Assembly (NCBI GenBank): GCA_018894105.1
Contig: CM032117.1
Coordinates: 41,588,501 to 41,652,500, forward strand
Origin: Jacaranda mimosifolia
Taxonomy: Eukaryota; Streptophyta; Magnoliopsida; Lamiales; Bignoniaceae
Direction of reading: 5' to 3'
DNA: 64,000 bases
Part shown: piece by piece, positions 1 through 64,000 of the stretch
Layout: every line of letters starts with the position of its first letter
Numbering within the stretch: position 1 is the stretch's first letter
Position numbers and translations under genes: made by a program
The notes under the pieces: generated by a model
Told to the model about the DNA's origin: nothing
The model's database searches: none
What the model saw: the letters and a program-made list of their open reading frames with translations, nothing else

Positions 1-281
1 AGCTTGCGTATCAAATAGATAAAGAGGAGGGGCAGCCACATAGTTATGGGGGTGATTTGGCTGAGGGAATAGTCCAGAGGAATTTGGTACTCCGAACCGA
101 AGGTTCAGAACTTTTCCAGAAGGAAGCTGACCCTCAAGGCCATTGTTGAGAAAACGGATTTTAAACTCATCTCCGCCAATGCCCTGCAGAGAATGATCAA
201 CAAGAAACTCATCCCAGTGGAGCGTAGGGGACTCACCTCGCTTTAGGATATACGTCTCAATCCATATATAAACCTTCTTTC
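1..281 (-). CDS. Partial exon of an unrecognised protein-coding gene
   Basis: On the minus strand an open frame of about 93 codons runs from 281 off the window edge. It starts directly after a CTTCAG acceptor (AG at 283-282). The peptide contains KKVYIWIETYILKRGE, WDEFLVDHSLQGIGGDEF, GQLPSGKVLNLRFG and ends PPLYLFDTQA. It has a mixed, globular composition, no low complexity and no motif of a retrotransposon or transposase, and the DNA is more GC-rich than its surroundings, as expected of a coding exon. I do not recognise the family. The upstream exon would lie at coordinates above 300, but none could be supported there. The rest of the gene lies left of the window. It could also be a captured gene fragment, as the next 600 bases show no further exon. 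Confidence 0.45.
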
Positions 282-867
282 CTGAAGTGAAGTGTTTGCA
301 TCATGGCTCTAAATCATGTAGTTCAAATTTTTAAAACTTGGATTAAACGGTTGAACAGCCGCATGCTACAATAAATCCCTGAGTTTGCGAAAAGGATAAA
401 CATATTGGGACAAATAAAAATAGAGTACAGGCATCTGTCTAGGGATCGAGCACGGACACTTTATTCAGAAATTACAAATGCACTACAAATTTTTATGAAA
501 TGAATAAGATAAGAGTTATTAATTAAAATGTATTATAACTATAATATTAATTAATAAATAAAATGTACATTACATTATGCCTGTATATACACCCACTGGC
601 ACATCCATTGACAAACATATTGTCATTGATATATATACATATTACCATTGATATATGCAGTATATAGTTATGATATACGTAAATAATAACTAGTATATAA
701 TTATTATTTATGCTATGTTAAGACCATGCTTTCCTAACTTCATTCCATCCCGATACTCATGTTATCCCCCACCTAATTGAACTCTCCCACACCAATTGCC
801 ACCTTAGGAGATCTTTTGATAATGAGAGTTTGTCAAGGGCAACCGAGTGAAGAGTTTTGCAAGGTAG
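282..867. other. Non-coding AT-rich stretch
   Basis: No open frame, RNA gene or repeat could be supported here. The part from about 500 to 715 is very AT-rich. If the exon at 1-281 belongs to a live gene, part of this stretch is its intron. Confidence 0.4.
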
Positions 868-1385
868 ATGCTCGTAAGTGAAGTGAAAACAGAAACTAAG
901 CCATGCCTTCCAAGGACAGAAACAAGCCATACCACCTCACATGTGGTAAAATTGCCCAACTTTGCTCAGCCATTCATCATTGAGAGAGATACTAGTTCTA
1001 GGGGGTTGGGGCAGTCCTGGTGTAAGGAAACCAAACCAATTCTCATGCAACTGACGGATGGATTTACTAAGTATGCCTGTTTCCTATCACAGTCATACCC
1101 TTACACAGCTGCAAGTAAAGGCAAACATTTCATGGACCTACCACTTAAAATTACAAAGACTTTCAGTCAGTATCTATGGAAACAGGAATACAGGATGCAG
1201 TACGTACCAGCCAATTGTAAAAGGAATTCTTCAGCTTTGCATGTGGTGACTACATACTTGTTCAGGCCTATCACCCTCAATGTGATGGCCAGACAGATAG
1301 GGTGTCCCAGAGTCTGGAATGCTAGTTAAGGTGTATTGCCAATACACAACCCAAGCACTGGTATAGATGGGAATTTTTATTATTA
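868..1385 (+). pseudogene. Ty3/gypsy pol relic: RNase H start fused to integrase pieces
   Basis: The frame opens with LPNFAQPFIIERDTSSRGLG, the start of the gypsy RNase H region (family form close to LPDFSQPFIIECDASGRGLG). After an internal deletion it passes to integrase: TDGFTKYACFLSQSYPYTA corresponds to the D-x-SKYAHFLPLSHPYTA block. From about 1265 a shifted frame reads AYHPQCDGQTDRVSQSLEC, a stop, then LRCIANTQPKHWYRW, the usual AYHPQSDGQTE...LRCF block after the second catalytic Asp. The 153-residue frame is therefore a scrambled relic and not a gene. No LTRs belonging to it were found. Confidence 0.8.
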
Positions 1386-2720
1386 TATATATACATATAT
1401 ATATTTTTATTTTTTATTTTTGGTATAGATGGTTATTTCTGGCTGTATTAAACTTTAACCTACAATCCTTACACTGTCCAGCAAAACTTAGGCAGTGTGC
1501 GTTATAAATTCGCTTTACCTGCAGAATCACTGTCCACGGAGTGTTTCAGGTTTCGCTTCTCAATAAAAAGATAAGTTGCAAGTATGTCCCTGGTCCTGTT
1601 TCACCCATCAGAGATTCTGAACGTCCATTTAACGCGCCTCGACTGCCATTCTAAATAAGAGACATATTAAGAGGAAAGGTGACTATTCTAATGGGTAATT
1701 CTAGTCCCTAGCAAGCTATTTGTGGACTGCCAGTTTGTAGAAAAAAGTTCCAGAGTTTCACCCATGGGGATAAGGATGAGCCCCAAAAGAGGGTTATGTC
1801 ACAATGATCAATTGGGGTGTTCCGCACCCTCTGTAGACCAAAACAAAACACGAGATTGAGGCAAGTCACAGGATTCAAAGAAGAAAAACTCTGTTCTGGT
1901 GGAAGTCAAAGCAGTAGCATGGGCTAAGTGAGGAAACCATTAGAGGAAGTCAATTCAAAAAACAATGGAAGCTTTCAACAAATTTTGGAATCTGTTATCT
2001 GCTTGTAATTGTCTCTAATTTACTCCAATTTCACCAGTCAATTGAGTATTCTTCAGGATCTTCTCATCTCTTCTTTTCGATATTATTTTCAACTCTACCA
2101 TTCCACGTATATTTTTGTACGAATGTTAGTTATTCACTATTCACTACATATGGTCCATACAAAATTGAGAAACTAGATTTGGGCAGCATAACAAAATTTC
2201 AATGTAATCAATTAGCATGAGAATTTTCTCATGATTGAGGTATTATCTCACACAATCTTTAATTTATGTGTTCTTCCTTAACATTCTTTTCTTCCTTATT
2301 TTTCTTGTTATTTATACTTCATCCTTGCTCCAATATCAGCTTCATATTTCCCTCTATATCATAATGATAATACTTTAACAACTGATACTGAGTGTATAAC
2401 ACTAGGGCACAAAAAGTTTCCTGGAAATTACTTTGCGCAGAACCATATGTAATCCTCTGAAGCTTCACAAATTCTTTTCTATAACACCAGCAAAGCAAAA
2501 GTTCAATTTACTGAAAGTTACTGTTCTCAAAGCCATATATAGCCCCCTGACCAGCTTCTGAACTCACCTCTTTCACCATGTTCAAGCCATCAGACTCTTC
2601 TTGATTATGTACTCATTTAGATGCTGTAAGCTAACTTCTTCAGTTTCTCTTAGCAACAGAAATTCTTTATATCTAACTCAAAATTTGTTCTTCTGCAGCT
2701 TAAAGTATGCGAGATTTTCT

Positions 2721-2758
<38 letters not shown>

Positions 2759-2948
2759 CACACATTATATAATAGGCAAAGGGGAGCAACTCCCATACAC
2801 AACAAAAGAAGATTTAGCTATATATGCTGTGTACATCATCAAAGAAACAGAATTTTCCCAAAGATAGTTCTTAATCCAAAAAAGTAAGAATGTTAAATTC
2901 TGTCTTCAATAAAACCACTACTTTTTTCCTATCCTTCAAAAATTCTAG
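1386..2948. other. Intergenic stretch without recognised genes
   Basis: Long AT tracts and short stops in all frames. The part to about 1960 may be remains of the gypsy element of 868-1385, but I could not align any block. A dinucleotide microsatellite lies at 2721-2764. Nothing else was seen. Confidence 0.35.
2721..2764. repeat. Compound microsatellite (CA)n(TA)n
   Basis: About twelve CA units are followed by about seven TA units and a short return to CA. It creates a run of alternating His/Thr in one frame, which is an artefact. Confidence 0.95.
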
Positions 2949-4375
2949 TAGGCCTGTCAATAAGTAGGGTAATACTCTATCCAAGAGGACCGAGCCCAAA
3001 ACTAAAAATACCCAAACTACAATAAGCTATATCCTACACTACCCTATCCAATCCAACATGAGACTTGTTTGGTCTGTGGATTGAGCACAATTCTTCTGGT
3101 TGCATTTTGACCACGCGCAACCACTTTTTAGTCTTTATTAATTATTATTATTATTAACTAAAAATACCCAAACTATAGTAAGCTATATCCTACCCTACCC
3201 TATCCAATCCAACATGAAACCTGTTTGGTCTGTGGATTGAGCCCAACTCTCCTGGTTTTGTTTTCACCCAGTGCAACCTCTTGTTTATTGTTATTAATTA
3301 TTTTTTTTTTTCTTTTTTTTTTTTTTGGGAGGAGGACTGGGGTAGGGAATTGGTCTATTCAAGCATTCTTCATTTTAGATACCATTGATCTATTTAAGCA
3401 TTCTTCATTTTAGATATCATGTCTTTTTGACTCTTAGATTTCATACTACTACTTAAGTGTTAAAACTTAAGAACTAAACAACACTTTAAACCATACTTGC
3501 AATAAAAAAGAACGTTTAAGAAATGTCCAGCTTGAGATTTGAAGAACGAAACATCACTTATAATATAGACCGATATAACATTAGTCCAACAACAAATTAA
3601 ATATAAGCAAAATTTACCATTAAAAAAGTTTAAAATCTTATAACAGATTCCTCAAGTCCAATTACTACAAATCTTGAAAAACTAATATATCAAATATGTG
3701 TGTTATTGATTAAACATTTTCCAATATACATTAAAAGAGTTAATTCAATTTTTAGCATACTGAACAAAAGAAAAACCCAAATTTTAATTAAGAGTATTCA
3801 CTTAATTTAGGCATTTAATCTAATTTAACTAATATACAAATTTAATTTCAGGTATATTAAACAAATAAAATGAAAAAGTTATATCATTTTTTCTCTCTAC
3901 TATCTCACGTGCTATGTTTTTTCTCTCTATTGTTTTTTCTAATAATATATTTCTTCTCTTTCTAATTTTATTCCTTCCATTTTATTTTTTTGCAAATAGG
4001 TTATTTCATATAATATATTCAAGAACATATATTTAAATAGGTGAAAAATTACATTGCCATATAAAAATTAATAAGTATTTGTAGTTTCATATATACTAAA
4101 AATTTAAGCATGTACATCAATTGTGCCACAATTACTAGCATACATATACTTTTGGCATGGTTAATTTTTAGGTTAATTGGTCAAATTTGAGTATTAGGGT
4201 ATTAGGAAATATGGATAATTTTTGGATATAGACCCTACTCAAACCTATTTTATTATTTTCAAAGGATCTGGATTTGGTAGGGGTCTTAAACAAAAATATT
4301 AATTGGGTCTAAGTAAGTATTTTGATATTCTTTGGAAGGATTGAATAAGACAATACCCTGCCATTGATAGGCCTA
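2949..4375. mobile_element. Non-autonomous hAT-like DNA transposon with 8-bp target duplication
   Basis: The left end TAGGCCTGTCAATAAG is matched in inverted orientation by the right end, which read on the minus strand is TAGGCCTATCAATGGC. Both continue with GGGTA(A)T-type sequence. The flanks are AATTCTAG (2941-2948) and AACTCTAG (4376-4383), seven of eight bases identical, the duplication length of hAT elements. The 1.4-kb interior has no transposase frame and is very AT-rich, so the element would need transposase from elsewhere. It contains an internal tandem duplication (2999-3294). What is seen: ends and flanks. Assignment to hAT is inferred from duplication length and TAGG..GTCAA-type ends. 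Confidence 0.7.
2999..3294. repeat. Two-copy tandem duplication of about 140-155 bp
   Basis: The block beginning ACTAAAAATACCCAAACTA and running through TATCCAATCCAACATGA and TTTGGTCTGTGGATTGAGC occurs twice, near 2999-3137 and 3154-3294, separated by an ATT-rich linker. The copies differ by scattered substitutions. It lies inside the hAT-like element and is followed by a poly-T run at 3300-3326. Confidence 0.85.
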
Positions 4376-4383
4376 AACTCTAG

Positions 4384-5264
4384 TATTGGTTTCCATCCAA
4401 ATATCCAAAAAGAGAAAAAAGGATGCTGTTTCCATATCCCCAGATCTTTGTCTTCACCTATATAAGCTCCAAGAAAGAAACACTGTTTTTACTGTACTCA
4501 GCATTACCCAATGCACATTAAATAAGTGAACCAAAGAGATAATATAGCACTTGCCATTTTTCCTTCTACACAACATGCAACAATTAACAAAAAATTTCTT
4601 CCTCCTCAGGTTAAGTTGTACTAAGTAGAATTTCATTTGGCGAATGGCCCCTACACACATATGTGGTCTTATCAGGAAACAGAAGAACAACGGGGCCCTT
4701 GAAGGAATAGACAAACCCACACAAACTAGAAAAGGACATTTCAATGCAGTTTCTTCTGTGCATAGAAAGTTGGGCAGACATCTTTACTTCTGTTGTTGAT
4801 ATTCTGATAAATGCTGATTTGTCCAGCACATGAACAGGTGCTTATCTCATAAATGCCCTGATTCAATTTAGTACTGCTAAATAATTTTTTTTGGTTTATC
4901 TGGAAAGATGAATTCAAGTCAAGGCAAGCAATAACCATATAAAAACTATCTTTTGATAATGAGGCAACCTCATTTATGCATATGGACTGACATTATGTTT
5001 CAAAACATGCATGTGATCCTTTTATCACGTTATTCATTATTCATTTCTTTTTTAAAATTTCTATATCTAGTAGTGCGAGGGCAAAAACACAGCTTTAATA
5101 GCAACAAAGGTTTTTTCATAACAACAAAGTCAAAAGGACGATGTTTCCATAAGCTAAGCGTACTGTTATACTCAAATGAGTTCTGCATAGCAAAGAAATG
5201 TAATAGCAAACTGTAGTTAAATCCCATAAAGAAAGAAAAGAGCAAAGTAAGGCTCTAGCTAAAA
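4384..5264. other. Non-coding region downstream of the FAR1-domain gene
   Basis: Several short minus-strand open frames overlap here, but none shows a recognisable domain or convincing splice links. The stretch could hold 3' untranslated sequence of the minus-strand gene at 5265-6982. It could also hold extra downstream exons if the last exon proposed for that gene is wrong. Confidence 0.35.
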
Positions 5265-6982
5265 TTAGAAAATAGCTTTCTTCTTTCTATTCAGGGAGAC
5301 CAAAATATCTCTCTTTGTGAAATTGCAACCAGCCACTTCCAACTATAGTGAAGATTATTACTACATTCAATATTATTGCATGAGATATTTTATACAATTA
5401 TTACATGAGATTTAGCAAAATCTGATTCTATTCTTAATTCACCATAACAATAAGATAACCACACAGTATTTTATGTATAATTGGTCGAAGATTAAAGTAA
5501 ATGTTCTAAGTCAGACAAGCAACTTAATTTCAATAAAAAATATATTATCTGAGTAAGGCAAGCAATACTCACCAATGACTCTAGAGCACCACCACTTCCA
5601 TAAACGTTTGCAGCTAAAATCGCTTGGCCAGATTTCACCAAGGGCTTTGCATATGGTGGGGCCATTTCATGATTATGCTCCTTTATAAATCTTGAGACCT
5701 TCCATTGACCACTATCATCGCATGCAAAAGATATCATTGCTCTGCATCCTGTTCTTGTTTCCGGCTTTTTATAACCAACACCATTGGCATCTGCTTTGTC
5801 ATCCTTAACCCCTTCCTTCGAGCAACAGTAAGTTTTTGATCTCACCCTTTTGGTTCCCATGAAATAGTATTGCTTTCCCCTTCGGACATTAAAACCCATA
5901 GCTTGAGCATAATCACAATACAACATGTATGCTTCTTCCTCGCTGTACACAGCTTGCTCCAGTAATTTCTTTTCTAATGCAAGAATATGAGCTTCATCTT
6001 GCCCCTCATTCACATCAACCACCTCACCACCAGAACGGAGACGTACAGCTCCTTCTTCATCACTATCTCCACAAACAGCTTCACGGTGTTCCAGATCAAA
6101 CCCAGAATTTTCCATCTCTGTGAAGTTCAACAAATCAATGTGCTAACTAATTAATCTTTCCATAAGCAAATAACACTTTCATAGGTTTTAATCATATAAA
6201 GTTGGGACAAGTGACATACAACTTAACATCATGCCTCTTACACCCCAATCATGAGGGAGAAGCTCAGCAAAAACATGGAATATTATTTCACACACGTTAA
6301 TAAAAGAAAACAAAATTTCAATCGGCACTAGGATTTACAACGCCAAAATAACTAGATAATAATGCAAGTAAAGGACGGCCCCCTAATTCATAACTCAATT
6401 AGAAAATAAAATCTCTTGCCCCCTCTTGTTTCTTGTATGGAATATATGTAAAACTAAACTGAAACCACCTTGTACAGGTGCCTTCTTCAGCATAATTGAT
6501 AAAGTCAGAGTAGAATCTGAATTTATTTTGACATTCATGAACGGATGTTGTTTTCTAGTATTTCGATATTACTAAAGTAATAAATTGTGTGGTAACCACA
6601 CATTAAATAGCATTGGGGCACACATTATAAAATATGTGAATCATAGAATCAACACTTTGAGCGGAAAAAACTCAAAACATCAATATAATCTGAACCCAAG
6701 AAGATAGCTTCAAATAAATTGAAGAACCTATTCTTTCTTACCCACCATCTGATATCTATTTATTCGAGCATCAATTCATTGACAAAGAAAACAATGAACA
6801 CAAAAATAACTCTGACAGAGAGATTAACCTGGGACGGGAAGACGAACTTGATTTCCTACCGCGGCGTCGGTGGAGGAAGGGGTCGCGGCGGCTGAATTCA
6901 GTAACACTTTTGGAGGCATGATCTGCAACTGGTGGGCTCTGTAGACCGGGTCTGCCTCATCAGCTCTCAATCGGAAATTCAT
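5265..6982 (-). CDS. FAR1 DNA-binding domain protein (short FRS-like)
   Basis: Three coding exons on the minus strand: 6982-6829, 6117-5573 and 5342-5265. Junctions: donor CCCAG/GTTAAT, acceptor TTCACAG, donor CATTG/GTGAGT, acceptor CACTATAG. Exon 1 joins exon 2 in frame (..LPVP-E-MENSGFD..), giving about 258 residues, or 237 from the second Met (MPPKVLL, ATG at 6919). The FAR1 domain is in exon 2: YSEEEAYMLYCDYAQAMGFN, then KTYCCSKEG, TRTGCRAMI and FIKEHNHEM, which supply the Cys/His ligands of this WRKY-GCM1 type zinc finger. An acidic stretch precedes it. There is no MULE transposase or SWIM part, so it matches the short FAR1-only proteins of plants (about 200-250 residues). The family is nuclear and DNA-binding; FHY3/FAR1 act in phytochrome A signalling, but the role of the short members is less clear. 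The last exon (LEVAGCNFTKRDILVSLNRK) is the least certain part. Confidence 0.75.
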
Positions 6983-7154
6983 TTTTTCTTTTTTTCTCTT
7001 TTCCCGACAGAAGGTACCTTTCAAGGACTATTATGCCATTTTACTCTGAGAGTTGCATATGGTTTCAGGGGTAAAAATGAATTTTAACCAATACTTTTTT
7101 TTTTTTAGACACTTTTAACTAATAAACTATTTGTTTTGTATTAATTGAAATTTG

Positions 7155-7255
7155 GTTTTCACCCAATGGCATAAGGCTCCCATGTTATGTGAGAGGTTAA
7201 GAGTTCGAGTCCAAATGAGCTCATGATATATGTGCGTATATGTTTATATATATAT
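7155..7255 (+). mobile_element. Possible tRNA-derived SINE head
   Basis: A tRNA-like promoter pair is visible: AATGGCATAAGGCTCC near 7165 as A-box candidate and GGTTAAGAGTTCGAGTCC near 7194 as B box (core GTTCGAGTCC). Plant SINEs start with such a head and continue in a T/A-rich tail, as here (TATATGTGCGTATATG, then TA repeats). The A box is weak and no flanking duplication was identified. Confidence 0.45.
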
Positions 7256-9288
7256 AATATTAAAACTATTATTTGTATACAATAGTGGAATTAGGTGGGA
7301 ATAGAATAACACTATGAATGAACTGAAGTTGGGGAAAGGAGTTATGATGGTATAATTTATCCTATGTATAAGGAATGAAAAATGAATGGAATCGACATTC
7401 CTTTTTTGATTCAATTCTAATGATTAATAAATAAGAATGATCAGTAAAAATAGAATAACTTTTTAAATGACCAAATTACTCTTTTGTGAAAATTTATTAA
7501 AAAAAGTATTTATTAGTAAAATATTTTTTATATATTACCATAGATTTTTTTTTGAGTTGGTCTATAATTATGCAGTTTTAATATTACTTTTAATATTATT
7601 CGAATTAAATAAGTAAATATATGCATTTTAAATGTTATTAACAAGTTATATATGTTTACGCAAAAAAGTATAAACACAATTCGTTTAAAATTATTATTTT
7701 TAAAATTATAATTTAGCAAGCTCTTTTGAATTTTTTGATAAAATGTAATTAAAAAATATAAAATACTTTATAACTAGAGTGCTTAACTTTTTTGTGATAA
7801 AATAATGATTTATTGTACTTTTTTATAAGTTTAATTTGAAGAGTTGTTGATATGATGGACAACTCTTTATTTATTAGATTTTTATATACTTTTTAATTAT
7901 TCAAAAATATGCATAAATAAATAATATTTTAAACTATATATATTTCATTAGCATGGACTAAGTAGATGATACTTCTACTTTTTTATATTATTTTTATTTA
8001 TAATTTATATTTTTATAATAATTTGTAAAATTTTAATAATTGTTATATTATTACTTAAAATATATAATTACAAAAATACGTAGCAATCAAATAAGTTGGA
8101 ATATAATATCAAATGTTTACAAAGTGAATTTTTTTCCTCAAATATAAAAGTATTTTGTTAAATTTTTTAGTGATATAGGTTCATTATTGATAGATTGGGA
8201 ATAGTTAAACCCATGGGGAGGGAGGGAATAGCTAAATCTATCCTTTTGAAAATGGGAATTTTGACTGAAATGGCATTCACATCTCTAAATTGTACCAATA
8301 ATTGGTTTAGGAATGGACTAAGAAATGCCCATTCCATTCTCATCTTATTCATGCATACCAATCATACCATAATAGAAATTTTAAACTGACAAATCTGCTA
8401 ATATAAAACTTTAACTCCTTAATCAAAATGATATTTTTTTTCCCTCAAACTCATCCACCAGAAAATAAAAGGGATTTCTTGACATCTCATTTTTAAGATG
8501 TAGGTTTTGATATAAAATGATGAAGTAAATAGTTTGGGTTGCATTTATTTTGTCAGACTAAATTGGATAATTTAAATTATTCAAATTAATTCAATATTTA
8601 CTTTAATATAGGAAGATAATTTAAATCTTAGTCATATATATATTAAAATGTGGGATGACTCATTTCATCCATATATAATTTTACATTTTATCTATCAACT
8701 ATACATTCTATTAATCAAAGTGCATGCATCATAAAAATGGTTGTTGAAAATGCATTGCATGAGATAAAACTTAAAAGTATTATGATAATATATAGTTGGT
8801 GTGGCAGTGGCATGTCTTGTTTTATAGGTCACGTTTGAATGTGAGATAAAAATATAGAATAACATAAATTAGTTTTAAAGAAATGAGAATAAGATAAAAA
8901 CATCATGATTAGTTGATGTGATATGTCTATTTTATGAGAAATTATTTGGAGAATTTTTTTGAGATAAAATTTTTGGAAGGAAAAAATTTGAAAAAAATTG
9001 CTCACAGGCAATTATAGTCGAAATATTTGCGTTGTTAGGAAATTAAACCATTTATATGCATATTTGTGTGCAGTGAAACAGAAATTTTGGAAGCAAATTA
9101 ACTATAAGACACATATACATATAACATATCCCTAATAAAATGGGATTAAAATTACATACCTATGTTAAGTGAAGCATAAATTTGAAGCAATAAATTACAG
9201 AAATGTATAACATATAGAGAAAATCTAATACATTAATATATCATATATATATAAAGAGAAAGTAGCAAAAAGATATAATAGAAAATAT
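7256..9288. other. AT-rich intergenic region, possible MITE remains
   Basis: No gene was recognised. GGAATAG/GGAATGG-type sequence with inverted CATTCC partners occurs at both sides of 7280-8390 (for example ATGGAATCGACATTCC near 7386 and GCCCATTCCATTCTCAT near 8327). This suggests a decayed MITE, but I could not define ends. Overlapping open frames on both strands at 8167-8389 are a by-product. The remainder is AT-rich and featureless by eye. Confidence 0.3.
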
Positions 9289-9643
9289 TTAATAAAACAA
9301 GTCAAGTGGTTAAAATTGGACTTAAAGGGCAATTTGGTATATTGATTAAAAATAACAAATGAATCCTAAAGTTAATTAACTAAACAAATGGGCCAGAAAG
9401 CCCACAAGATACGCCAAGCCCATAAAAAGGTAGAAAAAATCCTAATGCGCTTAAGCCTATCAAGACTACAATTTATAAATACCAAGTCTAGAGAGAAATA
9501 GGACATAAAAAATCATTTGCAAAATTTCTCAGAGTGAAAGAACTATTGAGAAGAGTAAATCTCACCACGAGTGTTCTTGTGCAAATGAACAAATGCTCTA
9601 TTGCTTTTCAAAAAGAACCTCACTCTACTTTCAAGCAGCATCA
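9289..9643 (+). repeat. 5' LTR of the gag-only element
   Basis: Aligned by eye over its length with 15139-15485. It ends AGCAGCATCA at 9643; the start is mutated (the expected TG is not kept, position 9289 approximate). A TATA-like ATTTATAAATACC lies near 9472, so transcription would start within about 40 bases of that. Confidence 0.8.
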
Positions 9644-9657
9644 TTTTGGCACCGTCT

Positions 9658-11075
9658 ATGGAAAAGTCAAGTGAAGAAGAAAGAATGTTGAGAATGCAGG
9701 CGAGATCAAAAGCTCACAGGCCCCAACAATTATGTAGCCACAACATGGAAAAATGTAGAGTCACCAACTTGGAGGACTGCCACAATCAGAGCGAGGGCCA
9801 GCTCCTGATGTACAACCTACGCCAGAAGGGACACACAAGCAACATCTACCTCATCCAGGAGATCCTGTTCAACCTATGACCCAAGCGATGCTGAAGACCC
9901 TAGTAGAGAAAATTAATACTCAAGCTGCGACCAATCTAGTCACCTAATACGCTGAGGAGAGACATCCCCATAAATTGTAGTAATCCTTACATTAGAGCTG
10001 GAGGGCTTCTTCCTCCCCGGAAAAGACAAAGCAAAGAGACACCTATGAGGATTACAGCACTCATCTTCCTTTGCCCCAGTAGAAAGACACATACCCTTCC
10101 CTTCGAGCAAACTCTACCCAGCATACAATAGTTGACATAGTAGTCCAAATGCATCCTCTGAAGTTGCACCCTTTAACTGTTGCTCTCACTCAGCGTAGCC
10201 TATTCTCTCCAGTTATAATAGTGGAGGCACTCTCTTCTGCAGCAAAGCTAGTCCAATTATCGGAGTATGATGGCACTTCAGACCCTTAGGAGCACTTAGA
10301 TAATTTCTTAGCAAAAATAGCTCTACAACTTGAAGAAGTTGCATATTGCCAACTGTTTCATACTACACTCGCTAAACATGCCTTGACCTAGTTCAATCAG
10401 ATGTCAGTTGGATCCATCCCTAGATAGAGGTGTTGCTGATGTAGTGCTTCCTCCATAACTTCTCCATGAGCCATAGATACCCCAAACAACAGTATACATG
10501 TTCACTATCAAGCAAAAAAACGGAGAGCCCCTGAAAATTTACCTTAACTGCTTCATCCAAGCAGTGTATGAAATCCCCCACATTGGCTAGGAGCTCCTAC
10601 CTAAAATCATCCAACAGAACCTAAAGCACCAAAAGTTCTAGGAGTTAATTGTCGAGAAAGTTTCTACTACTCTAGAAGAGCTCTTAGTGTGCATGGAGAA
10701 GCACATTAAAATTAAAGAAGCTGCGACCCTCAAGATAACAACAAGCTCAAGGCATATAAAGAAATAGCCAACGTTGATAAGAAGCCAAATGAACCAAAAT
10801 ATGGTCCTTCACAGACAACCTCAAAATATACTCCCTTCAGCATCTCGAGAGCAAAAATACTCCTGATCGCTGAGCAACAAGGCTTAGTTAAGTAGCCCCC
10901 AAACATCATGGGGAATCCAAAAAGGCATAAATACTTGAAGTACTATAGCTTTCACCATAGCTTAGGGGCATACTACAGAGGAATACCACAATTGGAGAAA
11001 TGAGATAGAAATTCTGATCTAGCGTGGCTATTTGAGAGAATGCATAGGTTGAAGGCAGAACAAACCTAAAAAGCA
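9658..11075 (+). pseudogene. Gypsy gag, decayed
   Basis: The first ATG after the primer-site region is at 9658 (MEKSSEEERMLRMQARSK). Near 10250 the frame reads QLSEYDGTSDP, a stop, then EHLDNFLAKIALQLEEVAYC, the opening of the gypsy Retrotrans_gag domain (YDGTSDPEDHL..). Further blocks are MSHRYPKQQYT, EPLKIYLNCFIQAVYEIPH and LEELLVCMEKHIKIKEAA. Near 10940, KYLKYYSFHHSLGAYYRG corresponds to the CRFHRDHGHDTEDC segment that precedes protease in this family, but with the Cys replaced. Several stops and frame changes prevent a full product. Gag normally forms the virus-like particle that packages element RNA. Confidence 0.75.
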
Positions 11076-12657
11076 ACCTAGACTAGAAGAAAGTGACGAT
11101 CACTTAAGCTTACCTGGCAAAGGATAGTACTCAAAAGAGACGTTTGTATAGTGTGAAACCACAGTCAAGAAAGTATTTGAGGATAGAAATGCCATCGGCA
11201 GCAACTTTGATGTGCAAGAGTAGGAGATGTCCCTCATTTAAATGATCCTGGGCACCTTATAATGTTTTTTCTTTCCCTTTATCCAGTAAGTGAAGTTTTA
11301 TTTCTGTTGATTTAGGCGAAATTTACGTTAAAAATTAGTTTCATTACGTTATGAAATTTTCTACACATTTATTTTCCCTTGACAAACAATAATTGCTTGT
11401 AGAAACAATAGTTCCATCAAACTCCCTAAATTGATTCTTCCATGGAACAACCTTTCCGCTGGAGTCCCTAGAAAATATCCTTTTCACTGGAGTTATGAAA
11501 TAGCTCTTTCCACCACTGGAGTCCCAAAGTGGCTCTTTCCATGGAAAGATCTTTCTACCGAAGTCTTGAAGTGGCTTCTTTTAGAGAGAGACTTTCTACT
11601 AAAATCCTAAAAAAGCCCATTATCAGCTCTCTTCTTAAGTATGTGGCACCCTTTAAGAAAGTCCAGTATCGGCTTCCTTTGGGAGTATGTGGCATTCTCT
11701 TAAAGGCCTACTTCAACTATTCTCAGAAGTATATGGCAATTGCTCTTGAAAAACTCGCTAAAAAAACACTTTGAAAAGCACCTACACAATTAAGTAATGG
11801 AAGCCCACCTTGAGTCCTTATGAAAAGGAAGGTGGCAACGTCTCAACATTTACAAATATCCAAAGAAAAATCTCTAAATCCAACGAATCCGCATATCACC
11901 TCGCACTTAATAGAAGTCTCCTAGACAACCTATGAACATGCTCTTTTCTTATCATAACACTCGAACTATCTTCTGTCTAAGCGCAAAATTAACTTTCCTC
12001 GCTTGGAGGACTCTACTTTGCACTAGGTGAACTAATCCCAACACAAGGGAGGACTCCACACCTCCATAAAGGAGCTTAATCACATGATACGCTCGTAGTC
12101 GCTTTAATTTTGTAAATGCATTAAAGTACTGATGGTACTTTATTAATTAAATTCTTTAAGTCCTCGAGTGATCATTGAAGGCATTGCACCATTGGCAAAT
12201 TCAATAAAAAAACATGAAAAAGAGCAATTGAGGAAGCAAAAAAAGATGCCATAGCTATGCGTCTGCACCCCTCGCAATCACTCGAGTTGAACACCTTGCG
12301 TGGGTGCCTAAGTCAGGTATTCTGTGCTAGACATCCGAGATGCATATTTTCTTTGATACTTAGCATCTTCATGCCTCGCATCACTTAATTCTCAAAGCAC
12401 AACCACGCAAGGTCAATGATCATTCAATTGGCTAACATTCAAATAAACATAAAAAACGTAAAAATGAAGAAACTTTATTGGAATCAAAGAGAGAGATAAA
12501 ATGATGTCCAACCAACAATTGGCTTCCAAAAGTAAAGAACAATGCAAAAGAAAAAACATGTCAAAATACTACTTAAAAATAGACTAGAAGATGTTAAGTA
12601 GGGTTCAGAATCTTAAATGCAAATTCTACTTGCTAACGTTACCATAGGCATAACATC

Positions 12658-12858
12658 TCACTCCTGTAGAGTTACAGCTATTGGTTCTTCCATCATCATC
12701 ATCATCATCATCTTCGTATCTACTACCTCAAAGAGCTTGTTAGAGCTATCATACTCTTTAACTGTATCCACACAAGCTGTGCTCACAAGTGTCCTCCCAA
12801 CAGAGGAATATAAGAACTTCTCCTTACTCTTCACCTTTTTAGCAAATATCACCTTCAA
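12658..12858 (-). other. Antisense open frame of 66 codons inside the gag-only element
   Basis: On the minus strand a lysine-rich frame (FAKKVKSKEKFLYSSVGRTL, then a run of Met from the (CAT)n repeat, then EEPIAVTLQE) ends before 12658. Upstream, another minus-strand frame (ATGGCGATGGTGAAACACTG, near 12955) leads towards it but is interrupted. It might be a captured host gene scrap or a decayed antisense ORF; I recognise no domain and it may be chance. Confidence 0.2.
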
Positions 12859-14406
12859 GCGCTTATACTTCTTTAGCTGACTCTTTCTTTTTCTAACTCT
12901 GCTGCCAAACCACTTTAGTTGTATCCTTCTTACAGTGTTTCACCATCGCCATAGTTTTCTCTGCTCAGTGAGACCTCTGTCCTACTAAGTTCTACCCTAA
13001 CTTCATGGGAAACTTTAATTTCACAAAGGAGGCAACCTGGCGTCCCTTGAAACTCTAACCCCCACAATAAAAACATAAGATTCTACAATACTACAAATAT
13101 AAAAGTCACTTCGTATTTAGCTAACACTTAGCTATTTAAAAAAAGACAATGGGGATTTTATAAACCACAATTGCCGAGATCCCTCTTAAAGATACCCAGT
13201 GAAAGATACCAAAGCTCTATGAAAAACGCTAGCTATTCGTAGAGTATAAAGCCTTGCTGAGGATTTTAATGAATTACCAAATCATTAGACCTCTACAAAA
13301 AATTCTATGTCATGCCTGATAGCTCCCTAGGCACCCAAGCACAGTAATTGGCACTCGAGCGCAATCTCGGGTGACCAAGAATGACATTAGGACCCTTCGT
13401 GCGATGCAGGAAGCCAGGCACGTCACCTGACACCCAACTAAGCAATTGCTGCCCCTCTACACCTTGTGGACACCATTTCTACATAGCCAACAAGCATCAT
13501 TCCCGAATTAAACCTATAAACTCCAATTCCGACTTAGTTGGGGACTTTAACTCAAATTGCATCATCCTTCAGGATATCTTGCTCTAAAGACATGACCATC
13601 ATTTAAGTTGATGTATCCTAAGAAGTTTTTACTGATTCTATTGAGTTAGATAACATCTCATGAAGGCTAGAATGAAGTAAAAATAAAGAAAATGAGAAAC
13701 ATGCCACCTCGAGAACTTTTCTATTAAATCATCAATGAGACATGTTCATCACAATCATATACTGAAAAGATTTACCTAAGTCCTTGACAAATGCAGTGCA
13801 AGATCTTTCAAAGACCTTAAGCGAATACAAGGCAAAAATTTGTCTAAGTTTTTGGATGAATGCAGTGACTAGTACGATGCCACCTAAAAAATGATAGGAT
13901 AAGAAAACCTATCAAACCTCAACTTAGACAAAACTTGAGTGGATGCAAGTTTAGACATAACTTGATCACCGAGATTACCTCAAAAAGCCTCCCGAGTGCG
14001 AAATGCCCTAAATAAAATTTCGTAAGTCGTTTGCAGAATGCGAACTTGGAGCAAACATCCACAACATCCTCAGGAACACTATCCTCATCCAAAAAAAATT
14101 TCTAAGCTCTTAAGTAACTTTGAAAATGCTTGAAAATACTTATACAACCATATAAAATGAAAGATATAGCAAGCTATCTTAATAACTCTTTATAGTCACA
14201 AAACAATTTCACAAAATATCTCAATTCACTATTAAATACAGAGCACTATCGGCAATCTCATAAAATTCTCAAAGCATAAAAAACTTCATGGCAAAGCCTA
14301 AGTCTTGCATAAATGTAGCACCTAACGCTGGTGCCACGCTGTATGCTGGCGCTTAACGCTCACAGCACAGCACTCAACACTGGCGCTTAGATTAAAAAAG
14401 AGATTT

Positions 14407-14475
14407 GTGCTAGCTAGGATTTAAACCTAAGTCGACACTGTGGTAGATACTATCCTACTACTAGACCACTAATGC
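14407..14475 (-). pseudogene. tRNA-Gly-like pseudogene
   Basis: Read on the minus strand the sequence starts GCATTAGTGGTCTAGTAGTA and ends GGTTTAAATCCTAGCTAGCA. This follows plant tRNA-Gly(GCC) along its whole length: start GCACCAGTGGTCTAGTGGTA, T-arm GGGTTCGATTCCCGGCTGGT. The A box is nearly intact; the B box has changed (GTTCGATTC to GTTTAAATC) and the anticodon position reads ACC instead of GCC, so it is not expected to be functional. It lies inside the gag-only LTR element. Confidence 0.7.
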
Positions 14476-15138
14476 AATGTTGTGAGTTGATTGATGTCAT
14501 TTCTTATGCAACATGAGAGAAATCAATCTTCCTCTATTTTTCCTTCTCAAAGTTAGATTCAAATCGGTTGTAACTTGAGTTGGGTCCTCTTTCTCGATAT
14601 TTCAATCCTTATGATTCCACTTGAAAATTCGTTTAAGTTCTAATAATTTTCCTAAGTCCTTAGATGATACAATGCAAAAAAATTTTAAGTCCACCCATGA
14701 TGTCACACTATCTCTTATCATAAGAGTGACTAAGTACCGCACCAAGGATAATTTTACCAGATGTCACGTGCTTCCTCGTGTAAATAAGAACAGATCTCTC
14801 TAAGAGAGCTCACCTTAAATCCCGCACTACCATGCGCCTCCCTACTGCAACACCCCATTATTATCATTGTAATAATACTTGAAACTTTTCTAAGTCCCTA
14901 GATGACTACAGGGCAAGACCTTTTTTAGCTCCTTATACATGAAATTCACCAAGTCCTTAGGTGAATGCTATGTTGAACTTGACCAAGTCCTTTGTTACGC
15001 GCCATGAATTCCACTCACTTGATTAAACAAACTAATAATATCATTTTTTATGAATTAATGTAAGATAATAAGCAACATAATACTTTATGTTATATCTTTA
15101 ATATGAAAATAAAATTTATCCTATCAAAATAGGGGGCT

Positions 15139-15485
15139 TGATAATATGAGTCATATGACCAATATTGGACTTAATGGTAATTTGGTAAATTTACCAAAAA
15201 AATGGATCCCAAAATTAATTAACTAAGCAAATGAGTTAGAGAGCCCAAAGGACAAGCCAAACCCATAAAGAGGGCAAAAAACCCTAATGGGTATAAATCC
15301 ATCAAAATTAAAATCTATTAATGTTAAGTTCCAAAGAGAAATGAGAAGTAAAAAATTATTTTCAAAATTTTTCAGAGTAGAAGAACCCTTGAAAAGAGAA
15401 AATTTCTCTGCGTGCATTCCTAAAAGGACGAGTTGACAACTACTACTTTCTAGAAAAGATCTCATTCTACTTTCGAGCAGCATCA
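15139..15485 (+). repeat. 3' LTR of the gag-only element
   Basis: Starts TGATAATATGAGTCATATG directly after the polypurine tract and ends GAGCAGCATCA. It is the partner of 9289-9643. By eye the two differ by substitutions and small indels at perhaps a fifth of positions, so the insertion is old. The stretch 15486-15685 between this and the next element holds nothing recognised. Confidence 0.85.
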
Positions 15486-15690
15486 ACAAGGAAATAGAAT
15501 CCTACTTGGAAACCTTTATTTGCAACTACAAAATCCTTGGTCGAGGTTAGTTGCTTTAACATTATCTTTAAGACTTTGTATGTTCTTTTGCAAGGCTCAA
15601 ATGTTCTGACAAATATTTCCCAAAATATGATAATTTTTTCCAGTTAAAGGTAGTACTCCGATTAATCACAATGGCAATTAAGTTGACTTG

Positions 15691-16387
15691 TGTTATAGCA
15701 GAAAGCTTGACCTCTCAGGTCCGGCTTGTGGAAGAAGTCGGAGTGGAGCCACAAGGGCTCCGCATTAAATGCAAAGGTGGCATCGAACCGCAGGAACTGC
15801 AGATCTCACGTTATACCCCAACCTCTAAACTCTTTTGGTTATTGTTACCACTTTGAACTGGGTCGTCGAGAGTGACCACGTGCTAGTTGAGGTCGGCAGC
15901 CGAACATCGAGAACATCAGATATGAGACAGACTGACGTAAGGCAAGATCCGTCGTATTAATACTATTCCCCACCGGTGACTCCTCTATATTAATTGTCAC
16001 AACACACACCATGCCATCTCATGTTGCCTCTAAGTACTATTCATCATAGGCGTGTCAAGGTGGTCCGGTGACTCAATGGTCAAAATTGCCCTCCCTAAAA
16101 GGCGCACTTAATACTGAAGATCAAGGTAGAAGGGTCACTTCAAATAGAAGCGCAACCAATATAAATACTCATGGTCAACATTCTAAAGAGGTATGTCCAT
16201 TCTAAAATGCACTCTTGCACTTAACCTGCCTTTTAAGCTCTCAGCTTAGTACTGATTTAAGCATCAGAGGGTTTTAGTCGGGGTCCATCTTGCAAGCCCA
16301 ACAGTATTTCGTGTTGCAAGTCGATCCAACCGAGTATACAGTTCAACCGCCTAGCGAATTCTTGAGGAGTATTTTCTTACATCATCA
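15691..16387 (+). repeat. 5' LTR of the gypsy element
   Basis: Pairs with 33122-33797 over its length. A TATA-like ATATAAATACTCATGG lies near 16160. The LTR is followed by ATTGGTGCTATTTGTGGGAA, a mutated form of the ATTGGCGC..TCTGTGGGAA primer-site region of gypsy elements. Confidence 0.9.
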
Positions 16388-16415
16388 ATTGGTGCTATTT
16401 GTGGGAAATAGGCTT

Positions 16416-17548
16416 GCAATGCAAAGGTGGTCAACACGAGATGGGCTCAGTCCAAAAGGCAGTAGAGGAAAGAGATGCCTAACCCAAAGCAAGTCTAACC
16501 TCAAATACTACAACCTCTGCGGCCCCAGGACCTACTACGGGTCAAGCCTCAACCTCAACAAGTCATCACAATCTCTTTGGAGCAATTGAATGAGATCATC
16601 AATTGAAAAATTGAGAGGGTAATCCAGCAATAGAGATAGCAATAGCCCACAGCAGTGATAAGGGCAACACATGAGCCCTGACCCAGATTAAGCGCCGCGA
16701 CAGAATGTAGCCCCTAAGCGGTATTAGCACGCCACTCAGTGCATCCATTTTACCCCCATCGAACAACTAGAAGAAGAAATAACTGACTTGGCAATTGACC
16801 CGCAACACTTTCGACACCCCAACGATCAGTTCAATCTACCCCAGGCAAACTATTAATGCCCAAAAAGGTTCGAACATAGAGAATAGGAAGAAGTCTTTCA
16901 CCAAGTGCAGCAGCTCAACTGATAGATAGATGAATTGTCCCAACCCAACTATTGTGTCATTGACGTACCTTATCAGTACAGGGAAAGAAGATCCCCATTT
17001 ATATAAGAAATTATTAATGAGAGAGTGGCTATTGACGCTAAAGTGCTCACTTATCTACTGCGGTAGAATAGGTCGACAAATTCGAACGAGCACTTGATAT
17101 AGTTTGAACACATTATGTAGCTACATGGGCATAATAACCACATCCACGCCAAGTTGCTGGTGATGACGCTCCAATGTGTAGCATTGGATTGGTTTGTTAA
17201 GCTAGAACCATGATCCATTGACTCCTACAATCACTTGTGCGATAAATTTCTATATTAGTTCGCTTGTAAGAGAAGGAGCAAGCTTCCACACACTCATCTT
17301 CACTCAGTAAAGCATAATGAAGAAGAATCCCTAAAAGACTTTTTCTCAAGGTTCAACAATGAAGTGCTAAAAATAGACAACCCGAGAGTCAATTTCCTTA
17401 TCGACATTTTGTTCATAGGACTTCACCACAGAGGGCATGCCAAAGCCCTGGCTCGAGAAAGGCCTCGCACCATGGAGGCCTTACTTGACCTTGCTAATGG
17501 ATTCATGAATTATCTCATGTATGGACACCTAAGCTTAGACAAAAAATA
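16416..17548 (+). pseudogene. Gypsy gag, decayed
   Basis: After the primer site an ATG near 16418 opens MQRWSTRDGLSPKGSRGK, in a frame that soon shifts. From about 17075 the Retrotrans_gag domain is readable across stops: NEHLI.FEHIM.LHGHNN, then LVMTLQCVALDWFVKLEP (family pattern F.LTLKG.A..WF..L.P), SIDSYNHLCDKF, ESLKDFFSRFNNEVLKIDNP and the tail ARERPRTMEALLDLANGF. This is the capsid part of gag. At least five stops lie in the path. The zinc-knuckle-equivalent region follows near 17770. Confidence 0.8.
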
Positions 17549-17749
17549 AAAAGAGAAGAAAGACTCTAGAGAGGACAAGACCAGCTGTGATAGGCACTGA
17601 TCCCCAATTAGGAGATTGACCAACCATACCCCATTGAACACATCGAGAAAGAAAATCTTCATAGCCATCCAATGCGATGACCTTTTGAAAAAATTGAGAA
17701 AATTGCCCAAAAGATCAGGAATGAAAGAATCGAACGAGTACTGCCAAAT

Positions 17750-18785
17750 TCTATAAGCACAAGGTGTACGACACAAATGATTACTTTCAACTCCAGGATG
17801 TGATCAAACGGCTGATTCGACAGGGATACCTGAAATAGTACATAGTTGTGCAAAGAATGGGGACCGATAATCAACCTCCAAAGAAGGAAAGGTCCAGAAA
17901 CTCACCACGATAGCTTGATCCTCAACCTTATCCAACCAAAGCAATCCCAGCTATTTGAGAAATAATTGACACTATCTTAGGTGGGCCCATGAGAGGGGAT
18001 ACCAAGATAACGAGAAAGAAGATCGAGCACACGCTTGAAAATTCATATCGAGCGAATATATTGCCCCAAGTTTCAATGAATGTTAAAGGTATCACATTTA
18101 AGGATGAGAATCTGAGGTACATCGCTAAGTTAGACGTTGAGAACAAACCTGACTCCCTGTGGTGATTTTCGCTAATATAGCAAACTACACGGTCCTAAAG
18201 GTGCTAATCGATCACGATAGTTTAGCCAACATCATCTTTTACCCAACCTTAGCCAAGATGGACTTGAGAAAGCTCATGTTCGATCATGTCAAGATACCGT
18301 TTGTTGGGTTTGGGGCTTTAGAGGTTATGCCGCTTGAATCCATCGAGATTTCGACCTCCCTTGTGATATAACCAAAGAGGTGAACCATGATGATTAAATA
18401 TTTAGTGGTCGACATCCCTTTCGCATACAATATCATCCTCAATCAATTGACATTCAACGATTTTCAAGCGATAGTTTTCGCTTATCACCTAAAATTAAAT
18501 TCTTGACGCCAGCCAGGACGGGAGAAGCCCTATGCAACGCCATCAAAGCTTAGAAATGTTACATGATCTCAGTCGAGGCTAGAGCAGCAAAGGAGCTGAC
18601 CCTAAAGCCCAACCCTTTCGTTGGATCTCTCGCTCCCCACTCGCAATGAAGAGGTGGAAGGGTAGAAGTGCAAGGTCGAAGATACCAAGGTCGAACATGT
18701 GGGAGAATTTAAAATAGCTAAACTCGAGCTGGGAAAACCTAAGAAATGCACCAAAATCGAGATCCAACTACAGCCAGACATAGAA
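17750..18785 (+). pseudogene. Gypsy aspartic protease region, active-site residue lost
   Basis: The segment at 18040-18370 reads PQVSMNVKGITFKDENLRYI, then VVIFANIANYTVLKVLIDHD, SLANIIFYPTLAKMDLRK and VGFGALEVMPLESIEI. This is the retropepsin-like domain of Tat-lineage gypsy pol (family pattern ILVD.GSS.D.LFY.....MG, then LYGF.G....P.G.I.L). The family triplet DTG or D.GSS reads D-H-D-S here, so the catalytic turn is altered. It is followed by a linker with the usual TGEALCNAIKA and CYM phrase. The frame is cut by stops and ends where the nested copia LTR begins at 18786. Confidence 0.75.
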
Positions 18786-20066
18786 TGCATGCCTAAGAGG
18801 GGATGAATTAGGCTAAAGAGATTTTAATACAGCGAAAGTTTATCACTCAAAATACTTTTTGGCCTTTCAAAAATTGTTTAAGTCTTTTGCAGAAAAACAG
18901 TTTTAGTTACTAACTGGAATTTACAAATACTAGTTAAGATACCAGTCAGACTAATGATAAGAAAAGTAGTAAAACAAATGTAATAAGATACTGGTATTTA
19001 TATAGGTTCGGCAAGCCTACGTCCTCTACCTAAACTTTCACGTAGGATTTTAAACATATCAAATTAATAAGTGTATAAGAATATTTGTACAAATAAAATA
19101 GTAATTTGATAGTAAGAAAAGTTTAAGGAACAGAAACACCATAGTAGGGTGAAAAACTAGCTCTTCACAAAGAGCTACACTGGAATCCTAGATGGGATGA
19201 GGTAAGTTCCAAAGCACTATGAGACGAGCTGCCTGTGAACATGTCTAGGGGAACTTCTACTATATTCACTTGCACAACTTCTGTGGACTGATGCACGAGT
19301 TGCTACCACTCCGTACGGCAATCTACAATCTCTCATTCCAGATCGGAATCGAGAACACTATGAAAAGTTCCAGATAATACCGCTCTATTGGTTTCTTCAC
19401 CAAGAGGTCCTTAGAGTAACCAAGAGCCAATTTGTTCTCTTTACGAGGTCCTTCGAGAGCAGGTACAACTCCTATCCCTCTTCACCACTAGGTCTTTCAA
19501 GACATAAACCACCTTGTCTTCGTCTCTCCAAGGTTCATCGAAGGCAACCTCCACTTGACCTTCTTCACCACAAGGTCCCTCAAAATCACACGTAGAGCAA
19601 GAAATTAGAAACAATTAAGAACAAAAACGTGTAAGAGAGTAAAACAACTTCTTAATACACTTAACAAAGTTCTCTCTTGACTAAGTGATTCACTTCTAAA
19701 AATGCTGCATAATTTCACTTTTATGTGCTTTTGTCCAACTGCTATAAGTTCTCACTAAGGCAAGAATTCATTGGAATTAAATAAAGAAACAAGCTAACTT
19801 TGGTAATCATGCATTTATACCTTAAACAACAGATGACTCAATAATTGCAGCATGATGTGATTTCTTTCCTAAGTTATAAAGTTACAAATGAAACTATAAT
19901 CTGTAGGAGATCTTTTATTTATGGAAAGTAAATTCTAGCGCATGATAGATTCCAACAGATAGCATATAAACAGATTCTAGTAGATAATATGCGTGCTATT
20001 CAGCGCATAATTCAAGGAGTAATTTTTTCATGATCAAAACAATATAAATCATTAAAAGGGTTAAGA
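18786..20066 (-). repeat. 3' LTR of the Sirevirus-like element (outer end truncated)
   Basis: Similarity with 26695-27906 begins at ATGCCTAAGAG (18789) and runs to AAAAGGGTTAA (20064). The outer terminus expected from the other copy (TGAGTGATTAT) is absent here and host gypsy sequence follows at once, which suggests a deletion after insertion. Confidence 0.85.
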
Positions 20067-20110
20067 ATCTCCCCATTTTTGATGATGACAAAATTTGAGT
20101 AGAGTGGAAA
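20067..20110 (-). promoter_or_regulatory. Polypurine tract region of the Sirevirus-like element
   Basis: Minus-strand sequence TTTTGTCATCATCAAAAATG followed by GGGAGATTC lies directly before the LTR start. Such a purine run primes plus-strand DNA synthesis in LTR elements; this form is characteristic of plant copia elements of the Sirevirus group. Confidence 0.75.
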
Positions 20111-20491
20111 GATATCACATGAACTCTCCATGTATATATGCCTAGTTTTGCTAGTTTATGCTCTCCGTGTCTGGGGTGATTGGTGTTTCTCCTATTCATA
20201 TACTCAAGAAAATAGCAGGCAAGCAACAGATAATAGCAGATATAATATATTGAATCATTAGGCATGCCCAAGCAGTAAAAAGAGTAATCATCCATGATAA
20301 GTTATTACATGCCCAAAATAAAAGTAAAAAGTAATCAAAGTAATAAGTTATTACAGGTCCTCAGAAAAAGTTTTTAGTTCCATCAAAATTCAAGAATAAC
20401 AAAAGCAAAGTTCCAGCAGCAGCAAACAACAGAAAATAGAAACAAGTTTGTCAAATTTCATATTCCCTCCCCTTTCATCATCAAAAGTAGA

Positions 20492-21950
20492 CTATGAGGC
20501 ATTCAGAAATGCCCTAACTTTTTCTTTCAGTTGAATCACACTAGCACGAGTGCAACTGGACTTGCAAAGAAGACATTCCAGCTTGTAGTCCACTGAATCA
20601 ACAAGTGTTTCCAGACGACCAGCAAGAGTTTCCACAGTTTTGCTAAGGTCATCTATCTTAGCCTCAAGATCTACATCAACTTTACTGACTTTCCCTTGAG
20701 CCCTTCTTGGTGTTTTAATCGAAGTGGGTCGAGCAGGGATGGATTCTTTAGACTCAGAGCTAATGGAAACTAAAAGTTTAGATTTGCGGGGGCAAAGCTT
20801 AATATTACTAGGAGTTCTACCAATTGCTCTAAACCACCCATCATTCTCAGTGTACTGAATCCTCATTTTCCTAAGGCTGGCGAGGTCTAAGACTTTATGG
20901 TCGTGCTCCCCCTCAATCCAGGCTTTCGGTAAGAAAATACCCTCATGTTTAAAGATGTAGGTGAGGATTATAGAAAAAGGAAAGAATCTTGGCTTGATAG
21001 GAGAAGGTGTAAGCCCTATATTTCAGAATTATGAAGCCAATGCTAACTGGTTCTTATCTAACAACCTTAGCTATCATGTAAAGACTCACGGTATTAAGAT
21101 CAGTGGAGTGACCACCATTAGATACCGGAGATGAAACACAATAAAACTAAGCATTTTGAGGAGCAAAATGTGTTCAATTTTTAGTTTGTTTAAGGCAGCC
21201 CCATCAGATAAAGAAAATTGCTTACCACCCCAAAATAGTTTTGTGATTTTGTCATAAGAAACATCAGCTTCAGACAAATATCCAAAGTTAAAGAACTTAG
21301 TTCCATTATTATGGAGATTAAGTATAAAATTCACTTTGGAGGAAGAAAGCACAATCATTTTTCCAAGAACATAGGACTTAACAGAAATATCATTTCTAGG
21401 CTCAATGAAAGTAAAATTTAAATACAATAGCTTCACCACATGGAGATAAGATCTTTCATCTAACTTCATAAAATTATCCCATTTCGTTTTGCAGACAAGA
21501 TCGATTGCAGAAGATTTGGGTAATGAATTAAAATCTACTGCTTTCCCCCTGTTTAGATTCTACCTAGAAATTTTCTGATGAAAACAATTTTTAGCCTCAG
21601 TAGAATGGAACTTGAGAGAGGAAGGAACCTTACCAAAGTTCCAGTTAGAAATTTCTTCAAGGTTAACTAGAGCTAATGACCTAGGGCTTGAAATTCCCTC
21701 ATTTGAACTGCTTAGTTTTTTAGGAGAACCCATAGGGGTGTCCTTATTACCGAGTTCTTCAGACCCCCATGGACTTTGGTTTGTCAGAGGATGATGATTT
21801 TTCATCATCAAAGATAGAGTCATTATACCATTTGAGCAGAAGATGGGCTTATAATACTTTGAGAGGAGCAAGTTCAGAGGAAGAATGAGGTACTTTCTTT
21901 TTCTTTGAAGTTGAAGGTCTAGATGTTTGGGTATTACCTCTCTTCAGCAT
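20492..21950 (-). pseudogene. Extra ORF downstream of pol (env-like position), decayed
   Basis: An ATG at 21950 opens MLKRGNTQTSRPSTSKKKKV. After stops it continues as WDNFMKLDERSYLHVVKLLY, LNFTFIEPRNDISVKSYVLG, LSSSKVNFILNLHNNGTKFF, and ends in a coiled-coil-like segment (LEAKIDDLSKTVETLAGRLE). The middle resembles the plant putative transposon protein domain (R.Y..LV..FY......), seen in the extra ORF of Sireviruses and in some gypsy elements. In some Sireviruses the ORF at this place has been called env-like. I see no signal peptide or membrane anchor, so an envelope role is not supported here. Its function in the family is unknown. Confidence 0.6.
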
Positions 21951-22479
21951 TTTGGAGAAGATTACAGATTAAAAAAAAATTGTAGTAGAGGTTTTCGCAA
22001 GGAAGATGAAGACACGAGTGAAAGGTTTTTTACGAGTGAGGGAGAAATAAATCACTTTTAGAAATAAGGAAAGATCTTGAAAGGAGTGATTTTGGAAACT
22101 TGATTGGTTTTAATCATAATGGCCAAAGATTTTGTCGAATAAATTTGGTAATGGGGGATGATCAGCATATGGTTTTTAAGAAAGAATAACTACCAAGTTT
22201 AAACAAGTTGGCAAATCCCGCCAAAATCAAATTTTGATCTAATTCCCAAATTTTCTCTTATGCATGCAAATTTCTTTTCTTCCAAAGCTTTAGTAAAAAT
22301 ATCTACAAGCTGATTCTCAGTGGAAACAAAATCAATTCAAATATCACCTTTGTTCAAATGATCACACAAGAAATGATGTTTGATCTCAATATGTTTTGTG
22401 CGTAAATGCAAAACTAGATTTTTAGAAATGCTAATAGCACTAGAACTATCACATAAAATGGGTATGCAGGGCAGATTAA

Positions 22480-25160
22480 TACCAAAATCATGTAATATTT
22501 GTTTCATCCATAATACCTAGGTGCTGTAATTGCCCAATGCCATCTATTCTGCTTTGGTTGTCGATAATGCAACTAGACTTTGCTTTTTACTGCACCATGA
22601 AACCAAGCAATTTTCTAGTAGTTGACAACCACTACTGTTACTTTTCTTATCTATCTTGCAACCAGCATAATCCACATTAGAATAGCTTATGAAATTGAAG
22701 GATTTAGAATGTGGATTCTACAAGCCATAGTTAGATGTTTCCTTAAGATATCTCAATATTCTTTTCACAACATTTAAATGGGATTCCTTAGGATCGGATT
22801 GGAATCTAGCACATAAGCATATTGAAAACATAATATCTGGACAGCTAATAGTTAGATAGAGTAAGCTACCAATCATACCTCTGTAGACCTTCTCGTCTAC
22901 ATTCTTACGATCTTCATCAAGTTCTAGTCTGGTATTTATACTCATAGGAGTAGTTGTAGGGTTGCATTCACTCATTCCAAACTTCTTTAAAAGCTCTTTT
23001 GTATACTTTTCTTGCTAGATGAATGTCCCTTTCTGAGTTTGCTTCACTTGAAGTCCCAAGAAGAAATTGAACTCTCCCATTAAGCTCATTTCAAATTCCT
23101 ATTTCATTTTCTCGGCAAACTTTTGACAAAGTAGATCATTAGTAGCATCAAAGATAATATCATCAATGTATATTTGAACAATAAGTGAGCCATTTTCTTG
23201 GTGCTTAAAGAATAGTGTGGTATCTAAGATTCCAATAGAAAAATCGTTGTTTATGAGAAAGTTGTTCAAATGATCATACCAGGTCTTAGGAGCTCATTTT
23301 AATCCATATAAAGCCTTTGTTAATTTAAAAACATGATGAGGAAAACTTTAATTTTTGAAGTTGGGCAATTGCTCTACATAAACCTCCTTTTTTATGAATC
23401 CGTTTAGAAAATCACTTTTTACGTCATTTGATAGAGCAAAAACTTTTTATGAGATGCAAAGGCAAGAAACATTCTAATTGATTCTAACCTTGCAACTAGA
23501 GCAAACATTTCATTGTAGTCAATGCCCTCTTGTTGACTATAGCCTTTTGCTACCAGTCTGGCTTTATTCTTGGTAACTTTACCTGTTTCATTTAGTTTAT
23601 TTCTGAATACCCACTTGGTACCAATGGCTGGATGGTCTGATGGTCATTCTACCAAGTTCCAGACTTTATTCTTTTCAAACTAAGCAAGTTCTTCCTTCAT
23701 TACTTCAATCTATAATGGATCTTTTAATGCCTCTCTTATATCCTTAAGTTCAATCATTGAAACGAGGGCACAATTGGATTCATCTAGTGGAACTTGTAGT
23801 TATTCCAGCTTGTGGATCTCCAATGATTTTATTAGTAGGGTGATTGGAAGCATGTTTGAACTTTCTGGTTGTTTGTTCAGGCCTTTCTACTAACTTGCTG
23901 GAACCAGGTTCATTAGTGGGATTTGTTTCCTCAAATGATTCTGGTTCCTCTCGATTTGATATTGATGGCTCAGGATCTGGAATCTTGACTAGTTCTTCGA
24001 ATCTTGCAATTTCTTTGCTCAAGGTTTCCTTGGCATAAGATGGGTTAGCTTCATCAAATGTAACATGCATGGATTCTTGAACAATTCTCTTCCTTTCGTT
24101 AAAAACACGATAGACTTTACTATGCATTGAGTAACCACTAAAGATAGTCTCATCAACTTTGGAATCAAACTTTGTCAAATAGTCTCTATCATTAAGAATG
24201 TAACATTTGCAACCAAAGACACAGAAGTAGGAAGTATTTGGAATTTTACCGTGCCACAATTCATATAGGGTTTTTATCAAGAGTGGTCTTAGAAAGGCAT
24301 GATTTCACACATAACAGGCCGTGTTCATAGCTTCACCCCAAAAGGATTTTGGAAGATCATATTCATTGAGTATGGTTCTAGCTGTTTCTTGCAAATTTTG
24401 GTTTTTCCTTTCAACTACCCCATTTGTTGAGGAGTCTTACGAGTAGAAAAATCATGAATGTAACCATGTTTTTCGCAAAATAGAGTAAAGTTTATTTCAT
24501 CAAACTAAATTCTATGGCCACTTCGAATTTTCTTAATAAAATAACCATTTTCATTTTAAAGCCTTTTAGTGAGTGGAATGAAAGCATTTAAGGTATCATT
24601 TTTATAAGCAAGGAATAAAACCCACGTAAAATGAATATAATCATCTACTATGACAAATACATATCTTTTACCTCCAAGAAAAGCGATTTTCATAGGTCCG
24701 AATAGGTCAATGTGCAGAAGTTCTAGTAGCCTGGAAGTTGTGACCTCATTCTTTGGTTTGAAAGATATTCAAATTTGCTTCCCCTTTTGGCATACATCAC
24801 ACATCCTGTCCTTGGTGAAATTTAACTTGGGTAACCCTTTGACAAGGTCTTTCTTTGTGAAATGAGATATAAGTTCCATTTTTACGTGGCTCATTCTCTC
24901 ATGCCATTTCCAGCATTCTTCATCTGAAGTAGCTAAACACTCCATATTTTGACAGGTTAAATCATCAAGGGTTATACAATAAATATTTCCATCCTTGGTA
25001 GCAGTAAAAACAAGTTTATCACTTTGCTTGATAATACAGTGGGAAGGATGAAATTTAACCTCATAACCTTCATCGCACAGTTGATTGATACTAAGCAAGT
25101 TATGCGTAAGACTTTCAACAAGTCATACGTTATCAATAGAAGTACCAATATGTTTACCAA
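22480..25160 (-). pseudogene. Sirevirus-like pol: pre-integrase, integrase, RT, RNase H
   Basis: Minus-strand order: NLLSINQLCDEGYEV, then pre-integrase HHCC module CWKWHERMSH..CDVCQKGKQ (25000-24770), integrase core LLHIDLFGPMKI and FVIVDDY (24720-24640), its C-terminal PTSVSLVANVTFLMI-type segment and a 166-codon frame at 24280-23780, then reverse transcriptase [36 protein letters not shown] and YIDDIIFDATN with the YxDD active site kept (near 23160), then RNase H region TTPMSINTRLELDED to RILRYLKETSNYGL (22975-22718). More than ten stops and several frame changes. The protease active site (DSG) was not found; the region just upstream of the pre-integrase module appears shortened. Confidence 0.85.
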
Positions 25161-25269
25161 TAGTACCTTTATCTATTATGCGTCCTTTTGTGTCTAGGTG
25201 GAGCATGCATATGTGTGTGCTTCACACTTTTGGAACATTAACCTAGATCATCCTCAACATATAAATATT

Positions 25270-26633
25270 CCTCAACAATCATTTTCCTTTGATTTCACAA
25301 CTCATATTTTCAACTTGTTTTTTCAAGGAATTATTCTCTTTAGTGAGCTATTCATTCATTTTTTTCTTACATTTAGCATTAAGGGTCTCTCTATTTTTGG
25401 CCATTTGCATGTTAAATTTATCTTTATGAGCCATATCCAACTCTTCTTGCAAATAGTTCATTTTTTCTTACAAAGCTTTATTTTTATCAACAAGTATTTT
25501 GACACGAATTTCAAAAAGCTTAAGCAAATTTTGCACATCCTCATCATTATCAATTTCCTCACTGGAATCACAATCAAAATATGAAGAGGTACTTACTTGA
25601 TTTACTATAAAGTAGTTCTCTTCATTGTCAAATTTCTCACTATCGGATTCGTCCCATGTGGTTGTCATCGCCTTAGCTTTGGCTTGTTTTGCTTATTTCT
25701 TCAATCGAGGATAGTTTGGCTTTCTATGTCTGATTTCATTGTATTCATAGCAACAAGATAGCTCAGTATTTGGAGTGTTTTGACTTTTTTCTTCAGTTTT
25801 GACATGTTGTTCCGAAATTTTCTTTGGAAGTTCGTCAGTTGCTTTAATCTTTGGGAATCAGAATGATTTCACCCTCAACCTAGTCCTCATCAAGATCTTT
25901 TTAGAGTTCTGAGTTGGAATCATAACTGGTATTAAAAGCAATATTTTTTTTACCTTTGTTTCCAAACCTTCTTCTTTATTTAGCGGCGTCATCTTATGGG
26001 ATGTGAGAGATCCAATCAGTTCACCCATGATCATTCTGCTAAGATCACGAACTTCCTAAATGACAGTAACTTTTGGCGTCCATTCCTTTGGAAGCGATCT
26101 GAGAATCTTCTGGACTTCCTCATCTTTGTTTATGATTCTATCAAGTGCGAACATAGGATTTATAATTTCCATGAAGCACGCGTACATCTGACTTATGGTC
26201 TCATCAGGTTTCATCTGGAACATTTCATACTTATGAATGAGAAGAGCAATCATCTCTTATCGAACCTGACTGGTACCTTCATGGGTCACTTGCAACATTT
26301 TTCATATTTGTTTGCTATAGCACATGTACTGACTCAGTTGTACTTCTCTTTGGTGAGAGCGCATGACATAATATTTTTGGCCTTTGCATTCATTAAGATG
26401 GTCTTTTTATCATCATTGGTAAATTCATGTCTTTCCTTTGGAACTATCTATCCATCAACTAATTTTATTGGAACTGTTGGCCCTTCACTTACCACGTCCC
26501 ATAAATCAAAATCTAGGGCAATTATGTATTCCTACATCCAATTTTTCCACGTAGCATAGTTGAAACCATCAAATAGTAGAGGTCAGTTGTGCGATTGCCT
26601 TTCTGCAAAGACATCAAGAGTATTAGTGGCCAT
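25270..26633 (-). pseudogene. Sirevirus-like copia gag, decayed
   Basis: ATG at 26633 gives MATNTLDVFAERQSHN. After a stop it reads PLLFDGFNYATWKNWM, the opening of the UBN2 gag domain (PPLFDG.NY..WK..M). The domain continues as DFDLWDVVSEGPTVPIKLVD, MIALLIHKYEMFQMKPDETI and KILRSLPKEWTPKVTVI (26253-26056). A zinc-knuckle-like CCYEYNEIRHRKPNYP lies near 25750 with the first Cys pair altered. A Glu/Asp-rich part and a long coiled-coil-like tail follow (25668-25270), as is typical for the enlarged Sirevirus gag. Confidence 0.8.
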
Positions 26634-26694
26634 AGGATCTTTTACTCTAGTAGTTACACCACAATATAGAGAACCAATGCTCCAATGCTAATTG

Positions 26695-27906
26695 TGAGTG
26701 ATTATATGCCTAAGAGAGAGGCGAATTAAGCTAAAGAGATTTTAATACAGGGGAACTTTATCACTCAAAATACTTTTTGGCATTTCAAAAACTGTTTAAG
26801 TATTTTGCAGAAAAATAGTTTTAGTTACTAATTGGAATTTACAAATACCAGTCAGACCAGTGATAAGAAAAATAGTAAAATAGATGTAATAAGATACTGG
26901 TATTTATATAGATTCGGCAAGCCTACATCCTCTACCTAGGCTTTCACTTAGGATTTTAAATCTATCAAATTAATAAGTGTATAAGAATATTTTTACAAAT
27001 AAAATAGTAATTTGACAATAAGAAAAGTTTAAGGAACAAAAACACACCCTAGTAGGTGAAAAACCAGCTCTTCACAAAGAGCTACACTGGAATCCCAGAT
27101 GGGATGAGGTAAGTTCCAAAGCACTGTGAGATGAGCTGCTTGTGAACAAATCTGGGGGAACTTTTGCTAGATTCACTTGCACAACTTCTGTGGACTGATG
27201 CATGAGTTGCTACCGCTCCATACGGCAAGCTCTAGTCTCTCCTTGCAAACTGAAATCGAGAACACTGCGAAAAGTTCCAGATAATACCGCACTACTAGTT
27301 TCTTCAGCTAGAGGTCCTTAGAGTAACCAAGCACCGATATTTGTTCTTGCCTTGTCTTTGTCTCCCCATGGTCCATTGAAGGCAACCTCCACTTGACCTT
27401 CTTCACCACAAGGTCCCACAAAATCACACGTAGAGCAAGGAATTAGAAACAATTAAGCACAAGAACGTGTAAGAGAGTATCACACAACTTCTCAGTACAC
27501 TTAAAAAAGTTCTCTTTTGACTAAGTGATTCACTTCTAAAAATGCTGCATAATTTTACTTTTGTATGTTTTTGTCCAACAGCTATAAGTTCTCATTAAAA
27601 CAAGAATCCATTGGAATTAAATAAGGAAACAAGTTAACTTTAGTAATCATGCATTTATGCCTTAAATAGCGGATGATTTAATAATTGCAGCATGATATGA
27701 TTTCTTTCCTAAGTTACAAATATGCAAATTAAACTATAATTTGCAGGAGATCTTTTATTTATGGAAAGCAAATTCTAGCGCATGATAGATTCCAGCAAAC
27801 AACATATAAACAGATTCCAGCAAATATTATGTATGCTATTCAACGTATAATTTAAGGAATAATTTTGTCATGATCAAAATAATGTAAATCATCAAAAGGG
27901 TTAACA
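26695..27906 (-). repeat. 5' LTR of the Sirevirus-like element
   Basis: Read on the minus strand it starts TGTTAACCCTTTTGATGATT at 27906 and ends ATATAATCACTCA at 26695, followed by the primer site. It carries the same TATATAAATACCAGTATCTT segment (near 26905) as the other copy. Confidence 0.9.
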
Positions 27907-29539
27907 AGTATTCCATAAAGTTGGATTTCCAAGTGACAAACAACAAAGCGGAATAAAAAATGCTTATTGTAGGTATGAGAATGGCTCGATTGCAAGGGGT
28001 TAATCGCTTAATAGTGATAACAGATTGACAGCTCATGGCAGGCCATTCTCAAGGTGCTTATGAAGCCAAGGAGATGTCGATGGCCAAATACATAGCTATA
28101 GTCTGAAAATTGCAAGTAGGTTTCCAATCCTTCTCCTTCAACCAAGCCTCTAAGTCAAAAAATGAAAAGATAGACTCACTTTCGAAGCTTACATTCTTGA
28201 CCACGAAAACCCACCAAAGAATAATCAGCCTCTTGGCGGAAAGCTCCCCCACCACCATGGAGGATATCTTAGTGACGATAATCTTCGAGGTCAAAAACGA
28301 AACTGTAGATTGGCAACATGAAATTATAAGATACCTCAAAGATGGAGTACTCCCCTAGAACAGGGATGACGCACGTTGAGTGCTTATACGATTAGCGAGA
28401 TATGTCATTGACGATGTGGGATGGTTATATAAGAAGTCCTTCTCTGGATCGCTACTAAGATGCCTTGACCAAGGCCAGGCCCAGGAAGTCCTAGTGGACA
28501 TACACATAGAAGTGTGCGAAAACCATTCAGGATGAAAGGCCTTAGCTCATAAAATTCTAAAGCAAGGATACTTTTGGCTATCTATGGTAAAGGATGCGGT
28601 CGATTTTTGTGCTAGATGCGAATCCTGTTAGTTTCACACCAACTAGTCTTACCTATCGGCCGCTCCATTAACAACAATTGGGAATTTCTTGGCCCTTCGA
28701 CTAGTGGGGCATCGACATCATAGGCCCTTCCCCCAGGCCTCAGGCCAACATAAGTCCATAATCCTTGCGGTCAAATATTTCACTAAGTGGTTAGAAGCTT
28801 AAGCCGTCGTCAAGATAGTTGATGCTGCAGTTTGGGCTTTGTTTGGAAGAATATCATATATAGGTTTGGTCTTCCGAGATCATTGATTTTTTATAATGGC
28901 TCACAGTTTCAGAGCAAGATGGTCATCGAATGGTGTGAAAGTTTAGGAATCTGATAGCACTTCATGTCGGTAGGAAACCCATAAAGCAATAGCTAGACCG
29001 AAGTCACCAACCGAACCATGATCAGCTATATCAAGGAAAGATTACAAGGTGCACAGGGAAAGTTGGCGGACGATCTTTCAGAGGTGTTGTGGCCTTATCA
29101 AACGACTTCTCGAACGTCAACTAACGAAACACCATACAGTTTAGTTTATGAGTTTGACGCCATGCTCCCCATTGAAGGCTTTGAGGAGACTACAAGAACT
29201 CTAGCATATGACCCAGCCACCAATAGGGAAACTAGGGCCATCGAACTCGACCTTGTTGAGGCAAAGATACAACAATCATACATCAAGATGTAACATCATG
29301 AAGGTCTCATGACCAAGGCATACAACAAGAAGATAAGGCCCTAAAGCTTTCAAGTAGGATACTACATGCTCAAAAGGGTCGAGGTCTCGCGCCATGTTGG
29401 GAAACTTGAACTCAATTGGGAAGGGCCTTACAAGATCGTCAAAGTTGCAAAAAATAATACCTATCGACTCGCCGATGCCGAAGGAGTCAAGCTGCCATGA
29501 CCATGGAATGCCATCAATCTGAAGAAATTCTATGTTTAG
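27907..29539 (+). pseudogene. Gypsy RNase H (C-terminal half) and integrase
   Basis: Directly after the copia LTR the frame reads FQVTNNKAE and GMRMARLQGVNRLIVITD, QLMAGHSQGAYEAKEMSMAK, the middle of gypsy RNase H (TNN.AEYEAL..G...A). Then KNEKIDSLSKLTF (from NE.AD.LS.LA) and the integrase zinc-binding module ENHSG..ALAHKILKQGYFW, FCARCESC. The core reads GNFLALRLVGHRHHRPFPQA in shifted frames, LAVKYFTKWLEA and, at 29018-29293, ISYIKERLQGAQGKLADDL, SEVLWPYQTTSRTSTNETPY. The C-terminus is VGKLELNWEGPYKIVKVAKN, ending LKKFYV at 29539. Several stops and frameshifts. The reverse transcriptase that should precede it is absent. Confidence 0.85.
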
Positions 29540-30181
29540 ATTGTCAACAAAATATCACCTATATAGCGATCGATGTAATCAAAAGTCAAATACGACGTAG
29601 CTGTCTTTGTAGCAGTAGTACCAAATCAAGTGTAAATCACAAGTCGGCTATGTAGCGACCGTATTAATCAAGTGCAATGTACTAGTCGTTTACCAATCAA
29701 AACTTGGCCTCAATTTTATATTATAGATCTTAATCGCCTCTACAATGATGTTTTATGTCGCTGTCAATTTTATTTGTTTACATTATTCTCGACTACAATT
29801 TATGCGACCCCAAGCTCGAGACATACAATTAAGTGTCGTTCACGTGACATGCCAATTGGTATTATATCTCTACTGAACCATAGGGGGACAGCGGGATAGG
29901 ACGAACACCTTCTTTAAATAAAGTCCAAGCAAAAAGATACAAGCAAGGCGTCGAAACTAAAAGAGTGCATGCACAAGTAAGGCATCAAAACTAAAAGAGC
30001 GCAATCAAAAATAAAAATAGAAAACAAAAGACGAAATACAAAAAAAAAAAAAGAAAAAATTCCATTACCAACGTCAAAAACAAAAAGAAATTTACATTGA
30101 TTCTGTTCCTAACACCGATGAGAAAAAGAAAAATAATTAGAAACTCTCAACCATTAACAGTCGATAAAAATTGTAGTATCT
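29540..30181. other. Gypsy spacer between integrase and antisense ORF
   Basis: No domain seen. Short near-repeats (ATCAAGTGTAA/ATCAAGTGCAA; GGCGTCGAAACTAAAAGAG / GGCATCAAAACTAAAAGAG) and an A-rich run near 30040 are present. Confidence 0.4.
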
Positions 30182-32798
30182 TTAGTTCTTAAGGGTCAGA
30201 AGCAACTCAAGAGCAGAGTAGTCAGTAGGAAGAATTGAGGTCAAAGGGCCGGTACAGGAGCTTAGAGGGGGAGCAGAGGTCGAAGGACTAGTGAAAGGAT
30301 TTTGGGGAAGAGCTATTGAAGGCCCAGGCACGCTGGTGTTAACAGGGGCTAGCTCGACCTCCGGTAGATTGTAATCCCCTAAGACAACATCAACCATTTC
30401 TTGCACGATTGGGATTAAGAACTCGAATTGACGGTTGGCATTGCTCCAAGAAGCCATGACATCTTCAACTTCGGCAGCAGAAAGCTAAAGGTTATCATCT
30501 AAGCTTAAGCTTAGTTGGGTCTCATCGAATTCGATGCTTAAAGTCTTCAATAGAGCAATAGCGTGGTCGAATCTTGACTTCTGGCCATTGGCCCCCATGA
30601 TGTAGCAGTAGTCGTCGAACACCAAGCTCTGAATGAAGTTATTCAGAATCTTCTTGACAAAAATAGGAAGCATCTTTATTAGGTCATTGTTGGAAGCCAA
30701 CCTTCCATCCTAAAATCCCTTATGGTAGCTGTTGGCCTAGACGTCGAGGAGCTCTTGTTGAAGCTCAAGCACCTTATCACTGAGGGTGCTATTCTTAACA
30801 GTCAAATCTGTCATTTTCTAGTTCCCGTCGGCCTTCAAACGGCCAATCTCCCGCCTAAGTTCCTTAACATGGGTCTCATAGGATAGCATATTCTCAAACT
30901 TCTCCCTCAAACTCTCAATAGTGTCCTCCTTGATGTTCCCAAATCCTTTTTCCAATGAGTTACGGTCTGAAAGAGTATACTTGTACATGTGGTACAAGTT
31001 CCAACCCAATTCATTCATCTGGAAAAATTGTAAGTCCAAAAGATTAGCGAGTCGAAAGTATGCTATCGTTATTGAAAATAGGGATTAAGGAGTACCATGT
31101 TGGCATTATAGCCCAATTGCTTTAGAACCTTCTCCATTGCTATGGTCGACATCTTCTCTTGGTTGACCTTAAAGATGCTGGATTGTATGAAGGCCCAAGT
31201 TGTCATGCTCAATTCCTCCTCCTCCATAATTGAGGCGTGTTGCTAACTGCACTCTTATCGATCCTAAAACATGGTTTCGAGAACTTTGGCACGCCGAAGG
31301 GGTTCGAAATGAGACTCTTCAACGTGTCAGGATGTAATATAAAGTTAAGAGATAGGGGATCTCAAGCACGATCACAAAAGCTCTCCGATACAGACACATC
31401 TGTATTTCTAGGCCTTTCCACCTCCACAAAAGCAATATTCTTCCCCTTGGCGTAAGTTGGTAGTCTTTTAGAGAGTGAGGGCGCCAATCCCTCAAGGGGC
31501 CTTTTTGATCTTGTCGAAGCTAAGCTCGGAGGTGGAGTCTGCTAAGCTGGCCTGTAGTAGGTGGAGTTGACGATGTTGCGGCAAAGTCGAAGAAGCAGCA
31601 GGCTAAGCTGCTTTTGGCCTCACAGGTCGAAAGGTGACCCCATATCTAGCTGAATGGATGGCAGCAAGCTTCTTATCCCTTATCAACATAACTAACATTC
31701 AACCTGAAAAGACAAAAAGAAACCAAGTGAGAAATATGAAGCACAAAAATGGGAACCAAGATAACAAGAAGAAGAATCTACTGAGCCACCAGCCCGGAAC
31801 CAAAGTTGAACAGGCCGAAGAAAGATTGGCTAAATTAAGTATTGGGTTAACACAAACTTGGAGGTGTTGATGGGACCTTCCTTGACCAAAAACTGAATGA
31901 ACTAATTATCCACCAAAGGCAACACTTGCTTGCTAGAACCACTTACTTTTCCACACCTTACCATAGAAGGAGGAGGAGTTCGAGTTGCGAACTTTTTGGC
32001 TTGGTTGAGCGATGACATAAAAAAACCCCATCTTCGAGGCGGTGGTCGATTTGCTCGACGATGGGATATAGAAAAGGCAAGTGAAGTTAGTGAAAGAAGG
32101 TTCCTGACGATAACACCTCATGAGACGATGAAGGCATATATGAAAGAGAACAAGTTCAGGACCAACTACGTTGGACAGACCCCTATGCCATTTAGGATGG
32201 CCCTAACCTCACGGGTGATCGAAATTCAAAAACCTAACCCTGTATTGCAAAGAGACAAGGTGAACAAAAAGATAGTTATCAGGAGCTTAGTGCGTACAAT
32301 CAGTTGCAGAGGGACGTATTAGCTCGCATTGGGGAGGAATATGAAATTAAGTTCACGTATTTTCAAGCTTAGCCTCGGTTATTTTTTATTTGGTGTTTGT
32401 GTGGGAGGCTTGGGTCTTATAAGAAGTACGTTTTTTTTACTAGAAAATAAATGCTCCACCTCACGACCTATCAAGGAGGTCGCCTTACTTGAACTAAGGG
32501 AACTCTCACCTATCATAAATGACCCAACCTCAGGCCAATCGACAGAGCTTTCAGCCCCCAAAACCATCGGTTCACCTTTTTCCTCAGCAAGTTCGTGACC
32601 TTGATCAATATCATCTGCTAATGCCTTGGTGAATTCCATCTAACCGCCATCATCACCCTTAATGTCGACCTCAACATCACTCATTTGGTTGGGGTCGGAA
32701 CTATCTAAACTCTCAGTCTCTAAACTTGAAGGTTTCTCCACCCAAACTCTATTGTCCCCACTCATCCGGTTGACCTCGCTATCACTCCCCAAACTCAT
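30182..32798 (-). pseudogene. Antisense ORF of the gypsy element (Transposase_28-like), decayed
   Basis: On the minus strand an ATG at 32798 opens MSLGSDSEVNRMSGDNRVWV, an acidic, Ser-rich N-terminus. After one stop it runs on at 32639 as MEFTKALADDIDQGHELAEE. A later part (32121-31933) reads EPSFTNFTCLFYIPSSSKST, KMGFFYVIAQPSQK and FYGKVWKSKWF. That pattern (F..F..LFY......GWY.F..R........S.KGWK..FF) is the plant domain called putative gypsy-type transposon (Transposase_28). Coiled-coil-like (SLREKFENMLSYETHVKELR) and Pro/Ser-rich pieces follow to 30182. Such antisense ORFs between pol and the 3' LTR are known in Tat-lineage elements; their function is unknown. Multiple stops. Confidence 0.6.
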
Positions 32799-33121
32799 TA
32801 CGATTCAATAAAGATAAAATGGAAGAAAAAGTCGAATATAAAAGGAAATTAAGAATTACCTAAGATGTTACAAGCTCTAGGAACATGACTGCTCGGAGTT
32901 TGATATCGGAAGCTTACATAATCGACTTGATGCGGAGAGAAGCGAGAGAATTTTGAAAGCATAAAGGAGAGAATGGCCACGCTCAAAATATATAGGCATG
33001 CTTGGGGGTAAGCGAAGCTTCACTCCTTACCAGCTGGCAGTGCCTCCTCGAGAAACCAAATCACAAACTTTCCAAGCTATCGACCTCATGGTGTAGATCC
33101 TCACAAAGTATGAAGGACTCA

Positions 33122-33797
33122 TGTTATAGCAGGAAGCTCAACCTCTCTGGTCGGGCTTATGGAAAAAGTCGGAGCAGAGCTATGGGGGCCTTGCATTGAA
33201 GGTGAATGTGGCATCGAACCGTAGGAACTGCAAATCTCGTGTTATACGCCTACCTCCGACCTCTTTCGATCATTGTTACTACCTCGAATTGAGTTGTCGA
33301 GAGTAGCCACCTAAGGGTCAAGGTCGATGGTCGAGAGACAAGGCTAACTAAGGCAAGATCCATCGTATTTAATATTGTTCCCTACCATGACTTCCTTGCA
33401 TTAATTGCTCAGCGCACGCCACGCCATCTCCTACCCCCTCTGAGTACTATTCATTAAAGGCGTGTCAGGTGGTTGAGGGAACAAATGGTCAAAATTACCC
33501 TCCATAAAAGGGGTTGTTACTATTAAAGATCATGGTAGAAAAGTCATTTCGATCAAAAGCACAACCCATATAAATACTCGCGGTCAACACTCTAGAGAGG
33601 TATGTCCATTCTAAAATACACTTTTACACTTAATCTAACTTTTAAGCTCTCAGTTCGTTACTGACTTAGACATCGAAGGGTCTTAGCCGGGGGCCGCCTC
33701 AACAAGCCTAACGGTATTCCATATTGCAAGTCGATCCAACCGAGTATACAGTTTGACCTCCCAATGAATTCTCGAGGAGACTTTTCTTGCATCAGCA
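33122..33797 (+). repeat. 3' LTR of the gypsy element
   Basis: Starts TGTTATAGCAGGAAGCTC and ends CTTGCATCAGCA, followed by the ACTTG duplication. Differences from the 5' LTR are frequent by eye, indicating an old insertion. The preceding polypurine tract is not clear. Confidence 0.9.
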
Positions 33798-33802
33798 ACT
33801 TG

Positions 33803-34413
33803 AAGTTCTTTTAAGAATGAGTAGTGAGATGTGAAAGTGCATGATCTAATACTCAAATGAATGCTATATACTTTTTCTCTATTGTATTTAGCTTGGTTTT
33901 GCACACTTTTATTTATAGTTGTACAATATAATATTATTGATGAGATGTGATTCTTTAAGAAAGATCGTGAATTTTTCTTTTAGAACAGAACCAAAAGATA
34001 TAATAATAAAAAATGATACTTTAATTAAGAATCACAACTCCATTAGAGAGGTGGGAACTTAAAAGTCATATTTCTAGATTTTCCATTCATTTTTGTGTAG
34101 AAATTTACCAATAGGTGCAAATTTAAAATGAATTTTTTTTTCCAATTTTTTTTTTATTTGACACACTCGTACCATTTTCTAGTGTGGAATAGACTCATTA
34201 TATCCAGTATAATATCCTTATCTATTTCTCACTTTATACTCAACCTTCTTATTCAATAATATTCAATTTTGGCATCTAATTTTATGAGCATCTCCTTGAC
34301 AATATAATTTTTTTTTTTTTATATAAGTTTCATTATATGTTTATGTATGGAATACCCTTTAATTTTATATTAAAGTTGGTAGATTCAATATTGCTAAAAT
34401 CTCATGGTCCCCC
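33803..34413. other. AT-rich intergenic stretch
   Basis: No gene or element recognised; poly-T runs near 34132-34160 and 34309. Confidence 0.4.
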
Positions 34414-35144
34414 ACAGGGATGGATCTAGAACTAAAATTGTGGGGGGAGAGGGGCAAAAATTATAAAATATAAAAATTCAAATACATATTATTTTCAATT
34501 GAAAGATACAATAAGTTGATAATATATTTTATGATGCATATAAACAAACACTCAAAATATATTATAAAGTTAAAGAATGAAAACAACAATATATATTATT
34601 CTAAGTAAAGGCACACAAGATAAATACATGTTAAAGATAAAGAAAAATTCAAATTTTTTTTTTTTTTTATAAAAAGAAATTCTCTTACCTTTCTCCTTTT
34701 ATCTCAATCTTGTTGAAGTCAAAAGAGAGAGAGAGATTTCAATTGTTTTGTAAGTTTCTATAAAGCTGTAAAGTTTTTCTTTAGTTAGATCCCTATAATC
34801 ATGTTTTCAAACAAAATAAAATAGAAGTATTCTAATAGGTCTAACGTAATTGTAAATTATTTCATTGTAAATATGAGTCTAAAAATTTGCCTTAAACTTT
34901 TCAAAATTAAAATAGTAAAGAATTGATAAAAATTATTATTAAAATTTGTATATAAACTAGAAATTATTATGAAAATTAAAATATATATGTATATATAAAA
35001 TATTGAAAGAGCAAATTACTACTAAAATTTTAAATATATATAAACTAGAAGTATTACTAAAATTAAAAAAAGTGTACAAAATGCTTTAGGTTGGTTTGGG
35101 GGAGGGGGGAAGGCAATGGACCCCGCTCGTCCTTGGTCCCCTAC
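34414..35144. mobile_element. Possible non-autonomous DNA transposon remnant
   Basis: One end reads CAGGGATGGATCTAGAACTA followed by a G-run and GAGAGGGGCAAAA. The other has GGGGGAGGGGGGAAGG, then GGACCCCGCTCGTCCTTGG. This pairing of a GGATCTAG..GGGGGG end with a GGACCCC..CTTGG end around a 650-bp AT-rich core resembles common short plant elements, but the inverted repeat is poor and no duplication is certain. Confidence 0.35.
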
Positions 35145-35699
35145 ATAAATTAGAAAATTGTCTCGTTAGATCTACATATGAGTAGAAATACATAGGAAAG
35201 AGTTAATTGAGTAATATCACATCAGAAAAGGTGATTTTTGGCTTTAGACCTTCTCCAACAAAAACTATTAAAGAACTTGCCAATCATTGAATGTGATGTC
35301 TTTACTATTCGGCTTTTATGTACACCAAGTCAATATCAACTCACATGATTCCACTTAATAATTAATTTAAGTTATCATTGTTGAGTTTATTTTGGCCCTA
35401 ACATCTCTGAGAATTCAACTTTAAAATTCTCATAGGTTTGGTCTAATCCTTACTCATATAGATGGCTTCTTATTAAGAGGTTCCTGTTGCAACCCTACAA
35501 AAATATAATAACCATTAAAAGCAATATTTAACCTCAAACTTTTGCAGGTGGCATTATTTGTTTATAATAAGAACAGGATTGAGGCATTGACCCTCGTAGT
35601 GCTTGCATGTCGAGTCACAATAATTAGTTTTTCTCTTTGAATCTAGCTATTTTTTGGGATCTCCAGTCGCATAGATAAATATCCTGTTATGGCAACTCA
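35145..35699. other. Region downstream of the old copia pol
   Basis: No gene recognised. As it follows the pol stop on the minus strand, it may contain the 3' untranslated part and LTR of the copia relic, but no second LTR copy was found to prove this. Confidence 0.35.
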
Positions 35700-35704
35700 A
35701 TCAT

Positions 35705-37306
35705 TTTATAGGCTTATATCCCATTTTCTTTCAGAACTTGTCAACTTACTCTCTATTTAAACCTTTTGTAAGCATATCTATAATATTATATGTTACCTTC
35801 ATATTGTCAATAGAGATTTAACTTCATCATAGAAATTGCCTTACAATATTATCTTTACAACATCTTTGTTGGGACTTATCATTATACATGCTTCTTTGTG
35901 CATTTCCAATTGCATATTAACTATCATACTGAACAAAAATTGCTAGCGGGGGCTTTAAGCCAATTTAGAATGTCTTTTAAGAACTGCTTAGCATTTTGAT
36001 TCTTTGTTTGTCTTATCCAACATTATGAACTCAAATTCTATAGTTAATTTAGCTATGTAGGTTTGTTTAATTTTGAGAATTTCTACTCCTATGTTCTAGA
36101 CTTAGATTGCTAGTAGCATACTCTAACTAAGCCTTTGTTTCGCCCTTATTCTTGATAATTAAGCTATTGATTTATAACTATTGGAGTTTTCACTGGGATA
36201 TTTTCTTGATTCAAGAATTTTTATAATACTTCTCATTATAATGAGATTGTTACATTAGCCTATCAAATGTTTTGACAATCTTTTTTCTAGGTATTACCTA
36301 TGTTACTCCTATATCCTTCATATCGAAGGTGCTATTTAGTTTTTGTCGCTTTAATTATATTATTTTTGCTTCCCATAATTAACATGTTGTTTGTATATAG
36401 ACACACAATAACATACTTGGATGCGGTGCTTTTGGCTTACACACATTTGCTGCACTCATTTATCCTAAAGCTATTTGCTAGCATAACTAAATCAAATTTT
36501 ACGTGCTAGTTTTAAGCCATATAATGACTTCACTAACTTATACACCTTCTTCTATTGACCTAAAACCACAAACCCTTTTGGTTCTCCTATATGAATTTCC
36601 TCATCTAGGTTGGTATTTAGAAATGTTGTTTTAATATCTATTTGATGGATCTTAAGAATATTACTAGCTACAGATACAATCAATAATCTAATGGTGTTAT
36701 TCTAGTAATTGGCCAATAATTGTTGAAGTAATCAAGACCTTTCTTTTGTCTATATCATTTGACTACTAATATTGCATATTCTTATCTTTTACTTTCCTCT
36801 TGAAAATTCATTTACAACTTAAGGGTTTATTTCTAGGAGAAAGATCCACCAATTCCAAGCGTGGTCTTACATGATGGACCCAAGTTTGCTATATATAGTT
36901 TCTTTTAGTAAAGGAGCTTCTAGTGTTGCTATCGCTTCAATGAATGTTCATGGTTTACTTTCTAGTATATAAGTTAACAAATCAAATCCAATAACTTGGA
37001 CACTCTAGCTCTTTTGCTACATTCATTTTTTTCCCTCTTTATCCGATCCTTGGACTTCTTGAAACCTCTTTAATAAGATTTGCCTTACCTTCTTCATTCT
37101 TCCAAGAAAATATTTCTTCAAAAGAAACTTGTATCTCTTGACTTGATAATAATATTGACATGAATGTCATCTATATTAGATTTACTTAAAAGGAATCTAT
37201 ATGTTGCACTATGTTGTAGGTATCTAGTAAAGATTCCACCCACTGTTTTATGTCCTATCTTGATCATTTTAGAAGGTGCAACTCTTATCTTAGCTAGTGC
37301 CCCCAC
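35705..37306 (-). pseudogene. Copia integrase C-terminus, RT and RNase H, decayed
   Basis: From 37306 downward: GALAKIRVAPSKMIKIGHKT, VGGIFTRYLQHSATYRFLLS and NIDDIHVNIIIKSRDTSFF (integrase C-terminal part, family pattern G..AKV....K..K.G.K...C.F.GY). Then IHQIDIKTTFLNTNLDEEIH and KKVYKLVKSLYGLK (RT, about 36660-36500). YVIVCLYTNNMLIMGSKNNI replaces the usual VCLYVDDMLI..S (so the YVDD active site is lost). RNase H remnants ISIQYDS and CCKDNIVRQFL follow. The end is NIIDMLTKGLNRE..KKMGYKPI, the standard copia C-terminus (IADPLTK.L....), stopping near 35705. Confidence 0.8.
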
Positions 37307-37307
37307 A

Positions 37308-38388
37308 TAGAGGCGTCAAAACGGGCCGGGCGGACCGGCCCAGCTCGGCCCGGCTCGCAAAAAAAATCGGGCCAACTCGGCTTGTTAAATTTTTTAATAT
37401 GGGTTGGGCTGGACCGGCTCGCTTGAAAACCCGTCTTGAGCTGAAATTTTGCAACCCGAATCGGCTCGGCTCACGGATCGTGAAGGACTGTGGGCTAGCC
37501 TACTTAGCCCTGCAATATTTTTTAATTTAAATTATATATTATAATTTTTAAAAATTTAAGAATTTATAATTTTTAAATTATAAATTATAAATTTATAAAA
37601 ATTATAAATTATAAATAAAAAAAATTTGAGAAAGGTGAAGACCATATTGCCTCAATTTGAAGAAGACGATGAAGAATGGCTTGAAACTGCATCCACCATC
37701 GCATCTCAATCTGAGAGCGATTTAGATCACTTGAGTGAACAACTGGTTTATCATTGGACATGTTTAGATGATTAGATATTACAAAGTTGTTTATTTTTTT
37801 TATTTTATTATTATGTACTTTCATTTAGAGGTTTGGTCAAATTCACCTCTATGTAATTATTTTTTCTAAATTAATGACGGGTAGAGGGGTCCATGCCAAA
37901 CCCCTCACCACCTTATTTGGTGGTGTTTTTGAAAAAATATAATTGATAAAAAAAAATTAATATAAGTATAAATTTCTAAGTTTTTATAAAAATTTAAGTG
38001 TTTTAAAATATTAAAAAATCACATAAGTATAAATTATTAAGTCTTTTAAAAAAGTATAAGTGTTGAAAAAAACATTAATAATCACATAAATATAAAAACT
38101 TCAAAATTTTAAATTCATTTTCAAAAAAAAAAAAAAAAAAGAAACTCGCTGGCCAACCCGCAAGCCGGCTCCCTAGCCGGACCGCGAGCCAGCTCGCGAG
38201 CCAGACCGCCTAGCTCGGTTCATATATAAACCGGCTCACTTATATAGTGGGTTGGTTTTGAGCCGAGCCGAACTTTTTAATTTTCAGCCTGTCACGGCCC
38301 GCGATCCGGCCCTGCTCGGCTCGAGACCGCCATTAACCATTTGTTAAACGAGTCGGGCTGGCTCGGCCTGGCTCATTTGACACCTCTA
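37308..38388. mobile_element. Non-autonomous hAT-like element (1081 bp) in copia integrase
   Basis: Left end TAGAGGCGTCAAAACGGGCC; the right end read on the minus strand is TAGAGGTGTCAAATGAGCCA. GC-rich subterminal regions (GGGCCGGGCGGACCGG; CGAGCCAGCCCGACTCG) surround an AT-rich core. The flanks CCCCCACA (37300-37307) and CCCCTACA (38389-38396) agree at seven of eight bases. Removing the insert rejoins the copia integrase reading (YLRM.GALAKIRV). A short plus-strand frame at about 37633-37770 (PQFEEDDEEWLETASTIAS) is acidic and could be a leftover transposase tail; not proven. Confidence 0.85.
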
Positions 38389-38396
38389 CCCCTACA

Positions 38397-38720
38397 TTCG
38401 AAGATATTGGTAGGTAGGTTGGGGGCATTTCCAAGATTCATAAGGTGTTGATTGCGATTTCTTGTGAAGTAACTTCTTAAGCAAATAATTTACAATTAAT
38501 ATCGCCCTTTCCACTATATTAATTAACACAGTTTCATCATTTCTTTCAATGTTCTATTGATACGTTCAACAATGTGGTTTGATTGTGGTATGTATGGAGC
38601 TACCACTTTATGGATTATTCTGCATTCAACACAAAGCTCTTGAAAAAGATATAGATAGTTCCTACCTCTATGACTTCGACGAATCTTTATTTTTCTTTTC
38701 AAGTTGATTCTCAACTTCAT
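38397..38720 (-). pseudogene. Copia integrase core fragment
   Basis: Minus-strand frame MKLRINLKRKIKIRRSHRGR, then YLYLFQELCVECRIIHKVVA and PYIPQSNHIVERINRTLKEM: the integrase core around the second catalytic Asp and the Glu (family pattern IR.D.G.EY...F...C...GI.H....PYTPQ.NG.AER.NR.). The IRSDRGGEY Asp is changed here (RRSHRGR) while E of VERINR is kept. It continues after a frame change as ILIVNYLLKKLLHKKSQSTP, YESWKCPQPTYQYLRM and is then cut by the hAT-like insertion. Confidence 0.8.
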
Positions 38721-39242
38721 CTTTTTATTGTTTAAATACTCCTAAAGCCTCATACTTGAAAGTAAATAAACATGTCAATACTTTGTGCAATCATCAACCA
38801 AAGCTATAATTTTTTTTTCAAATTGTACCATTTTTAGATCACACATATCAATATAAATTAAATTTAAAGGTTTGGTCCTTCTCTCAATTCTTTTGAAAGA
38901 AACTTTAGTCATTTTTTTGTCAATGCATATTCACATCTTGATTTTTAAGTCAAGGTTTAGTTTTGGTAATAGGCTAAATTTCACAAGTTTAGAAATAGAC
39001 TTGTAATTGACGTGTTCTAATCTATGATGTTATAAATTAAAAGACTTAAGTACGTAGGAAGAACTCATTTATTATCAGAATCAACATTTAGTACATTTTT
39101 TAATTTGATGGTCATTATATTCATTTTAAAATATCATCACACAAATAACCTTTACCCAAAAGAAAACAAATCATTTTTAGTAAGTACAAACTTGTTAGGC
39201 TTAAAAACCATTCTAAATCTTTTCCTACTCTACATACGCCCT
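38721..39242 (-). pseudogene. Copia pre-integrase/integrase N-terminal remnant
   Basis: Frames on the minus strand read RMVFKPNKFVLTKNDLFS and YFKMNIMTIKL near 39230-39100. These match the pre-integrase phrase (..G..V..SDKFVLTKNG.FVGKGY...G.FK.NVM). The remaining part has only short recognisable pieces. Confidence 0.6.
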
Positions 39243-41057
39243 TGATAAAGGAGAGTTCGAGAGGGTTCGATAATTGCCAAATAAAGCCTACCAGAGTGGC
39301 ATCCGGGTTGGAGTACTCATTTGGTCGATGTAGTCTACCTAAGAATTATGTTCATGGGGAATATATGACACTGTAGAATACTGTTGAGGTTGATCCCGCT
39401 TGATGAGGGAGGCCAAGAGATGACCTTATAGCATCTAGGTTTTCCTACTCTTGGGTCAACCTAGCAGAAGTTCGATCATACTTGCCTAGCTGACCTCATT
39501 GGAGCAAAAGAGAAAAATTGGTATGTGAACCAACTAAAAAGTTAATGTCAGCAGGTTGAATGGGCATATATGTGGCATGGCCTGCCACATCCGTATTTCA
39601 ATGTCACTCAGCCTGTCACTTCTATATTTAATATGGACAAACAAAAATCCTTTCCGCATTAAATGCGCTAAGCCCATCTCCACCATAATTAATGCTAAAG
39701 ATTTGTTGTAGTACTCCCACGTTGACCAAAAGAATGCCGATAAAACTTACTAAAAGATCTTTGTTACTTCTAGATAGGTCAAATCATGCTATTTATAGAG
39801 GACTACTAGTCATTTTAACCTCCTACCTTCAGGACATGTCTTACTATAAATTCCTCCATTTTACTAGTATATCAGGTACACATATTTACATACTTCAACC
39901 CTTGTTTTGCTTCTTTATCCTCTTCACTTAGGTATTGGAGGCTTTTAGCCAAGGGCCACCTCAACAAGCTTGACATGCTTCATTTTGATTGTAGGAATCG
40001 ATCTATACCACCATTTAACACTCAGGGGTCTAACCTCGCCTCCACTCAACCAGAAAGTGATCTTTACCCATATACCTCTCACTACTAAAAATATACATTA
40101 TTATTTACTTTTTTGTATATTGTGTCTGGCCAAGCTTAGGAATTTCCAGCATGTGTTTTTAGCACCTATGTCTGCAATCCCTACGTATCTTCATTTTTCT
40201 TCCCCAATTCTCCATATTTTACACTTATTGTCCGCTTTTCATTTTTTATAAAATCTATAATCGTCTGATAGTATTAGTGGACTATTTGTGTATGACATTA
40301 GGATGTTAGGTGTATCTGACAAAGATGGAGTATGGTTGAGTGAGCCATTCGATTTAGGTCAATAAAGGGTCGATCAAATGAAAGGGATGAATCTGGGAAG
40401 AGCTCCTTGAGTAATAATGGATCAAATAACTCATAGATCAAGAGAGTGAGTCTGAGAAGCAGCAAGAGTAGGTGCCTCAGGTAGAAATGGTTGAAGTGGG
40501 CCCGTCCAGGGCTCCTAGTCGACCTTAAGTCTTGAAGGGAAGATTGGTAACCCTCACCTATCATAATGTTATTAGTCGAACTTACTCCCTAGCTAGTTGA
40601 ACACTTTACGAGCAAAATATTAAATCCTACCAAATTCAAGTTTGTTCTCCCTGGTCCAATCAATTGGATAGATCGACCTCTCTAAGGTTGTATTGTAGTC
40701 TGTGAGGCTGCCCTAGAGTATGGTATGAGATCTATGCTAAAATCTGATCACTTATTATTTGCATAAGCTATGGACTAGTAAAAGTAGTGACTTAGTGCAG
40801 TTGAAAACTTAGACTAGTTGCCTCTTGATATGTTTGTTGTGATGGAGATGTTTGTGGCAGAGGTGGTAGTGATCTCCACTCACTTTGTCTCTCAGGGATC
40901 GACCTCTCCTTTATTCGTTTAATAGGGTTAAGCAGTGCGATGTCCACTACACAATTCTTAGGTCGACTACATGAGCCTAATGAGTTCTCCAACCATGATA
41001 TCACTCTAGCAGGCTCTGTTTGGCAATGGTCGAGCCCTCTTGGGCTCTCACTTATCA
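39243..41057. mobile_element. Gypsy LTR segment with LTR starts in inverted orientation
   Basis: At 39243 (plus) an LTR-like sequence starts TGATAAAGGAGAG. From 41057 (minus) another starts TGATAAGTGAGAG. Over the next 95 bases they align: GAGGG(T/C)TCGA..ATTGCC, GTTGGAG.ACTCATT, ATGTAGTC.ACCTAAGAATT. So both outer ends are LTR starts pointing inward. The plus copy has a TATA box (CTATTTATAGAGG, 39789) and an R/U5-like block CCACCTCAACAAGC also present in the 15691-33797 element (CCGCCTCAACAAGC). No pol domain lies between. The segment interrupts the copia protease-to-integrase stretch. Confidence 0.6.
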
Positions 41058-41720
41058 GCGTAACACTAAACTCCATCTAATTGTTGGGACATAAATAACA
41101 TTTTTGAGAGTTAACACTTTTTTGAAAGTTATCTTGAGCACGAACTTGCCAACTCGTGTACCTTTTGAGCTTGAGGTGCTCCCAATAAATACCGATTTAT
41201 CCTCTGTCTGATAGGTGGTAAACATCCTTTGATTAGAGCAAACATGTTGAGTACCCTCAGAGTCCACCTACCATTGTTTGGAATTTTCAACTAAGTTTAC
41301 CTTTCAAAAAGCTGTAGACAAATTCAAATATGTTACTCCATCTAAAACGTGATCCACCTTCATCACATTCGCATGAGTATTCTTTCTTTTCTTCAAGGAG
41401 TTGCCCTGCTAATGATGTCAGTGCTCAGTGACTCGGTTTACCACAAACATGGGAAGCTCCCTTGAATTCTTTTTATTTTTCTTGCTAATCTAACTAAATG
41501 CAGCTCTGTTCCGCTTTTTATTTAAGAGACCTTGCTCCACCATAGTTACTTTGACTTCATATTTCACATCAGATTCAATTTTATATAATTGTGATTGGAC
41601 TACAATCCGAAGTAATGCCTTCTTCCAACTCAAATAAATATTGTTTAAATGTCTCCATAAAGTACTCATTCCCCCTTTTTGAAATGCATAACTTCTCCTA
41701 GAAATTATTGGCATTACATC
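41058..41720 (-). pseudogene. Copia gag tail and protease remnant
   Basis: Minus-strand frame at 41267-41060: CSNQRMFTTYQTEDKSVFIG, STSSSKGTRVGKFVLKITFK and LTLKNVIYVPTIRWSLVL. This is the copia protease domain after its active site (family pattern CP....F..Y......V..G......I.G.G.V......G....L..V.HVP..R.NL.S). The preceding gag part (41714-41490) reads YLSWKKALLRIVVQSQLYKI, and a possible CxxC knuckle lies near 41440. Both are interrupted by stops. Confidence 0.7.
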
Positions 41721-41760
41721 ATCCTAACTTTCCCAATTTTAAACTAATTCCTCGCGTTAC

Positions 41761-42544
41761 TAGTTCGAGCCCTCTTTCACACCCACTAATACTATTACAA
41801 TTAGATTGTGTTTCTTCTTCTATAGCTGTTGAAGTTGTAGTCAGAGCCGACCAATGTATGTGAGGCGGGGGGGATTAAGTTTATGAAGAAAAAATATGAT
41901 AATATTAAATGAGAAAGATATCTTGATCATTTTATATAAGTTAAAAATGATTTTCATTCGGTGAGTGAAAGTGGGGTGGAGACTTATCCTCAATTAAATA
42001 TACTTTCTTCAAGTAAAATGTCTATCAAGTACCAATATTTGAACATAATTGGTTAAACTTTACAATTTATTCATCCAAATATATTTTATTTTACATTTAA
42101 AAATAGAATCTTTTCAAAACACTTTGAGAAGATATTCTTTCAACTGATAGCGAAAGCATTCTTGTGAAATTATATATATTGTTGGAAAGATTATTATCGA
42201 AGCTATTATTATTGACTTCATCCTTATAGTTTTCAATAGTAATTTTAGCATATTTAATACATGTGGTAAAATCTTTATGTATAAAATTAAAAAATACTTA
42301 TTTTTTCTTTATAATACTTTTTAAATAATTTCAAAATGTTTATTTAAAATTTATGTAAATAAAAAAATATTATGATACAAATGTAATAGTGGGATATAGA
42401 TTTAATGAGTTGTAAATAGTAATTATTGTACACATTGTAGTTATGATGATAGCAAAAGAAGTGAGGACATTTTAAATATATTACTAGAAAAAAATGTTAA
42501 AAGAAAAAATATTTTATTGAAGAATTGAATATATAGTAACAAGT
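41761..42544. other. AT-rich stretch before the MULE
   Basis: A phrase CAGAGCCGACCAATG followed by a G-run (41843-41880) may be the end of another short transposon. No opposite end was found. No genes seen. Confidence 0.35.
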
Positions 42545-42553
42545 ATAATATAA

Positions 42554-42698
42554 TAGTTAATTAGAAAAAAAACTTATAACCCTACTTTCAATTTAGTGTT
42601 CAGTCTCCATTTGAATTTTTACACACTAAACTCCCCACTTTTTCACAAAAGTTAGGAACCACTCCCCATATCTTTTAGAAAGACCTATATACCCTTGC
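42554..42698 (+). repeat. Left terminal inverted repeat of the MULE
   Basis: Inverted partner of 55400-55542, recognisable over about 115 bases from TTTCAATTTAGTGTTCAGTC to TATACCCTTGCAG, with roughly 65-70 percent agreement by eye. Confidence 0.75.
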
Positions 42699-43080
42699 AG
42701 CTGAAAAAAAAACAACAAAAGTACTTGGGAAATGTGTTCTCTCTTGAAGAAGAACGCTTTCCTTTTTTTTTTTTCTTTTTTTGCCTGAAATCGACTTCTC
42801 TAAGCGCCAAAAGAAAAGGGCACGAAACTGTTCCTCTACCATTGACACAAGAAGAAAAAGAAGTGAAAAAAAAGGCACCAAAATTTCTGCCATTTTTCTG
42901 CGATGATGGAAGGAAAAACAGCTGCAACAAGAACAAAGTACAAAAAGAAGTGATCAAAAGAAACAAATGTATGTTTTCTGCATTTGCAATTTCAAATGTC
43001 CGTGATTTTTCAGTGTTAACACTCATTTCTTGTCTATTTTATCATGTTTAGGGTTTTTATTCCTTTTTTAGTCATTAAAC
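42699..43080 (+). other. Probable 5' leader of the Ulp1-like gene
   Basis: Purine/pyrimidine-biased sequence (runs of T at 42760-42780, AAGAAGAAAAAGAAGTG near 42850) between the terminal repeat and the repeat array. Open frames on both strands here are low-complexity. The good acceptor at 45456-45459 needs a donor upstream, so a 5' untranslated exon is expected in this area. Inference only. Confidence 0.35.
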
Positions 43081-43237
43081 ACTTGAACCCCTTTGATATA
43101 TATATATATATAATTTTTGTTGTGAGATGAAAAGTTTCTGATTTGTACTTGAAGGGCATGAAAGTTGCACTTCACCTTTTAGGGGTTTATACTTCTTTTT
43201 AAATGAAATTATATGGTGAAATTATACGATAAAACTA

Positions 43238-45440
43238 TTGGAAAGTGGTAGTGTGTTATTTGTAGTATAGAACATCCATACATGCAGTACACATTAGCAA
43301 AAGTGTAGTATATAATATGGGTAACCGTAGTACATTTTAGAAGCAAATGTAGTATAAAACATTCAAACTTGCAGTACACATTAGGCAAAAGGGTAGTATA
43401 GTATATAATATGTATAGCTGCAGTACATTTTAGGGGCATCTGCAGTACACATTAAGCAAAAGTATAGTATATAATTTGTGTAGGTGCAGTACATTTTAGA
43501 AGCAAATGTAGTATAAACACTCAAGCATAGAGTACACATTAGGCAAAAGTGTAGTATATAATGTGTAGGTGCAGTACATTTTAGGAGCATCTGCAGTACA
43601 CATTAGGCAAAATTGTAGTATATAATCTGTGTAGGTGCAGCACATTTTAGAAGTAAATGTAGTACAAAACATTCAAACTTGCAGTACACTTTAGGCATAA
43701 GTGTATTGTGTAGTATATAATCTATGTAGCCTGCAGTACATTTTAGAAGCAAAGTAGTATAAAGTAATCAAGCTGACAGTACACTTTACGCAAAAGGGTA
43801 GTATATAATCTGTATAGCTGCAGTACATTTTAGGAGCACCTGCAGTATACATTAGGCAAAAGTGTAGTATATAATCTGTGTAGGTGCATCACATTTTAGA
43901 AGCAAATGTAGTATAAAACATTAAAACCTGCAGTACACTTTAGGCATAAGTGTAGTATATAATCTTTATAGCTGCATTACATTTTAGTAGCAAATGTAGT
44001 ATAAAACATTTAAGCTGGCAGTACACTTTAGACATAAGTGTAGTATATAATCTGTGTTGCTGCAGTACATTTTAGAAATAATACACATTAGGCAAAAGGA
44101 TAGTATATAATTTGTATAGCTGCAATACATTTTAGGAGCATCTACAGTGCATTTTAGGCAAAAGTGTAGTATATAATCTCTGTAGGTGCAGTACATTTTA
44201 GAAGTAAATATAGTATAAAATATTCAAACTTTCAGTATACTTTAAGCATAAGTGTAGTATATAATCTGTGTAGCTGCAGTACATTTTAGAAGCAAGGTAG
44301 TAAAAGGATTCAAGCTGGCAGTACACTTTAGGCAAAAGTGTAGTATATAATCTTTATAGCTGCAGTACATTTTAGGAGCACCTGCAATACACATTAGGCA
44401 AAAGTGTAGTAGATAATCTGTGTAGGTGCAGCACATTTTAGAAGCAAATGTAGTATAAAACATTCAAACTGGCAGTACACTTTAGGTATAATTGTAGTAT
44501 ATAATCTTTAGAGCTGCAGTACATTTTAGAAGCAAATGTAGTATAAAACATTCAAACATGCAGTACAGAATAGGCAAAAGAGTAGTATATAATTTGTATA
44601 CCTGCAGTACATTTTAGGAACATCTGCAGTACACTTTAGGCAAAAGTGTAGTATATAATCTCTGTAGGTGCAGTACATTTTAGAAGCAAATGTAGTATAA
44701 AACATTCAAACTGGCAGTACACTTTAGGCATAAGTGTATATAATCTGTAGAGTTGCAGTACATTTTAGAAGCAAATGTAGTATAAAACATTCAAACTTGC
44801 AGTACACTTTAGGCATAAGTGTAGTATATAATCTTTAGAGCTGCAGTACATTTTAGAAACAAATGTAGTATAAAGCATTCAAGCTTGCAGTACACATTTG
44901 GCAAAAGGTAGTATATAATCTATATAGCTACAGTACATTTTAGGAGCATCTGGAGTACACTTTAAGTAAAAGTGTAATATATAATCTCTGTAGGTGCAAT
45001 ACATTTTAGAAGCAAATGTAGTATAAAATATTTAAATTAGCAGTACACTTTAGGCATAAGTGTAGTATATAATCTGTAGAGTTGCAGTACATTTTAGAAG
45101 CATCTTTAGTACATAAACATTCAAGCCTGCATTATACATTAACTAAAAATGTAGTATATAATCTTTGCATCTGCTACCCATTTTAGAAGCAACTAAAGTA
45201 TAAAACCTTTAAGCCTGCAGTATACATTAAATGGAACTCTAGTATATAATTTGTGTATCTGCAGTACATTTTAAAAGCAACTGTAGTATAAAACATTCAA
45301 GCTTGAAGTATAGAATAACTGAATGTGTAGTATATATTATGTGTTTCTGAAGTACATTTTAGAAGCATATTTAATACAAAACATTCAAGTTTTTAGTACA
45401 CTCTATCTAAAAGGGTTAGTTTATTATCTATTTATATACT
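43238..45440 (+). repeat. Left tandem array with 22-bp phased AGTACA/AGTATA units
   Basis: About 25 copies of an 87-88 bp unit, each made of four 22-mers that start AGTACATTTTAGAAGC, AGTATAAAACATTCAA, AGTACACTTTAGGC and AGTATATAATCTGTG. Counting shows 22 bases from each AGTAYA to the next in the typical unit. Some copies lack one or two 22-mers. The array ends just before a strong splice acceptor (TTTTTTTCTCATTACAG), so it probably forms the first intron of the Ulp1-like gene. Short open frames on the minus strand in it are repeat artefacts. Confidence 0.9.
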
Positions 45441-45459
45441 AATTTTTTTCTCATTACAG

Positions 45460-48400
45460 CAAAGCCAAGATATTGTGAGGTCTACTCTCGTTGCTCCCCC
45501 CAATATGTTCAGAGTAAATTGGAGCTTGTGAACTCCAAGATAGGGGTCCAAACATTTTGATGCATTGAAGAAGACCCATTTCTATATATACATGGATATG
45601 CCTAAGTTAAGTTCAAACTTCATTCGGCTTGAAGTTATACTTAAGAGGTTTGACCCAAAAAAGCTGTCATTTCATTTTGCAAAAGGGGTTGAGGTTCCTT
45701 TTTCTGCAGCTGAATTTTCTATGGTTTTAGGGTTGCCACATGTGGGGCAAACTGTTGATATAACATTGAAGATGAAGCCTTCAACCTTTGACCACCTTTT
45801 TTCTTGAAAGCTGCAAAATATAACTAGATCTGAAATAGCAAAAAAGTTTGAGGAGTATGTATATAAGGATAGTATGGAGGACTTGAATAATTTTTGTAGG
45901 TTGTACATACTTTTTGTTTTTAATTATATTCTGTTTCCAACATCTAATTATTGGACTCTACGATTTCTCCTACCATACTTGGACAATTTGTCTAGAGTTG
46001 GTCTATATGCATGGGGCATAACTGCATACAATTTTCTTGTCCAAGATATGAGGAACCATTTAGGAGTAGGTGGAGAAAGAACAAAGAAATACATTGATAG
46101 GTGTACAGTCGGCTTGATGGTAAGTGTTTGTTTCATTTTTCTAATAACATTGATCATATTTATATTCAAATGAGTATAATTTTTCGATTTATGAATGACA
46201 GGCATAGGTTTATGAACGCATATCGTCACTGGCTTCACCAGTAAGTTTGTTTGAGTTTTCCACGCTTTTACCGGTGGAAGGATAGCAAACTCCCACATAA
46301 TGTGGAATAGGTGGAGAATAAATTGAAGCAAGTTACAGCAGATATGGTAATAATTGTAATAATTCATTATTAGTTTTTTGTATAATAATTTGAATTTGAT
46401 AATTATTTCCATTATAATAAGTTGTAGCCATCAACCCTACTCCAGAGGAGTTAGAATTGGCAGTTTTCATCAAGAAATTAGAGGCTGCCAGTATTGCCAT
46501 CAATGAAATCCATGTCTATGATCATACAATATATGAAACAATTATTGCAGTGAAAGTTGAAGCAATTAAATCATTGAAAGAAAAAATTGCTTCATTCGAA
46601 TAGATGGCAATGAAGGAGTAGGGTGAGGAGGAGCATCTAGCTGAGGACAAGACTGATGGGGTGGAGCTTGAGCAGGAAGCCGGTAAGTATGTGCATAAGG
46701 GGGGACTTGATTTGGTACATGATGCACAGAAAGAAGGAGATGGTTCTAAAGACATGGTGGATGAAGAAAGTCGAACAAAACACCATCATGATCCTTCAGA
46801 TTTCTCCATACCTTTGAAGACAGAACATTATATACCAATTCAAGCGGCTGAGTTCGAGGGATCTGAGATTGAAGTGGCAAATGTCATGTCCTCAATTGTG
46901 ATAAATGTGCGCAATCGAAAAGACAGGAAGCCAAAACAGAAATCTCCAGATTTTGTCAGCCCCCCGAGCACCACACTAGCCAAAAGAGCAAGACAAGTGA
47001 TAAAGACCTATCGTGCTCGTCGTCGTGCACGAAAAAATAAAGAACAAGAAGAGAAGAAGGTGTTGTACACTATTTAATATTTTATTTTGTTGCTATTTGC
47101 ATTTCATTTGTAAACTGTCTGTTTGTAATAAATGTAATGATATCTTATACTTGATTGGTTGATATTTGCACTTAAAGGATGATATCTTATACTTCATGTT
47201 GGTGATACTTGTACTTAATGTGCTTATCTTTTGTACTCCAAGTTGGTGATATTTATACTTAATATACTAATCTTTTGCACTTAATGTTGGCGATATTTGT
47301 ACTTCATGTGCTGATCTTTATACTTCAATAGTTGATACTTTATACCTTATGTGCTAGTGTTTTGTACTCCATGTTAGGATATTTGTACTTCAAGTGCTGA
47401 TCTTTTGTACTTCAATAGTTGATACTTTATACCTAATGTGCTTGACTTTAGTACTCCATGTTGGTGATATTTTTACTTCATGTGCTTATCTTTTCTACTT
47501 CAGTAGTTGATACTTTATACTTGATGTGCTTGAGTTTAGTACTCCATGTGGCAGATGAATCAACCAGCCCAAAGACTAAAGCGGTTGATCCGTATAAAGG
47601 AAGGACTGATTATAGAGGTCTTGCTCTTATTCCAGTAGAAGAGCAAGAAGTCATCGACAACTTTATCAGAAGAGATAATTTGAGGTAACAAAATTTGCTT
47701 ATTATTTTTCTTTTAGATAAATTGGTATCTGAACTAACAATTAACAATTGTGTAGGGTGACTGCCTGGGAGGGAGCAAGACAGTTTCTAGATGGAAGAAA
47801 CTTTTATGAGCTCTTATTTGGAGGAGAACTTACCAATGACATAGTGGACTGCTACATATCGATATTATGTAGCCCATCTTTCGGCAAGAAGTGTCACCAC
47901 AAGGTGTGGTTTGCGTCCTCAATAGAGCAGGTATGTTGCAGTTTCCTAACTTAATTTGGTTCACGTTTCCAATGAGTCTAACCATTTGTTTTATACTTCA
48001 TAGACTGATATATTAGACCGACTCGAAGGACGCAACATCAAGGATATTACAGATGAAGAATTTGTGGAGTTGATACCTAAACTTAACACCTTCACCTGTA
48101 AAGATTTGGAAAATCTCACGGTAGATGTTTTAAACTAGTGTCGTTACATAATCCTACCGATTTGCCAGCACCATCACTAGTTCTTGGTTGTCCTCAACAC
48201 CTCGACTCGTTCTTTCTTATACATGAATTCAATAATGGCCGCCAGATACAAACCGACAGCTGTTGCCATTGTAAGTTTGCTTCCTTTCCTTATAATTTCT
48301 TCATAAAGTAAGGAGTTAACAACTGATCAATATTTTTGTAGGCTTCATTCTATTCTCAGTACATGAAGCTTTCATTAGGGAGTCGTGTGGACAAATACAT

Positions 48401-48588
48401 CAGGCAGAAAAAAAAAAAATAGGCAGCTAGTGGGTACAGTGAATTATGGTGTCTATGTGTGCCTTTGGGCAGAATGTTTTGCTAGAGACACCCTTGAGTT
48501 CTGGAGGGATGCTAAAACAATTGAAATTGATAAATATCGTGCGACAATGGCATATACAATATTAAGTCATGAAAATGCTAGGATTTGA
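45460..48588 (+). pseudogene. MULE-borne Ulp1/SENP-like (C48) cysteine protease gene with DUF1985-like region
   Basis: Exons by splice sites: 45460-46119, about 46201-46320, about 46430-47077, 47555-47684, 47756-47930, 48004-48270, 48342-48588. The N-terminal part (RLEVILKRFDPKKLSFHFAK, VPFSAAEFSMVLGLP, FCRLYILFVFNYILFPTSNY) is the DUF1985-like domain of plant transposon Ulp1 proteins. A basic stretch KRARQVIKTYRARRRARKNK looks like a nuclear signal. The protease domain reads NFYELLFGGELTNDIVDCYI, HHH-stop-FLVVLNTSTRS, LYMNSIMAARY and VNYGVYVCLWAECFARDTLE. In the family these are HW (catalytic His), LDS (Asp) and DCG (nucleophile Cys). Here W is TAG, D is N and DC is NY. Ulp1 enzymes remove SUMO, but this copy cannot. 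Further frameshifts: near 45540 and at a 12-A run (48407-48418). Confidence 0.85.
47085..47545 (+). repeat. 22-bp phased repeat array inside an intron of the Ulp1-like gene
   Basis: TACTT/TACTC recurs at mostly 21-22 base spacing, for example TACTTAATGTGCTTATCTTTTG followed by TACTCCAAGTTGGTGATATT(TA). In reverse complement this is AAGTA(C/T), the same core as in the other arrays, so here the repeat is inverted relative to the gene. It is bounded by a donor after 47077 and the acceptor ATGTGGCAG at 47546-47554. Confidence 0.85.
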
Positions 48589-48689
48589 ATCACTTTGTAT
48601 GTAAATACATGTGTAAATTGAAGCATACTTTGTTTATAATATTATTTTGTATGTAAGTGTAATTTTCCATTACTTTATTTATAACTTAA

Positions 48690-49085
48690 ATTCAATTGAA
48701 ACAGGGCAGCGAATTTGAGTACAATTCATGGGAAATGAAGTACAAACTTAGAATAAACAAAGTATAAAATGTGATTCGTTGAAGTACACTTCAATTCAAT
48801 TGAAACTGGGCGGCGAATTTGAGTGCATTTTGAGGGCAATGAAGTACAAACCCGGAACAAAGAAAGTATAAAATGTGTTTTGCTGAAGAACACTAAAATT
48901 CAATTGAAATTGGGCAGGGAATTTGAGTATAATTCAGGAGAAACGAAGTACAAACTCAGTACAATTCTGGAGAAATGAAGTACAAACTCAAAATAAACCA
49001 AGTCTAAAATGTGTTTTGCTGAAGTACACTTATTGCAATTGAATAAGTATTCTCCAATAATTGTAATGATGGTCAAGTACAATAA
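48690..49085 (+). repeat. 22-bp phased repeats between the two MULE genes, part 1
   Basis: About five AGTACA/AGTATA-led 21-22-mers form larger units that repeat (CAATTGAAACTGGGC(G)G.GAATTTGAGT near 48690, 48800 and 48900). It starts about 100 bases after the stop of the Ulp1-like gene. Confidence 0.8.
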
Positions 49086-49369
49086 TTTGAGATTATCGGA
49101 TATGGTGAAGTACGAATTTGTACCTGTGATAGGGTGGATATCATCATCAAATTCTCATTTGTTTACATCTTTGAAAGCATAAGTATTCTTTCATTATTGC
49201 AATTGATAACATTCATCCGTTGAACACTAGTGATTAACAACTTAAAAATTTTAACATAGGATAAATATTAGACACATATTTATAGTTTGGTTATTAATTA
49301 CCAAGACTTAAAAAACAAATCTTTGAACAAATTTCAATTCAAAAATATTAGTAAAAATATTCAGATATT

Positions 49370-49940
49370 AAGTACAAAGTTGCCCAAGTGAGGTACAAAT
49401 GTGAAGAAATCAAGTACAATTATGAGGTACAAAATTTAACTATGTCTCGGACAACATGCAAGAATGCTAATTTCACGCTAAATCACCTGCCTTATTGCAC
49501 AAGTGAAGTACAAATATGAAGAAATCTAGTACAATTTTCCCAAATTGAGGTACAAAATTTAACTATATCTCGGACAACATGCAAGAATGCTAATTTCACG
49601 CTAAATCACCTGCCTCATTGCCCAAGTGAGGTACAAATGTGAAGAAATCAAATACAATTATCCCAGATTGAGGTACAAAATTTAACTATGTCTCAGACAA
49701 CATGCAAGAATGCTAATTTCATGCTAAATCACCTGCCTCATTGCCCAAGTGAGGTACAAACGTGAAGAAATCTAGTACAATTTTCCCAAATTGAGGTACA
49801 AAATTAAACTATGTCTCGGACAACATGCAAGAATGCTAATTTCACGCTAAATCACCTGCCTCATTGCCCAAGTGAGGTACAAATGTGAAGAAATAAAGTA
49901 CAATTATCCCAGATTGAGGTACAAAAATTAACTAGTTTTC
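49370..49940 (+). repeat. 123-bp tandem repeat, four copies, between the two MULE genes
   Basis: The block containing ACAACATGCAAGAATGCTAA recurs at 49451, 49574, 49697 and 49820, a constant 123-base period. Each unit carries GGTACAAATGTGAAGAAATC and AGTACAATT..CCCA.ATTGA, in which GTACA recurs every 21 bases. The array runs to the 3' end of the transposase gene. Confidence 0.9.
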
Positions 49941-52900
49941 TGATTCTTTGCAAGTTCAACGATTATGCCCTGTTCCACAATACCTTTTACACTTAATTAC
50001 ATGATTCTCAATCTTTGATGGAATCCTCTGTGTCCTTCTACGCCCAGGCCGAGATCGGTAGTCAGGTGCATGAATGACGACATCATCATCTAGAGGGAAC
50101 ATATGCATATCAAACGTAAGAATAGAGTTTATCACTGCTTGGTATGCTTGTTGATACATCTCAACTCGGTAGTATTGATCAGTGAAGTCATACGGTGAAA
50201 GTGACTTTGACTCGATATAAGCACAAGTATGTCTGCATGGTATTTTATCAATCTGCCATGCTCTGCATGAACAAACCCCGCTATGTAAATCTACAGGATA
50301 CGATTTATCTTGCTCAATCACCTCAAAGTTCCAACCGCTAGACATGACAACTTTTAAGTTACGAGAACGCATATGATTGATTGCCAACTTCTTCTCTTGC
50401 TTGGGACATAATTGACCAATCATCTTATGAGATTCTTCTCGTCGATCATGCATCATAACCATTATTTGCATGTGTATGTGATCAACCATGGCTGCAACTA
50501 GCATAAATTGGGCTGGTTTAACCCAATTATTCCAACTTTCTGCTTGATTATTGTTTATTACCCCCCATCGATCTCCACTGAATAAGGAATTTGCCCAACA
50601 TGGTGGGTCAGATTGCATAATAAAGTCTGTGGCAAGCAGCATTGACTCCAAGATGATGTCTATATGTCGGGTATACTCCTGCCTTGTAGGCGCATATGCA
50701 GCTTTCATAAAAACATAACACCAATGTTTCTTATTATGTAGATGGTACTTCCTTAATACCTGAATTTAAAATAATAGAACAGTAATGTGCTAAATGTTAT
50801 GAATTAGAGTTTATTTCACATAATTGTCTCACAAACAAAGATAAAGTACACTTACTTGTTTCTTAAAGTTATCTACTAAGTGTCTCAAGCAATATGCATG
50901 GTGGCTACCTGGAAATATCATGGGGAGGGCCTTAAGAAGACCTGGATGTCGATCGGAGAATAAAGTAAACCTTGATAAGCTAGGCAGATATGCAGAATCT
51001 AAGACACTTCTTAGCTTAAAGCATAACCACTCCCAATTAATATCATTTTCAGAGTCAACAATAGCATATGCTAACATGAATGAGTCATTATTAGCATCCT
51101 TACTGACAGCGCTGAGTAAGACTCCATTGTATTTATTTTTAATATGGGTGCCATCCAAGAATATCAACGGCCTACATCCTTTGAGAAAACCAAGAAGGCG
51201 GGTACTGAAACATATAAATAGCCGAAGAAATTTTTGAATAATTGGGTCAATCTCACAGTCTGCAATACTTCCAGGGTTTGTCCTCTTCACAGCATCACAG
51301 TACCACCTCAACTTATCATAAGACCCCTTCTCAGCTCCATGGATGTCATGCATAGCTAATTCCTTACCCATCCATGCTTTATGGTACCTAACTTCCACAC
51401 CGTATTCTTTGTGGATATCTTTCAATATGGTAAAGGGCCGATAACATGGCTCTGATCTTAATTTATCCTTCACTATGTTAGCAACCTAAGAGGAATCGGC
51501 TTTAGGATGTCCCCTTGTCCGAAGATTAGCTTTACCACATGTGTGCTCTAGATTGTATTTTCGAATGCTAAATAATTTATCAGCCTCATGCCTTGATGCA
51601 TAGATTCTCCATTTGCAATTTTCATCACTGAAAACGGCTATGATTTTTTTGCTTTCATTTTTCTTGTATTTAAATGACGGCAAAGTAGACACTGCATAAT
51701 TCTTAAGCATAATTCTGAACTCCAGAGCATCCTTGAATGTTTGACCCTCTCCATATATGCAATTCCTCTATGCATCAATTGAGTTGCCAATTAAAGTCAA
51801 TTCATTGTGCGATGCATTGGTTGAACCAATTTCCTCCTCGACTGCATCCCTTGAGGTTGACAAATGAAGTACAATTTTAGGTAAAATAAAGTACAATATG
51901 TAGAATAATCCAGCATTGTGGTATAATTTCAAATAAACGAAGTACAATTTCAGAACAATAGAAGTATAAAACGCAAGCAATTGCAGTACAATTTTTGATA
52001 ATCAATATGTAAAGCACTTTAAGTATAGAACTTTAGGTAAAATGAAGTGCAAAATTAATAGAACTTTATAAACTTAAATAATGGAGAACAATTTTATGTA
52101 AAAGCTTAAGTATAATTTTATATAAAAAGAAGTACAATTTCAGAACGCATGAAGTATAAAACCTTAGCAATTGCAGTACAATTTTTGAATAATCCATTAG
52201 TAGAACACTTGAAAATTAAATAAGAGATTCACAAAATAGAAGTACAAGTTAAAATAAAATGAAGTATAATTTGAGAACACTTGAAGTATAGACTTCAATG
52301 AAAAGAGTACAGATTTAGGTAAAATAATGTATAAAATGAAGTATAATTTTAAGAAATAGAAGTACAACTTTTGATAAAATGAAGTACAATTTCAGAACAC
52401 CTGAAGTATAGAACTTCAATGAAAATAATACAAATTTAGGTAAAATGATGTATAAATTGAAGTATAATTTCAAAAAATAAAAGTATAATTTTAGATAAAG
52501 TGAAGTACAATTTCAGAACGCATGAAGTATAAAACCTTAGCAATTGCAGTATAATTTTTTGATAATCCATTAGTAGAACACTTGAAAATTAAATAAGAGA
52601 TTCATAAAATTGAAGTACAAGTTTAGATAAAATAAAGTACAATTTGAGAACACTTGAAGAATAGAATTTCAATGAAAACAGTACGGATTTAGGTAAAATA
52701 ATGTATAAAATGAAGTATAATTTCAAAAAATTGAAGTACAATTTTTGATAAAGTAAAGTACAATTTCAAACACTTGAAGTATAAAACCTTAGCAATTGAA
52801 GTACAAATTGGATAATTTATTAGTAAAAAGCTTGAAATTTTAGTAGTAAATTCAGATAACTAAAGTACAAGTTGAGATAAAATGAAGTACAATTTCGGAA

Positions 52901-55132
52901 CACTTGAAGTAAAGAACTTCAATGAATAGAGTACATGTTTAGGTAACATGATGTATAAAATGAAGTATATTTCAAAAAATAGAAGTACAATTTTAGACAA
53001 AGTGAAGTACAATTTCAGAACACCTGAAGTATAGAACTTCAATGAAAAGAATACAAATTTAGGTGAAATTATGTAAAAACTGAAATATAATTTCAAAATA
53101 CCGAAGTACAATTTTAGATAAAGCGAAGTACAATTTCAGAACACCTGAAGGATAAAACCTTAGCTATTGCAGTATAATTTTTGGATAATCCATTAGTAGA
53201 ACGCTTCAAAATTAAATAATAGGTTGAGATAATTGAAGTACAAGTTTAGATAAAATGAAGTACAATTTCAGACACTTGAAGTATAGAACTTCAATGAATG
53301 GAGTACAAGTTTAGGTAAAATGATGTATAAAATGAAGTATAATTTCAAAAAATAGAAGTACAATTTTGATAAAGTGAAGTACAATTCTGAACACCTGAAG
53401 TATAGAACTTCAATGAAAAGAATGCAAGTTTAGGTAAAATGATGTATCAAATGAAGTATAATTCCAAAAAATATAAGTACAATTTTTGATAAAGTGAAAT
53501 ACAATTTCAGAACACGTGAAGTATAAAACCTTAGCAATTGCAGTACAATATTTGGATAATCCATTAGTAGAACACGGGAAACTTAAATAATAGATTCAGA
53601 TACTTGGAACACTTGAAGTATATAACTTCAATGAATAGAGTACAGGTTTAGATAAAATGAAGTATAATTTCAGAAAATAGAAGTACCATTTTATATAAAA
53701 AGAAGTACAATTTGAGAACACATGAAGTATAAATCCTTAGCAATTGCAGTACGATTTTGTATAATCAATTAGTAGAACACTTGAAGTATAAATATAAAAC
53801 TTACATAATAAATTCAGATAATTGAAGTGCAAGTTTAGTAAAATGAAGTACAATTTGAGAGCACCTGAAGTATAGAACTTCAATGACAAGAGTACAGATT
53901 TAAGTAAAATGATGTCTAAAATGAAGTATAATTTTAAAAAACAGAAGTACAATTTTTGATAAAGTGAAGAACAATTTCAGAACACTTGAAGTATAAAACC
54001 TTAGCAATTGCAGTACAAATTGGATAATTTATTAGTAGAAAACTTGAAAGTCAAATAATAGATTCAGATAATTGAATTACAAGTTTAGATAAAATGAAGT
54101 ACAATTAATAAATATGACACTTAAAGTACAAATGAATTAAAACTGCAGTATATTTTGGATAATTAATAAATATGACACTTAAAGTATAGACATTCAATAA
54201 ATAGAGTATAGATTTTGTAAAATAAAGTATAATCTCAAAAAATTGAAGTACAATTTTAGATAAAAAGAAGTACAGTTTGGGAACACTTCAGGTATAAATC
54301 GCTAGCAATAGCAGTATAACTTTGGATAATCAATTAGTAGAACACTTTGAAGTATAAAACTTAAATAATAGAGTACAGTTTTAGTGAAATGAAGTACAAT
54401 TTTAGATAACTGGAGTACAAATTTGTATAAAATGAAGTACAATTTTTGAACAATTGAAGTATAAAACCCTAGTAACTGTAGTACAGTTTTGGTAAATGAA
54501 GTATAATTTCAGAAAACCGAAAGTATAGTTTTATATAGAATACGTACATTTTGGGAACACTTCAAGTATAAACTGCTACAAGTTGCAGTACAATTTTAGA
54601 TAATCCATTAGTAGAACACTTGAAGTATAAATCTTACATAATAGAGTATAATTTTTGTGAGATGAAGTACAATGTTAATTGCAATGAAGTATAATGTAGA
54701 ACGCTCCAAGCAGAGAAAGATTTTCAAATAAATAGAGTGCAATTTCAGAACACTTCAAGTATAAAACTTTACAAACTGCAGTACAATTTAGATTTTAAAA
54801 AGTATTACCTTAAAACATCACTGCTCTTCTTTGCTCTGCTGCTTGATTCACCCTTTCAGTTTACCAGGATGTCAAAAATATTCATCTTCAATGTCAAATG
54901 CAATAAGACCATATTCATGACATCGTCGTCATCAGTTAAACTCACGTTTTGATGTGGAGCTATATATTGCAAACTGAAGTGCTCGGCGTCAATTTCACTC
55001 CATTTCTTGCGAGATTAATGTACATGTCATTAAAGTCATACTATCCTTAATTGACATTATATGGAGCTGGTCTTTGTATCGGCAACTCCCCAACACTTGA
55101 TTGAACACACTTGCTTCATTACTAGTTGACAT
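49932..55132 (-). pseudogene. MURA-type MULE transposase gene, disabled by nonsense codons
   Basis: Proposed exons: 55132-54865 (donor CCTG/GTAAAC), about 51849-50856 (donor CAA/GTAAGT), 50759-49932 (acceptor AAATTCAG). Exon 1 carries a PB1-like region (VSLTDDDDVMNMVLLHLTLK) in a frame shifted against its ATG. Exon 2 has the MuDR N-terminal domain (FKDALEFRIMLKNYAVS, CKWRIYASRHEADKLFSIRK, NLEHTCG) and the MULE transposase domain with both Asp (FLDGTHIKNKYNG, LFSDRHPGLLKA) and CLRHLVDNFKK. Exon 3 holds the Glu candidate (NNNQAESWNNW), the SWIM zinc finger (CSCRAWQIDKIPCRHTCAYI) and a CCHC knuckle (CKRYCGTGHNR-stop-TC). In-frame stops: TAG 51770-51768, TAG 51488-51486, TGA 49958-49956. Otherwise the frame is open for some 600 codons, so inactivation is recent compared with the other elements. 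The product would bind the terminal repeats and move the element. Confidence 0.9.
51860..54800 (+). repeat. Right tandem array with 22-bp phased AGTACA/AGTATA units
   Basis: Typical units are AGTACAATTTCAGAACACTT(GA), AGTATAGAACTTCAATGAAT(AG) and AGTACAAGTTTAGGTAAAAT(GA), each 22 bases, in higher-order units of about 200-260 bases that also contain CCTTAGCAATTGCAGTA and GATAATCCATTAGTAGAACA. The array fills the space between transposase exons 1 and 2 and is thus probably an intron of about 3 kb. Small open frames here are artefacts. Confidence 0.9.
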
Positions 55133-55399
55133 TGTTGGAAAAATATAAGAAACTCAGAAGCAACTGAGAAGAAACTGAGAAGAAGATGAAACCCGAAAAT
55201 GATGAAAATAAAAAGAGAAGAAGACAAAGCAGATGTTGGGTTGGTGGTTTTTGGCTCTAACATTATTCTCGTTCCCATCGTGGAGCTTGTTGCATTTTTT
55301 CTGTTCTTTCTGTTTCTGGTAATGAGCGTATGATAGGGTTGATTGTTTGCTTGTGTGGATGAAGAAGAAGTGAGAAAAAATGAGTGAAAAATATTATAC
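55133..55399 (-). other. Probable promoter and 5' leader of the MULE transposase gene
   Basis: The stretch between the transposase start and the right terminal repeat is rich in TTC/CTTCTT on the minus strand, similar in character to the leader region at the left end. No TATA box was chosen with confidence. Confidence 0.35.
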
Positions 55400-55542
55400 T
55401 TAAGGGCATTTTTGTCAAATCAAGTGAGTAGAGAGTGATCTCTAAAATTTTAACAAAATTAAGGAGTTTTTTCTAATAAAAATCAAGTGGGGACTGAACA
55501 TGAAATTGAAAAATACTTTTTGTACTTTTAAATAAGTGCCCC
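55400..55542 (-). repeat. Right terminal inverted repeat of the MULE
   Basis: Minus-strand start GGGGCACTTATTTAAAAGTA followed by CAAAAAGTATT and TTCAATTTCATGTTCAGTCC; pairs with 42554-42698. It also contains an AGTACA core. Confidence 0.8.
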
Positions 55543-55551
55543 ATAATATAA

Positions 55552-55853
55552 CTTGAAAAAGAAAAGATTTTTGGGACATCATTTTTTTTGTTATTTGCGT
55601 TTGACTAGTCTTAGTGAAAAAATATTCAACAAACACACCCACACAAAACTCAAGCCTTAGGGACGTTGTCATTTGTCAGACTTGGAACGTCAGTTACCAT
55701 TATTTTGTCGTTTTTGAATTCTATTTTCCCCCACGCTGCTCCGTATCTCGGGGTTCAATTTCAGTTAGCGTACCAAAACCCCTCAAAATAAAATCTTTCC
55801 TTTTCTCTTTTTCTTTGTATTTTCCCGGTTTTGAAAGAAAAAAAAGAAAAAAA
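55552..55853 (+). other. Upstream region of the MFP-like gene copy
   Basis: Leads into a pyrimidine-rich stretch (CTTTCCTTTTCTCTTTTTCT, 55793-55812) typical of plant 5' leaders. No coding blocks. The MULE lies immediately upstream, so the promoter may be cut off by that insertion. Confidence 0.35.
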
Positions 55854-56474
55854 ATGAAGTAGGGTAAAGTAACTATAGAGGTAGGCCATGATGCCGTTGC
55901 CATCATCGCCAACTGGAATCCTCCCGTCAATATTCTCGCCCCCACTAGTAAGCTTCAGAAAAGTTTCCTCATGGTTATGCGTATACATGTTTAGTTATGA
56001 TAACTATATTTTTGGTTGGACTTTTTTCTATATTTATTTTCTATTTATGTTTTTGTTTTTTCTTTATCATAGTTTTAAATGGACTGAAGGTGTTGCTTAG
56101 TGAGGCAATGAGAATAGATGACGCCAGAGCTATTGTTCTTATTGGAGAAGTGTTACTGCTTCTTTTTCCTTCCGATTTTAGTTGATTATATATGGTTAAA
56201 AATGGCAAATTATTGTTACTCCAGAGTTTCACTCCATGTACACTTTTTTCATGCTTTAATAGAATATTACTAATCTGATGATCATTGCTGATCTGATGGA
56301 TGCACCAGAAGGTTTTCCTTGATATGATAAATATTATTGTAAGCTTTATAAGCGCTTGTATTCTTTTTCCTGTTATCTTGCTTTGTTCAAGAGTTTCCTG
56401 GTATACTAGATATAATAGAACACTGCGGCAATTGAAGGTTTGTCTTCACATGCCCTTGCAAAGCTAATAGTTTC

Positions 56475-56676
56475 TATGGAAAGAAGAGTGATTTGTGGGA
56501 GATTATGGCAGATCTTTCCGGATTGATTAACTATAAATTATTGCTGATTTTTTGGGATTAGTCAACAATGTAAAATAGGCTGTACATCTTTTCCTTTTTT
56601 AGTTCTTTGTAGCTCTTATAAAGTCATGTTGTTGTACAACAGTTTAATATATGAAGAAAATACATTTCTTTCTCCA
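56475..56676 (+). repeat. 5' LTR of the intronic copia element
   Basis: Starts TATGGAAAGAAG (TG mutated to TA), ends TTTCTCCA. Partner of 60330-60547. Confidence 0.9.
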
Positions 56677-56795
56677 TATGGTATCAGAGCAGGAACTTCT
56701 TTCCTGACTATGCAGTGCACTTTTTCTTTTTCCTTTCTTTTTTTTTTTCCTGCAGATTCTTGGACTTATTCTAAGGAAAGACCTAATCTCTCATA

Positions 56796-59700
56796 ATGTC
56801 AGAAGTTACCTGTGACATAGCTCCTTCTTCCTCTAGAGTGACTGAAAATCGCATCCACCATATGAAGACTGGAGACAAAATTGCTCGTGCAAATGAAGCT
56901 GATTTAGTCCCTTTTAGTAAAGAGCAGATTGATCAACTTTTAAAGCTGCTTAAAACCAATTCTCTATCTGGTACTCCTAGTGGTTCTTTGGCTCAAACAG
57001 GTAGAGAGTCTAGTGTTTTTTCATCCCATTCTGTTTCAACACCTTGGATCATTGATTCAGATGCTTCAGACCACATGACAAATCATTGCCATCTTTTCCT
57101 TTCGTATTCATCTTGTTCTAATAATAAAATGGTCAGAATTGCAGATGGAAATTTCTCACCCATTGCAGGAAAAGGATCTGTAAAAATCTCAGAGAACATA
57201 ACCTTAAAATCTATTCTACATATTCCTAATCTTGCATGTAACCTATTATCAGTGAGTCAACTATCTAAAGATTTTAATTGCCTTGTTGTTTTCTCTAATT
57301 CTTGTTGTGAATTCCAGGAGTTGAGCATGGGGATGATGATTGGTAGTGCTAGAATGGTGATGGTCTTTACTACGTTGATGACAACTTTCTCCAAAATAAA
57401 CAAGCTGAAGGCTTTGGTACTAGTATGAGTTCTCTTTCTGTTTGTGAAAAAAATTATGATTCGGCATCTTCGATTAGGATATCCTAGTTTTTTATATTTG
57501 AAATACTTATTTCCAGGATTATTTAAACGTGTGGATTATTCTTCTTTTGAATGTGAAAGTTATTTGTTATCCAAAAGCCATCATTCTACTTATAGTCCAA
57601 AACCATATTGTGCTTCAAAACCTTTCAATTTAATCTATAATGATGTGTGGTGACCTTTAAGATTTACCACATACTCAGGAAAAAAATGGTTTGTAACTTT
57701 TATAGATGATCATACTCGTCTATGTTGGATACACTTGATGAATGATAAATCTGAAGTTGAAAGAATTTTTTTCATATGGTTGAAACTCAATTTCAGACCA
57801 AAATAAAGATTTTTCATTCTGATAATGGAAGAGAATACTTTAATCAGTTGTTAGGGAGTTTTTTAAAGGAGAAAGGGATTCAACACCAATCTAATTGTAT
57901 GACACTCCTCAACAAAATGGAATTTCATAAAGAAAAAATAAGCACTTACTTTAAGTTGCTCGTGCTATTATGTTTTCAATGAATATACCAAAATACTTAT
58001 TGGGGGATGCTATTTTAACAGCATGCTACTTAATAAATAGGATGCCTACTCATGTGTTAAAGTATACAACTCCTCTAGAGTGTTTTGAAAGGTATTTTCC
58101 TCAATGCAGATTTTTTTTTTATTTACCCTTAAAAGTTTTCGGGTGCACTGCCTTTGTCCACAGCCCCAGTAGACTCTGTTCTAAACTTGATCTTAGAGCA
58201 GAAAAGTGTGTATTTATTGGATATGCACCAAATAAAAAGAGGTATAAGTGTTATAATCCTGAAACAAGAAAGTTTTTTGTAAGTATGGATGTTTCCTTTG
58301 TTGAAACTAGGCATATTTCAGAAAAACTGTCTTAAAGGGGAGATAGGAAATGAAGATCAGTTTTGGAAAACTTCTATTCCTCTACCTAACATTTTTTTAC
58401 CTCCCTACACTGGTCAAAAAACTAATAATCCTCCTATGTCAAACATAGAAGATTTACAAACATAAGGAGAAATACCAGGGCAGGAACACATTAAACCTAC
58501 CTTAGAGCTCTGTGTTTATTGTAGGAGAGGTACTCATTAGAGTAAAGATATATCTGTTATTCTAGCACAAGATCGATCACTATGTTCGGGTGATGTTTCA
58601 TCCACCACTTCAAGTAATTCTGACAACCCTACTTTGAGTCCTACTATTGTTGATCTTGATGTTCCTATAGCACTTAGGAAAGGAGTCAAAACTTGTACCA
58701 AGCATTCTATTGCTAAATATGTGTCTTACCATCGTCTTTTTACTACTCATAAAGCTTTTATCTCAAATATCTTTAATTTGTTTATTCCCAGAACTATTCA
58801 GGAAGCTTTAGATAGTTCTAATTGGAAAACAACAGTTTTAGAAGAGATGAACACTTTGCAAAAGAATAAAACCTGGAAGATAGTTGATCTACCAAAGGAG
58901 AAGAAAATGGTAGGATGTAAATGGGTGTTTACAATTAAGTGTAAAACTGATGGTAGCATACAGATGTATAAGGCACGGTTAGTGGCTAAAGGATTCACAC
59001 AGGCACATGGAATTGATTACCAGTAGAATTTTGCCCCAGTTGCAAAAATTAATTCACTCCGTGTCCTGCTCTCCTTGGCAGTTAATTTTGATTGGCCTTT
59101 ACACTAGTTAGATGTAAAGAATGCGTTTTTGAATGGGGAGTTAGAAGAGGAGGTCTTTATGAATCTACCACCAGGTTTTGAGAAGAGTCTTGGTGAAGGG
59201 AAAGTGTGCAAATTGAAGAAATTGTTGTATGGACTTAAACGTTCTCCTAGAGCATTGTTTGAGCGTTTTGGAAAAGCTGTAAGGGCCCATGGATACACAT
59301 AAAGCCAAACAGATCATACCATGTTCTATAAGCATTCTGAAGAGAAAAAAATTGCTATTTTGATTGTTTATGTTGATGATATTATAATAACAGGCGATGA
59401 TCTTGATAAGATCAAAAGACTTAAGAAGGTTTTTGCAAACAACTTTGAGATTATGGATTTATTAGCCTTAAAATACTTCTTAGGAATGGAGTTAGCTAGA
59501 TCTAAAAGAGGTGTCTTTGTGTCTCAAAGGAAATATCTATTGGATCTTCTTAAAGAGACAGATCTACTCGGATACAGGGCTGCAGAAACACCTATTGATC
59601 CTAAGTGAAGCTCCAACATGCTAAACTAGAAGAAGTTAAAAAAGAGAACAGTTCCAAAGGTTGGTTGGGATGCTAATTTATTTATCCCATACTCTTTCTG

Positions 59701-60193
59701 ACATAACTTTTGTAGTGAGCATGGTAAGCCAATTTATGCACTCTCCAAGCTCAGAACACTTTGAAGCTGTTTACAGAATTCTAAGATACTTAAAAGGTTT
59801 ACCAAGGAAGGGCTTACTATTTGAAAGGAATGGTCACCTACGAATTGAAGTGTACACAGATGCGGATTGGGCTGGAAACACAATTGATAGAAGGTCAACA
59901 TCGGGATATTGCACTTCTGTTGGAGGAAATCTAGTCACTTGGCGAAGCAAGAAACAAAATGTAGTGCAAGAAGCAGTGCAGAAGTTGAATTTAGATCAGT
60001 TGCTCATGGAATTTGTGAAGTGTTGTGGATCAAAAGGATTTTAGATGAACTAAAGGTTGGAAGTAATTCTCCTATAAAAGTGTATTGTGATAATAAGGCT
60101 GCAATTTCAATTGCCTATAATTCTGTTCTCCAGGACATAACCAAGCATGTTGAGGTAGACAAGCACTTCATCAAAGAAAAGGTAGAGAGTTGA
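56796..60193 (+). pseudogene. Copia polyprotein with gag deletion and stops
   Basis: ATG at 56796 opens MSEVTCDIAPSSSRVTENRI, then a short gag-derived piece (FSKEQIDQLLKLLKTNS) directly followed by protease WIIDSDASDHMT, where family DSGASDHM has G changed to D. Then pre-integrase LRLGYPSFLYLKYLFPGLF, integrase TFIDDHTRLCWI-like pieces and FHSDNGREYFNQ, integrase end KVFGCTAFVHSPSRLCSKLD, RT MVGCKWVFTIKCKTDGSIQ, YVDDIIITGDDL (active site kept, near 59370), LKYFLGMELARSKRGVFVSQ, and RNase [21 protein letters not shown] and VYCDNKAAISIA. About eight stops or frame changes. The capsid part of gag appears deleted, so the element would depend on others. Confidence 0.85.
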
Positions 60194-60329
60194 CAGATTT
60201 GCATGACTTATTTACCCACCGGCAAACAGGTTGCAGATGTTCTTATAAAATGATTACCTAAAAAATAATTTGAGAAGTTGATTGGCAAGCTAGCAATGGA
60301 AGACATATTCAAACCAGCTTGAGGGGGAG

Positions 60330-60547
60330 TGTGGAAAGAAGAGTGATTTGTGGGAGATTATGACAGATATTATGGCAGATCTTTAGGGATTGGTTAGCTG
60401 TAAATTATGGATGATATTTTGGGATTAGTCAATAATGTAAAATAGGTTTTATATCTTTTTCTTTTTTAGTTCTTTGTAGCTCCTATATAAAACCATGTTC
60501 TTGTATAGCAGTTTAATATATATGAAGAAAATACATTTCTTTCTCCA
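60330..60547 (+). repeat. 3' LTR of the intronic copia element
   Basis: Starts TGTGGAAAGAAGAGTG after the polypurine tract and ends TTTCTCCA. It carries a short local duplication (GACAGATATTATGGCAGAT) absent from the 5' copy, explaining the length difference. Confidence 0.9.
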
Positions 60548-60973
60548 TAGTTCTAGTTCCCTTCAATTAATTCAATAAACTTTTTGATTGATTTAGAGCA
60601 CTAACCCCAATCAATGAATTAGAACCCATTAAGGGGGGTCTCGGCCAGGGAGGGGGCGAGTGGCCTAGTGGTAAAAAGCTTCTTTTTGATATTATTCATC
60701 AGAGAAGATCTTCTTGAATGTAGAATATTGATTTTATGAGGTCCAATAGTATGGAGATTCACTTTTGGTACTCTAGTAGGTTCATCTCATGAAATTGTTT
60801 ATTCGTTAACAGTCTGAAATTTGATGCTGTGAATTTTAAATTCACCATATTAGCATCACGTCTGTTCTTAATTAATGTTATGGTCATATTGAACTGATCT
60901 ATGTTTTAAGTGGAGAATATTTTGCTGCTTCATGGAATTGTAGACTGATTTTGTAGTTTTATTCAATTTGAAG
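60548..60973. other. Rest of intron 2 of the MFP-like copy
   Basis: Contains GGGGGCGAGTGGCCTAGTGG at 60651-60670, which resembles a tRNA A box. No B box follows, so a SINE is not called. Confidence 0.4.
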
Positions 60974-61708
60974 GCAGTGGATGCAAATTCTCAGGTGGCT
61001 TTGACGTCTATGTTTTTGAAGTTGCACATAAAACTGGTGTTCTTACACTCCTTTGTTGTCTATTTTTGTTTGGTATCATTTTGGAACCTTTACCACATAC
61101 AATGGGACTAATTTAATTTGTGTATTTTCAGGGGATATTTCTATCATACCTGACGTGTCTGTTGATCTTGTCATCAACATGATGGAAGGTCCTCTACTAA
61201 TTCAATATTGCATGATCAAATGTTTGATTTGGAATTACTGAAGTTTCTCCTACATTCATTTTGTTGCGCGCTACTTTTCTTTGTCAGACGCTAAGAAGCC
61301 TGTTGCTGCTGCCATAGAGGGACCTATGCTTGGAGGTGCCTTGGAACTGATTATGGTTTGTGATCCATGCATATATGCCTAATAATTTGTGAATTAACTC
61401 TTAGTGCATCATACTCCTTATTATTCTCAGTTCATCATACATGTGACATTGTGCAGGCATGTCATGCACGCATTGCTGCAACTAAAACACAACTTGGTCT
61501 GCGAGAACTCAAGTTTGGAGTTATTCCTGGCTCAGGAGGTAGGCTGGTATTTAGTAATGTTGATCAATTGGTCAATAAGTTTGAAGCATAGAAGTTCATC
61601 TGGTTTCTACTTCTACCAAATGGTTTATGACTAATCATGGCTGTTTTAAAAGGTACAACACATCTTCCAAGGCTTATAGGTTAGCCAAAAGCTATTGAAA
61701 TGCTCCTG

Positions 61709-63470
61709 GTATGCTTCCCTCCTCAACATTTAGTGATAAAACTATAAATTGTGGAAAATGTTACTTCTTTGTTGAACTTTTGCATTTTTGTGATAAACTT
61801 TTGAGGGAAGAGTTGATTAGTTGGCTTACTTTACCTTACCTCATTATCTTTCATGCATAATAGTCTGCTTCTGTGATTAGTCTATAGGAATTTCGATCTC
61901 AGTTTCCATGCCTTATGCCATATTTTTGGTTGGAGAAAGGAAAGGGAGAGGAAGTTCACATCTTGCCGCAAGAATTTGTGATTCAAATATCTTATAGTAT
62001 TATACATTTCTCTTCCTGCATTTTCTGTAATATCATAAGTGCTTTATGGTTTCTAGATCATGCAATTATCTTTGTTTCATAGTTTGCTCTATAGCCTTTT
62101 CAATTCCTTGATGTTTTCTTTTATTGTTCATATGATATAGCTTTTCTTGTGAAGGAGAGGTAGACATGTCAAAAATAAAAAGTTTTTAGAGTTCCCTCCA
62201 CATATCATATGGCTATTGGGATGGATGTGCTTGGAAGATCTCAGAACTCATGAGCAAAAAACTCTATCCTTCTGCATTTAATCCAGAGTTGAATTTGAGA
62301 AATTCATATAAACTGGATCTTAGTATGCATGTGAAGTAATAATGGGGGTTGTAATAATTTGTTATTAATTGAAGGTTGTCTATTCAAATTTGAAGTTGTC
62401 GATGCATGAGGATGAAGCCTAAATTATTCCTAGAACCTTAGTCGATACAAAGAACCTGGCCCTCTATGTGCATTCATGTGAAGCTCCTCCTATTCTATCC
62501 AGGAGGAGCAAGCCTGGAGATCCTCTCTTCGATATTACCAGTTGGATGAGAAGGGTGCTTTTTAAGCAACCTTTCTCAACTATAAGACACCGCTGTTTTT
62601 TCCTTCCTGAGCCAACTAGCTTGTTAAATCTTGGATGCTTTGATTAAGGTTCGGGGCAAGGAGCAGATAGAAGAAAGGATGTGACTATAGTAAAGAGTTG
62701 TGTTTGGGATGGGAATATGGAAATTAGTTCACCTTCTGCCTATTTCATTTTTCAACATTTGGGTGATAATCCTTAATTAGGAGCACACCCGTTTCTTCTA
62801 GCTAGTTTAAGGAGCTATTGTTCAAGCTTTCCAATGATAGGATCAACTGTATTTTCGATTTCCACCCACAATTTACCAATTTAGCAATAATGAGTCTTCA
62901 TCTATTTGATGTTTCATCCAATTTAGGTTCTATCAACTTTATTACAACTATCTACAACACGTGTGGAACTAGAACGCTATGCATAGATAATTTCCACTCC
63001 AGGGCCCGAAAACGGAGGTGCCTAACCTTGCTAAAGGAAATGCTTTCCTACCAAACTCGACAGCCCTGCTTCACTTCAAACAATGCAATCTTTTCAATGG
63101 GCTGCCTGGGAATAATGGTGTTATTGCATTTAGAAATGCTCACATGTACTATTTCCAATATTCATCTGGCCACACCATTGCTCATTGTGTGTCTTCATTC
63201 AGCTCGAAAAGCAATCTTTTCAGTTATGTGATTGAACTCTATTTGTTAATGGGAAACATAATTGCAATTTGACAAGCTGTTTGCATTGGAACTCTTATTG
63301 TCTGAGTGTTAAAACTACACATCCTCTTAACTATCTGATTATTCTCTCTTCAATTGACTTTTTTTTCTTATTTGCAGCTCTTTAATGATCCTAATCTGAA
63401 TATGTTAATGGCATTATGTTTATAAAGTTGGCATTGCACTAAGGTTCATTCTACAATCTATAATGTTTAG
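61709..63470. other. Long intron of the MFP-like copy
   Basis: Bounded by donor CTCCTG/GTATGC and acceptor ATGTTTAG. A 137-codon open frame at 62818-63231 shows no recognised domain and lacks support. No transposon ends were identified, although an intron of 1.8 kb is large beside the others and an old insertion is possible. Confidence 0.45.
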
Positions 63471-63771
63471 TCATCTAGATCAATAACCTCAGAAGAAGGA
63501 AAGAAGCTAGGTCTTGTTGGTGCTGTTGTGCCTCCAGAAGAATTGCTAAAGGTACCTCAACAATGGGCATTAGATATCACAGTGAGATGTAAGCCATGGA
63601 TACGGTCTCTTCATAGTACAGGCAAACTTGGTTCCCTGTCCGAAGTGCGTCACTTAATAAAAAGGGCAAGGCAACAGGCCAAACAGAGCTAAAAATATGC
63701 CTCAACACTAGGCATGTCTTGATGTGATCGAAGAAGAGGTCATTCATGGAGGATATAATGAAGTTTTAAAG

Positions 63772-64000
63772 GTAATTTTTTTTTGAGATTTGGGTCAATG
63801 GTTATCTCAAACAGTTCCGCTAGGGCGGAAATATCCTGGTTCTTGAGATTTATATGAACAACATATCCATCGACTCTTTTTCAATGATTTATTGGAAAGT
63901 CAAGGTTGTTTTAAGGACTGGCGCTTGGTTTCTTAGCTAACTCGTCACTTCCCACTCAAAACAAACAGGAAAACAGTTATGAGTTGAGCTCAACTTTCAG
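63772..64000. other. Start of the next intron of the MFP-like copy
   Basis: Begins GTAATT after VIHGGYNEVLK. No exon found before the window edge. Confidence 0.5.

Follow-up and report, generated by a model that had tools for sequence, protein, structure and literature searches.

AGTAYA arrays in the non-coding DNA of a Jacaranda MULE as candidate targets of an anti-silencing protein of the VANC type

Within a 64,000-nucleotide stretch of the Jacaranda mimosifolia genome (contig CM032117.1), the whole of which is called the window here, the non-coding DNA of a transposable element is filled with short AGTAYA cores that mostly follow one another at 21-22 bp. This raises the question of what maintains core and spacing: copying of a 22-bp unit, selection for a bound protein, or some relation to small RNAs.

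The element and its two genes

Transposase domains (MULE 68.6, DBD_Tnp_Mut 55, and SWIM 26.8 bits, all exceeding the cut-off) and a target-site duplication of about 9 bp identify the element as a MULE (Table 1). The 9-bp direct repeat flanking it on each side is one of two exact 9-mers obtained from a scan of 100 x 100 positions and was picked by the fit of the terminal inverted repeats, the second pair being a chance match. The terminal inverted repeats are degenerate, as in VANDAL-type elements, with a best ungapped match of 31/40 and poorly pairing outermost bases. The copy in the window is decayed.

Table 1. Features of the element in the window (positions of the window).
Feature	Position	Strand	Description
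Left target-site duplication (predicted)	42545..42553	+	ATAATATAA
MULE	42554..55542	.	bounded by 9-bp direct repeat and degenerate terminal inverted repeats
A1	43264..45400	+	85 [AG]GTAYA; 88-bp higher-order unit; AGTACA/AGTATA alternating
Second gene, interrupted	45460..48588	+	DUF1985/Plant-Mobile-Domain-like exon (match 45679-46041) and Ulp1-like C-terminal exons
A2	47146..47521	-	14 cores; 88-bp unit; a coding stretch of the + gene on either side
A3	48718..49081	+	12 cores; 104-bp unit
A4	49371..49923	+	15 cores, 9 AGGTACA and 6 AGTACA; 123-bp unit
Transposase main exons	49944..51875	-	DBD_Tnp_Mut, MULE, SWIM; one stop, one small intron-like gap
A5	51868..54785	+	93 cores; 371/121-bp units; within transposase intron
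Transposase N-terminal (PB1-type) exon	54820..55132	-	far side of A5; no AGTAYA cores
Right target-site duplication (predicted)	55543..55551	+	ATAATATAA

The N-termini of 44 of the 94 protein relatives of the transposase match positions 54800-55150 on the minus strand and the remainder of the gene starts near 51875, so that A5 fills a transposase intron of about 2.9 kb, at whose edge a donor-like AAG|GTAATA is found. Taken alone, the N-terminal stretch of the window matches PB1 only with E=0.071. By our own count, 63 of the 94 relatives carry the names Henckelia or Primulina, which belong to the Gesneriaceae in the order Lamiales.

The second gene runs in the direction opposite to the transposase; its exon limits were set by eye and its Ulp1 assignment is drawn from relatives. 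When one in-frame stop is read through, the stretch 45556-46119 matches DUF1985 with E=6.8e-6 (26.5 bits, Pfam cut-off 35.1) and, about equally well, the Plant Mobile Domain (E=2.9e-5), whereas without read-through the E value for DUF1985 is only 0.072. Open frames of relatives (245-283 aa) give DUF1985 E values of 3.4e-4 to 1.9e-6, at 21.1-28.3 bits, which is below the Pfam cut-off. Peptidase_C48/Ulp1 scores 22.2 bits (cut-off 20.7) in the relative L071 with stops read as X, and 18.0 bits in a second frame. Of the 9 relatives having that stretch, 8 carry the Ulp1 catalytic motif, which is absent from the window copy, in which profile searches did not detect an Ulp1 domain and comparison with PDB sequences gave chance matches only. 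NCBIfam profiles gave no match, and protein searches found no homologues of the window's second-gene protein. With an Ulp1-type domain in a relative and the second gene placed opposite to the transposase, the family has these two features of a KIU-type element.

AGTAYA arrays in the window and in the genome

The element contains 218 AGTAYA (197 on the plus and 21 on the minus strand) when about 13 are expected from the rate outside, the remaining 51,011 bases of the window having 25 and 26; the first-order Markov expectation is 16.5 and 9.8, with 30 and 18 as the largest values in 200 runs. The five arrays account for 206 of these 218 cores. A pattern of three cores spaced 22-22 matches 61 times in the window and never in 100 shuffles. 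TRF finds arrays at all five places, with rows of 22/44 bp in A1, A2, and A5, and the 16 rows it lists outside the element all lie within the first 42.5 kb, with nothing beyond 55.6 kb. The main point of a preliminary description of this DNA, recurrence of the core at 21-22 bases, is confirmed, with the corrections given below. Consecutive gaps of 21 or 22 make up 65/83 in A1, 6/11 in A2, 6/11 in A3, 1/5 in A4, and 57/90 in A5, and among pair distances 22 bp ranks first or shares the first rank in A1, A2, A3 (where four distances tie), and A5; the autocorrelation peak proposed earlier therefore holds for these four, whereas AGTAYA copies in A4 are too few for a distance peak.

Within each array the cores point one way (A1, 84 forward and 1 reverse; A2, 12 reverse; A3, 12, A4, 6, and A5, 91 forward). 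A single 40-nt stretch (83%) is common to A2 and A5 in inverted form. When the 60 most enriched 6-mers of each array are compared, AGTACA alone recurs in all five, and TG at -3/-2 in every array extends the core to TGNRGTAYA, the next base being mostly A except in A1. A1 shows a tendency for AGTACA to alternate with AGTATA. In A4 AGGTACA prevails over AGTACA (Table 1), which corrects the earlier statement of AGTAYA as the core in all five places. From the higher-order units given earlier, those of 88 bp on the left and 123 bp in the centre were recovered; on the right we find 371-373 and about 120 bp, with further units of 107 and 167 bp, instead of 200-260 bp. A1 and A2 contain almost no CpG (observed/expected 0.04 and 0.09, compared to 0.45 for the window), which is also explicable by a repeated unit without CpG.

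The arrays begin about 710 bp inside the left end of the element and stop about 760 bp before its right end. A1 ends, by eye, at an acceptor-like site ahead of the DUF1985-like exon, and the placement of A1, A2, and A5 agrees with the earlier view that arrays lie in introns of both genes, but A3 and A4 look intergenic. Only 4 of the 218 cores fall within the 3,851 bases marked as coding by eye.

Genome-wide (707 Mb), AGTACA pairs at 22 bp occur 31,144 times (16,280 + 14,864), compared to 261 (107 + 154) for a reversed-pattern control. For the DUF1985 region of the second gene, 150 matches were scored out of 1,735 candidates; 48 of them by our own count are tied at 368.0 bits, as a recent expansion would suggest, and most matches listed have no internal stop. 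Each of the 30 best DUF1985 loci has 50-73 AGTAYA within 1.5 kb. Ten relatives were taken as 15-kb stretches from DUF1985 matches, with arrays assigned by position and core type. Arrays of the A1, A3, and A4 types occur in the same place and direction in all ten, the antisense A2 in nine and is missing from one, and A5 in nine, the tenth stretch ending inside an enlarged A4-type array. Among 2,195 gaps in the eleven elements, 892 are of 22 and 392 of 21 bp (together 1,284), and 251 are of 42-44 bp; over the ten relatives, GTACAA (224) and AGTACA (189) have the most 21/22 gaps of 120 permutations of AGTACA and all 6-mers. The family thus keeps the spacing while array length and units change from copy to copy, and the earlier refuting case, relatives that lack the arrays or space them otherwise, did not arise among the ten.

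Copies rich in arrays and poor in genes exist as well. One (L075; 8 kb, 152 cores) is palindromic with inverted arms of 1.9 kb at 95% and gave no tblastn match to four proteins of one relative; in another (L076; 8.5 kb, 137 cores) tblastn finds two fragments of the transposase end only. Both were chosen for their cores, so they document that such copies exist and not how frequent they are. No relatives were found by tblastn in collections of viral contigs and genome contigs. A four-core comb matched 16 stretches of viral contigs with 0.8-9.1 AGTAYA/kb, which were discarded as unrelated as far as tested.

Core constraint, copying, and alternative explanations

In order to compare core and filler, each array was aligned to its own higher-order unit with a base-matched filler expectation. 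Core mismatches are 26/603 in A1 versus 65 expected (filler 184/1556) and 54/656 in A5 versus 119 expected (filler 391/2186), which puts core divergence 2.2-2.5 times below that of base-matched filler. Significant constraint was not seen in A2 (13 vs 16.1), A3 (3 vs 6.3), and A4 (1 vs 1.1), which are uninformative arrays. In a ranking that used 80 and 65 single 22-mers from the two large arrays A1 and A5, none of the other 21 offsets gives a six-column window as little diverged as the core, whichever of the four identity cuts is applied; within the core, the C/T position is the most variable and the three A's are the most constant. With filler restricted to <=2/16 mismatches, the advantage of the core shrinks to 0.049 vs 0.067 and 0.059 vs 0.072, a shrinkage partly produced by the cap itself.

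Copying acts too, the arrays being nested tandem duplications. In a test that covers the pairs without A4 and includes the TG adjoining the core, filler similarity exceeded that of register-shuffled sequences in 300/300 trials for A2-A5 and in 298/300 for A1-A5, and less strongly (257-283/300) for the other four pairs. The filler, described before as unshared, is therefore partly shared, although much of it does differ, and common descent accounts for part of the sharing of the core. The proposal that selection or copying acts on a 22-bp unit thus finds evidence for both, with selection visible in A1 and A5 but not in A2-A4.

One might ask whether neutral growth alone would suffice, i.e., a 22-bp AGTAYA unit expanded by slippage or unequal exchange and spread within the element, the shared core being residual ancestry. 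The nesting of higher-order units, the filler that A5 has in common with A1 or A2, and the differing array sizes among copies fit such an origin, whereas a core that ranks first for low divergence in A1 and A5, that avoids coding DNA, and that is common to five arrays despite much differing filler does not, and we regard this account as improbable. Instead, the arrays are best explained by a bound protein and selection for its core, because the core is least diverged, TGNRGTAYA is present in all five arrays, and relatives keep cores and spacing.

A bound protein had been suggested before, with the transposase as one candidate. Transposase-bound subterminal repeats are known from En/Spm, where many short repeated sites occur in one element. 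The transposase here has a DNA-binding domain and arrays are also kept in array-rich copies with few gene remnants, so its binding to AGTAYA may be considered; unlike the subterminal repeats of En/Spm, however, the sites fill introns and intergenic DNA, starting some 700 bp inside the ends. In addition, the second gene would encode a binder with better precedent in the excerpts of PMC5735166, and the transposase seems a very improbable reader of the arrays. A primary role in small-RNA biology (22-nt siRNA sources or RdDM bait) is equally improbable, for although tandem repeats can be siRNA sources, RdDM targets non-coding VANDAL parts according to the excerpts of PMC10398659, and both a palindromic copy and the inverted stretch of A2 and A5 exist, conservation is limited to the short core plus TG where small-RNA matching would constrain the whole unit, and the spacing is a distance from core to core and not a transcript length; such a role is compatible as a consequence, not as a cause.

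We consider it probable, at about 0.78 and by analogy with VANC systems, that the AGTAYA arrays serve as DNA targets for an anti-silencing protein of the VANC type, predicted to come from the DUF1985-Ulp1-like gene of the family; the product of this second gene is a likelier binder than the transposase. An intact second-gene protein would bind many AGTAYA sites together, with specificity arising from site density and spacing rather than from one site, and would strip DNA methylation and silencing across the element, which in turn would permit expression of the transposase and of the second gene itself. Arrays would expand by tandem duplication while selection holds the core and filler drifts. 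Gene-poor copies might rely on protein supplied by other copies, and the decayed window copy could be at most a target and no source of protein.

It had also been argued that two helical turns place all cores on one side of the DNA. A 10.3-10.9 bp component is present in all five window arrays and exceeds the 20-22 bp component in A2-A5, not in A1. Off-phase gaps of the eleven elements within 24-41 bp favour 26 (20x), 34 (18x), and 37 (14x), and 55 and 61 are found as well; these are a mix of in-phase and out-of-phase values, and strict helical phasing is not well supported. More tentatively, and with considerable doubt, this VANC lineage might read AGTAYA as a comb, the 21-22 bp repetition rather than any single site being the address, and array-only copies might have evolved that spread with the borrowed anti-silencing protein. 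If so, spacing would separate thousands of elements from the remaining genome. Array-rich, gene-poor copies are a natural test of whether targets alone suffice to stay active.

Comparison with VANC systems

A 2022 study of VANC systems in eudicots, dealing with DUF1985, DUF287, and Ulp1, reportedly found an influence of motif sequence and density as well as of helical periodicity; if so, spacing has already been given a role in published work on Arabidopsis.

In the excerpts of the published accounts, VANDAL/VANC anatomy consists of a DUF1985(-Ulp1) protein that binds a short tandem motif in the non-coding DNA of its own element and removes DNA methylation (PMC5735166, PMC13317346). Hosaka and co-workers located VANC21 on arrays of YAGTATTAY that occupy introns as well as intergenic and terminal DNA; these arrays have one direction, high density, C- and T-type variants, and grow by tandem repeats, and targets of VANC6 carry AGTTGTCC/AGTTGTAC (PMC5735166, in part). 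As excerpted, Sasaki and co-workers describe RdDM acting on the same VANDAL regions and degenerate terminal inverted repeats (PMC10398659), and a review reports VANC genes with Ulp1 (KIU) that are conserved in eudicots (PMC13317346).

The Jacaranda family resembles VANDAL21/VANC21 and VANDAL6/VANC6 of Arabidopsis in a short motif beginning with AGT, in C/T variants, in the combination of a transposase with a second, DUF1985-like gene (below the Pfam cut-off here), and in dense one-direction tandem arrays of introns and intergenic DNA that grow by tandem repeats; it differs in that the motif is AGTAYA, the DUF1985 match is weak, and binding is predicted (PMC5735166, in part). A short motif in dense arrays of one direction in non-coding DNA, as expected of a VANC system, is observed here. 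The steps of 21-22 bp are regular, while the excerpts of PMC5735166 state no spacing for VANC21/VANC6, which leads directly to the question whether VANC-type proteins read spacing. With KIU/Kaonashi (KI-MULE) elements, as far as the excerpts describe them, the family has in common an Ulp1-type end on the second gene (in a relative) opposite to the transposase, but the window copy is decayed and the host is outside Arabidopsis, grapevine, melon, and rice (PMC13317346, PMC2528002).

The best reading is a VANC-like (KIU-type) system with an apparently new motif, AGTAYA, in which binding and demethylation would occur as in its models; matching in anatomy, the family likely employs the way of working known from Arabidopsis with a new word. 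With it come a concrete motif open to testing, a protein that may bind it, and a very large set of natural targets in one genome, in a host plant outside the species in which VANC systems were worked out.

Array-rich relatives and base composition

Among the ten 15-kb relatives fetched from the same genome, L063-L064 carries an array of the A4 type, mixing AGTACA and GGTACA cores, which starts near 7.9 kb in its stretch, continues up to the stretch's far end and is much longer than its counterparts in the nine others. L075, an 8-kb stretch chosen for its cores, is a palindromic copy with arms of about 1.9 kb each that are 95% identical to one another, and arrays are present in both orientations; a tblastn search with four proteins of one relative matched no family proteins in it.

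CpG observed/expected ratios are 0.04 in array A1 (43264-45400) and 0.09 in A2 (47146-47521) versus 0.45 for the window, and CHG density in A1 is above average (37 versus 21 per kb).

Related loci and other ORFs of the window
Feature	Location	Strand	Basis
L063-L064, A4-type array	G000:C3:8461182-8476182
L075, palindromic copy	G000:C1:71500-79500
ORF, FAR1 DNA-binding domain	5495-6142	-	E=2.5e-25
ORF, weak match to PF20167 (plant transposon protein family)	21089-21559	-	E=0.00047, below cut-off
ORF, apparent decayed copia-type retrotransposon piece	23783-25122	-	by eye
ORF, apparent decayed copia-type retrotransposon piece	56787-60041	+	by eye

Ginger-family transposases

In a tree of the window transposase and 26 of its 94 relatives, the sequences from Zingiber (P0015, P0019, P0065, and P0071) and Curcuma (P0042) are placed at two spots amid those of Henckelia and Primulina. 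The occurrence of ginger-family elements within a Gesneriaceae clade suggests either horizontal transfer or mislabelled sequence.
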